In this document: positions 1 to 64,000 of the stretch, piece after piece
How positions within the stretch are numbered: the first letter of the stretch is position 1
Layout: each line of letters opens with the position of its first letter
Source of the DNA: Ceratodon purpureus
Taxonomy: Eukaryota > Streptophyta > Bryopsida > Pseudoditrichales > Ditrichaceae
DNA length: 64,000 nucleotides
Direction of reading: 5' to 3'
NCBI GenBank assembly: GCA_014871385.1
Contig: CM026429.1
Location: forward strand, 12,003,783 to 12,067,782
The notes under the pieces: model-generated
Told to the model about the DNA's origin: nothing
What the model saw: the letters and a program-made list of their open reading frames with translations, nothing else
Database searches by the model: none
Position numbers and translations under genes: made by a program

Positions 1-2033
1 TGGTCTTCACAATAGATACCAAAGTCTATAGTGGATTGTCCTTCATTGTGCTTATTTGGTAACAATTATAGATTGACTTTGTGTCAAACAAAACTTGAGT
101 CAACATTTCTGCCAATCCAAACTTCATTACTTTCTTTGAAAGTTGATCATTTTTTCATAAAATATACAATACATGATAAGGTTCTTGTCTTATATAAGGT
201 TTTGTCATATTATTGTTGATCAATCCTTTGACAATCATTGGCACAAAACCTATGCTCGTTCAAAAATAAGCTAAATTTTAATCAGTCAAAATTTTGTAAT
301 AACAATGAATCAATTACTACAGCTTCTTCTATTTTTTTAGAATTCTGCAATTTGTTTCTAATTTTTCTATGAATTTGGAAATATTTAGTTCATGGATCTT
401 GACTTTTTAAGTTTCACATAATGACCAAACCAAGGCTTCAAATTGTATTCTGTTGTAACTTTTAAGTACAAGACTTTAAACTCTTATCTTCTTTTTATCT
501 AAAATTTTAAAGGTCAACATGTCAATTTATTTGGTTGAAATTTTCCAACTTTTAATTAGAATTTTTACTAAAGAATAAACCGCAAAAGCTGTTAAACCAA
601 GAATATTTCTGCAGTCAAACCAAGAATACAAATTAATACAATGAGGTAACTTTTCTATGAGCATGGAAATGGGCTCCATCATTCATAGTTTAAATTTTAA
701 CTATGAGTTAAAAAAATTCAATCAAAATTTAAATAGATTTCAATTTTGAGCCGCATAGAAAATCTAGTTGAACATGAATAAATGGATGAGTAATTAAAAT
801 CCATCAATTCAACATTTGAATTTAAATCATGTAAATCATTCAATTAAATTAATTAGTATATAATTTTATGAACATTACTTCTTAATTTTTCTTTAATTGA
901 ATAAATCATTCAAGAATTCTATTGAATTAAGAGCATGATGTTGAAACAATTTTACCTAAAAATATAGTAATTTGAAATAATTGATATATTTTTTAATATA
1001 TCAAAGTGATTTGGTTGCTATGTAAGCATTTCAAGTTGAAGTTGCTTTTGGATGTTTTGGCTACTATAATTTCATTGTCTATACATGCTAAAATGAAAAA
1101 TTGAAAAAAAACACCATATAATGCATATAAAATAGCAATAATCTTTGTTGTCCTAGCATTCACAATTTCACTTATATCTAATGTCAAGATTTAAATTCAA
1201 AGGCCTTAAATATATTTGCCTTAACTGTTTTTATCTATAATCATTGATGGAGATTAACTAAGAAACTGAAACGACACGTTTTCCTAGGATTAAAGATATT
1301 AAAAAAATGATTTCTTCCATTCCAAAATAACAACATATACTAATTGGTAATACTGTAAATAAAATTCACTCAACCGTTGGAGGAGGCACTATCGCTAGAA
1401 TAGTGCAAATTTCCACTTGGATTCAAAGGACCATAGTAGACAAATTTTTGCCCTTATGACAACCACATTTGAATATTTTTCTCCATAAGGTATGAACACC
1501 TATACCCGGCCCCCCTCAAAGGCGTCCCTGTCATATTCTTGCTCCACTAGAGATTTAACCACCCTATAATTATCCATAATGTACCCCATGCTTACATGCA
1601 CTAGGGTGTACGACTATATGTCAACCTATATTGGTCACTTCAAAAATTTGTAGTTATTATTACTAGAGCTTTTAAATATCCTAAAAATGGGAAAATTTTG
1701 TCTTTTCTTATTATTAGTCACTGAAAAATAGTAAGCCACTCATTCCACCTCTACAACTATAGTAAATTCCTTAAATGTACAAAAATAGATGTTCATACCT
1801 TAGTTCAACTAAATCTCCATGTGCGGCCTCCAGTTGAAACAAATCCCTACCAAAAAAGCACCTCAAATCTGAACTAAACGCCCTCAACAGCCCCCCTTCT
1901 AGAATAGTAGACCTTCTCCCAAACCCACACCTGTCAGTCTCAGACCGGAAGAAACGGTCACCCAAAGGTGCCAGTTTTCCCACAAAACTGACTCCTTCAA
2001 GCAACGTTCAGGTTGCGTAGAAAATCCAAGCTC
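1..2033. other. AT-rich intergenic DNA, no gene seen
   Basis: Strongly AT-rich with many short A/T runs. No open frame of convincing length or composition is present on either strand. The longest candidate, on the minus strand at 1771-2004, has no ATG start and no family resemblance. The last 100 bases probably include the promoter and leader of the OTU gene that follows. No repeat ends or RNA gene were recognised. Confidence 0.6.
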
Positions 2034-5000
2034 ATGTCGGTGAGCTCAACAGGCGGTGCATCATCATCATCATCATCGCCGCCATCATCTGCAATCCACA
2101 CTTTGGGTGAGTCCAGTACTGTTCGCTACTCTCATACAGCTGATCATGTGCTAGATTAACTTAGATTTCATCCTTCCCTCAAAGCCAATTCACTTCACAG
2201 TTTGCATTCATGGAGTGACCCATGTGCAGTGGCAAACAATCCTCTCAGAAAGCAGATCAAGTGTTGTGTAAGTTTGTGAATTCGTCGTGAATTTGAGCTT
2301 CTAGGTTAGAATTTGTGCACTTGGGTTCATGGTTAGATGCAGCTTCAGAGCTTTGTGGATTCTGTGTAGTTTGTGCAAAAGCTAGGTCCATGGAATTGGT
2401 GGAGAGGTTTGGTTAGGTTTGGTTAGGTTTGATGAGGATGGTGAATTTGGTGGTTGTTTGTTAGTAGACTAATCACTGAGTGGGTACTTAGTTGTTGTAC
2501 AGGGTTTTGGGGCAGTTTTTAGGTCTTGGAGATTGCAGTTCACTCAGTATTGGATCATGTTTGTTGCACTGGGTCATGGTGTTGGATTTTTCTTTTCAGA
2601 TTGGAGAGGAGGATTGAATTGAAGACGGTAGCTACAAATATTTTCAAGTACTCGACCATGTGGCGTTCACGAGTAAGTTGCTGGCTCTCTCGTGTTTTTT
2701 TTTTTTTTAAGGACTCATCAATTGAATCCATTCAGGTTGTTTTTAGGACTTAGTGTTAGGGTTTTGAGGAAGAGGAAAGAGGAGATGTCTGGGAGAGTGT
2801 TCTCGAGTTTTAGGGTTGTATCCAAAAGTACAGGGTTTAACCATCTCTGGTGGATTATTGTTGTGGAATGTAGGCTGCTGTTTGTGTAGATTACTTTGAC
2901 AATTCAGCTACAATCATGATGCGGATGCAAGAGAATCAAGTATCATATTCTGTAGAGAAAGATGGTGAGACCAACATTTGGGACGGAGGTCAATGTGAAG
3001 TTGTAGGGGAGGGGATTTATGATGGAGAAGCCGAGGGAGAAGGACAAGAATTGGGCGGGATCACATCAATAACTAATTCTCTTCCTCCAGAATATGAAGT
3101 GGACGAGCAAGAGCTTCAACTTGCTTTGGCCATGTCTGAAGAGGATCCTCGGATGGACGAAGAGCTGGCAAAACGTCTCAGTGAGCTCGATTCAGTACCT
3201 GTAAGACATGCAATTTCAATCAATTAAGTTTGGTGCTAGAATGCAGACTGTTGTTTTCTTGTATGTAGGTTATTGTCGTTTTACATAATCCTCTAATCTG
3301 GCAAGATCGTCAAATTTATAGGATATGTCTATTTCATGTCACTTGTTCATGTAGCAGCTATTTCTGATGTAATAATGGTTTTCCTGTAAAGCTGTTCTTC
3401 ACTCTAAACTTCATATGTGCAGCATGTGCCGAAAGTTAACACGGAGATTCTTCCTGTGGAGGCGTCCGATGATAAGCAACGCTTGACAGACAGGTGCTTA
3501 CGGATGAACCGAAGTTTGGTTTTTCAGAATTCTAACTGTAGTGTGGCAGAATCATATTTATTTATACTCTTGCTTCATTGATTTGGACTCACATTTGTTT
3601 AGACGGTTGGTTGTTGATGCTGTCTTCCCTATCTGAAAGTGTTAGATTGCTTTGGGGAATTGGTTGACTGGATTGTTTGACATTTCAGAATAAGTTTGTA
3701 TGGATTGGCTGAGCGGAAAGTGGCAGGCGATGGAAATTGTCAGGTTGTTACTTTCGTTTCGTGCATCTTCAAAAAAATTCTAATAAGCAGATTAAGATTA
3801 GTTTAGGACTCGGTGTTTGATTTCTAATATTCACTTGTCTGGATGTCTGTTGGAGTTCAGTTTCGAGCATTGTCAGACCAGCTTTATCGCACACCAGATC
3901 ATCACATGTTTGTGAGGAAGAAAGTGGTTGATCAGGTTAATATTTTTGAAACTCTCTATCTTGTTAGTATGTTCCTGTAAATATAAAATGGAAGGTTTTA
4001 TTTTCTACACTTAGGTGAGTGGTCCGGTATGACGCTCCGTGTCTTGATGTTGTCTATCCTTGCTGAGGCAGCTGGAAAGAACAGTTTTAAGATACTGTTA
4101 AATTTTTGACATGTCTAAGTTGCTAATTCTATCAGTATCATGGTACACATCTCATATTTTTAAACGTTTAATGTGTGTTCCGGGGTTAACAGCTGACAGA
4201 GGCACGGGACTCTTACTCCGGTTATGTCCCAATGGAATACAACAAGTACCTCAAGAACATGGCTAGGTAGCTTTTAAACCATCTCCTTCATAATGAATTA
4301 TGTTGTTAAAACTATTACTTGGTAAACATGAGCATTGTATTTTGCAAGTCAGCATTTGGAACATTCCAATCCAAAAACTTCCCTAGAGACTGATGAGGCA
4401 ATTTGTACTGAAAGGTACGGCGAATGGGGTGATCACGTCACGTTGCAAGCTGCTGCGGACTTTGTAAAGCTCCTCCTTTTGTTATGATTTTTTCGATGCA
4501 TAGCCTACCTGACAATGAAAGTTTTGCTTATAGCAGTTGGTTTATTTGTCGCTGGTGTGTGACTCCTTGTTCAAAATTCTTATTGGTCATATGGGTGCAG
4601 TATGGGGTGAAAATTTCCTTGATAACCTCCTTCAAAGGAACCCATTTCATTGAGATTATACCTGCTCAACAGAAATCAAATCGAGGTATTTCCTTTCTGC
4701 ATATTCTGTGTTCATGGGTATTTTTGTTAATTATTATTCCTTTTCTCATTTGTCACCACATAGGTCCTTTGATACAAGATGCAGAATCAAAACTTGTAGG
4801 ATTAATAAGAAGATCTTGAAGCAATTTCTAATCTCTTGTATTCACTGGCTGTATGTCTCAAGAATGTTGTGTATAATAGGTTCCATTGAATTTTGATTTC
4901 AGGGCTTTTCCTTAGTTTCTGGTCTGAAATTCACTATAATTCAATTTACCCAGCTGAAGGTATGTTCCCATCCTGCATCTCAAAGTTTTGTAAGATGATT

Positions 5001-5130
5001 TGCGTTCATGCAGAGAAAGGAGGTCAAGTTAAATGCATGTTGATTTCTGATATGCTATGTTGCATTCTGTGTTCAACCAGAAAGCTACAACTTCACAAAG
5101 AAAAAAAAGAAGCCGTGGTTTTCCTTTTAA
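2034..5130 (+). CDS. OTU-domain cysteine protease (deubiquitinase), ten exons
   Basis: Predicted ubiquitin-removing cysteine protease of the plant OTU family. Exons: 2034-2106, 2890-3200, 3423-3493, 3689-3743, 3861-3935, 4193-4266, 4415-4463, 4601-4685, 4903-4959, 5081-5130. All junctions are GT-AG and phases agree, giving about 299 aa. The OTU signature GDGNCQFRAL places the catalytic Cys near residue 169. GEWGDHVTLQAAA and FLSFWSEIHYNSIYP follow, with the catalytic His near 275. The N-terminal half is acidic and contains ELQLALAMSEED, which fits a ubiquitin-interacting motif. The protein ends in a lysine-rich tail (KKKKKPWFSF). The first exon encodes a Ser run from a CAT-type microsatellite. 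If that exon is noncoding, translation would start at the ATG at 2916 (266 aa). The family call is firm; the start is less certain. Confidence 0.88.
2055..2077. repeat. Trinucleotide microsatellite (CAT/TCA)n
   Basis: A run of six CAT/TCA units lies in the proposed first OTU exon, where it would encode consecutive serines. Length polymorphism is likely. Confidence 0.7.
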
Positions 5131-6022
5131 GGATTTAAAAATTCTCGTCCACATCGAGTTCAGATCAAGTTGCAGCTCCTGGTTAGTACTTTAGCTTCCC
5201 CCCTTATTCAAAAAATGCTGAATGTGTGTAAGGACATTATGTTCATCACTTGTATTCCCCATTTGTCATTTGTTTGACGAAATACTTTCAGTATAAAATA
5301 CTTATCAACAAGTATTTTTGGAACTTCAATCTTATGTACTTATGATGATTATAGAGTACAGTACTTTAGAAGACTTTCTTTTTTTGAGAATCTTAAACAT
5401 TTTCTTGGTATGCATTGCATTATCGAGTTTGTAAAGGGTACTTTTTGATATACTTCAGCTAGTTGGTGTTAATAAGTGTATCACACATGGATAGTGTGAT
5501 GAGACTTGTTTTGTCCCGTGTGGCAATTCATGTCTAAACACTCTCTCGCTCAATAGGCATCATAAGATTATTATATATCCACCCAATAACTTCTCCACCT
5601 GAGGATATCTATATACTAGTTTTTCAGATATCGACTGGAATATTGTTCTTTAATCGTTGGCTCTTCCAAGTTGAACAGGTTCAACCTGCAGTAATCTGCT
5701 AATTGATAAAAAAGAGTAAATATACCAAGTAATAGCGAGTTTGATCTTGTGATTCAACAAACTGGTGTTATTGTGTGCTTTCAAACTGTGATCCTACTTC
5801 TAAATGATAAGTTGCAAGTTCATCCTGTGTATCATTACATAAATTCATGCTGTTTTATTTGAAAAATGTAGTGCAAATCATGGTACAGTTGCCGTACTCA
5901 CCAAATATTGTCAACTCCAGCATTCGGTACTAACGCTGTCGTATTTATTCCAAGCCTCAATACTAATTCTATCGCATCCATAAAGCCCTTGCATATGCAA
6001 ACATATAATCTCTAATAGCCTC
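5131..6022. other. Intergenic between convergent OTU and lectin genes
   Basis: About 890 bases between two genes that converge, so it holds both 3' UTRs. It is AT-rich, with no supported open frame, repeat or RNA gene. Confidence 0.6.
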
Positions 6023-7263
6023 CTAATTGACAGTGCTACCAAGTACCCAAGTCGTGCTGAACTTGAAGTCGTAGATCTTGTACACGCCATTGGGCGTTTC
6101 AGGAACCCTGGACGAGAATCCAACATACGAAAAGTCCTTCACTTCTTTAGCCAGGTCGAGGCCAGTGTAGCTGATCGCAATGTTGGCATTCTGCCTCTTC
6201 GGTGTCTGGTCAACCTTCACCTTGTGGATGTACACCTGAATCGTCTTCTTCAAAGCGTTGTATTCAATCCACACACCAATCTGCACAACCCACACATCAC
6301 TCAATCTCGTCAATCAATCCACTCATGTAACCATCCCTTACAACAGAACAGAATGAGACTAAACCAGTACACAAATTTAACAAAAAATCGATCAAAACTA
6401 GTCTTGCGCACACTGGGAAAGATTACCTAAGACTAAAGCTCGAAATAAATTAAGTGTAGCCATGGTTTGAAAGAAAATGCGTCACCTATGCAGCATTCAG
6501 CTTGAGAAAATTTTCTAACATGCATGAGCTTGCATTGAACATTGGCAAAGAGAATTCACAGCTTCAAAATGTGATTCACATCAGCAAAGTCCATTGAGCT
6601 TTGCAAGTTGGTAACTGGTGCACTCACCTTGGAGTCGATGATGGTGGCGGGGTCGCCCAAGTACTTGGTCTTCACAGACTTGACGCTGTTGATGTCGAGG
6701 CCGATGTGAGGGATCTGGGGGTCGAAGCCATTGGGCTCAATGCGGGAGATGTCGAGCTCGACAGCCACTGTCTTAGTGTTAGCGCCGTTCTTCGACGCAC
6801 CCGTCTTCTCATCAATCGGGAACAAGCCGAAACTCTCTTGCCCAGTTCCAATAACCGACAACGACGGGGTGATGGCAAACGCGAGCCCACCGCCGCTGAA
6901 AAGCTCCCGCACGGTGAACTCCGAGGACCGGTCGAAGTTGACGGTGAAGTAGGCCGAGAACGACGCCACGTACTTGGAGCCGCGCTTCCACAGCTGCACG
7001 GGGGTCGCGTACTGGTACCGCGCGGACACCACGTCGTTGTCGTTCGACAAAACTAGCGCGGTCGGCGACGTCCCCGGCGTGCAGATGAACTTGGTGTCCA
7101 CCCCAATGGCAGGATCGACACTGCACGTAAACCTCTTGTCCAAGGGTGGGAACGCAATGCTCACTCCCTTGGGCGGTGTCTCCGCCGCACTAGTACTAGC
7201 TATCTGCAACAATGCCAGGATTGCCACTAGACAGAGCAGCACGGAACCATTTCGGCTAGCCAT
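6023..7263 (-). CDS. Secreted legume-type (L-type) lectin domain protein, two exons
   Basis: Predicted soluble carbohydrate-binding protein of the secretory pathway. Exon 1 is 7263-6628 and exon 2 is 6280-6023, joined in phase 0 (donor AAG/GTGAGTG), giving 297 aa. Residues 1-27 form a signal peptide with a hydrophobic core (LLCLVAILALLQ). The lectin fold spans about 35-290. Landmarks are GGGLAFAITP at 124-133, the metal-binding stretch VAVELD....N..D....HIGLDINS (E169, D171, N178, D181, H186), VWIEYN, and the C-terminal YVGFSS...KIYDFKFSTTW strand. Cys47 and Cys61 could form a disulfide. No transmembrane or kinase segment follows, so this is not a lectin receptor kinase. The Asp of the classic GDGxAF motif is Gly here, so sugar affinity is uncertain. 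The start at 7263 is the first true ATG of the frame. Confidence 0.9.
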
Positions 7264-9778
7264 CGATGGACCCAACTTTGTGTGCACCGAATCTCCTCTC
7301 CTCGGACAGCTCTCTACGTCGACTCTCCTCTTCTAGATGCTCAAGGTTCCTCTACACATATGGATCCAGATTGCGGAAACATAAGATGATGACTGTTCTC
7401 GCAACTCACCGAGATTATATTCGCAGTACCACTGGCGTACGTATTGACTTCGGATGGTGTTGACTGGGATCAGAGTGTCACGAAAGTCCACCCATTCGGA
7501 AGCTCAGGTGCGTAATTCGGTCCATTCGCTCTGCGTTTACAACGAAGTAATGTTGTCCGTTTTACTAGGTACTTGGCCTGAGTATCATGCAGGTATTGCA
7601 TTGGTATCATGTTAGTATCATACAGATATGATGGCGATTGTGGACGTGATAGGCTTGCTTTGAAGAGTGAAGACTCTGGATGTGTAAGATAGTCAACGGG
7701 CTTATCGTGAAGGCCTAGCTGTTTACGACACCTTGTTTGTGATTGGCACCGCCGCCTATGATGAATTAGTCACGGAGGGCTCCAGATGTAAACAGCAGAG
7801 TCGTAGACTTCCATTTTAAGATACTTGGACTGTTGCGGCTGTGAGAACTTAGAGGGGAAGATTTGTGGAAAGAGGGCTTGCGGTAGAGCATACATGTGAA
7901 TTTTGTTGTGAATCTACAGCGGTGGATGGTGAAGGAAGCTGAGAGGTGTCGCAAGTGGGACATGAAGGAATTACCGATGCACATAAGAGAAAGTGGATGT
8001 ACTGTGCAGTACAGTAGAGTTTATGTCTGAGAAAGTGGATGTTAATGTGAGCCCTCTTGGTCCAAGCTCTTCTGGAGGTTTTGATGCACCTGTAAATCGT
8101 GGGACTGCGTACATATTTGGAGGCCGTGAATCCGGATTTCAGCTGATTTTTGGCCCAACTCAAGTCTGTCTGGACGTGCAAGCAGCATGTGAAACTGATG
8201 CTATGGTCCCACATCTTTTAACTTTGGTAAATGCAAAAACAATAAAAACATAAAGCAGAGCAAATTTACCTCATCCTAACTAGTCTGTCATCAAGACGAG
8301 AGCTCGTTGCACTAAGATTGGAATAATTACAAGAGCGGTGACTGTGCCAACATCAAAACCAGCTAGAGAAGAACAAGGCATAATTTGATTAAAACATGCA
8401 AGATTTCACAGTCAGAGAAAATTCAAGAAAATTTTCAAGTCCTGAGGATTTAAGGGCAATTGTAACGGTGAAGTCCCACACATCCACATGTGACGAGCTC
8501 GAGAACATATTTGTGGGAGATTGGGAATAGCTAGATCTGATACATTGACAAGGACCTTTTGCGGCACCAATTGGAACAAGATAAACCTGATTCATGTGAA
8601 GGGGATATATGATTGTAATTGTGAGCTCAAACCTTACCCTCCTTGAATTGCTACGCCCTATGGAGATCTCTTCGAAATTGCATGAGCTCTGCATCATAAA
8701 AATCTGTATAAAATCAGCATGGAACAAATCCAGAAACAGTAAGATCTGTCATGTATCCCATGACGTTTCTAATCAACCACCTAGTGTCAAAAGTTTTCAG
8801 TACGTCCTGTATAATCTATTCAGCTTTTGTCCTAGAAATGGCTTCGACGGTCTTCTTCCAAGCTATACGCCCACATTCAAGAAGAGAAAGGTGGTTACTT
8901 GTTGTTTGGTTCCATGTAATTATTTTTCAGTTAAATCTTCTGTTTTGTACAGAACAACCAATCTGCATGCATTTGATGTTCGTGTTAGTGGACTTGTATC
9001 TGTTATATTCTATATGATATCTTAAGCCGAATGGTGCTCTCAAGTCCATTGGTCTTGGATGTTCACAGCTTATGGGGCAATTCTGTACTAAGAGAAGCTC
9101 ACTAAATGCTTCGTACTTGTAGATTCTGAATTGTCTACCATATCCTATTCGACAAAGCAAACTTTCATTTGCAGAACAGGATAGACATCTGCCATTAATA
9201 TTGTACACTTGACCCCCCCCCCCCCCCCCCCCAGTGTGTCATTTAGGAATATTTGGTTTAGAATAAAAATATGAGCACATACCATTCATAGTATAACATC
9301 CAACTCAGAGGCTTTTCAAAAAAGTAGTCACCGTTCGTTTATTATCAATGTAGCGCATCAGTATAATACTACGGTACAGCTCAGATTGATCCTTCCCATC
9401 AACACTCTTGAAGAATGATCCTTTGGCAATCAAAGATACTAGTCTTTCATGGAGGATGGAGCCATCTAGAACCCTCTTAAAGGTCCTCTAATAATCATCA
9501 GCTTCAGGTCAAAGGGATTTACCAACTCAATCTACACAACTCTACTCCACTCCAGCTCAAAGCCAGACTCAGCTTTGAGGTGGTCAATCCCGAATGCAGG
9601 CGGTAGATCACAACAAAATGATGAATTTTCTACAAGCCCCATCAATAAGCATGTGATGCTGGTGCTGGGAAGAACTAGCCTTCGAGAAAAACAGCACTTG
9701 AGGATGAGTTACCCATAGAAATGAGATCATTAACACTTGAATCATATCTAGGGGGACTGCACTACAATTAACAGTTGG
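7264..9778. other. Intergenic between lectin and starch synthase genes
   Basis: About 2.5 kb holding the lectin promoter and the starch synthase 3' end. Open frames at 7993-8253, 8609-9025 and 8751-9017 show no recognisable domain, splice partner or codon signature, so I do not call them. The only conspicuous structure is a cytosine homopolymer at 9213-9232. Confidence 0.55.
9213..9232. repeat. Cytosine homopolymer, 20 bases
   Basis: Twenty consecutive C in an otherwise AT-rich spacer. Such runs are unstable and difficult to sequence, so the true length may differ. Confidence 0.8.
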
Positions 9779-12700
9779 TTACCAAGTGAACTTAGCTGCA
9801 AGAAGCACTTCTTCGTACTGCTGAGCTGCATGGTCCCAGCTCAAATCCTGTTGCATGCCCCGATGCTGAATTCCCTTCCAACTGTTCTTAAAATCCCGGT
9901 ATGTCCACATTGCATTCCCAAGAGCGTGAATAAAAGCATCCACATGTAGTGTGTCAAAAGTCCACCCCAAGCCAGATTCGTTATACGGGTTGAATCCGGA
10001 CACGGTATCCTTCAGCCCCCCAACAGCATGCACTACAGGAACTGTCCCATAACGCATGGCATACAACTGATTCAACCCACAAGGCTCAAACCGAGAAGGC
10101 ATCAAAAGGATATCAACCCCGGCAGTGATACGGTGCGCTGTGGCAACAGAGAAGCCCACCCATCCCCTCACTTTGTCCCGGTGACAGCCTTCGAAGTGCC
10201 GCAGCATGTCCTCGTAATCTTTCCTGCCGGTACCCAGCATCACGACTTGGATGTCCTGGTCCATCATCCATGGCATAGCCTGGCCTATGATATCAACGCC
10301 CTTCTGGTGGTCCAGCCGGCCTATGAATCCAAGCAATGGTACGTCCGCACGTACCGGTAAGCCCAGCTCTCTCTGCAGTGCAGCTTTGCATTGGGCTTTC
10401 CCAGAGTCCAAAGTGAGGTTGTTGTAGTTGGTGTATCCGTCGCTCCTGAGATGCACGTCTTGCTCTGGGTTCCATTCTTTGTCGTCAATACCGTTCACAA
10501 CGCCCCTTAGCTTCCAGTTGTGGTCCCTGATGACGCCATCCAAGCCCCAGCCTCCCTCTGATGTCTGGACCTCCCATGCGTAGCCGTGGCTAACAGTCAC
10601 AATGCGGTGAGCTGTAATGAGACCAGCCATGAAGATGTTGTTGTGCTCCCCTCCCTGTGGGTCGTAAAGGCGGAACTTGTCGATGTAGTGGCCGGGTAGA
10701 CCCAGTTTGTGATAATCAGCCAATGGCCCCCGGCCCTGCATGAACACAAATTCAACGGTGATCAATTTTAAATGGATTCTTTCAAAGGTTTATAATGCAT
10801 ATCTTTCTGTTTAGCACCTTATCAATTATCAAAGCTATGGTGGCTTGACAGAGGTGTCATATACTGTATATACTGGCTTATACTGTTCATTAATTGAAAG
10901 ATTTTGACAACCAAGAAGAGCTCGTGCATGCAAACAGGCAGCTCAAAGTGGAAAGAGACGCTACCTGGTGAGCCATGTTATGAATGACTAGCACTGATCG
11001 AGCGAAATTCATGTACCCATTGTCCCGGTAATATGCCTGCAGATAAACTGGCACCAATGCTGTGTGCCAGTCGTTGGCAATGAACACTAGATTTCCATCG
11101 CCGTAACAAACGCCCCCGCAAGGAACGTGCCAAGGAATCTGCATAGAAACGAAGGTACAACTATCATGATCTTGCAAAGAACTCTTCTTGCATCTTCAAG
11201 ATTTGGGATCCAGATATGGAGTCCATCTTCATAACATTGGAACAACATGAATCCTTAACAAGATTGGCAATGTGAACACTAATGGGCTAAACCTATTTCC
11301 AAAACCTGCCAGAAAAAAAAAAAAAAAAAAAAAAAAAAACCCTCACGACTCTTCCAAAGAGAGAACTTCAAAACCAACCTCGACAGCAGCTTTACAGAGC
11401 AGGATCATACGGTGCAGCACTTCCTGCAGTGCAATCAGATCCGTCAGTAACAGATTACGAAAGTAAGCATGAAGAAGTGTGTCCTAAACGTAACCTAAGC
11501 ATTTGCAGCAAGATCCACATAACAGCATAATTGTGGAATCAAAGACAGTTAAATTATTGATTAATTGAATCATTAGCATCCACACAAAAATGCCCTCTGG
11601 CATTCACTACTGCAGCTCAGTCAATGAAGCATATATACCTCTCGCTTCCCACCATATATGTTGTCTGCAAATGCATGAAAAATAGGGTTGTCGACAAAAA
11701 CAAAATCAACGCCATCTCGGAAACTGTGGAAATATCCCACTTCCATGTCCTGAAACATCCAACAAGTAAAGGCTGACATACTATTGGAAGTGATTGAAAT
11801 ACACATATTCACATATACTGCAGGATACTTATTAGAGGCTGTGAGCCCTATAGAGTTTCAAAATGCTTAGCTAGAGCTTAAACCTATCCCTCACTTGCAT
11901 CTGAGAAAAACGTCAACACCAGAAATTCACAAAAACTTTGGCCAAGATCATCCGAGCCAAAGACATAGAACATATAGCCATAAGGAGGGTTATAGGCAAC
12001 CTGTCCAGCAACATTGTAAATCCTTCGTACACCGGTTTCCCAAGCCTCAGCATAATTACTGTATCGAGGTGCTACAACCTGCGGGCAGAAACACATAACA
12101 TTAACAATCAGACAGCTTGTAGTGCTGACTGGATTACTATCTGAGTAACCAGTAGTCGCTTTTCCTTACGAAGGATCGCAGACGAAGACAGATGTTTTCT
12201 GAGTTCGAAGTAAACTGCAAAAAATTGCTCAAACCAAGGGAGGAAAAGGAGAAAATCACCATCACTCGATGACCTCTCCGAGCCAACGCCTTAGGAAGTG
12301 CTCCCACAACATCTCCCAAGCCCCCTTCGCAAATGTAAGCGATAGAAAACGTCAGTGAAACTTGCAAAGAACACCAATAAGTGACACAGAAAGAGAACAA
12401 AAAGAAAGAAGCTGGACATAATTTTCTAATTTCCTGCTCTGGTACTCCAACTAGGTTACTATCAGAGAATGTATCATGTCCTACAAGCAATGATGCAAGC
12501 GACCAACTGCTCAATTTAAACAGTAAGGCCCCACCTGTTTTAGACCAAGGTGCACATTCGGCAGCAACAACAACGATGTTCATCACATTGGGTCCAGCCA
12601 ATGGAGGCGGCTTCTCAGCAGCACTGGGAGCTGCAGCATTTGTCTCCGGTTGCTGTGGGGCAGGCTGAGAGGCATTACCACTCGTGCCCTCCCGGCCATG

Positions 12701-14354
12701 GTCGCTGTGAAAATCTCGCTTGCTTTCTGCTCCAGGAGAAACAACGGGCCTGGTTGTAACTGGGGGGGAATAGGGCTGCACCACAGCACGGCCAGACCTT
12801 GCAGTTCTCTTGGATGGAGGTGGCGAAGGCCAAGCGGCTGCCAAAGGCCTTCCTGACGAGGACGGCGCCGTCTGTGAGCTCGTGGAAGCCTCGGCGATTT
12901 CTGCACTTAGCTGAGAAGTGCTAGGTTGTGGTTCAATAGGTTGTTCGACTTTGATGCTGGCTGGAGGCTGTTCTGTGTTGGCCGATACCGACGAGTACAA
13001 CTTCTGCCTCTCCTCAATCTGGAGCAATGAACTATTCATTGTTTAGACACACAATTGATAGTTCGCAATTAATAAAATCTGGGAGGTTTGAACCACTAAA
13101 CCACCGTTACATGAATTTGTTTTTGAAGGCCAACACACAACAGACCTCGTACTCCTCACCCGCAATGAGGAATAGGAAATTGGCACAAAATTGTCATACA
13201 AGCACTGCAAGTATTACACAAAGAAACTAAACACACAAAATTAATATTTCAAATTCGAAAACAGTGATTGTAGACAATGCTCATAACAAAAAGTTCACAG
13301 CTCTAGGTTACAAAACTGAAGCTATACTACTCATGTTAACACCGAGCGTGATTACAAATGCGATAGAGCCTAGCAGTTTGTTGCTAGTGTAACCCCGTTA
13401 AATTCAACCAATCACGGTTCCAGAAACTTCTGCTCTCAATCGACCACATGATAGAACTCTTAACATCCCTGCAGAACCTAACTCTGTCCTCCATTGAATT
13501 TCACTACACAATGCGGACTAGTCTATAGAGCTAAACGCGCTGAAATCGACCAGTCCGTGATCAAAATAGGTTTAGGCCAGTAATCTAGCATCCGATACCT
13601 AAATAAATCAAAAGGAAGGCAATCTGACAAACTGTCACACATCAAAATATAAAATCAGTTCAAAACCTTTTCCCCAGCTGCACATCTAATTCTCTAAAGC
13701 GCATCAATATAATACTATCACCAATTGCAGATCCCTGTAGGGCACATTTCCCGTACTCAAAAAACGCCCCGACTCACCTTCAACACAACCCTCAGCTGGA
13801 TCCAAAACCAGCCCTCATCTCCCAACCACCAAACTCAATAATGAATCTTAACTCAAATCCCTGAGAAAAGTGGAAGAATTCAGCCCCCAAATCACGCACC
13901 CAGCTCACGAGAATTGCCGTTTTCAGAACCCCGAGGGCCGAACCACTAGAAACGCAACCCCTAACCCAACACTGCAGTCGGAGTAGGCAAAAGAAGCGAA
14001 ATTCCGTACCTGATCAAGCAACTCCTTCTGCATTGCCAGCAACCTCTTGCTCTCCTCCAACACCACCGACCTATCCTTGGCCGCGTTGTTACCACCACCA
14101 CCACCACCACCCTTCCCCCCTTGCTCCCCAACCCCCTCCGCCCTCCTCACCACCCCTCTCCGCTGCCCCACCCGCCCCACTCGCACCACCCCCACGCCCT
14201 CCGCACATTGCCTCCCCCTCCCCAACGGAAAACACGCCCTCCCGGAACAGCTCGACGTCGCCCCCCCTCCCGACCCCCCTCTCGTCTGCGTCAGAGACGA
14301 CGACGGCAACGACGCTGCGCACTCCAGCATCGCCATTGCCACACTCCTCCCCAT
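9779..14354 (-). CDS. SS2: Soluble starch synthase II, plastid, eight exons
   Basis: Transfers glucose from ADP-glucose to growing alpha-1,4 glucan chains (amylopectin) in the plastid; GT5 family. Exons on the minus strand: 14354-14010, 13018-12535, 12324-12260, 12078-12001, 11749-11639, 11423-11379, 11138-10965, 10735-9779. All are GT-AG with matching phases; 752 aa, close to usual SSII length. Residues 1 to about 100 are rich in Ser, Arg and Gly like a transit peptide. A Pro/Ser linker follows. The catalytic part starts near 260 with the ADP-glucose motif KTGGLGD at 275-281. Later come [46 protein letters not shown] near 650 and VGGLKDTV near 672. GLGWTFD and the C-terminus favour SSII over SSI, SSIII or GBSS. 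An upstream GTG-initiated extension of the frame was not used because ATG 14354 starts a credible transit peptide. Confidence 0.95.
11313..11339. repeat. Adenine homopolymer, 27 bases, inside a starch synthase intron
   Basis: Twenty-seven A on the plus strand (T on the gene strand), between the exons at 11379-11423 and 10965-11138. It lies about 175 nt upstream of the splice acceptor, too far to be that site's own pyrimidine tract. Confidence 0.8.
14092..14113. repeat. (ACC)n microsatellite inside starch synthase exon 1
   Basis: About seven ACC/CCA units, read on the minus strand as a run of seven glycines near the end of the first exon, just before the helical [11 protein letters not shown] segment. 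Confidence 0.75.
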
Positions 14355-14573
14355 CTCTCCCCCAAAACACACTCCGATCCCTCCAAAACCACCACCTTTC
14401 TCCCCTCCTCTCCAACAAAACCTCCAACTCCAACTACTCTCCAAACTAACCACACCACCAAGCTCTCACATTCCCACCACGACGGCAATGACGAGGCCCG
14501 TACCAGGAATCCTCCAAGGTGAGAATTTGCCTGGCTGAGGCTCTAGAGAGTGGAATTATCTGTCTTGTAATGA

Positions 14574-14697
14574 CTCCGCTGATGCTGATGCTGATGCTGA
14601 TGATGATGATGAGTGTGTGTGTGTGTGTTGATGGTGTTTTGAGATGTGAGAGTGATGTTGGTTGTTGGTCTGTGACTCTGTGTGTGTGTGTGTGTGT
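14574..14697. repeat. Microsatellites (GATGCT)n and two (GT)n runs
   Basis: GATGCT/GAT units are followed by a GT run to about 14629, and a second TG run covers about 14680-14697. They lie 220-340 bases upstream of the starch synthase ATG, hence in its leader or proximal promoter. Confidence 0.75.
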
Positions 14698-15146
14698 TGG
14701 GAGATGGGTGAACTGATGAGTTGATGGTATCGCGAGCGCCCACTTGAGGGATGCGTCCACACTGTGTTGTACCTCCACCGTTGGTGTTCGGGTGTCACTT
14801 GTTGTGTGCAGGCTGCAGGGCTGGCCCCTCCCGAGGAGAGTTCTCTCCGTCCGTCGCTTGGGGCCGAGTCCGGGCAGCCCCTCGGTGCTGTACCACGTGA
14901 CCGGTTTTCTTTCACCACCCGGGAGTTTCTTATCATTTAGCTCATTATTTTATTCTCTATTCATTCTGTTCACTCTTAACTTTGTGTCTTCGGGAGGGGC
15001 TTTTTCTACCCCTACACATGGCTAGGTAGCACCGAAGATAGCAGTTACAGTGTGTTTACTCACGGTTTTAGCATATTACTTAGAGTAATTTTTTGTACCT
15101 TAAATGTATACCGAGGTACAACAACATGAGCACTGTCAGCATGTTG

Positions 15147-15205
15147 CTTTAGGCACAGCTTTTTTTTTTTTTTTTTGGGAACAAATGGTCTTTAGGCACA
15201 GCTTT
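15147..15205. repeat. 16-bp direct duplication flanking a short poly(T) insert
   Basis: CTTTAGGCACAGCTTT occurs at 15147-15162 and again at 15190-15205. Between them lie a T run and GGGAACAAATGGT. On the minus strand this reads as about 13 unique bases followed by poly(A) between target-site duplications. That is the layout left by LINE-type target-primed insertion of a polyadenylated RNA end. Confidence 0.55.
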
Positions 15206-16190
15206 GAGTAGTAGTTAGAAGTTTGTGTAGATAAAAAGTAAACCAGAGTTCTTGTTTGAACGCATTGGTTCTTGTTTCTAAGATCAAATTCTACTTTGTT
15301 GTTGGTATTTTCACTTGATAGGCTCCCAGTCACGTGACTGGAAGACATAGATTTCAATTGAAGCTTCAGAGGACCCAGTTCACAGGGCACCAAAATGCAT
15401 ATAACTTTATTAACTCTTAGTATGGATAGACGAGGAAACTAAAGTTATTCTTTGATTTCTGAAATGATACTGGTCACATGTGTCATCCTACGAGACCAAA
15501 GGAGGACCCTGTCTAAAGCTGCAGTCCAGTCAGCAACGTCTGTATATAAATAAAAACATCAACCTCTTTTAGCAAGTTGGAACTCATAATTTCATTTATA
15601 TGAACTAAGCCAAACAGACAAGGAATCACCGGCTGCTTGCCAATTGGAGATTACTCCTGGCAGAGGTGAAATGTATCTTTTCAAAACATAGCTACTTTAG
15701 ATTTTTGAGATATAAAAGTCCCAAAAAAACTAGGATCCCATAATTTTGAGCCCCCAGTACAGTCAGAGTGCCATTTACAAGAGTGAAAGGAAATATCAGA
15801 TTCCCATACTGGGCGACCAAGAGGACACTTCAGGAGTACATGTGATTGATTACATGGCACTTGTGGGGGAGTGACACTTGTGATTTTATGGAAGAGAACT
15901 TCCTCATTGAACAACATATCTTCTCCACATCAGGGATCATATGAGTGAGTATGATACTTATGTGGCAGCTCTTGAGTCTAGAATCTCCCTTGAATCAGCA
16001 ACTGTGCAGCTTGTACAGTTCAAAGTGAACTTCAGCAGCTATGTCTCTGTCTTTTTCTGAACAGTGCTGATGAGGAATGGTTGAAATGTCACATGTTCCA
16101 TGTGGAAACGCCACTGACATTGGTACGTACACCAATTATGTTCTTTAGTGTGGGGTACTCTAATTGCTTTACAGGGGGCACGCTAATGTA

Positions 16191-16453
16191 TACCCATCAA
16201 ACTTTTAGGAGAACCCTTTTTTTAGAATGTAGAATACTGTTCATGTAGAACATGTAGAACCCTGATATCACAAATTCAAGCTTTTGCACTCTTTTTTTGG
16301 AATTTTTTTGCCAAAATTTGAGTCCTATGACCCAAATTTAATACTATTCTCCTACCCAAATGTAATCACTCTCAATAGACATGGGACCAAAGTCCTGCAA
16401 GTTGGGGTGTTTTACTAGAGCTACTAAGGGTTCTCTAAAGAATTTGATGGGTA
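16191..16453. mobile_element. Short inverted-repeat (MITE-like) element
   Basis: TACCCATCAAAC..TTAGGAGAACCCTT at 16191-16219 is matched in inverted orientation, with a few mismatches, by 16426-16453. The roughly 260-bp body has no open frame. The repeats may extend outward by about 10 bases, but no clear target duplication could be fixed, so the superfamily is not assigned. Confidence 0.45.
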
Positions 16454-17616
16454 TTCTTTAGGTTAATCCACTTTACAATGCAATAACTTTTTTTAATGTA
16501 AGGTGGATATTTTACCAATGTGTGGAGATGGCGTTCTTGTATGTTACAGATATCTTTAATTTTGTAAAATCATAAACCTTCTAAAAAAAATGAAGTTATT
16601 TAAAACAATTAGTGAGTCATATACCAATGAAGATAAAAGGTGTGGTCATGTTAATTCTAAATATTTTATTTAATATTAATTGTAAACCGCCTTAATATTA
16701 TAACCAAAAATAGCCAATATTATAAAAGAACATTGATTGAGCTTAGGATGTACTTTAAAAGTAATTTTGTTTACAAATTAATTTAATGTGACATTGAGTG
16801 TTATGTGATATAATTTATTATCCTACGAACTTTGCATCAAACATTCATTGAATGCATGTTATATAATTAAATGTTGTGGATGTTTTTCTATAGATGAATA
16901 TAGTTAGATGAAAAATCTTCACATGATGAAAAATGTCAACAATGTCTATGGATGAAAAACATTGGGCCTACTATATTGCAATTGCCAAATGCTCACCCTC
17001 TGAAATTTGTCTTGTCAATTGCTGTCCTTGTGAACAATGGGCATCTTAGATAGAAAATGGAAGATTGTGATTGATAACTAGCTACCCAGATTTAGGGCAA
17101 ATTCGTCTAGAATCCATAACTTTTGCATTGTTACTTCAAATGCTTTGAAAATTGTGACATTGAAAAGCTACCCGTAAAAACTATGCGTAATAAAATTTTA
17201 AGAAAATCACAAAAATATAAGAGCTTAAAATAGCTTTCCATTAGTGCTGCCCATTAGTGCTACAACCACATTATGGTCTCAAAGAACTTTAAAGGTCAAT
17301 TGAATAGTAGCTTCAAGCAGTTGGACCACTTGTGCAACTAGGTATGGGGATTGTGCCATTATGACGTAGAGAGCTCTCGCAACCTTTTAGAATCGAGAAC
17401 CACCGCCTTCTAAACATCAAATATTTTCACGAACAAAACATCATGTTAATATTTTGTATGTAAGCATGTTGAAAGTGACTTTATTGGGATTCAAAAATCT
17501 TTTTGTTAGGACAAAATCCTAGCTTTATGCTCAACACAAGGCAAAGAGGGTCCTTGTTAGAATCAAAACTCATGGTATCTCAATCAAATACCAGATGCCT
17601 TTCCATATAACTCTTA

Positions 17617-18018
17617 CAGCATCCGCACTGGTCCGTGTCAAGCCTGTAAACAACAAAATATTGAGGGGCCGGAGGCTGAGCAATGCCGCATCGACGCTCT
17701 AGACTGTTTTTTAGGGTTGCAGGCTTTGGATAATTCGACCCGGGCTCTGTAGGTGCCAGAGTCATGCGCGGGCCCTGGAGCGCGACTTTCGAAAGTCTGT
17801 TCTGCTGCTCATTGCTCTGCTGCGGATGACGGAAGACGACAAACTAGTCCCCTTCATTACTATTCTAAAGACCCACCTCAAGCCTGCCACGTGGATAGCG
17901 CACCTTCCCTTGGTGAGCAGCGCTGCAAGACTCTTGAGGTCGCCCACGAGGACGAGCTTCGAGGCTGCATAAACCTCTTATTCAGAGCCCGGGTTGAGGA
18001 CCACGGGTGCGGATGCTC
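17617..18018. mobile_element. Non-autonomous TIR element (MITE), PIF/Harbinger-like, TTA target duplication
   Basis: The left end CAGCATCCGCACTGGTCC and the right end, read inverted, GAGCATCCGCACCCGTGG match over the AGCATCCGCAC core. TTA lies on both sides (17614-17616 and 18019-18021). The 402-bp body is GC-richer than its surroundings and encodes nothing recognisable. A 3-bp TTA duplication and short TIRs suggest a PIF/Harbinger-type origin. It ends 6 bases before the CACTA element begins. Confidence 0.65.
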
Positions 18019-18024
18019 TTATAT

Positions 18025-18033
18025 CACTAGTAG
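18025..18033 (+). repeat. CACTA left terminal inverted repeat
   Basis: CACTAGTAG, identical to the inverted right end at 38358-38366 and preceded by the TAT target duplication. Confidence 0.9.
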
Positions 18034-18046
18034 AAACAATGGAAAA

Positions 18047-18172
18047 AATGACCCTATTAATGACCCAAAACCGTGTCATTTCGGACCGTTTGACTTGGAA
18101 ATGACCAAGGAAGAATGGGTCATTCCGGACCGGTCATTCTCTGTACTGGGTCATTCCGGACCATTTTCACCC
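18047..18172. promoter_or_regulatory. CACTA left subterminal repeat array
   Basis: Six copies of AATGACC or its complement GGTCATT, plus one near copy, lie within 126 bases in both orientations. Several are followed by CCGGACC. In En/Spm, short subterminal repeats of this kind are bound by TNPA, so this is the likely binding region of the element's own TNPA-like protein. Confidence 0.75.
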
Positions 18173-18899
18173 TGGCGCCAGCGTTTTCATCGGATGGACT
18201 CGCAGTTTGCAGATGAGGTTACCGGGTACAGGTCGCAATGTACATGGTATGCGACTTTCCATTGTGAACGAAGATGACAGAATTCACCCTCGTATGTACA
18301 TAGCACATACTCCTCTAAGTTCTACTTTATCTTCTATACATTCGTAGATTTTAGTCGAAGTCACCACTCTCCGAGCTTAGTCAGTGTTCAATTGTTGAGC
18401 AGCACGCGTCGAAGTTTCTGTGCTATGAACTGGATGATTCCCCCGATCATGTAGAAATTCCGACATATCAGAGGCTCACACGTGGATGGCTTCTGATGAT
18501 CTGATACAATGCACTGCGAATCCAAATCGACGACAGAGAATTCAAGCATCGGGGGCTGTTCCGTTCAGACACTTGTTCGTCTCAAAGAACTCCAAATATA
18601 CGAGCTTCAGGAACAAAAATTCCGAAGCGGAATTTATCCGATTGCAATAAAAAGAATAATCACGTAGTGATCAACGTTACATGGATCATGCCCTTATGTC
18701 AAGGAAATGCTGGTGATGGCACTTTGCAATTGCCATCTGGGATAGGTACGAAGACATTATACCCCTCTCAAACTCCCATATGCTGAAGTGAACAACGAAT
18801 TCACTTAAACTCTTTGGTTTCCCCAGAAACTACCGTAATATTGACAGCGGACATGGTAGTCCAGTTAATGAATCTTCATCTGCTCTCTCGCCGGGTACT
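18173..18899. other. CACTA left noncoding segment
   Basis: About 730 bases between the subterminal array and the stop codon of the TNPA-like gene. It presumably holds that gene's 3' UTR and terminator. No open frame is supported. Confidence 0.5.
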
Positions 18900-21800
18900 T
18901 CATTTCTCCACCTTTGTGAGCTCTTTTGCCCACAATATGCTGGATCCAATTGCATCTTCTAAATTGAACTGCTCTGCCTCTTCAACTCGAACCATAAGCG
19001 GTTGGTTCACAGACACCTTCTCCAACGTGACACGTACGAGCTGCTGTGGTATGGGTTTCCCGTGGAAAACACCTGCTCCTCCCAAGGCCATTATAGTTCC
19101 GCTCGCAACGGTTATCTCCGGGTAAAGAGTGTTGGATAACTTCACTTTGTCGCCAACCTTAAACTGCATCATGAACCACTTACGAGTATGTTGAAGAAAT
19201 AAAACATGAAGTCTCGCGTACACTGCTGCATCTTACGACATATTTAGTTGATACTTTTTGTAAAATTCTGAACGAATACCTAGTAAATCACCGTTTTAAA
19301 AGCTCTCACCTCCATGTTCGACCGACGTGCTGTACTCTGGGAAGTAGACTGTCCAGTTCCTTTCTGCACACATTCGATTATGTCGAGGTAAGTCTTCGTA
19401 AGGTTCATAATTCTGGAGAACCGCTCACAAATTATAATTTACTTAATTAACAAGGTAAGTAAGATCATGACTAACCATCTTATACGACAAGCCGAAGTTC
19501 TCTGATCATTAGCAGTAATCTCAGATAGATTCATACATCGTTTAGCGTATCATTATCAGATTCAAAATGGAGCATTATAATACTTTTTCCAATGATTACA
19601 TTCCTGTAAATGAAAATGTACTAGGTTCAGATTAAGCATACCCTTTGTCACATCAGAAAACAATACTTTCAAAGCGTGAAGAGTGAGTTTTATCAAAGTA
19701 AACAGAATCCAAGTCCCCATTATATAATCTCCAATTACAACTTATGATGTACTTCTGGAAACCATCGACGGTACGTCAGAGCCATGACAAGTACAATAGA
19801 TGTGGTATCAACTAACCTGCTGTATTTTTAGTGCCTGGCATTCTTGAACGGTGGTATTCTCAAATTCCTGCGTACGTTGAGATTGTTGGAAGTTAGTCAA
19901 ACTGGAAACTGTTTTGTAACATTCCGTGTGATAACGGATCATGTGACATCTACAGACACAAACGGAATGATATGTAACTGGCCTTGATGTTTTTTAGCAT
20001 TCGCTGTACGACTCTATTTTCCCGAAGTGGTTCTATTGAATCATCTAAAGACCTGTATACAATTAAAATCACATGCTGGCCAAGAAAAGCACATAACTGT
20101 AAACCTCAACTTACAACATACATGCTACATCAGTTTTGAAATACAATCTACTTCGAGTACTCAACGTTGACTGGCGATATTTAGCAGAAAAACCAATGAC
20201 ACACTACTGATTGCGGTACACCATTTCAGTCGAAGGACCACGAGATCAATCTGCGAGTGACATTAACCTGTGAGCTAATGTAGTTGATGATGTCCACTGC
20301 GTGACATGAACTCTGTTGAACATTCACTTTTTCCTTCGTTTATGCCAAAAAATATTACTGTGATAATTCTTTAATCCTCTAGTGATGCCTTCATTATCAA
20401 CGGAAAGTACCAGAGCACGTGAAGCGACGACAGATGAGATAAAGAAAATTCAAAACTCACCTCTGCAGCACCTCTACTGGGATTGTTTCCGACACTGTTC
20501 TTACGTGTGACAGGAGGTTCTGTCTGCCAACAATGCTCAAGTATTACATGGATTACGTGCCAAGATGTTTAGTACATGTACTTGTGACATACACATGTAT
20601 ACTAAACATAAACAATTCAAAATAAATCTACAGATTAAACAAATACCCACTACTAATCCGATTCTACGACATAGACATTGGTAAACTTCTGTGTTTCAAG
20701 CCCTTGAAATTACCTACAATTGAGAACATCTCAAATTTCGTAAATGAATACTTTAATTACGAAAAGCCCTCATATGAGCCTCAATGTATTCTTCAGAATG
20801 GACCAGGTAGTGGTCTATCATTTTATCAGTTATCTGAATTACATGAATTAGAAAATAATGATCCTGGAAAAGAGTCCCGTTAAAAGAAATTGATAACTAT
20901 CTCTAAAGCACTACAATAATGACCAGAGACATATATACTACCATCACTGTCTGAAGAAATGATGTCTCCATCCAATGTACATAAATAAATCACTGTGGCA
21001 TATAGGTCGACGTCCTTAACTTTTTCTAAGTCAATCAATCAGAAAACATTACTCTGTACTTACCTCCTTCTGGAGGTGGTTGTCCTTAACCGCCCGACGC
21101 TTCATTGCATCATCTACATCTTCGTCGTCAGACGTTCTGCATAATCTGTCCCACCAGCGCTCACTACTTCCGATGCCACTGGAATTTCCCACCACATTCG
21201 TAGGCGTGTTGAGAACGTTGAACGTCCATTCACCTGGGTTCGTACTCCCTGTCCGCGGTAACTTCTCAGTCTCTCTGCCATCGGCATTTGGAAAACTACT
21301 GATGAAAGATTGTAGCATGGTTTGAATGCCGAGATTAGATTTCATAACATCACCGAGCATTCTCCGAGTCTCTACTTGGTTTTTCTCGACGGCGGTAAGT
21401 CTCTGAGAGTTTTTCTTCTCCATTTCCTGAACAACTTTACAGCTCATCAGTTCAGAAGTAGTGCGGCAGAGTAGTTCTACGAATTCCAGTTCATAGATCT
21501 ATTATAATCATAGTATGTACAGAAAACTGTGTCCACTGTAGGTTAGATTTCATCTGCGTCGCTGAATGTTGTTGTCCTATACAGCAATGCAGATTCAAAA
21601 CAGTTACTTTTGAGCAATCAGACGTTACGAAACGGTATGATGTTCTATCTTCTTAACACAATAACAGTATATATGTAAGAAAAATACTCCCCGTTTTCCG
21701 AACTGCCGAGAAAATCGTGAAACTGTAAACCTTCATCGAACAGTCCAAGACAGCTAAGTAATGCAAAGAGAAGGCAGAATGAAGAGAACAATTCATGTGT

Positions 21801-23939
21801 ATAAGCACGTACGGAGGTGTTTGGATTATCCTTCGCGGACCTAATCTCGTTCCCAACATCTGTAACGCCGAGAGATTTCTCCTTCTCCTTCCTCTGCATA
21901 CAGAATGTCAACAGACACATACATAGAAGTCGACGGTGAAAAAGTCAGGCATCTACAGCTATTACATCAGAAACGGCTCAGTCCAATCGTCATTGGTATA
22001 TAGCTAAGCAGACGTGTGAATTAAGAGTACATCAGTTCAGGTTTGGTGCTTACCAGTTTCGCAGCCTTTCCAGCATAACCCAGACGTCCAACACGAGGGT
22101 TTCGAGCTACCTTCTTCCTCTTTTCGATCATCCTCTCCGATTCCTCTTTTGAACTCGGAGTATCCCAATGTTTTTTCATGGCGTCCCATTCTTTTTCCGA
22201 GTACCTTGGGGGGGCTTTCAATTTCCCAGCATGTCTCCTCTTCATACGCTCTCGATCTTTCCGCATCCATGTCTTCACCATCTTGTCCATTGCTGCATCT
22301 GATACCTCATGGTCCAAAAACTCAAACTTCTTCCTCAATGCCTCGCGCAGTTTGATTTTTGAATCTTCGTATTGGTCTTCAAACTTAATCACACTCATGT
22401 CTAACATGCGCGGAGTTAAGTTGCGAATATATTCATGCCACTTGAGATGTCCTGCGCACGCACTGTCAATTATACCAGAAGGTTTTACCTGCACTACGTA
22501 TGGCGGAAGTCCAGCGTTCTCTCTTTTCTTGGCAGCCTCGTTGGCATCCCGTTTGCTAGCTCTCCTGATCCTTTTTTTAATCGAATCCTCTTTCAGAGAC
22601 ACAGCTTGAGAATCTGAATCCAGCTCCTTCTCTTCGTTCCCTGCTCCTTGTAAATCAGTGGTACTAGGCCGATGGTTCACCTGTGCAAAGTTCCAATTCA
22701 TTGGGAAATTAGGTTGCGGTACTCCAGAAAACATTGTCCGCATTTCCTGACTCGAAGAAGCCTGCGGTACAGGCACCCAGAAACAACCAGGACCGACAGA
22801 CATCTGCGTAGGGTTTGTTGTAGGAACAAACGTATTTGCTTCAGGTCGAGGAAATGTCGACTTCACTCTGCGAGAGTCATGCAAGGAGGGATTGTCGCGA
22901 CGGACTCCACGACCGGAGTCATCATATGTTTCGGCGGCTCTCCGTCCCTTCGCATTCACGGTTCTGCCCATGTTTCCGGCGGGACGTAAATCCCTATCTC
23001 CCCCTGATTCATTTGACTGTGAGTCGCTTTCACCATCCTCAATCGGGTCAAAATCGTCTGATAACAAAGACACAACGTGAGTACATGCTAAGTTGTCGGG
23101 CAAAGATTCGGAGTAAGTGTAACCCATTCCTAATAGAATACCCTAAAAAATACAACATGTACACCTCTGTCATCCTTTTCTATAAATGGGGCGAGAAGGG
23201 AACATGAATTAGCACAATAGGATCGTCGTTTTCATGTAGTGATACAAGCAAACTTATTTGAACGAGGTCAGAAGTGCGCAGTAAAAACGTGTACGTAAAC
23301 TGCCAACATTCGTGACATGCCAAATTAGGGCGACGTAAAGGTTTAGGGTTTTCATTACCTGATGGCTCACTGCCAATTGATTTGTCGTCGTCTTCTTCTC
23401 CAGATTTCTCCAGACGCTCGCCATCGTCGTAAACCGTTCTGCCCTCACTGTTTTTAGATTCATTCCTTTGAAGACGACTGCTTCGACGACTGGGTCCTTC
23501 TTCCTCACGAATTTTTCTCTTCTTGACGGCCTGCTTGTTCCCTCGCAACGACGAATACCTGCATGACAGCAGACCCACAACGTAATTTCAATCAACGATG
23601 ACTCCTGCTCAACAATGTAGAGAGTACATATGGGAAGACGATCGGAAGGGCGTCTGAAGCTGTACACCAAAGGAACAATACCGGGAAGGAGAAATCTCAA
23701 CCGTCGAATAGAACACGTGTCAGGAATCCTGTGGTACAGTACACGAACATCTAGGGTTAGTAGGGGTGAAGAGTAGAGACTTACAGTGAATTCGCTAAGT
23801 CGACAGATGGTTGTAAAAATGCATTATTCCTCGCGATTCTCGAGGCACGCTCCCTCTCGTACTCGTTCATCTCCTCCTGGTCCTCCTCCAATTCCGTACT
23901 GTTGTGGGCGTCTTCGTCGTGTAGGTTTGTTTGGGACAT
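18900..23939 (-). CDS. TNPA-like CACTA accessory transposition protein, nine exons
   Basis: Predicted DNA-binding partner of the transposase. Exons on the minus strand: 23939-23785, 23558-23359, 23057-22054, 21893-21813, 21426-21064, 20523-20461, 19867-19817, 19363-19310, 19163-18900. All junctions are GT-AG and phases agree throughout, giving 744 aa with no stop. Near residue 30 is MNEYERERASRIARNN, and RRSSRLQR follows, both common at the start of plant proteins of this type. About residues 300-460 resemble the plant Ptta/En/Spm transposase domain (Transposase_24), with WHEYIRNLTPRML, MVKTWMRKDRERMKRRHAGKL and a closing RNPRVGRLGYAGKAAKL. The 21426-21064 exon opens with a coiled-coil-like stretch. 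The last exon (FKVGDKVKLSN...VASGTIMALGG...) resembles the TNP1/En/Spm C-terminal domain. Small extra exons could have been missed. Confidence 0.8.
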
Positions 23940-25712
23940 TGTTGCCACTTCTTCGACCACTTCTGTCTTGCTGTAGTTCTAGAAGGGTAACTCTGTGGGG
24001 CGGAATCGGAACGCCGTCTGAAGTCGAGTGATCGGTGACAGGAGACGAATAGAATGCAATTCCGGAACAGCGGAGTCTGTACACCGTCTTCAAAAACAAG
24101 GTGAGTCTCCGTCGCCATTACGTGAGCTCTTACTCTACGCTGAATTTCCCATCTCATGCAAAAGTACGAGTGAACTGCGAGTGGAATTAGAAGGTTCTGT
24201 ACATCATCCACTCCATGTGCACCGTCACGCCCAAGTCATGTTAGTGTGAGCTCTAGTCCTTGAGAGACATCGTTTATCGGTGACTGCGATGAACTATCAG
24301 AGTCCCCGTCCGGACTCCTTGAGGTTGCGACTCTAACGATCCGGAACCGGGAATATCTACATTGTGCTGATACAATTCAAGTAGGTTTTACTCTTGTGAA
24401 AGGAGATGGTATGAGAAAACTTGAGTACTCTTTGAATTGATCCGTGATGGTATGAGAGTAGTTTAGGTCATTGTCGTGAATTAGTTTTCTATATTCGGTT
24501 GCTAATCATCATGATAATGTCTCTTTGTTGCGCAGTTGGCAGTTGTTGCTACGTCTTGATGAAATCAGCTAACGAAATATTGATGTGGGCGGTGATATGT
24601 GATGACGGAATCTTGAATGCTCGTTGGATTTGCGAAGAGGATCACGTATTGGAGGCAGCGAATACACGAAGGTATTGGTTTTCACGTAATTCAAGAATGC
24701 GTTATGACCGCCTTACCAGTCTTTTCTCTTCATATTCTGAATCGGTATCACAAATACGGATCAGGACAGACTGAATATGAATATATACTTCCTCTTCTGA
24801 TTAGTTACAGGACTAATTTTTTCGTAAACTCAAGTTGTCGAAATCTGTAATCCATTAAATTTGATGCTTCTACAAATGCAGATATGGATTAGGAAACAGT
24901 TACGCTCTGTGAAGGTGAAAAGCGTAATTCAGAATCACACCTAGCCATTCGTAATTGTGAGAATGCTGTAACAATTGAATGCACTTCCAAATCTTATATT
25001 ATGACTGTATTTTCCTAATTTAACCAGTTCTGGCTACGCAGGAAGTAATTACGCTTATCGAATTCCGTGCCATTTTAATATCCGCATGTAAAACCATAGA
25101 AGGTCTTCGGAGAGTGTTCTGGCCAATTGATGTCTCCACTGAATATGAATACATGCTTCTTTACAGGAACATAGACTGCTGATCAACGGGCATAATATTC
25201 TGGACGCGAAACGGAGTTATTATTACTTCCTCATTCACGCAGAGAATAACCTTATAGAGGTGGTATCAAAAAGAAGGTCTCAGCTCGGTATGCAGGTTCG
25301 TAATCATCAATCCTTACCTCGAATTAACACACCAAAGTTTAAATTTGATGTGTTCATAGGATATTAATGAAGCATGGATGAGGCAACAAATTTATACGTA
25401 ATGAGGTACTGAAATTCTGTAATAAAGCTACGTCAGAACGACAGAATATCCATGTTTAGTCCAACGGTTTCTTCAGGTGTTGAATTATGTAAAACAATTT
25501 CATTTTTTGGGAAGACATAAGATGATGAACGAATAGATGTTTTTTCATTTTTAATTCTTATTTCCTTTCAGGCAAAAACCAAGAACTTCAACTTATTCAT
25601 TGACTTGTGGTTCATTTATAAATATTTAAATTAAACAACTACCTAGCAGCAATCACACGCATGCAACTTCAAACGTAAGCTAATGATATTTTTCCACTGT
25701 ACATTTTTCAGG
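23940..25712. promoter_or_regulatory. Divergent spacer between TNPA-like and TNP2-like genes
   Basis: 1.77 kb separate the two divergent start codons, so promoters for both should lie here. A splice acceptor (ATTTTTCAG) sits immediately before the TNP2 ATG at 25713, implying a noncoding 5' exon and leader intron within the spacer. Short open frames, for example at 24499-24774, have no recognisable domain. Confidence 0.5.
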
Positions 25713-28700
25713 ATGGCGGAACGTCTACCTATTTCGGACCCTCGCCGTATCAAAGCCAGAGATGACAAACTATGGGTGCGGGAGAAGAGGAGGGCTGCTA
25801 TGTATGGGTTTCCAAGAATTTACTGTCCCTGCACTCTTCACAAGGGAATTGGACACTGTTTTAAATGGGATGAAGTTGAGAAACACTTGTACCTTCACGG
25901 GAGATCTCCAGAGTGCAGGACTTGGCACGGTCCAGACGACCCGGACTCTTCCGACGAGGAGTGGGAGAACCAGTTCACGATGCAGAATAAGCCATCGTCC
26001 TCTACCCCTCAAGAACGAGACAATGGTGTACAGATACGGACAATGATGCAACACATTTACCAAGAAGTGGAAGACATAGCAGCAAGAGAGGAAAGGCTGG
26101 ACCAGACTACTATGGATGCCTTGGAAGCTTCAGACAATATCCTCAACACCAACGCAAATGAAAGTACACCATCTGGTAATGACGACGATGACCGCTTTGA
26201 AAACGTATCTAACAGTCCTCGACATTTCAACGATGATGGTTTGCGAAATGCGGGAAACATGTGGTCGCAGACAGAGGTATGCTACCTCCGTGAAAATATA
26301 CATGTTACATTTTTTATGAATTCATAGGTACAAGACGCGATGGTGTTCGTGCATTTGTTTTAATGTGTATTCACTTAATTGACTCGGATAGGCACGTGAC
26401 TGAATTTGACAGGGACTTCAATTTGAGTCCATCGACGAGGAGAGAGTTAGAGACAGTAAAGCGTTGGAAGAGGCTGTCCGTCTCCTGTACCAGGGATCAA
26501 ACATCTCGAAGCTAGGAGCAACCATAACGCTGGTTAACTTAGTCGCCACGCACCCAGGAATCACGGAAAAAGCCGCGGACGATATATTCGCTACCGTGAA
26601 GAGTTTACTTCCTCCAGATAACTGTCTGCCTTTGTCACTATACCAGGCCAAGACTTTGACAAAACGACTTGGACTCAACTTCAAAAACATTGATGGTTGT
26701 CCGAACGGGTGCGTGCTTTATGACCAACCAGAAACAGTTAATCTCGACCGCTGTCCTACCTGCAGTTCCCAGCGGTATAAGGATATGTTCAATAGAAGCA
26801 GACCACTGAAGGTCCTTAGATTTTTCCCCCCTACTCCACGGCTACAGAGATTTTTTAGAATTCCTGTTTTGTCGAAGCTCATGAGGTGGCATAAGGAGAA
26901 CGAGAGCACAGATGGGAGAGTCAGGTATCCTGCGGACTCAATGGCATGGAAGGCGTTGGATAACATGGATCCGGCTATATTTGATACGAAGGGATTTGGT
27001 CATGAAGTTACTGATGTACGTCTTCAGATATCGTGCGATGGAATATGCCCATTCAAGCTGCACAAGTCCACATGGTCAGCTTGGCCGGTTATTGCGACAA
27101 TCTTGAATTTGCCGCCATGGTTAATAACGAAAAAATTCTTTACTATTCTCACTCTGCTCATACCAGGCAGATCACAGGTTCCATTCGAATACTTCAATGT
27201 ATGGCTACGACCGTTGATTGATGAGCTGAAGGTTTTGTGGGATGGTGTTCCGGCATATGATGTTCTGAGAGAAGAAGGGGATCGACACTTCAGGTTAAGA
27301 GCTGCTGTTTTATAAACAACTCACGATTTCCCGGGTTATGGGACTGTCTCAGGTTGTTCTCACCAAGGTTTTGTGGCCTGTCCTCCTTGCGGTCCTCAGC
27401 TGCGGGGACGCTACGCTCACGAGAGCAAAAAATTAACGTACAGGGACGCTCGACGGTGGTTGAGGCCAGATCACTACCTCCGGTCCGAAGGTTACAATTC
27501 ATTGTTTGATGGTCTTCTCGAGAGTAGAATGCGACCTGTTACTGTGACACCAGCGCAACAACTTTCTTCGCTGCGTCGATACCATGCTTGGCTACGAAGA
27601 CGTGGACGGCAAATTCCTTCTGAAAACGACACAGCTCAGCAGCAGACTTCATCGGCACCAGTCACCGGTGAGGCAAACGCATCGTCTTCGCACTGTACTG
27701 CGTCTCGAAATGAAAGAGCTTCAACTGCGTGTGAACATTCCGGAACACGTGGACGCACGAAGCTGAGGAGGTCGAATACGAGGAAACGGTCATCGCCGGA
27801 TCCATCAAAAGTCGATGGCGTTAAACGGAGCAGCATCTTCTATGAATTACGGTATTGGGAGGTCAGTTTGGATTCATGTATTTTTCATTTGTCAATTTCT
27901 AAAACCATCTTCCTGGAGCAAATCTTGTTTTGATATGTGAAGTTGAATTGGACAGTCGGTTGTCAGTGTCATTTTGTATTGAAAAATGTGTTCGTAAACA
28001 AACACCAAGGTGGTCCAAACTATGCTATACAATATACTTCCATATTCAAATATCATGTCAACCTTGTTATTGAACTTCTAGCCTTAACTGATTAGTTTTG
28101 TTCCGAATGAACTGTGTAAAGTGAAGCTTGTTCTGGTTGAGTGTCGTCAGCAGTGATTGAAATCTTATAATTATTAACTCATGTTTAACAAAAACGAACA
28201 ACTTCATTTTGGAGTACAGCCTTATCATCCGCACTTGTGCACATTTTGAATTACTAATACAGGGTAATTGTAATTAAACGGTGAAGTAGAGGTTACGTGT
28301 TATATACACCCCGGCTAACAGATGTCGTTCATAATAACATCCACATGTTTGTAATGCGTGATTCCGCCAGTTGTTTTTATGAATTTGTATAAGTACTAAT
28401 CTTTTACAAAAATATTGAATACTGTGAGACTTCATTCTTTTAAGAAATTCTCGAAAACTTTGATAGACAGACCTAGTTGAAATTCGTATCAATATCATTT
28501 GAGGGTCACTCTGTTCTTTTAAATATGATCGAGTCAAGTAAAGGATATGCTCTTCCAATACGGAAAATCTGGTTTAATATACGAACATTGCTTTAGTGGA
28601 GGCGTACTGTTCGTCGATTATGTCAGATCACTGTTTTGTACATGTGTCAGGGGAAATGAAGAATTCAACATTGGAGTATTTACTGAATGATTTAATTTCG

Positions 28701-31157
28701 CTTTTGATGTATTCGTCTTGCATCATGACTTCTCGTTTTAACAGACTGTGTTTTGGATTGCAGCATCTACTGATACGGAACACATTGGATATCATGCACT
28801 GCGAGAAAAACTTTGCTGAGAACCTTCTTAAGACAATATGTGGCTGTAAAGAGAAGGACTCAGTAAAAGTTAGAAGAGATATGCAGAGGGAGGGTATTCG
28901 AAGACATTTATGGATGGTACCAGACCCGAGGAACGCGTCAAGGATGTTGAAACCGGTGTCCAATTATGTTCTCACAGCGAAGGAGTTCGATACCTTTTGT
29001 ACTAGGTTAGAGAATTTGAAAGTCCCTTCAGAATACTGTTCAGAACTAGGTGGCCACATCAGAAACAAAAAATTCAGTGCCTTGAAGTCGCATGATTACC
29101 ATATCCTCATTCAGACATTGATACCTCTCGCTTTAAGAGGACTTATGGAGCCCAAAACCCGGATGGCAATAATGAGATCTTGCAGGATATTTAGACGACT
29201 GTGTTGCAAGGTTTGGGATCCCGCACAAACTGATAACTTACGAGATGATGTGGCGGAAACCCTGTGTCTCATGGAGATCACTTTCCCACCTACCTTTTTC
29301 AACATCATGTCCCATCTCCCATTGCATCTAGTTGATGAACTTGTAGTTTTAGGTCCGACTCAGGTTAGGTGGATGTACCCTATTGAGAGGAACATGATGA
29401 CCCTAAAAAATCATGTGAAAAATAGAGCCCGTCCTGAAGCATCGATTGCGCATGGTTATTTGATGGATGAAACAATGGGATTTGCAACGTCATATATGCA
29501 TGGATTCGACGTGGTGAGGAGGCGGGTGTGGGACGCAGATCCGGAAGACTGTGAAGAATTTGAAGTTCTACAGGGCGCTCCAGTGAATATTACGTTAACA
29601 AGGGCGGAACGTGATTCCCTCCACAAATTCGTCATCAGAAACAACACACTTACTGTTGCTTACTATAGGTAACTTCTCCAAAACTATTGACTGCAGAGTC
29701 TATTTGAAAATATGTGTATTCATGTTTATTCCTACAGTTGATTTTCCACCTTTTCATATGGAAGTCCCTGTAAATATCTTAATGTTTAAAATTGTTATGA
29801 ATTATTTTCCAAACTCCGACATTAAATCTTTGTTTCAGTATTCATAGAACCAGTTAATGGTAGACTGTGTCGTCATAGTATCTGAGGGCAGAAAACCTGT
29901 TGCTCTGTTACCGAATGCTTTAAACAGTTTGATGTCGTGAAGTGTAAGGGTCTTCGTTGTAGACGTTTGCGTAAATTAAAGAAGAGGATTTAAATATACC
30001 GCGTCACATGGAAGAGTTATCAGTTCATTAATTTAAGATCGACAATATTATTTAATTTTTGTAACGCCAATGAAAGGACTGATTGCTACAAGGTATAGTG
30101 ACTTCACCCGATGAAGATTACAGAGTAGTCCACTGTTATTCCTTTTCAGTTGGCATATTGTTTGACCAGGAACTAATTGATTTGTATCAATTAATCCATG
30201 CAATTCTCTTAGAAAAAACCATTTGCTCATACTTAGTATATCACAGTGGATTAAACACCCAAGTGGTATCAGCTTAATATTGCATCGGTTTTACCCTGCA
30301 AGTTAGGATATTGAGTGATCTGGACGAATTCTAACCATGCCGTAGTGACATGTTCGTACAGAGAATGGGAAGAGGCGTGCGAAAGTCCAGGAAATACTCT
30401 ACTGCCAGTGGAAGAGTGGCTGAGAAGAAGGATTCACTCTTTGAGTCTTGACCTGTCAGATCCAAACGAAGCAGACCTTCTACTACTTTCAAATCCTCCA
30501 TTACTAACATGTAAACGATATTCAAAGATGAAAGCTTACGGGAACCATTGGAGAGTGGAGGATGAGGTGACCAATTCGTGGACAAACTATGACTGTGGAG
30601 TGGCCTGCTTTGAAGCGTCTGACGACGTTGTGCGATCCGGAATAGACTATGTGGGTATTTTGCAGGACATTTTGGTGCCAGATTATGGTGATTTAAATAC
30701 ACAAGTGATCATCTTCTCATGTGCCTGGAAGAAGAGGACTGACAACCATAACAACAGTACCTACGTTCGAGACGCAGACGGTTTTTTAGTTGTCAACTTC
30801 AAGCACAACATCCCCAAGTCTGTTGATCCATACGCTTTCCCTAGTCAGTGCACACAGGTTTTCTTTTTAGACGATGATCTTCGACCTAAAGGTTCACACT
30901 GGAAAGTGGTTCTCAGAAAGGAAGCTAGAGGAAGGCGAAAGGTTGAAGAAGATGACGACCTCTTCATATCCACCAACGCATCTTTAATGGGGGGAGTGGT
31001 ATCTGGAAGTTCCCTATTAAACCAATCTGCCGAACCTAATCTAACAGGAGCTATAGTCCTCAATGACGTTGATAATGCCATAGCAATGCAGGGTTTTGAC
31101 GATGATGCTACGAACAGAGTGAAAGGGAAAAGAAAACGAAGAACTCAGCAGAGGTGA
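25713..31157 (+). CDS. TNP2-like CACTA transposase, four exons, one in-frame stop
   Basis: DDE-type transposase that cuts and joins CACTA ends in the nucleus. Exons: 25713-26276, 26413-27861, 28764-29668, 30362-31157, phases consistent, 1237 codons. Residues 1-80 match the transposase-associated N-terminal domain (YCPCTLHKGIGH...HLYLHGRSPECRTW). Residues about 285-560 form the TNP2 transposase core: CPNGC, CPTC, LMRWHKEN, YPADSMAWKALD, ISCDGICPF, WPVIATILNLPPW, LIPGRSQ, RPLIDELK. LDIMHCEKNF opens exon 3. DUF4218 follows near 850-935 (VRWMYPIERNMMTLKNHVKNRARPE). DUF4216 is in exon 4 near 1068-1155 (VGILQDILVPDYG, VVNFKHN, QVFFLDDD). A TAA at 27313-27315 (codon 489) replaces the Trp of the conserved RAALLW segment, and the frame is open on both sides. 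The copy as written would make a truncated protein. Confidence 0.9.
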
Positions 31158-33493
31158 ATCCCAGGGGGCAGTATTCATGTCCACTCGAGAAAAGCAGGTG
31201 AGAGCATCGAATTTGAATGTTTAATGATTTATGAACTTTAGAAGTTCTAGACGTTAAATATCTCGAATTCTAATTTTCTGTCATTATTAGTGATTCTATA
31301 TTTCGTATTGATTTAATTGAAGTACTGAAGGAAAGAGTGCTTTTGACCAGGAGGACGTACTCATATCCATACTGTATTCATCGTTGAAAATCTATCAGGC
31401 TTGTGTATGTCTTTTGATTAATACGCAGTTTGTTTTGAATTCAGTAACTACTATGGAGGTTCAAACAACATGGCACGTGCTGCATTTCCAGAGGAGGTAA
31501 GCACCGCATTATCTTCTCGATGCATTCGTTTCATAACTCTCAATTCATTTGTGCGATACATGTACTTGACGGTAATTGTAAAATATATTGTTCAGATTAA
31601 CTGAGGTAATTCATTGAATACAGAAAAATATTCCACTTCTTCGTCAATTAAATTACGTCATCAGAGAGTGGGTTCTCTTCATTACATCGAGATACATGTT
31701 CTGTTTCTATATGCGTAAAATTGGGCACTTCGGAGTGGACGATGGACTGTTTCCTATTCGCTCTAAAGTACTCGGTGGGATTCAATAGTCGTTTTCCTTC
31801 ATCAACAATGTACTCACAGTTTTAGACAGAACTGTTCTATTCTTTATTATTTATACCTAGAATTTATGTTGTTAGTTGAGCTTGCATCGATAATTCAGAA
31901 CAATGGACTTTACATTGTTGAATAAAAAAAGAACGTGCGACGGTGTATTTGTAATCATACGAGAGAAAAACATGACGTGCTACGGTCTTCTTTTGTGACG
32001 GTGATCGCTGTTTTCGTACGTATTCTTCCAGCTGTTTTGTTGATCTAAAGAGTACTAAATGTTTACATAAGGAAATTAATGTGATGTTTTACAACGCTCA
32101 TGGTTTACATAACATATATGATGTAGGCATGCCGATTTCTAAATGCGTTAAATATTTCGACTTCTTGCAGAACGGAAATTGTTGCAGCAGTGTGAGATCA
32201 ACCTGAACGCACAGCGTGTTTTGTGATGTCTCAGTACATTTTCCCTAAATTTTTTGCAAATCTATGTCTATGTGATTCTGGATTTTGAGGGAGATATGGA
32301 TTTATAATCATTTAAGTAATGATATCCAGAGTTTAATTAGATATATAATTATAATTTTTGGCATTGTTTAGTAAAGCAAATGGTTTCGCATATTTCACAT
32401 TTTCATTCTGCTGAGGTTAATATAATTTACAAGTCCATATTTATGGTCACTCAGTTTCAGAAATTCATTGAAGTCATCGTCGATGTTCTTGCAGAGCAGA
32501 GCAGTCATCCAGTTGGACAAATGTTCTCATCCATAAGATGAAATTCGTTCTTTGGAGGGATCCGCCCCATCTCTTCGACGATCATTGAAGCAATCCTCGG
32601 ATTAGACGTGGTGGGTCTCCACTGAGAACGTAATTGTCTACTCAGCGCTGCTTTCCTAGTATGTCACAACCCACTACATCTTCATCTCAACTCATGATTA
32701 TGGCTGGGATTGTCCGAAATGTTCATACATCAAAGTTATGTTACAAAATCTACCAGATTCGTTCAGCATGTACAGAGTGTTACAAGTAATGTAACCTCTC
32801 AGAACATGCAAGTAATCTACGAAAATCTTTAAATTGTCCAGAAATCCCCATGCTACTAAAGGATGAGAACACTGGTGCAGGAGTGGGTTTTCTTTCTGTT
32901 TCTGAAACGGAGCGCTTGTTTTTTGTGGTCATCCTCTGTGTGGTTTTGCATTTCGAGGTGGGTGCATTCTCGTATCTGATGACTTTGTTACGTTGATGTT
33001 GTGAATTGTTGAGGAGGGAGGCATTGATAAGGATGTGCTTTAGTTTAATGGAATGAGGTGTTGACAAGGATGGTGAAGGTCGTGCTGGTTCAGGTTATGA
33101 GTTTGTGATGTACTTGGCATACGATAGAGATTCTTGTATACTGCGATTCGGAACGGGTAAGAGGATTGCCGAGTGCTAAAACATAAATAGCATAGAGCAT
33201 TAGTATCCATGTAGTTGTTTCGATTCCATCTGTCACTCCGGTCAATTCTGTTTTCTGTGCTCAATGCGGTAGTTGTCGCTATGAACTGGAGAGAATTAAG
33301 TAAACGAGGCTTTTTAACAGTCGCAATTTTGTCCGCCCTGGGAAGAAGTCCGTTTTCATGGTCGTCATGTGTTTTTATTCTTCAGCATACAAATCATGTG
33401 TTGCCGAGAGATCTCAGTTTGCTTAAACCGTGAGACAGAAAGCATGATCTCAGAAGCTGAAACCACGTTAGCGTGTTTGTCATTGGAGTTTGC
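31158..33493. other. CACTA internal region between TNP2 and the first accessory gene
   Basis: 2.3 kb of AT-rich DNA with no supported frame. It presumably holds the TNP2 3' UTR and the promoter of the next gene. A 50-codon ATG frame at about 33282-33434 shows no domain and was not called. Confidence 0.5.
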
Positions 33494-34866
33494 ATGACAG
33501 GTATGGGGATTTTATGTTCACCTGTGAGGATGGAAGGAGAAGTTGATCTGGGTTTCTCTGCCCCAACCGATGACGTCGGCAACTCTGAAACAAAAACGAA
33601 CACAATGCACAACGAATCCAATGGTATGTTTTTCACAAGCCTAAAGAAACTTCTACAACTGTGCCTAGATGCGGGTCGTCGTGGCAGTTGTGAGTGTTAT
33701 ACAATTGTAGATTTACGTGTCAAAAATCACCTCGGAAACCAAGGAGTAATGCGAAACAGTTATTGTTTTTACTGTGAAATTTTTATGAGAAATGTTTACG
33801 TGCAGCGAGTAGGGAAATGAGAGAAAACAATCTCTGATTTCTGAGACAGTACATTGTTTTGCAATTGTATTTGTTTTGTAATTACTCTGAGACGCTTTTT
33901 CTTATATGGCAGTCTTGCTACCTGAAGTTCACGGCATGGTTTGACTACTTTCACAGTATTAAATTGAAAGTAATTCTAACACTGTTGACTTGAGTGAATA
34001 ATTGTAAACCAGAGGACAGACAGACTTCTACAGATGTGGAAGCGAATGCAGACAACGATGCAGTCCACGTCGTGATAACCCATGGCACTGAAGACGATGT
34101 ACAAACTAATATCCCAGCAGTTCCAGAGGAAGTCGATCTTGAGGGGGGTTTAAAGGTCGGAATGTCTGCGAATTCGGCAATTGCGGGAGGGTCTCATGGT
34201 GCACTGGAAGTCGGCGGAGACGGTGGAAAGATCTGCGTAAACTATTATGTGTCCGGCACATCTCAGGTCCGCAAGTATTACACACTGAAGTTTCCAAACA
34301 AAGATACTGCTACACCGGAGAAATTTGAAGAGGAAGATATTGGAGTGAATTCGGGAAAGAAGACTGTGGAAGCTAGTGCTGAAGATGAAGATGACGAGGA
34401 TGAAGATGACACTGAGTCAATCAATGTGTCTGGCGGTGTTCTACTAGTACCTGGCTCAAAAGAGGATGCGAATTTCGGGTGTCATGTACCACAGGTCAAT
34501 GCTGTAGCGCGGAAAATGGCAACTTCCGGTATTGAAGCAGGTTATGGAAGCTACACCGATCATAAAACATACACACCGTTGCAGAGATGGGAATACGAAA
34601 ATGGCCTGGACGTTGACGGGGTGACCGATGTGAAACGATGGGCCATCGAGGTTGGATTAGCAGATGAGGGAGACGATGAGACACGGAATGCTAAAAGACT
34701 GAAAAGGAGCACTGCCAAAGAACCCCCGAAATACGGGTACTCTTCTGCTCGTATCATGATTACATCTGCACCGGATACGACAGATACAGAGGAAGAGAAG
34801 GAGGAGCCCAAGCCTGATGACGACGACGACGGCACTCGCGCACAGAAAGGAAAGAAAAAACTCTGA
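33494..34866 (+). CDS. Unrecognised acidic protein encoded in the CACTA element, two exons
   Basis: I do not recognise this protein. Exon 1 (33494-33623, donor AATG/GTATGT) joins exon 2 (34013-34866, acceptor ACCAG) in phase, giving 327 aa. The first exon is short and its ATG is one of several possible. Visible features are an acidic run DEDDEDEDD near the middle, a hydrophobic VSGGVLLVPG just after it, and the block YTPLQRWEYENGLDV...VKRWAIEVGL. RNAKRLKR is a possible nuclear signal. The tail is very acidic and then basic (DDDDDGTRAQKGKKKL). Long frame, coherent splicing and position between TNP2 and the right end suggest a real element-encoded gene. A captured host gene, or a gene decayed from a larger protein, is also possible. 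Confidence 0.55.
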
Positions 34867-36317
34867 AGTATTTGACTTTCTGAGAGAGGTATGTCATTTA
34901 TATACTCCATATATTCTTGGAGAACTTCTTAAGTATCACAAGATGTCCACTAAAGCTTAATCTTTACACTTCAAAATACTTAGGTTTTTTCTGTTCTAAC
35001 TGTTCTCTACGTGTGCAACATTTGCAGAGAATGTGACATTCGACGTACACTGCAATGGCGCTTGAATTTTCTAGTTATGCTAACTAGGATAATGATGGAT
35101 CGGTGATAAAGGAATCGTGAAACGTTCTCAATTGTCGACTGCGTGTCTTGAAAGATGCGTTCCGTGTGATAACCTTTTGAACTTTTAACTATGAAGGGAT
35201 GTAGATGACAAACGTTTCAGTTGTAAGTAGATGATTTTAACAAACTTCGTGACATCGGAACCTATAATTACTTCACATAATCAGCTACGTCTTTCATTTT
35301 TTTTTTCCCACCACATTTTCGGTTTTGTCCTGGACTTATAGCTCTGCCCGTCAAGTCTATGTGTGAATTCGTATGTGGCGTTTCTGTAAAAAACCTTTTC
35401 ATATGAAGTAAATTACCCTTGATGAATTGAAACACAGAATTCTCATATCGTTCGTGAAGAGGCTGCTTGTGATTTTAATTTGTTTAACGTGATATGACAG
35501 CTTGGCGTCAGTGTTGTTCATGTTGTAGAGAAAGAGTATGCACTTCTCTTACGTCTAAAGCCACAAGTCCCCCTTCAAGCTCGTAATGATCCTGCATTTG
35601 GAATGTGCGTTTTGATTATCGGTATTGGACGACTGTCCGTTGTGCTTTAGCAAGCATGGTCACTGATGGAACGTGAAGGTATGTGTTTAAAAAGTTGTTA
35701 ATTACTGAATGACATCGGGATCTTGAAGTATAAATGTAGTCAAAGACATTCAACTCGGCAGTTGTTTTCAGTTTTGGAGACATTCTGAACTTCAGCTGTT
35801 GGAGTAGTAATGGTGTCTTGAAGTCTGGACACTTCAAATGAAGGTAAAACTGCTGCTATCATCTTAACTCCGTTTAGAATTTCCACTGTTTGTGAAGTTT
35901 TTATTAAACCAAATTTCGACTATGCAGTGCATGTGAGCTTATTTATGATCTGTCTGTTTAATTTTATAAATAGGTTTTCTTATTTGTAAACGTCAATTCG
36001 TCGTCCACAATCTGATTGGTTATTGGTGACTTTGTAGGTTGGATTTGAAGGAGGTGTCATCCTATCCGGAGATATGAGTGCCAGATTCACTGAAGCTCAC
36101 ACAGAAGATAAGTCCCGTATATCCGATTAGACCGTCACTTATTCTGGATGTTCTACTACAAGTTTTTTAGATTACAGTGCTTATCATCTTACGGTTCATC
36201 ACGTGCTCACACTTTCGGTATCTCTGTTTAAACCGAAATATTGCCTACATATAGTTAATGACCCAAGGATCCTCTGAGTGTAGTTCCTAATGTTCGATTT
36301 GTTTGCTCTCTTTTGCC
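34867..36317. other. CACTA internal spacer between the two accessory genes
   Basis: 1.45 kb of AT-rich DNA with no supported frame. It probably holds the 3' UTR of the first accessory gene and the promoter of the second. Confidence 0.5.
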
Positions 36318-36965
36318 ATGGAAGTCCGGAGAGAATGGGAGGTAGGAAAAACTGCTGCAGCGTCCAATACGGAGGCTACTGATGATGGGAATAATAGTAA
36401 CACAGAATTGGAGGAGAGGGACGCTAAGAGGAAGAGGACAGACCAACCTCGGGATAGTCGTTCCGGACTGGAAATTAGTTCCAGAGATGACGATGACGTT
36501 TCGGATGTGCAAAGAAAGAAACGTAAGGAGTGTGAGGCTGTCACGGAAGGGTTCGATAGTATTGAGAAGGAAAGTGCAATTCAAAGTTCCACAAGGAGGA
36601 ATACGGGATTCTCTGGCAGTGAAGCAACGACAGAGGGAGAGGATGTTGGACAGTCGTCATGCGATCCTTTAGAATACGATGCCGAGGTATTGCGGAAGTA
36701 CGACGAGCACTGTGCGTTTGTAGAAGCGAATCCAGAGTGCTACGTCTTGAAGCTGACCTTAGAAGAGTTTGTTGGACAAACAGATGCCGACGAATCAGAA
36801 TTCGGGCCAGAGGATACCTTAGAGTCAATTTGGGAGGAAATCATTCATGCACCATTACCCTTCGAGGAACGCATCAGAATATGGAAGCAGCGCCATAATC
36901 GTTTCGTCGAAGTAGAGTGGAAGAAAAAGAGAAGGGAAGATGAAGGAGAGCGTAGTAGACATTGA
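36318..36965 (+). CDS. Unrecognised charged protein encoded in the CACTA element, single exon
   Basis: I do not recognise this 215-aa protein. The ATG at 36318 opens an uninterrupted frame to 36965. The N-terminal half is low in complexity and hydrophilic, with basic clusters KRKR near residue 40, RKKRKE near 71 and KKKRRE near the C-terminus, which look like nuclear localisation signals. The C-terminal half (about 110-205) looks folded: YDAEVLRKYDEHCAFVEANP, LKLTLEEFVGQTD, LESIWEEIIHAPLPFEERIRIWK. The last segments are probably helical. It lies 1.4 kb from the right terminus on the same strand as TNP2. Nuclear location and a role in the element's biology are inference. It might carry further exons downstream, or be a captured host fragment. 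Confidence 0.5.
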   Translation: MEVRREWEVGKTAAASNTEATDDGNNSNTELEERDAKRKRTDQPRDSRSGLEISSRDDDDVSDVQRKKRKECEAVTEGFDSIEKESAIQSSTRRNTGFSGSEATTEGEDVGQSSCDPLEYDAEVLRKYDEHCAFVEANPECYVLKLTLEEFVGQTDADESEFGPEDTLESIWEEIIHAPLPFEERIRIWKQRHNRFVEVEWKKKRREDEGERSRH

Positions 36966-38282
36966 CAGAGGTCCCTGCTCATTTAGAGGAGGTAATATTT
37001 CAGATCTATACAGCTTTTGCGTTTTTGGGTATATTATGAACTTTAGAGTTTATGGATGCAGTTATCTTTCAAAACTTTTATTGTACACTTTGAAATGCAG
37101 ATATATCACCGTGCCGTGGCTTGAATGTGATGTTGTCTACGGCATGACCTTGCAATTCGCAACGGTGCATACTATTACAATGCAAACAGAGTCTTGATGT
37201 ACGCTGGTCTGAGTATGGAGGATGCTCTTTCGGGTACATGTTTTCGTACACGTTTGAGATGTTCAATTCACTTGATATCTCAGTACATCTCTAATGAATA
37301 CATTATTAACAGTTTTACCTTGTAATGCACAGTGTTTATGTCAAGAGGACAACCGGACGAATTCGGCTCTCTGCATCAGTGTAGACTCGTTAAAGCACCA
37401 TGTCCGATTCCAGGAAGGCATTCTAAAGGCAGGATATTGTTGCATGAGTTCATAGGTGAACGGGACTTAGAATGACATTCGGCTTCGACAAAGGAGTCTG
37501 GGATGCATAGAAGTTCTAATTTATTTCAATTGTGTCTAAGTGGAATTTATCGTCTGTTATAAAACCCCTCTTCAGTGCAGTGAAACAATCCTTATCATAG
37601 CTTTTATCCGAATCCAGATTTCTGTTTTTGTGTGACAGTCGATTCAGTTTCCAGGATATGCCGATTCTCTACCCTATGGCAATAGATCTGTAAGGGTAAC
37701 GCATGTCCTCAATTGTTCGAGGTGGAAAGAAACAGATAGTTAGATGACCTTCAGCAATTTCACCTATGTCCACTTTAATTCTATTTGTTGTTGTCCTGTG
37801 AAGTAACTCGCTGAATACCCAACACGTAAATCGACCGAAGACCTCTGTTTACACCTTCTCTCTGACGGAGGTGGAATCCATGTCAAAATGGAAAATGTGT
37901 CATTTAGAATGGTAGATAGCAGGACGTATATTATAAACTTCAGGAGGATAAACCTGACGAGTACTATGTTTGCGTAGAGAGGATGACATCTTCGAGTGGA
38001 TAGTCAAAAGGCATGGTACTCCGAGATCTACATGTTTGCTCAGTTTCTGTTGTATGAATACATTTGAATCAATTTCATTGATAGCAATCTGGACGAAATT
38101 CGTAGACCCGTCACCCAGTTACTGGTAGATTGCGAACCAATGTCCATGCCGACTACATCTTCGTCCAAATTTACAGCAGTTACCTACAACCGCATCCAGG
38201 CAAAGTCGAAGTAAATAACGACGAGAAGACCAGAAGCAGACACGCAACTACAGTTTGCCCCGTCAGAATCTGAAAAATGTGA
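36966..38282. other. CACTA right noncoding segment
   Basis: 1.3 kb between the last element gene and the right subterminal motifs. No long frame is supported. The short plus frame at 36940-37197 overlaps the end of the previous gene and has no recognisable features. Confidence 0.5.
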
Positions 38283-38330
38283 GGGTCATTTACTGGGTCA
38301 TTTAAAACCTAAACCGGACATCTGGTCATT
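38283..38330. promoter_or_regulatory. CACTA right subterminal repeats
   Basis: Three copies of GGTCATT within 48 bases, with CCGGACA between them, match the motif at the left end. The array is sparser than on the left, as in many CACTA elements with asymmetric ends. Confidence 0.7.
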
Positions 38331-38357
38331 AGTGCACAGCCTCAAAGGACATGAATC

Positions 38358-38366
38358 CTACTAGTG
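38358..38366 (-). repeat. CACTA right terminal inverted repeat
   Basis: CTACTAGTG, the inverse of the left CACTAGTAG, followed by the TAT target duplication at 38367-38369. Confidence 0.9.
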
Positions 38367-38449
38367 TATGCCTCCCCTTTTCCATTTGTTTAGGAGCACT
38401 TATGTGAACAGTTGTGCATATGTTTGAATCCACTAAGTATCATCTCTTG

Positions 38450-39590
38450 GCTATGTGAATTCTGGACAAAAATTTGACCAGTTCGATGTGAGAGCAACGA
38501 GATTTGAATACAATGATCTTCACGCTGCCACCAGGAACTTTGGTGAGGAGAGAAAACTGGGACAGATAGGATATGATGCCTTTTACAGGGTACAAACTCA
38601 TTGCCTGCATGCTCTACTATGCAACCCAACCACCTCGTTAAATTTTAATGGTTTCCGCAAAGATTCAGGTGCCATTGTACAGATACAAGTGACCACAAAC
38701 CAGCTTTGCAAAGCAGCAAACCAAAGAATCTGAGTCGTACGATATGCCAAATAGTACAGCACACAGAGAGTGGAAGCACACAGAAGACCAACGAAATGCC
38801 CACTTCTGGTTTGAAAAGTTACGCTTCATATTTTTGCCCAGATCAGTGATTGTCAATCATATTTATATGTGACACTTTTTTTTACATAACACCTAATCTT
38901 TAGAATAGTATCAGAATATAGAGTTGGAGTTGTCATTGTAAACATTATTTAGAATGGAGTGGCAGATGTCATTTCAATAACATATTGGGAACTCTGCAGG
39001 AATTTCTCACAAACAATACAGCACGATCGTTGCCAAGCAACTCTTCAACAAGCTAGTAAGGACTTTCTGAATGAAATTCTCCTGATGACAAACCTCCAAC
39101 ATCGCAACCACCTGTCTCTGTAAAAGATATTACCTCCATAGTAGAGAAATGCTGCGTCAGATGTGCTACACAGTGATTGATAATTCAATGAAAGGGCTTC
39201 CTATCTGGCAGACTATCAAATTGCCCGAGGAAGAGATATTGATCGAAATCACGGACTCAATGCTTCATTTGAATGATAGTGAAGCGTTAGATGTACGCCG
39301 TGTATTGGAGACTGCTGTCAAGTGTGTATAATCTTCTTGGACAGAGAGGTGACCAACTATGTTTCGAATCGAGACAATGTTGGCAGGAGATGTAGACGAT
39401 ATTTCCGTTTCCTATGACGATTCCAGCATCTATCCAGAATACCAAATACCCTCAGAATTCAAGACTGAGGTCCAATACAGCAGGCCCAGTTGCAATTGGC
39501 AATGCTACCATCGAGCTCAGCACGCGATTCACCAGCCGATAGTTACTTCGGGTACACTTCTATTAAGTGTGAAAAGACAAACTTAGTCTA
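38450..39590 (+). pseudogene. Decayed receptor-like kinase (LRR-RLK type kinase domain remnants)
   Basis: Broken copy of a plant receptor-like kinase. In order: FEYNDLHAATRNF...ERKLGQIGYDAFYRV at 38500-38590 is the start of a kinase domain, with the Gly-rich loop degraded. KDFLNEILLMTNLQHRN at 39055-39110 is the helix C region and next strand, followed by a stop. A C-terminal lobe end at 39149-39480 reads ITDSMLHLNDSEALDVRRVLETAVKCV, then SSWTER, PTMFRIETMLAGDVDD. Two stops in that last frame sit where Gln (TAA) and Arg (TGA) are expected, so each is explained by one C-to-T change. The ATP-site Lys and the catalytic HRD and DFG regions are missing. The AMLxGDV ending is typical of LRR-VIII-2 kinases. 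It lies about 80 bases beyond the CACTA right end. Confidence 0.75.
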
Positions 39591-40260
39591 TTCAACCATT
39601 TAAGAAGCTGAATCGAACTCAATGGACTGTACCCTTCATGAAGCTAGCCATGCAATCCTCCGTGTGCCATAGCAGGCACTGATAGAGATGCAAATAAAGT
39701 CGAATCTTACTCATGAACTCCTGTTTTGAAGCTAGCAAAGATCAAGGATTCAAGACAATTCTTAGATGTGAAGGAGTGTACCACTGCCTTGAAAACTCTT
39801 GCAGGTAATTACCGTATCCCACTTGTTCCAATTCTCCGTTGCATTTGTTGGAATGTAAGGGAATACATCAGTTAGGAATGAAGTGTGTACGGTGATAATC
39901 CATAAGGGAACGACTTGCTCCTCTGTATGATCACGATCACCAAGCGTAGTTAAGCAAGGAGATGCTCATTCCAACTCACTCTCTCCCTTCAGTGAAAACA
40001 TGTTCATTTGTATATTTCACAACATTCGCATTGCCACAGTTTTTCCTTGGCCGTAATTAAAAACTGCTGTTAGGTTTACTGCTAATCAAAAGATGGGAGA
40101 ATGGGCTTTCTTGAGCAGGATACCATTCTCCTGTCGACTACTCTTACCTTGCAAATTCGCCTTGAACAAAACTGTTTATACACTAACCACTCGTCAAATA
40201 TTCACAGAAATTGAATGCCACCAGATTGCACCGGAAATGCAGACTTGTCGAGCATTGTCT
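39591..40260. other. Intergenic between kinase pseudogene and methyltransferase
   Basis: About 670 bases with no supported frame. It includes the 3' UTR of the minus-strand methyltransferase and perhaps more unreadable kinase debris. Confidence 0.5.
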
Positions 40261-41248
40261 TTACACCGTGCCCACAACCATGTCCAAGGGCCACCTCAAG
40301 CACCGCACCGTCTCCGGAGGACCCCATGCATCGGCAAACACCTTCATCTGATCCTCGTTGAGAGGGTCCTCTCCACGATCAATCGCAGTCTGCACCCCGG
40401 ACAAGGACTTCAGATAATTCACGAACTCGCCAAATCTTGCATCCACGGTTGCCTCAAAATGGGGGACTTCGTTTCCCTGCACAACTGGTGCGAAAGGGAA
40501 GGGCAGATTCTTGTATCCCGTCTCAACATACTCAAAGATCTGCGGAGACCAGTGGCGCTCAATGCTGGCCCAGAAGTCGTCCAGAGCTTTGGTAAGTTGG
40601 GCACCTTCAACTCTGGGCCGTGAAGGATACACCGTCGCGGCAATCACCCCACCTGGCTTACGAAGCACGTATTTCACGTTCTCGTAGAATTTGTCAAAAT
40701 CAAACCAGTGCAATGCCTCAACAATCAGCACCAAGTCCACTGACCCTTCGGGTCCCACAATGCGGGTGAGATCATCTTTAGACAGTGTCGTTGGGGTTGC
40801 GGAATAAGTTATATTGGGCCTCTTCTCAGCATACTTCAGCTGCTCGGAAGCCACATCTGTCGCGATTACCTTCTTGTAATGCTTGGAGATCTGTTGCAAG
40901 ATAAGAAATGGATACGAATCAATCACTGATATATATCATCATGCAATTTAGAAGGTTTACATACTATGAAACCCTAAACCCTAAAGATGATTCCCCAGTA
41001 GCACGGAGAAGAGCAATGGGGATGAGACGTCATATTACCACAGCAGCAGCTTGCCCATTACCAGTGCCGACATCCCACGCCAGTTCATGAGATGGTGTCA
41101 ACGACGCCAGGTACGAGTAAAGCTCCTCCGGAGCCCGTGGCCGCGCTTCCTTGTAAACCTCAGCTTGCTTGACGAACAGCTCCTCCGTTTCTTTCGCCAT
41201 CACACCTGTACCCACATTACTCAGTCCGAGTTCCACATCCGAAGACAT
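40261..41248 (-). CDS. SAM-dependent methyltransferase (class I, Methyltransf_11 type), two exons
   Basis: Predicted cytosolic small-molecule methyltransferase using S-adenosylmethionine; substrate unknown. Exons 41248-41039 and 40890-40261 join in phase 0, giving 279 aa. Motif I is WDVGTGNGQAA at 58-68, the SAM-binding glycine loop. VIATDVASEQLKYA follows with its ribose-binding acid. Then come VDLVLIVEALHWFD (motif IV region) and LRKPGGVIAATVY. The sequence resembles plant proteins related to yeast trans-aconitate methyltransferase. The alternative start at 41200 (MAKETEELFVKQAEVYKEARP) matches the usual N-terminus of the family better and would give 263 aa. A further upstream in-frame GTG was not used. 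The gene is divergent from the ARF-GEF gene, 1.76 kb apart. Confidence 0.9.
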
Positions 41249-43009
41249 AATCCTACACACCTAGATCCTCATTCACAGACCTCATTCCTCAACTGAAATA
41301 CTTCCAGCACTACCACACTCAACACAACATGCATAACATGCAGATCAAACTCACAAAGTTCACAACGTCACCACAAACCAAAATACGAAATGCAAGAAAG
41401 AAATCACGAAAAGGTAAGAACATTGTACCAAGTTCTAAACTTTGTCCTGAAACTCCTGTCCTCTTCAAGAGAATGCCAATCCCAGGAGAGATTGATCAAA
41501 CCAGAACAGACTGATCGACGATTATGCCAGACAGTGGTACCTCACATGAGTCATGAAAACAGACACTTGCAGTTCCAAACTCAACCTACAAATATGTATC
41601 ACATGAATGCAAATGGCCTCATCGACACCCAACCTTGAAGGCTGATCGATTCATTCCGTCCCAAGAACATTTCCTGATCCGGTGCATGTGGGGCACCATG
41701 TGGCATTTACAGAAACCTGCCAGAAGTCGAAGTGCAGAGGCTGGATTAACTGGTGTGCGGACACATCAGGGAGAGTCCATCTCTTGCACCTCTGGACTGG
41801 ACAGCTCTGGACTGAACGTGAATTGCATGGGATTGTCATGACAGAGGCGTCGGTTGAATGCTTGTGATGTTGAGGAACGTGTAACGGATAAGTTGAGGCG
41901 GTTTGCACAGTAGAAGGTGGGTTATTGGCAGGTAGGATTTTTTCTCTTGCAAGGAAGTAAGGTTTAGAAAGAATGCACAACTAAAAAAATTTAAAATGTT
42001 TATGAAAATGGATTTCTTGAAAATTAAAAAGTTGAAAAGTTGGTCTAGACTGGTGACCAATGTTCACATTATTCCGAAGCGATGAGTATGTGAATTCATT
42101 GATAAATGTTTGTTGTTATTATATGGAATATAGGTGTTGTAAGTAATAGTGCAACAAGTTGATTGGTTCAGCCATTATAGAATACAAGTAGCATTTTATG
42201 TATTTATCCAAAAACTAGATGCAACCAAAATACATTGTTCGGTTCTAGTTTTGAATAAATAAAATAAAATTTTATTCTAGAAAATCATAAATAACAAAAC
42301 ATTTTAACCCTTCTTAAATTTATTGTCTTTTCAATATTAGACCTAGGAAAGGAACAAAGACGAAAGAGAAGGGAAATGAATCCCGGGCTCCGAAAAAGAA
42401 TAACGAACCCACATTGGTAAAGAAAAAGGACTCGCCCAGAAAGAACAGTCCAACAGCATCAAGGAAAGATCCTGGGCAGTACACTCGCCTAGGTCCGGGC
42501 CGGATCTCTACACCGGGTACCAGAACCTCCGGCGACGACTATGGCGACCCGCTCGCACCTCGTCAACACTCTCAACGTCAGCTCGCTTGCTCCCTTCCGG
42601 ACCCGAAGAAGGAAATCTACTTCCAACACACTCGATCTCTTCCCTCTCCACCTCATCACATATTCCTTCACATCAGTGTCGGTCGCGAGGTCGAATCCCG
42701 ACAACGGACATCGTCATCGCAGTCGAATTCTACCATCCTCGTATTACACAATCCCCCGCACGGTATGGCGCGCCATTCGGATTGAAGGAGAGAGGTTAGG
42801 TTTTGGAGCATGCAACCGCGCGGGGTGTGGAGCGATGGTGGACTGTGTGAAGACTGGTGAGGGAGACGAAGGGGGAGAGGCGAGGGTTTGAGGTTTTGCG
42901 GGGGATGGAGGTGGCGATGGCGAGGGGGATGGGGAGGAGGTTGGGGGATGATGGAGGGAGGCATGGCGAGGGGAGGAGGCCGTGAAAGTTGCTGGTGAGT
43001 GGGAGTGGC
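41249..43009. promoter_or_regulatory. Divergent promoter region of methyltransferase and ARF-GEF genes
   Basis: 1.76 kb between two divergent start codons. The half near the ARF-GEF gene is GC-rich and likely its leader. It contains upstream ATGs, including a frame of 116 codons at 42541-42891 that is not in frame with the main gene and has no recognisable domain. The central part is AT-rich. Confidence 0.5.
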
Positions 43010-46000
43010 ATGGGGAGATCCGCGCATAACCCTAGCGAGAGTGCGATGGAGGGGGTCGGGAGTGGGAGGGCGATGGCGAGGAGGAGCGGCGGGGCGTTGG
43101 CGTGCATGGTGAACGCGGAGGTGAGTGCGGTGCTGGCCGCGATGCGGCGGAATGTGCGCTGGCAGGGGCGGTACATGGCGAGCGATGATCAGATGGAGCA
43201 TCCGATTATCCGGTCGCTCAAGAGCCTGAGGCGGCGTGTGTTCTCGTGGCAGCAGCAGCAGTCGTGGCAGAGTATTAATCCGTCGTTTTATTTGTCGCCG
43301 TTCCTTGATGTGATTCGGTCGGATGAGACTGGCGCGGCGATTACCGGGATTGCGCTCTCGGCGGTTTACAAGATTGTCACGCTGGAGGTTTTTAATGTGA
43401 AGACGGCGCATGTGGATGTGGCTATGCATATGATTGTTGATGCTGTTACGAGCTGCAGGTTCGAGGTCACGGATCCTGCTTCTGAGGAGGTCGTTCTCAT
43501 GAAGATACTGCAGGTAATGCTGGATTTCGTCAAAACCCTAGACTTAGCTGATGAGGGGGAATTCTTATGGTGTCGGTGTTCATAGGAGATTGCCTGTCAT
43601 TCTGCATTGTAGATTCTCGGCGAGAAATTTCAAAATTCTAGCTCCTGCGCACAGAGGGGTGGCTACAGTTTCATTTGGTGGTGGGGGGATATTAGAGAAG
43701 GACAGAATTGTTATGTGGAAGTGACGGTGGTATAGTTAAAGGATTCTGGTTGTTATTCAGAGTTTAGGTGTGGCTTATTTGCGTGGTCATTGTTCGTGAA
43801 GTCTGGAGCTAGAGGTTGGATTGAAGTAGGATGAATAGCTGATCAGAAGGGGACGGATCCACCCGGTCTCGTTTTTGTTGGTAGAAGCATGATATGAGGT
43901 CCTATTGTTGTATATGGATCTCTCAGCTCCGGGTTTTCAATGAATTCTTTAGGTCTGCAGCTCGAGGTCATGATTTGCGTTCTGATTAACAGAAGCAAAT
44001 TAGTTTTCGAATTGCTTACGAGAACTTTTAAACAAGTCTTTCATGGTGCATCGAATTATCTCGATGTGAGCTGATGTATTGGCTTACACTCGTTCGTATC
44101 GTTGTGCTGCCGCAGGTACTGCTAGCATGTTTGAAATGTGGAGCAGGTGCCGTTCTGAGTAACCGTGATGTGTGTAACGTTTTGAATACGACTTTTCGGG
44201 TGGTTCACCAAGCTGGCAGCAAGGGAGAGCTCTTGCAGCGCACAGCACGCCATACAATGCACGAGCTTGTCCGCGCTGTCTTCTCTCATCTCTCATCGTT
44301 AGAAGCAACTCCTGCTCTTATTACTCTTCCCAGCAACAGCCTTGAGGCTGCATCTAGTAATGGTGCTGTCTATGTAAGTGTTTGTTCCGAGTCGTATTCA
44401 CGTAGAAACTCAGATCTCAAGTACGTGTAAGCTAAATTATGTTTCTTTGAATGGATGTTAATGCGAGTTGAATGCTTGCAAAGGGTCCCTTCATTGTGTC
44501 CTTTCTAAATCTCTTCTAGAGTTGCTTCATTCTGTCTCAAGAGCATTAATAATGTGCCGAGGTGGTTGTCATACTTACGCCTGTTATTTTTACAGGACAA
44601 GTCTGAATCAAGCGTGGGGAACCAAGTGGATGGCAACGGGGATCTATCACACTTTGAAGGGCTTGAGACTCTTAGTGGGAATGCTTCTGAAGAAGGGTCT
44701 AGTAGGCTTTCGTACTCTGGGAAAAGGGAGGAAGCGAATTCTAGAAGTGTCGTAGTCACCGATCAGAGCACCGCTATCGAACCCTATGGAATTCCCTGCA
44801 TGGTCGAGATATTCAATTTCTTATGTTCACTCTTGAACATAGCGGACCCTCAGAGCCCGGGTCAAGCTTTACTGGCTAGTGACGAGGATGTGCCTCACTT
44901 TGCGCTTTTGCTGATTAATTCTTCCATAGAGCTTGGAGGAGAGTCCTTCAGCCGTCACCCCAAGTTACTTGCCTTGGTCCAAGATGAACTGTTCAGGAAT
45001 TTGATGTTGATGGGGCTCTCACCCAATGCCTTGGTACTGTCAATGGTCTGTGGAATCGTTTTGAACCTGTATCATCATCTCCGCAGTGCTGTGAAGCTCC
45101 AATTGGAGGCATTTTTCTCTTATATCTTAATTAGACTTGCATCCGGCAAGTATGGCGCATCGCATCAGCAACAGGAAGTAGCCATGGAGGCGCTTGTTGA
45201 TTTTTGTCGGCAGCCCACATTTATGCCTGAGATGTATGCAAACTTCGATTGCGACATCACACTTTGCAACACTTTTGAGGATCTGGGGAACTTGCTTTCA
45301 AAGAGTGCGTTCCCAGTCAATTGCCCTCTTTCAGCGATGCATGTTCTAGCTCTGGAAGGCATTCTTGCTGTTGTCCACAGTATGGCTGACAGAGTTGATT
45401 CTGCAGCCCCGGCACTTACATCCAGCACTCTGTCAGGAGCTATGGTAGCTGAGAATCAGGACTATGTTCCATTCTGGACATTGAAGTGTGAGAATTATCA
45501 AGATCCTGGTAGCTGGATTGAGTATGTGAAGCATCAGAAGTACATAAAACGCCGGCTCATGATTGGGGCTGATCACTTTAATAGAGATCCGAAGAAGGGT
45601 CTGGAGTTCCTTCAAGGCATCCGATTGCTTCCTGCAAAACTGGACCCTAAGAGCGTAGCCTGTTTTTTCAGGTAACTTGCAGAAAGTCATAGCATTCTTC
45701 AGCAAACTGCTTGCGATGAACTATATATCTTACTCGATTGGGATTGCTACCCAACTTATATGATTAGATGCAATATGGGTAATGTTGATTCACGTCAGAA
45801 GAAACACTCTTCCTTACGCAGATTTTGGTCACCATCATAAGATGTCTTAGCAGTTCTTTGAATTCTTGCAACCTCTCTGTAACATGAAGAAGGATGTCAT
45901 GCTAAAATAATACTGTTTTTATCTCGCCAAGTTGAGTCCCAGCTGGCCAACCTGTTATCCTATGTTTATACAGTGAGCTATTCACGTTATTACCATGTAT

Positions 46001-49000
46001 ATTTTATTGGAATTTTGAGGTGGAGTGAGGAAACCATTTCACTGAAATATGTTTGTGATCGTGTGCGCCCAGGTATACAACAGGCTTAAATAAGGATCTT
46101 TTGGGAGATTTCCTTGGAGATCCTGACGAATTTTGTCTACAAGTGCTGGAGGAATTTGCCCGCACTTTTGACTTCAGTGATATGCAAATTGATGGTGCTT
46201 TGCGTACCTTCTTGGAGAGCTTTAGGTTGCCTGGAGAAGCACAAAAGATTCATAGGGTGTTGGAAGCCTTTTCAGATAGGTTCTATCAGCAATCAAAGGG
46301 TATTCTTGCTAACAAAGATGCAGCGTTCGTGCTGTCCTACTCGGTCATTATGCTCAACACTGATCAACATAATGTGCAGGTCAGTTTTTTTGAACGAGGA
46401 TTTACTTTTTTTGGGTTCTTTTTCGTGGAGATGTACATTTCCAGTGCATAGATCACTCGAAATACACACCCTGGTTTCAGGATATTTCTGGTTGGAATAT
46501 ACATTGTAACACATTAGTGAACTTCTGATAACCTAATAATTCCGAGGATTATCTATTTATCTTTTTAAGCGAATAATTATGATTTTATTAATGAGAGATT
46601 TTTCAAGTTGGTTTTCTTTCCTTTTAGTACATATTTTTACCCATTTAGTATATGTTTTAGGACTCTATAACTATCTTGCCCTTGATTACTTAGCTAGCCC
46701 TCTATGATCTGTATTTAGGTGCGGAAGAAAATGACTGAGGAAGACTTCATAAAAAATTTACGGAATATCAATGATGGGCAAGACTTGCCACGCCCTATGC
46801 TCTCTGAACTCTATCATAATATTGTGAGAAGTGAGATCCGGATTACTTATGATAGTGGAGCTGGTGTTTCCGAGATGACTCATAGTCGATGGGTGGACTT
46901 GATGCGCCGATCTATGACAACGACTCCTTATATCACCTGTGATTCACGACCCCTGCTCGACCATGACATGTTCGCTATCATATCTGGTCCAACTATTGCT
47001 GCTATTTCTGTGGTGTTCGACCATGCCGAAGATGAAGAGGTATGTAAGCAAGCATTTCTAGTATGTCTAGAACTGTGAATGTCATAAATCACTGAAAGAT
47101 TGACATTATGTTTCGAATATTAGCAGCATTTTAAGTGAGGCTAGTTACGTACTATGATGAAGGTTTCATTTCAGTGGTTCTTAGCGGAGATTTGTCAAGT
47201 TTCTTTGAATCAAAACTTGAATAATGTAACTTTTTTTTTTGTTTTGTTTTACGTACTTGTATTGGTTATCTGCAGCGATAGGAATCTTTGGTTGGTGGTT
47301 GGGATTATTGTTTTGCATTAAAGCTTTAGGGTGTTTGTCAATTCTGTTTCATAGGTTTTTTTTCGAGGTGATACTAAAAGGTTGCAACTGAATGGATCTG
47401 TTTTTGTCCAATAGGTCCTGCGATCATGCGTTGAGGGCTTTCTTGCTGTGGCTAAAATTTCTGCAAGTCATCGCTTGCAAGATGTTTTGGACGACCTTGT
47501 GGTTTCTCTCTGCAAGTTCACAACTTTGCTCAACCCTACGGCTTCTGCCGAAGAACCAGTGGTTGCTTTTGGAGATGATACCAAAGCACGCATGGCAGCT
47601 ATTACTGTGTTTTCAATAGCAAACAAGTTTGGAGATTTTATACGTACTGCCTGGCGCAACATCCTAGATTGTATTTTGCGGCTTCATAAGTTAGGCCTTT
47701 TGCCTTCCCGAATTGCTAGCGATGCAGCAGAAGATACTGATTTGAATGGTGAGCAGCTTATCCTTAGTTACAGTTAAAGACATCGTTAGCCCTTCATAAA
47801 TTGCAAATTAAGACGATTAGTCTAGAAAGGGTACACATATAAACTCGTGAATATTTTAAGGGTACACATACAGGGGAAAAAGAAGGGTTCGCATAATTTT
47901 GGGTGTTTTCAAGTCAATGATAAAGTTTTTCTGTTTTGACTTGGCAAATTTTAGGGCGTCAGCATGCTACAAAATCCTTGATTTTAACTCCGAAATTTGT
48001 GCAGGTGATTCAGCTCAAGGTAAACTTGCAGGGGGTGCACTGGGAATGGCCTCAATGCCCCTTTCAGGCAACAGGCGGCGCTCCACTGGCTTGATGTCAA
48101 GATTTAGCCAGTTGCTCTCTCTAGACGCTGATGAACCGCGATCTGCTCCAACAGAGCATCAACTAGCTGCTCAACAACGAACGTTGCGCACTATTGAGTC
48201 TTGCCACATTGATCAGATTTTCACGGACAGTAAGTTTTTGCAATCTGAGTCACTGCTACAATTAGCAAGAGCACTTGTCTGGGCTGCTGGGAGGCCCCAA
48301 AAGAATGGTGGTTCAAGTGAGGACGAGGATACTGCAGTCTTTTGCTTAGAGCTGCTGTTTGCAATAACCTTGAACAACCGGGACCGAATTATGCTGCTTT
48401 GGCAAGGCGTTTACGAGCACATGGCTGGGATTGTCCAAACAACCGTCGTTCCCGGTCTGTTGGTTGAGAAGGCAGTATTCGGTCTTCTGAGAATATGTCA
48501 GCGTTTGCTCCCGTATAAAGAGGAGTTGGCTGAGGAGCTTCTGAGGTCGCTTCAACTCATTTTGAAGCTGGATGCACGGGTAGCCGATGCATTTTGCGAA
48601 AGGATAACTCAAGAAGTGATGGTACTGGTGAGGGCGAATGCTGGACACATCAAGTCACCCATGGGCTGGCGTACAGTCTCATCTCTCCTCTCCATAACAG
48701 CCCGTCACCCAGAAGCCTCAGATCCTGGATTTGAGGCACTTACATTTATCATGCAAGATGGGGCTCATCTTACTCCTGCGAACTATGTTCTTTGTCTCGA
48801 TGCAGCACGTGCATTTGCTGAAGCCAGAGTTGGGGGAAGTGAAAGGTCGATCAGGGCACTAGATCTCCTTTCAGACTCTGTGGGTTGTCTAACAAGGTGG
48901 TCCAAAGCTAAATCTGCAAGTACGGTGGTATCGTCTGAGGTTGTCGAGGGATTTCCCCGTTTCTCACAAGAGCTGGCTGAGATGTGGCTAAGGTTGGCAC

Positions 49001-50058
49001 AAGGATTGAGGAGAGTTTGCCTAGAACAAAGAGAGGAAGTGCGAAACTATGCAATAGTATGTTTGCAGCGTTGTCTTGGTGCCGCTGACAGCATCACATT
49101 GACCCCGACAATGTGGGTACAGTCCTTCGAACAGGTATTTTCTCGCGTCTCTTTGTTTGAGTGCGTAGTTTCCATCGTAGAAATATGCTTGGAAGTTGCC
49201 CTTAATGCCTGGTGGGTTTTCCTGTTAACTGATCGTCCTAGTGGGATTTTAGCTTTGTCGAACAGAAATCAGATTGATCAATTATGGTGTATCTGCCGAT
49301 ATCTTTTTTACATTCGCCTTTTGGGATTCGCATCTCAAGCAGAGGTTGTCCTTGTTCTAACCTCCACATCTTGTTTGCTGAACATGTCATCAGGTGGTGT
49401 TAACATTATTAGATGAGCTCTTGGATATTGCCGTTAGGTACCCACCAAAGGAATTCAGAGGCATGGAGATTACACTGATGCACGCTCTGAAATTCCTCTC
49501 GAAGTTTTATCTACAGTTTCTTGATCATCTTGCACAGTTGCCTACATTCCGAACCATTTGGTCTCAAGTTTTGAATCGCATAGAGATGTATATGAAGGCA
49601 AAACTCCGCAGCAGGAACACGGAAAAACTCCAGGAACTCGTGCCTGAACTTCTTCAGGAAATCTTGCAGGTGATGCTTTATTCCCCTTGATGTGTTCTGT
49701 CTCTAAACTTGTGTCCATTACTTACCTCCTCGTACCATATTCATGGCTGATTGCATCTTATACTAATGGTTGTTTTCAAAAACATGTGTTGTAGGTTATG
49801 TATTCTCGCAAGTTCTTGGTGAAGACAGACTCCCCAACCGGGGACAGCCTGTGGGAGCTAACCTGGCAAGCTGTGCAAAACATTTCCCCTGCCTTGAAAC
49901 CAGACATTTTGAAAGAACCTGAACCATTAGCAGATAGCAAAGTAGATCCTGATGAATCCCCTAAAGCTGAACCAGTTGCTGAGCTTGACACTGCAGATAG
50001 TTTGCCCGCGGGAGACCAAGGCACAGAAGAGCATAAACCATCTGAAGAAATACAGTGA
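43010..50058 (+). CDS. GNOM: GNOM-type ARF guanine-nucleotide exchange factor, nine exons
   Basis: Activates ARF GTPases on endosomal and Golgi membranes; in Arabidopsis GNOM drives endosomal recycling of PIN auxin carriers. Exons: 43010-43513, 44116-44373, 44596-45671, 46073-46379, 46719-47039, 47415-47748, 48005-49134, 49394-49669, 49795-50058, all phases consistent, 1489 aa (GNOM is 1451). The N-terminal DCB domain covers about 1-255 (ACMVNAEVSAVLAAMRRNVRW). The HUS box is NFDCD near 470. Sec7 runs about 570-760, with the catalytic Glu in FRLPGEAQK at 668 (GNOM E658). Met706 in IMLNTDQHN is the position of GNOM M696, which confers brefeldin A sensitivity, so this protein should be sensitive. 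HDS repeats follow to the end. The N-terminus (MGRSAHNPSE) is less conserved. GNOM rather than GNL1 or GNL2 is inferred from overall similarity. Confidence 0.96.
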
Positions 50059-52770
50059 TGCATGGCAATTAAAGTGTGAGTATATCCTTTCTTTACCTTG
50101 TCCACAGTATTTGGTATTCTAATTTTTGAATGGTTTAATGCTAATCGATAAAAAAATGTTTGCTGTCTTAACCATCCTTTAAGAGCAATTTGGTGATCTG
50201 TCTGCGTATCAATTGTCTATTAAGGCTACGTTAGTGTTTGGTTGGTTGCTATCAGGTCCGACTGTAAAGTATTCTTGAAAATTCGGCCCGCTTCTCAAAT
50301 TGAGTGATGCTGATCAGTGGACATGGTTTGCACCCTGGAATTAACTGAGAATTAACAGAAATTCCTTTCCTGCAGGTTTAGAGTTCCTCCTGTATAGAAT
50401 TAGCCTGTATAGAGTTAGATGAATCAAGTCACTTGAAGGCATCACAGTTCACCTTCTCTGTAACTGGACCTTTCCAGTATTCAAGGGGCTATTGGGGGCT
50501 CAATTCGAAGAACTCGTATTGGCTGCGGCACCGATCAAGCTTCCATCTGCTCACGACAAGATCATTTAATGGTATGCTACAGAAGTTTCCAACCATAAAC
50601 ATATCTCAGGGATAGAGACGGGGATGGAAGTGTAATGTGTCCAACCTCATGACATTTTACTAACTGCAGGTCCTTCTTAACTGATCAACTCTGGACTAAA
50701 TGCTTTTAAAAGATAGCTCGTGGTATTAGTATGAGATTGTTCAGGAGCTATGGCTGATTTTGTTGTCTTTTTAATAACGTAGCTCTCTTGCCTAGGTACC
50801 GTACATGGATTAAAAATAAAAATAAAAAGCCGCTTATAATCCAATAGGGCCTATCATGTACTTGACGTTTTACTTCAAAGGTTTTTCCTTGTCTGTTTGA
50901 GTATTGTCAATTGGATTGCCATGACATACTCTTCTGTAATTTGCTGCAGGTTGTACTTGGGCTTCTGCAGTTACCCTGAAAGGGTTTAGCTTTTCTCCAA
51001 GTCATGGACGCAATTTAGTCAACATTAGGTTTGAGGGAGTCTATTGCAGCTCCATATCCTGAGCAGATTACGATTGCGATCAAGATTATTGTATAATCTG
51101 TGTAATGTCTTGCTTACCTTTTTCATGATTTGGCGGCCTGTGCCAATTTGGTTCAATCCATGAGTTACTTAGTGCTTCACATGGATACATGGTGTGCCAT
51201 TTATTGAGTACATTATGGAAAATATTTTACTGATATGAAATGGCACTGGGGGTGGTTTTGCTCAGGTAGGTTGGTCATGCGAAGCTTGTAGTATGATGTA
51301 TTTTGGGAGAGCTGTTGTTGAATTGTGGCTTTGTGGTTCTCATTTTCTAATGAAATCCTACATGTCTCTGCTAAGCAGTGAGTGTATGTGTTTTCTTTTG
51401 TGAAACAATTGCATATGTAACTTGCTAAATACTGCTCTTGGTGATGTCAAATAATTAGACACGGATGCTGGTGTATGAGGTTTTCATAAAGTAACACAAC
51501 ATCAAAAAGCTTGACTGTTTCTCTCGTTTGTTGAGGTTGCACGTTGTTTAGGTCTTGACACCACCTATGCGATATTGCATTTGAATGTAACAGATGGTTG
51601 TCAGCTTGGCACCTAGCGATGGTATTTGAGTGGATATTTGGCAATGTTTCCTTGCTATCGGGCCTGGAGGCCGTTCCAGAAGGTTTGAGGTCCTCCGCCA
51701 CCTGCCAGATGTTTTCAAGTTACATAATTCTAAGAACTTTGGACATATTGGAGTTGTATTCAACCCTTTGCAACCTGCAACCCGCGTGATTACATTCTGG
51801 TGTGGGTGTATCCAAAATACAAAGAACGGAAAACCTGTAAATAATTGGATTTTGAATATTGACATTCAAATATGAGAAATCATAACATACATCTCCCTAA
51901 AAGATAAAATTTCAATTCGGAATTGTGAACTATCAAAATACTCGTAAAGAAACCACAAAAATACTACAAATACTTGAAAATATGGAAAATACATTGAAAT
52001 ACAACACATGTACTATGTTGTACTTCTTGGATTAGGGAGGTTGTTACTTCTTTTATTTTTTTAGATTGTATTCTTTTGTTCATATTCTATGTGTTTTTAA
52101 TGCTAGTGTCTAATGCCCTTAATGGAATTCAATTTAACATTATGTCTTATGGAAAAAATTACAAAATACTTCTCTTTGAACTTTATCAAAAAAATATTCT
52201 AAAACATAAATAGCCAAAATAATGTCCAAACTAGGGATAATAGCATGTCCGAGAAATTGTATAGAAATGATTTTGGGATGGCTGTTGTATGCCAAGGTAA
52301 ACCAGCATGTGACCGTCACAATAAGGAATTTTACCTATTACAAGTATGGTTTGAAAATCAATGCACTTAAAAGTCATAATTTTTTTATAAAAATTAAATT
52401 AGCTACAAATTTCTAAAGGATATTGGAATGACCACCACTAAATTAGCCTATTATCACCTAATCATCAATTTACCATCATTATGTATTGGGTACAAAAACA
52501 ATTGATATAGATATCACCATATTCCAAACCTATTATTATTACATGATTTTTGTCAAAAACCACCACCATGTATCATATTCATTGATTTTTCTATTACCAT
52601 TGGTGTCTCATACCAATGGCACCAAATTTCATCTCATAACCACCATTCTTGCATCCATTGTCATCAATGACTTGAATTTGATGATTAATGAATATGTTCT
52701 TGACCGTGGTAAGACATTTTTATAGCTAGCACTCATGCGTAAATTGTGGTCATAGGATGGAGCACCTTAT
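50059..52770. other. ARF-GEF 3' region and AT-rich intergenic DNA
   Basis: The ARF-GEF 3' UTR is expected in the first several hundred bases; AATAAAAATAAAA near 50814 could serve as a distal poly(A) signal. Short frames such as 51598-51875 and 52486-52725 show no domain. From about 51850 the DNA becomes very AT-rich. A small hairpin (CCATTGGT/ACCAATGG) lies near 52598-52620. Confidence 0.5.
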
Positions 52771-52877
52771 ATTTAGTATACAATGGTCATATGAAAGAGA
52801 TCAACAAATAACAATAACATTTAGTATACAGTGGTCATCTTCTAGTGATTAAGAGAGATCAACAAATAATAATAAGT
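52771..52877. repeat. Imperfect two-unit tandem duplication
   Basis: ATTTAGTATACAATGGTCAT...GAGATCAACAAATAA at 52771-52818 is repeated at 52819-52877, with an extra dozen bases in the second unit. Confidence 0.6.
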
Positions 52878-52977
52878 TGCATGTGGGTTACAAATAAGTA
52901 CCTTTTTGTAGGATAAAAAATATCTCATTTGCAGGCCAAAACTATTTTTTAAAAGAAAAATTGCATGCTCGCCTTTA

Positions 52978-53403
52978 GAGCATCTGCACCCCTGCTCCAA
53001 ATGCTGGGCCGGGGTGCTATGTTGCGGGCCCGCACTCAATTACACCTCCACCGGGACTCGCAGAACAAGCACATCTTGTGCGGGCTCCAAAAAAACATGC
53101 TTCGACTCGCTAGTTTGTTGTACTCCCTGCAGTTTTAGCGAGTCTCTTTTTTGTTCTATTTGTGGCTGATTCTGCTAAAAATACTCATGGTCGTGGTCGT
53201 GGGTCAAGGCCTTGAGGATTGCATGTGCTACATCGCACTGTGGTTGAACACTCCAACGGGCCCGCCGGAACTACTTCCCTACTTGTCTGATCTTGAGCGC
53301 TTAGGGGTGAGGCTCACAAATTTTGCCGTGCCGCATTCACCCGCCAGTGCCCTTGAAACCCCATTTCAAAAGTCCAGCATTTGGAGGAGGGGTGCGGATG
53401 CTC
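52978..53403. mobile_element. Non-autonomous TIR element (MITE), TTA target duplication, GAGCATC ends
   Basis: GAGCATCTGCACCCCT at the left end matches the inverted right end GAGCATCCGCACCCCT with one mismatch over 16 bases. TTA flanks both sides (52975-52977, 53404-53406). The 426-bp body is GC-richer than its surroundings and has no credible gene. The ends resemble those of the element at 17617-18018, so the two probably belong to one PIF/Harbinger-like family. Confidence 0.75.
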
Positions 53404-53875
53404 TTAGAAGTTTGGGTTTCACAGTTCTCACTTTGCAACATCACCTTATCTATTTCCCTATCTTACATCATTTCATTCCAACATTCAGCAGTGCTGTAGT
53501 GTACTAAAGCTGTAGTAATGTAAGCTTGTCTGGATCAATTAATTTAGAATTTCTGGGTACTGGAATCTGAATACACCAGGGCCTAGAGCAGCCACAGGAT
53601 ACCATCCCAGGATCCCAAGAGGCATGGCTACAGCAAAGCTCATCCCCATTCATGTTGACCAAAGCTCCCAGCCATGCTTCATTGCTTTGTCATGCGCAAC
53701 TAACTCAATCACAGGACCTGCTCACAAGTACCTCATCTATCCTTTGATAATTGAGTTACAAAAGGTCATCTGACTCTTGTAAACCATTCATTGAGTTCCT
53801 GCGCTTAAGTTACAATAAGTTGGTATCCTCAGGACTCTGGCACAAGCTGGCCCTGGAAACTAATAAGAATGCTAA

Positions 53876-54539
53876 GAGCATCCCCAATGCACACTCTAAC
53901 CACACGCCAACGGGTTTTAGTAGGCCCTCTAGAAAAATGGTGCCCCAATGCGAGCTGTATTGCTCACGCTAGTGTAGCTGGCCTCGCCAAATATTACGTT
54001 TATAGAGGGAGATGTATACCTCTCGCTCAGGGAACGGGGAGATTTTGGGGAAAATCGGTAAAAATCCTTACTTTTGTGAAGTCACTCGGTCAGTGTGCTG
54101 ATACCTGGATGATAATTTGACAATATTTGGATGATACTCATCTGATATCTACATGATAGCTGGATGATTTTAAATTTTTCAGTCGGAAAATAACCGATGA
54201 CATTCAAACTCTACCGGTCAGGTGTGGATTTCATTCGGTCAATCTCTAACTAACAGCCGATTCTCCCCTTTCATTGCTCTCGCTAAACCGAGTCAATGGC
54301 CCATCAACCAGTCAACAAGTTGGCCGCTCTATCATGCGGTGGGGCTCAAATCCATCTGAAGAGACCACAGGTTGGGTGACTTCTTCCAGATTGCCATGTC
54401 GGAGCCAGAGCTTAATCCAGGGACCTCATTGCGAGTGTCCATTTGGGTGACCACACGTCAAAGTTGGCACGCTATTGTGCAGTGTCCCTCTAAAGGTGGT
54501 TTGGAGGGTGGATATGACGAGTTCCCATTGGAGATGTTC
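53876..54539. mobile_element. Non-autonomous TIR element, TAA target duplication, GAGCATC-type ends
   Basis: The left end GAGCATCCCCAATG and the inverted right end GAACATCTCCAATG match over 14 bases with two differences. TAA flanks both ends (53873-53875, 54540-54542). The 664-bp body contains several TGGATGAT-like repeats near 54105-54165 and no gene. The ends share GAGCATC with the two TTA elements but diverge after that, so it may be a separate subfamily. Confidence 0.65.
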
Positions 54540-54590
54540 TAAACCCGGGGGGCAAGCAAATCGACCATGCATCTGCTCAACATAATCAAC

Positions 54591-55654
54591 ATTAACCCCT
54601 AAAGCATCAACTCAACAGTTTTGGTATGATTTTGGGTCCGGTTAGGCTCTCTATGAGTCAAATTTTACCGGATGTGGTTGTAACTTTGGCACAGCATGGG
54701 AAATTGTCATATCTTTCTAACAAGACCAAACTTTACTTTCATTGGGCCCGTAGTTAAAAAATAATTCGTGTTTAAAGATCAAAATTCAATTCAGGGCAGC
54801 TCGGGCAGGTTTGGAGTGGTGTACCAAATTTGTGACACTCTATAGTGACTTCCAAATGATCCTTTCTGAAATCGTTTCGCAATTTTTTTTGAAACTTGAT
54901 TTTGAGAATCCAACCGTAGGATCTTGTTTAGAGCCATCCATTTAGTCTACGTTCTAAGTTTTGTAAAGTTTGATCGTACGGATCTTGAGATATATTCAGT
55001 CAAAGTTCCAAGTTTGATAAAAACTTTCAAAGAGCTTCGTCACCCATTTTTCATTCACCATTTTCTCCTCCTAAACCACAGTATATGCTGTAAAATTCAT
55101 ATCTATTTTGGATTTTTTCATTTTTTGGATTTTTTTTCTCTAAAATTTCTTTTCTGTACAAATGCATGTATACACCGTTCGGATTTCAAAAAATAGATGA
55201 TCTTCTTAGGCATTTGTAGTGTGGAAAAAGAGCCAATGTATATGCAATTCATTTGACTCCTGTCACTGGAAATGTGGTTTTCCAATGCTTCTCTATGTTG
55301 TATTGTCTTCAGTTTTTTTGAGCATACTCCCAACTCACTTTAGAATCCAAAACTGAAGAGCCTCCAACCACATAATCTCAAAAAATTGGCTGTTTCAATC
55401 TCCGAAGGGTGGCTGTCCCTGCCGGGCAGTACCAAAAAAAACTTTTCTCTCAAGTTCAAACTTTATGATCTTCCAAACGGCAAGGAGTTACAATCTAAAA
55501 TTTTGTGTACACATACATGTACAAGTCAGGTACTAGATCCTACGGTTAGATTCTTTAACATAGGTTTAAATTTGCATAATTTTTCCTTGAACTAAAACAG
55601 GGTAGAATTGAGGCAGAATTTGGTATTTTATGGCCAAATGCTTTAGGGGTTAAT
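54591..55654. mobile_element. Unclassified 1.06-kb inverted-repeat element with 17-bp perfect ends
   Basis: ATTAACCCCTAAAGCAT at 54591-54607 is perfectly inverted at 55638-55654. An internal pair, GAATCCAACCGTAGGATCT at 54906-54924 and its inverse at 55535-55553 (one mismatch), suggests a partly folded-back structure. Because the edges are palindromic, the target duplication could be TA or TTAA. TTAA with ends starting CCCC would suit a piggyBac-like element; TA would suit Tc1/mariner. No transposase frame is present. Confidence 0.6.
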
Positions 55655-58600
55655 AACAATCTTTTAACATTGAGGATCCTTGTAGAATTGAAAGGTATAC
55701 AAGTGATAGCAAGTTTGGAGATTCTCCCATACCAACAAAATACTAGGGCCCAATCAGAACTTCAATTCATCATATGTAACATACTGTGTGGTACTTTTTT
55801 GGTGCCAAAATTTTTGGGCCTTATTGATCCGATTGGGATAAGGTTTTCCCTAGCCCGAATTTCTAGCTTGGATCAGAATTGAGGCCTTGATTGAAAGCTA
55901 AACTGATGAGTAATTCGGCACACCTTCCGGCTAGCCTTTGACGGCGTGTAAAGTGGGCTTTGGTATTTTGTAACTTAGTCTATGTCAAGATTGAATTTTT
56001 ACATGGCATTGGAGACTAGGATTAGAAAATATTTCAATTCCAACTATGTAACATGATACTATTTGAAATGTTTTTAGAAAAAATTACCATTGAACCACGA
56101 GAAGAACACTTCAAAAAATAATATTTTTGAATTATTTATTTTTAATGTGTAAGGTACGTAAATAAACATTCTTCTATTTCATGAAATTTAGAGATTTTTA
56201 GTTTTGATGTTCACTTCAAGAAAAGGCATCAGTATTTAAGTAATTTATTTGGATTAATATTTAATAAGAAATAGAGTTGAAAAATTTAAAAATGAGTATT
56301 GGCAATGCCTGGACCTCTTTTTACTATATTTTGTTTTTGAAAAATGCTACATCTTTTTAATACATTTGAAATTCTTTATACAAACAACAAATATGGCTTG
56401 CTTTGAGATTCTCCAAAGCTTCAAACTTAGTAGTGTAAAAAAATTAGGCCTTGACAAATCAAAATTTGTTGATATTTTTCAACAAGCTTTAATCCATTTG
56501 GTCAAAAAAGTCTAAAATAAATGTTGCTCATTTGTTTAGTAGTCACTAGTAGAAATGATGCACTAATTCACCAAAAAAGACCACAAGGATTACCCAATTT
56601 CACCAGAAATTGATATCAGTAAATAGAATTGGGTATTTCTTGGTGGGCTTTTTTGATGAACCATCGTGCCATTGCCACTAATTTTAGATCCCACAATTGA
56701 AAATTAAAGAATGATTTTTTTTTTCAATTTTTTCTTAAGCAATAGAAATGACAGCTTTCAAGAGTTTTTCTTTGGATAAAATGTAGTAAAAGCATTACTT
56801 AAGTTATATTTGTCACTCCAAGAAACCGTTTGCTCATTTGAACCAATAACGAACAGTCCATCCATCTCACTGTATTTTCTTTCCAGGTCACTAAGTTAGG
56901 CTCATGAACTAATAAATTAGCCTAGTTTGGGATGAGTGTGCACCAAAAGGTCGTCACAGGATATTCTACAGTTATTGCATGGACTCTGTCAATAATGTCA
57001 ATTGCAGTGGGGATCTGTTATTACTGCTGCTAATTGAAAGAGCATGACACTTTTAATTCTATTTGGTGTATGGTGGTTGTCCTAATACCACCCACTGCCC
57101 CAAAACCAATCAGTAGATTCCCCAAAACCAATAATGTCTAATTTCTAGATTGTGAAAAACAGATATACCTCATGTGTACATTAGAGCATGTGATCGGTTT
57201 TGGTCACAAGTTACGTTGCACTTTGGAATTCTATAGAAAATTGAGAAATGCATATTTCTTGTTACATTTTTTCCCAATCTTTATGAAATCCTATTTTGAA
57301 GCCTATCATAATTTTTTTTCCAAAATTTACAACTGCTCAAAATACCCTGAACTACTTAAGTTGGTGGTTTTAGGACATTCAACCATAGACCACATTACAT
57401 AGAGCAATCTATATTATTTAAAAATTTATGATAATATGGGCCACATGTTATAATGTTGTAAATTTTCAACTATGTTTACTCAACCTTTGAGTATTTTCTT
57501 CACACCTACTATGCAATTTAACCTCTAAAACTCTTGCTTTTTGATCCTTCTACCTTACGTGTGAGTTTACACATACTTCCAACAATAGGACCAAGCCTAT
57601 TACGCAATAAGTCTCTTACCAACACCCCCATAATGATCGGAAGGTATGGATGAATGCAATGAGAACCTACTAACTCCTCATGACTGTACCAGGACGGCGA
57701 CACACATGATGCATCCATGGACCCAAACTTGGGTCAATAGCTATGTCTGGGTCAACATGATCTCCATCGCACTGTTGCAGCAACGCTGTAACAGAAAAGT
57801 CAGATCCTGCTTGCTCATTCCCCAGAATTAACTTACAAACACTTTGAATCCTGGCTCCTCAAGGTCAAGCCAGGAAGGAGAATCGAAACGTACACGAAGA
57901 AGCTGGCTCCATGATCCGGTATAACTTAACTTCGCCATCTTTACCGTGCAGCCCGTGCAGGCCCTGCCTGGTCTCCGTTGTCATGACTCCACAGCTGAAG
58001 TTAAACGCGCTCACGAATGAGAAATAACAATAAAAAAACAGCTAGACTCACCTGGCGGATTGTCGGAGGGGCTCACTGGAAAAGCCTGAAGTGCCAATAT
58101 AATAATCAGTTATAATCGGTGCTGCTGATTGATTACGAATATAATACTCGGTTTCTATCGATCTCGATTATTTGCAGCGTCCACCGGAGTCGGCACTAAA
58201 CTGGGAAGCTTGCGCCTAGCACGCAACGATTAGCCAACGTACCCAACCACACAAAAGCACAGTCACCAGTCTGGCAGCCACCAGCTCCGACCTTTGGCTC
58301 GCAACCTGACTCTTGGTTTTTCTAGTACTGTGACTTGTTCAGATGGTGTTGAGATTCTGGAACTGACGTATCTGCGGGGAGGTTTGGAGCGAGTCAGAGT
58401 GTAGGCTGGGCGTGTGGGTAGAGAGGTAGCAGATGCAGGAGCGAGCAGGAGGGAACAGGTGGGTAGTTCCCATGGGGCGGCGTTTCTAGCAGACTGCGTG
58501 CTGGAGATTCTTGCAGGTATGTGTTGTGTTGTACTAGTCTAGATTCAGTCGTTGTTGCGACAGTGGTGATGACGTCTAGATGGTGATGGTGGTTGGTTTT

Positions 58601-59297
58601 CTTTGGAGTTGGGGTTCAGTGAGTGAGTGAGAGTGAGGGGAGTGAGGTGAGAGAGAGATGAAGGTGTTGGTTTTTTTTGGTTCGAGGTGGGTGGAGGATT
58701 GTGGCGTTGTGATGGAGTGGGTGAGAGATGGGCAACATCTGGAGAGGCGGAGAGTTTATGGAGGCTGAGACAGGGATTCCTTCATTCTAGATTCCATGGG
58801 CTTCTGCTCTGTTCCTAACCATCGTTTCTAGAGCTCGGGAAGTTGTGTGTTTTTAGTGGTACGAGGTTGGGAAGCCACCCTGATGTCGCTCGCCGTGTTG
58901 AATTCCCCCATTTTTGTGATCATCCGCTCCCTGCTCTGTTTTACCGACAAAAATTCTGATTCTCTTTAGTGAAGCTGTCAACAGTGGGAGGGTTTAGACA
59001 GCCTTCGGGTTCTATTTGCTTTGGTTTTTAGAGAAAATCTAGATCCATTAGAGAATAGCAAGGTACCTCATTTCGGATTTTGAATTTCTCCAGAAGCTAT
59101 TTTCTTGCTCGATTGAAAGTTTTGAGAATGTCGCACAGGATGTTTTTTGAATGATCTTGATTTTGAACTCGGGGGTGAAAACCGAGCTAGATCTGTTGAG
59201 GTCCTCCAAAGCACATGAGATTAGGTTACTGGTTGTAGGCTGCCTGATTTAGATTCGAGAGGGAGGGGACCTGTAGGCAGATTGTGTTGGTAGGGTT
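55655..59297. other. Intergenic DNA upstream of the U-box gene
   Basis: AT-rich to about 57850, then progressively GC-richer toward the U-box gene, consistent with promoter and 5' leader. It contains a CACTA-type terminus at 56544. A donor-like CAG/GTATGT near 58516 and GA-rich repeats near 58618-58660 suggest a leader exon and leader intron. No coding gene is supported. Confidence 0.5.
56544..56660 (+). mobile_element. CACTA-type terminus without a partner (fragment)
   Basis: CACTAGTAGAAA is identical over 12 bases to the left end of the 20.3-kb element. The next bases contain short sequences repeated in both orientations (ACCCAATT.. and AATTGGGT, CACCAAAAAAG and CTTTTTTGATG), like CACTA subterminal repeats. 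They are not the AATGACC motif of the large element. No matching TAGTG end was found downstream, so this is a truncated or diverged copy of another CACTA family. Confidence 0.5.
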
Positions 59298-59315
59298 ATG
59301 GCTCTCGGAATGTGA
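59298..59315 (+). promoter_or_regulatory. Short upstream ORF (MALGM) in the U-box gene leader
   Basis: ATG at 59298 followed by four codons and TGA. It is in the probable 5' leader, about 107 bases before the main start. Confidence 0.4.
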
Positions 59316-59407
59316 CTGAAGCGGAACTTGAATTGCGTAAGCAGAGCCGTGTGTGCGAGAGTGGTTTTTCGACCCGGGTAGAGAGATTTGAGGGGCAGCA
59401 TCATCTT

Positions 59408-59620
59408 ATGTGTTCCCTGCAATGGTGTATAGGATGCAGCAGCCTACAGCTGGATCACTGCGGGAGGAAATCGTCACCAAGCTCGCCGCGACCTCGAAAG
59501 CGGCACGAGATGTCCTGGTGGAGCGCCACAACTTCGAGCAGTGCGCGGATTACTTGGAGCAGCTGCATACCGTCGTCTACTGCCTGCATGAAAATCCCGA
59601 ACTCGAGACCGACGTTTTAG
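59408..59620 (+). promoter_or_regulatory. Upstream ORF overlapping the U-box start out of frame
   Basis: ATG at 59408 opens a 70-codon frame that overlaps the main CDS in another frame. It starts 14 bases before the main ATG. Its context is weak (C at -3, T at +4), while the main ATG has G at -3 and G at +4, so leaky scanning is expected. It could dampen translation of the ligase. Confidence 0.5.
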
Positions 59621-62600
59621 AGCCACTCCTCCGGGAGATTCAAATCGCACAGAATTTCATTGCCTCGTGCAGCTGCAAGTGCCGGTTGTACATCGCCACT
59701 CACGCCCACAATGTGGCCAAGCATCTAGAGGACATCACCCACAGCATTGGGATCTACGTGCGGCTTATCCCTGGGTCGACCGTGCACGAGGATGCGAAAG
59801 GTTCGGTCGATTCCTTGGCCCGGGGCATGCAGCAGGCGCACTACGAGGTCGATGAGGTGAACTCGCAGATCTGCCGGATTGCGGAGCTTGATGACGAAAC
59901 CCTAAACTTGGATTCAACGTTGCAGAGGGATCTTCTAATGGGAATTGCACAGGCAGCAGGGGTGGAGGACATAAATCGCGACAGCTCGAGGTTGAAGACT
60001 GAGATAGATTTGTTGAAGCGCGACATGCAGGACACGAAGGAACCGTACGACCTTCACATGATGGACGTGGTGGGGAATGTGTATAACAATATGGTGCAGC
60101 AAATCAGCCAGGGCGCCAGCCCCTCCGAGGATCCCTACACCATGCCCAACCACCGGGAGTACCGCCGTTTAGAGCCTCTCTACGAGGCATTCATATGCCC
60201 TCTCACGAAGCAGATCATGCGCGACCCTGTTTCGTTAGAGAATGGCCAAACGTACGAGAAGGCGGCGATCGAGCGCTGGTTGCAGGACTGCCGGGATGCC
60301 GGGAAGGAAACGACATGCCCCGTGACGAATCAGCTGATCACTGTCCCGCCCAAGCCGAGCATCGCCCTTCGGAACACCATCGAGGAGTGGACCACAAGGA
60401 ACGAGCAGGCTCGGATTAACATCGCGAAGGTTCTACTCACCGCTGAGGCTTCGGAGAATGATGTGCTGCATGGACTCAAGGATATTCAAGTGTTGTGCCG
60501 GAAGAGGAGCAACAAGTACAGGATTCGTAACGCGGGGCTGATACCTCAGATTGTGGATCGCTTGAAGAATAGCAAGGAAGCCCGCATCAGAGCTCTTGGT
60601 GCGGTTCGGATCCTCGCGGAAGATGACGAGGAGGCCAAGGTAAATTGCTCATCTTGAGCATTTTTTTCTCTGTTCTATGGATTTCATTTCTAGTGTAGAA
60701 TTTTTTAAGGAGCCAGGAAGCTTTGAGTCAATTATGGACAATTTGTGTGTTTTCAGGCTGTGATAGGGCAAACGGACATAATTCGACAGTCAGTGAAGTG
60801 TTTGGCACGAGACGATAACCAGGAGCGAGAGGAAGCAGTGAAGCTTCTTCACGAGCTATCGAAGTCATATTTCATGTGTGAGAAGATCGGTGCAACGAAT
60901 GGCGCCATCCTCTTCCTTGTGGGCATGACCAGCAGCAACCCCGAGAACATGGCCGCTAGTAACATAGCGGAGCAAGTTCTGACCAATCTATCGACATGCG
61001 ACAGTAATGTCATGCAAATGGCTGAAAATGGGCGCCTGCAACCGCTCCTCGACCGCCTCACTCACGGTCCGCCATCCTCACCCAGAATCACATCCGATTT
61101 CTGCAACAAGCTAATCGGTTAGGAATTCAATGCCTAAAGTTTTTATTGTTCACTTGGTTTTCAGGTGATGCGGAAGTCCGAGTCGAGATGGCCGAAGCAC
61201 TCTCCGAACTGACCCTGACAACCGAAGGCAAGGCCCGCGCGGGCGAGAATGTATCCCGAACATTGGTGGAGATGTTGAGCAGCACCAGCAGCTCCTCTGA
61301 GAAAGCCGCAGCTCTCAAAGCGCTCCGCAGCATCTCCACCCTCGAGACCAACGGCAGCAAGCTCATGGAAGCGGGGGTACTCGTCCCTCTCATGCGCGAC
61401 CTCTTCGTGGTCGGCCCCAACATGGTCCCCATGAAGCTCAAGGAGGTCGCAGCCACCATCCTCGCCAACGTGGTGAACGCCAGCGGCATGTGGGAGAGCA
61501 TCCCCATCGACGTCGACGGCAACACGCTCACCTCCGAGGTCATCATCCACAACTTCCTCCACCTCATCAGCAACACCGGCCCCGCCATCGAAGCCAAGCT
61601 CCTGCTTGTCTTGGCAGGGTTAGCCTCGAAGCCCAGAGCCGTAAGCAAAGTGGTCTCGGCCATCAAAAGCGCCGGCGCCATGGTGAGCCTCATCCAATTC
61701 CTAGAAGCCCCCCAACCCGACCTCCGAGTAGTCTCCGTCCGTCTCCTCTACATGCTCTCGTTCTACATGGGCCAAGAGCTCGCTGACGGGTTACGCGTCA
61801 CGACGCGACAACTGAGCACCTTGGTCAAGCTCATCGGCGCATCCGGTGTGACGGAGGAGCAAGCATTTGCAGCGGGGTTACTTGCCAACCTGCCCATCCA
61901 AGATACTTATCTCACGCGAGCATTACTCGACGAGGGTGCGCTCCCCATGATTGTAAGCCGCATCAACGAAGTGAAGAAAGGGGTGGTGAAGTCGATCGGC
62001 GGCGGGCGTCACAACGCGGCGTTCATGAAGGGACTCGTGGGCGTGCTGGTCCGATTCACATTTCAGCTCGACGACCCACAGTTCGTGTCCGTGGCGCAGG
62101 AGTATGACTTGACGACCCTGTTTACCGAGCTGCTGCAGACGTCGACGCTGGACGAGGTGCAGCAATCGTCGGCTCAAGCGCTGGAGAATCTCTCCACCAA
62201 GTCCAAGTCGTTGTCTGTGGTGCCGATCCAACCGACACAGGAGCCCATGTTCCCGTGCTTCCCGTGCATGGCGAAGCCGCCCCCGCCCAAAGTGGCCACA
62301 TGTGTGCTTCATGGTGGCTTGTGCTCCGTGAAGACGACGTTCTGCTTGGTGGAGGCCGACGCCATCGGGCCCCTCATCGCGTGCCTGGACCACCGCAACA
62401 CCAGCCTCGTGGAGGCTGCCATGGGCGCGTTGTCTACCACTCTCATGGACACTGTCGACATCGATCAAGGCGTTGCGGTGAGTGATCATTCTTCCCTTCT
62501 TTGCATTACCATTCTTCCAAGGGTTCCTGTCACCCTTGGCGTTACCAACCATAGTCTACTAAGCTATGAATCACCTTCTCAACCGTGTATGAACTTGTCT

Positions 62601-63274
62601 CTGTCGGGAAGAAATTGAATTCAATCTCTTGCTTGATTTGGAGTTGTGAAGGTTGTGGAACATGTTGTCTACCCTGCTGAATGAGGCAATCAACTAGAAT
62701 TGGTCTCTACTGTCCTCTAGAATGCGCAGCCTATTAGGATTGTGCCGGAGATCATGTGAAAATTGTGGATCATGAAGTTCATCGTTCAAAGGGGACAATA
62801 ATAGGATAGTTCTTATCGTCTACTAAGGTCAGATTACTGTAGTAGGTGTAGAAGGAAGACTCTTAATTGTCGTTATTCTTGTGAAGCTGAAATGGAAACA
62901 TGCCGAAGTTTTGATGTTTTTGTAAGGTGGTTTTTGATATTTTTAATGAATTTGGACCTGACAAAAGACGTGTGGGTGATGGTGTGCAGGTGCTACACCA
63001 AGCGGATGCAGTGCACCCCATTTTAACAATCATGCAAGAGCATCGCACTGAGGTGCTGCGGCAGCGAGCAGTCTGGATGGTGGAGCGGATCCTTCGCAAC
63101 GCAGACATGGCGCAAGCCATTTCCATCGACTCCGGTGTGCACACTTCCCTTGTGGATGCATTCCGGTATGGAAACTTCCACGCCAAGCAGTTGGCTGAGA
63201 AGGCGCTCAAGACCTTGAACAAGATACCGCAGTTTTCCATGGTGATGCAGCCCGTAGCGCCACGGAAACGGTGA
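59422..63274 (+). CDS. U-box/ARM-repeat E3 ubiquitin ligase, SAUL1 (PUB43/44) type, four exons
   Basis: Predicted E3 ubiquitin ligase; Arabidopsis SAUL1/PUB44 acts at the plasma membrane in senescence and immunity. Exons: 59422-60639, 60757-61066, 61165-62477, 62990-63274, phases consistent, 1041 aa. Residues 1-250 form a helical N-terminal region. The U-box at about 257-330 reads FICPLTKQIMRDPVSLENGQTYEKAAIERWL...CPVTNQLI and is followed by SIALRNTIEEW. ARM repeats fill most of the rest, with stretches matching SAUL1 such as LKEVAATILANVVNASG and LLHLISNTGPAIEAKLLLVLAGL. A Cys-rich insert (CFPCMAKPPPP...CVLHGGLCSVKTTFCLVE) is also seen in SAUL1. It ends with QRAVWMVERILR...AEKALKTLNKIP. A second in-frame donor at 61117 would add 17 residues, but 61066 gives the better family alignment. 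Confidence 0.94.
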
Positions 63275-64000
63275 GCCTGGCACCGTCTCCATCTCGTTTT
63301 CAGCAGCATTTGCAGTTGGGAGCTTGCAAATATCACAAAGAAACATCAAAAAGCATATAGAGTAGGTGGTGGAATCTGCATCATATGGTAGATTTCCATT
63401 GAGCTTGGGGCATTGATTTCCACTTCAACCTGAGGATTCACGGCGTTTTAGTTTCTTTTCTGTATCATACACGAGGTGAATGTGCTTCATCCTTGCTATT
63501 ATACATGCACGGGGTTTTTCCAGGTTCAAGGTCAACAATATGTAGAATAAGGTAATTCAATCATACAGGTAGATAATTCATTCTTTTTATTCCATCAACT
63601 GTCTGGATAACTCACTGTATTTCAAGGTGCAATAATGTCATCCAAGCCGAAGGCTTTTGAGCTATCTTCTTGCAAGTTCTCACTCTGTCTGTGAGAAGCA
63701 CTAGTTCCATGTTTGTCATTCATTTCAAGTATGGTTAGTTCCATTTTAGAGTGAAGGATATCTGTCTCTGCCTTGGATCACGTGGAGGTACCTCTTTTGG
63801 CAGAATCTCTTTACAGAACGTTTTTCCTAGTACATTTTGGCAAAGGTTTTTAGGTAAGGTATAAGCACCCATAACCAATAACTTAAGCATTTCAGCATAT
63901 CGGAGCTTGGGTTATCGATAAGGAGTAATTTTTTGTGTGTAGGAAAATAAGGGTCATGAAGAATGAGGATTTTTCCAAAATTAATTAAGTAAATTTAGAA
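63275..64000. other. U-box gene 3' region, no further gene seen
   Basis: AT-rich DNA after the stop codon, probably 3' UTR followed by intergenic sequence. No open frame, repeat end or RNA gene was recognised. Confidence 0.55.

Follow-up and report, generated by a model that had tools for sequence, protein, structure and literature searches.

Two intact reading frames downstream of TNP2 as candidate accessory genes of a CACTA element in Ceratodon purpureus

TNP2 is the sole conserved gene of CACTA elements; their other genes vary greatly, and the function of these is known in few elements. In En/Spm of maize (tnpA/tnpD), TNP2/TNPD and a second protein are described as products of a joint, alternatively spliced unit (PMC2613891, PMC1636069), and such a unit is also reported for Tgmt*, a soybean CACTA element of 20.5 kb (PMC2613891). 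For TgmR*, a tnp2 ORF1 is described and, at higher coordinates, an ORF2 of unassigned function (PMC4219821). According to a lettuce study, tnpA is strongly diverged between species (PMC8195511), and a Chenopodium study describes ORF2 as receptive to extra coding sequence (PMC8978399). CACTA elements are expected to have variable second ORFs, and the two frames described here, ORF3 and ORF4, are real but of this expected kind.

The window, a stretch of 64 kb analysed as a whole, contains a complete CACTA element of 20,342 bp (18025-38366). It belongs to the CACTA (En/Spm) superfamily: its terminal inverted repeats CACTAGTAG and CTACTAGTG are complementary at 9 of 9 bases, with a CACTA start and a TAGTG end, it is flanked by a 3-bp target site duplication (TAT on both sides), it carries subterminal repeats in both orientations, and it encodes a Transposase_21 protein, in a gene broken by one in-frame stop. 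Six copies of the motif GGTCATT lie in the outermost 135 bp at the left end and three in the outermost 85 bp at the right end, with seven more elsewhere in the 64 kb. To compare possible ends, 20 CACTA sites left of 21000 were paired with 21 TAGTG sites right of 36965; 11 of the 420 pairs match over at least 8 bases (3 of those over 9), and the 18025/38366 pair is the only one among the 11 with equal 3-nt flanks. A broader ranking of ends, in which other fifth bases were allowed, places this pair second, the first-ranked pair having no target duplication. The neighbouring genes encode a starch synthase, a legume lectin, SEC7 and a U-box protein, a set that points to a plant host; to the right of the element there is also a piece of a methyltransferase gene on the minus strand (40261-40935; Methyltransf_11, E 2.6e-8).

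Table 1. Coordinates of the CACTA element's ends, repeats, genes and signals within the window.
Feature	Coordinates	Strand	Remarks
Target site duplication TAT, left	18022..18024	.	
Left terminal inverted repeat CACTAGTAG	18025..18033	+	TAT flank
GGTCATT subterminal repeats, six	18047..18155	.	left end; three per orientation
TNPA-like coding pieces	18900..23939	-	gene model; start 23939 read from sequence
TNPA-like model exons	23785-23970, 23359-23558, 22054-23057, 21064-21423, 20461-20523, 19310-19363, 18900-19163	-	
TNP2 transposase	25713..31157	+	exons 25713-26276, 26413-27861, 28764-29668, 30362-31157
Splice donor after TNP2 stop	31198..31199	+	
ORF3 exon 1	33530..33623	+	gene model; 33494-33623 in the sequence-only reading
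ORF3 intron, GT-AG	33624..34012	+	donor 4.6 bits, acceptor 1.0 bit (weak)
ORF3 exon 2	34013..34866	+	
Splice donor after ORF3 stop	34889..34890	+	
TATAAATA, TATA-like	35965..35972	+	353 nt upstream of ORF4 ATG
ORF4, single exon, 215 aa	36318..36965	+	
Splice donor after ORF4 stop	36992..36993	+	
GGTCATT subterminal repeats, three	38284..38330	+	right end
Right terminal inverted repeat CTACTAGTG	38358..38366	-	TAT flank
Target site duplication TAT, right	38367..38369	.	

The TNP2 protein matches the Pfam families Transposase_21 (E 8.4e-32), DUF4218 (1.9e-33) and DUF4216 (1.7e-8). An in-frame TAA at 27313-27315 falls at the end of the piece matching Transposase_21, and because of this one stop the present copy is probably not self-sufficient. 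The element ends, ORF3 and ORF4 are all intact despite it. On the minus strand the gene model yields two models, which we read as one gene spanning 18900-23939. Its main piece matches Transposase_24 (PF03004) weakly, with E=0.018 and 15.7 bits, under the curated cutoff of 28.7; the composite scores 15.1 bits against the same cutoff, and a match to FDF also falls under its cutoff. By eye, the last exon looks like the C-terminus of TNP1/EN/SPM, although Pfam returns no match there. These pieces run divergent from TNP2; for Tgmt*, the published description gives a same-strand order (PMC2613891). Judged by its sequence, the minus-strand gene may already be the TNPA of the element, in which case ORF3 and ORF4 would be extra genes; if it is not, they would become candidates for the TNPA role.

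Both frames were proposed in a sequence-only reading as open, protein-like and on the TNP2 strand, and both are found downstream of TNP2 inside the element, with codon scores far outside those of the element's noncoding windows. ORF3 exon 2 scores +0.257 per codon, compared with a maximum of -0.051 in 332 noncoding windows of equal length, and ORF4 scores +0.252, compared with a maximum of -0.034 in 342 windows; the noncoding background blocks were hand-picked, and 66 of the 1845 training codons come from one off-frame TNPA piece, which was left out of the gene-model runs. For both stretches the proposed frame outscores the other five and alone is free of stops. In the same DNA, the runner-up frames reach +0.129 and +0.142, about half the value, and these also exceed the noncoding windows, so part of the codon signal is the composition of purine-rich DNA. 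Of 500 dinucleotide-shuffled versions of 31158-38366, none had a stop-free run of 224 or 290 codons, the maximum being 209. An open length beyond all 500 shuffles, together with the in-frame codon bias, implies that ORF3 and ORF4 were coding until recently.

The structure of ORF3 agrees in part with the two-exon, 327-aa protein first proposed. The frame 33494-33623 plus 34013-34866 is present and reads through in phase across the GT-AG intron; the gene model, however, prefers a start at 33530, giving 315 aa, and position 33501, shortly 3' of the ATG at 33494, has a donor-like site. With 43 codons and a score of +0.164, exon 1 does not stand out from 370 short noncoding windows (maximum +0.177) and is not significant by itself. 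Adding the block 33481-34012 to the gene model gains 25.0 bits, a value reached by 0 of 200 shuffled blocks (mean 11.1, maximum 21.5). Splice sites and starts were scored with hand-entered matrices of a generic plant consensus. Joining ORF3 and ORF4 as one protein was tried and rejected: with the ORF3 stop disallowed, the model score drops from 167.8 to 147.1, and ORF4 remains separate even so. Between the two, the gene model adds a 32-aa frame of two exons (35838-35843 and 36038-36130, plus strand), which is weak and possibly noise.

ORF4 was found as the uninterrupted single-exon frame initially described. Both products are acidic, as had been claimed for ORF3 (computed pI 4.41 for ORF3 and 4.67 for ORF4), and both contain basic clusters, those of ORF4 being the three expected ones, at residues 37, 66 and 202. 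Its C-terminal half had been called helical; the last 55 residues are indeed mostly helical in a single-sequence AlphaFold2 prediction, a low-confidence model with a mean pLDDT of 55.2 in which this block reaches 66-81 and the rest is mostly below 60. A Foldseek search of the model against the PDB gave 10 matches, the best at E 4.7, and these were rejected. For ORF3 exon 2 the same procedure gave a mean pLDDT of 33.7 and no usable model.

We searched Pfam, NCBIfam and PDB sequences with ORF4 and ORF3 exon 2, and Pfam with full-length ORF3. As anticipated from the sequence, neither protein has a recognisable domain: no relative scored above cutoff in these collections, and there was no Pfam match to Peptidase_C48, the ULP1-type protease, or to Transposase_24 (PF03004). 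The missing likeness to TNPA says little, because published TNPA-like or second ORFs of CACTA elements are described as poorly conserved or unrecognisable (PMC2613891, PMC1636069, PMC8195511, PMC4219821). Three matches below cutoff were taken as chance: ORF4 with 2EXR (E=0.16, 13.5 bits, cutoff 24.8), ORF4 with two USP4 chains (E=0.083) and ORF3 with spore_SleB (E=0.0069, 16.3 bits, cutoff 236.5). Scans of prokaryote genome contigs with ORF4 and ORF3, and of viral contigs with ORF3, ORF4 and a TNP2 piece, gave 0 confirmed relatives each, which says little about plants. Neither ORF3 nor ORF4 has a further copy in the 64-kb window at E up to 1, and comparison of the two with each other and with the other element proteins (in-frame pieces including TNPAc2, TNPAd and TNPAe, low-complexity filters off) gave nothing better than E 0.027. 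Among the literature matches listed, in which subscription journals are thinly covered, no title or opening of an abstract describes ORF3 or ORF4.

All three plus-strand genes have a splice donor scoring 3.8 bits or more no further than 45 nt past the stop (3 of 3, with a chance of about 0.045 each), both limits having been set after the sites were seen. In the stretch as a whole, 4.5% of positions have such a donor after them, as do 4.8% of the 647 stop trinucleotides. When the limit is raised to 4.5 bits, two of the three plus-strand stops keep a donor, and no donor of at least 3.8 bits lies within 45 nt after the minus-strand stop. Because every plus-strand gene has a donor after its stop, the sequence hints that TNP2, ORF3 and ORF4 form one alternatively spliced unit, as in En/Spm. 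Other signals speak for separate transcription: the TATA-like TATAAATA before ORF4, which has 3 plus-strand copies in 64 kb and recurs at 25617 (+), 96 nt before the start codon of TNP2, and, in the spacer from TNP2 to ORF3, an AATAAA at 31921.

Synonymous codon choice was used to compare the frames with the element's own genes and with its neighbours. The codons of ORF3 fit TNP2 and TNPA better than the pooled host genes by 36.5 bits, and those of ORF4 by 22.9 bits. Among six host pieces each left out in turn, the two from PUB, the lectin and the starch synthase were negative (host-like, 4 of 6), and the two from SEC7 behaved contrarily, at +16.7 and +57.5. Since both SEC7 pieces score element-like, codon usage leans to the element and still leaves room for capture. 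Taken together, position, codon usage and splice sites suggest that ORF3 and ORF4 belong to the element itself as accessory genes, in the slot downstream of TNP2 where a poorly conserved TNPA-type gene is often found in CACTA elements, and we put the chance of this at about even. By analogy, they may be the fast-changing helper proteins usual for CACTA elements and not extras. The sequence shows intact coding frames on the TNP2 strand of a bounded CACTA element; the codon usage looks element-like, and the donors hint at expression from an alternatively spliced unit in common with TNP2. The products would be acidic, probably nuclear proteins that aid TNP2 and perhaps also the TNPA-like protein of the opposite strand, either at the subterminal GGTCATT repeats or through a role in keeping the element active.

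The sequence-only reading had offered end binding, targeting, escape from silencing or capture as possible roles, and we weighed our reading against several others. One or both ORFs could be captured host genes or fragments travelling as passengers, as CACTA elements are reported to take up host gene fragments (PMC8978399, PMC8195511). The SEC7 exons, with the same element-like codon preference, and the TATA-like site of its own upstream of ORF4 would fit such an origin. We nevertheless consider it unlikely, given the long unbroken frames on the TNP2 strand and given that searches of Pfam, NCBIfam and PDB gave nothing above cutoff, where a domain would be seen in most host genes. The frames could also be decaying or functionless, open merely through recency and with a product of no importance, in line with the in-frame stop in TNP2 of the present copy and with the lack of relatives in prokaryote and viral contigs; the shuffles and the codon bias, which imply recent coding, make this improbable too. 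That ORF3 is an alternative C-terminal extension of TNP2, reached from a donor at 31154 before the stop through small spacer exons, we regard as very improbable. The whole-element gene model does chain TNP2 to ORF3, and adding the spacer gains 5.3 bits, matched by 1 of 60 shuffled spacers; this gain is small, however, one acceptor in the chain scores -2.9 bits, and the rival donor past the stop is the stronger of the two (5.1 versus 3.3 bits).

Two further readings take ORF3 and ORF4 out of the usual gene set. The VANC proteins of VANDAL elements are anti-silencing proteins, and a VANC-like role beyond the TNPA/TNPD pair would suit acidic proteins with basic clusters in an element whose TNPA-like gene is already on the minus strand, leaving both ORFs without a standard role. 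Nothing in the sequences speaks for such a role, and we hold it to be decidedly unlikely. It is likewise doubtful, in our estimate, that the two represent new accessory families besides TNP2 and a divergent TNPA, which would release the lineage from silencing by the host or serve as a further part of its excision complex. With its divergent TNPA-like pieces and two intact orphan frames, the element is a good test case for the evolution of the second gene set and for proteins beyond the TNPA/TNPD pair. Were other copies to show purifying selection, ORF3 and ORF4 would define two new families of proteins linked to transposition or to evading silencing.

Compared with described elements, the present one is like Tgmt* in size, in its subterminal repeats and in its 3-bp target duplication, and both have TNP2 with coding sequence downstream (mosaic exons in Tgmt*) whose product is without a conserved domain, so far as the account of Tgmt* goes (PMC2613891). 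As described there, Tgmt* differs in having one gene on one strand that joins tnp2, TNP1 domains and mosaic exons (PMC2613891), whereas here the opposite strand carries the TNPA-like pieces and the ORFs downstream are compact. The second protein of En/Spm also differs from ORF3 and ORF4, which have no Transposase_24 domain and are predicted from sequence. SmTRC1 of Schistosoma mansoni, an animal element likened here by its description, is reported to combine a Transposase_21 gene with ORFs in tandem that are unlike TNPA and are carried on spliced transcripts (PMC1636069). The Jozin CACTA elements of Chenopodium have, as described, an ORF1 with Transposase_21, DUF4218 and DUF4216 and a variable ORF2, and one published Jozin terminal inverted repeat starts CACTAGTAGAAA, as does the left end here; the additional domains given for Jozin, Transposase_24 and Peptidase_C48, occur in neither ORF3 nor ORF4 (PMC8978399).
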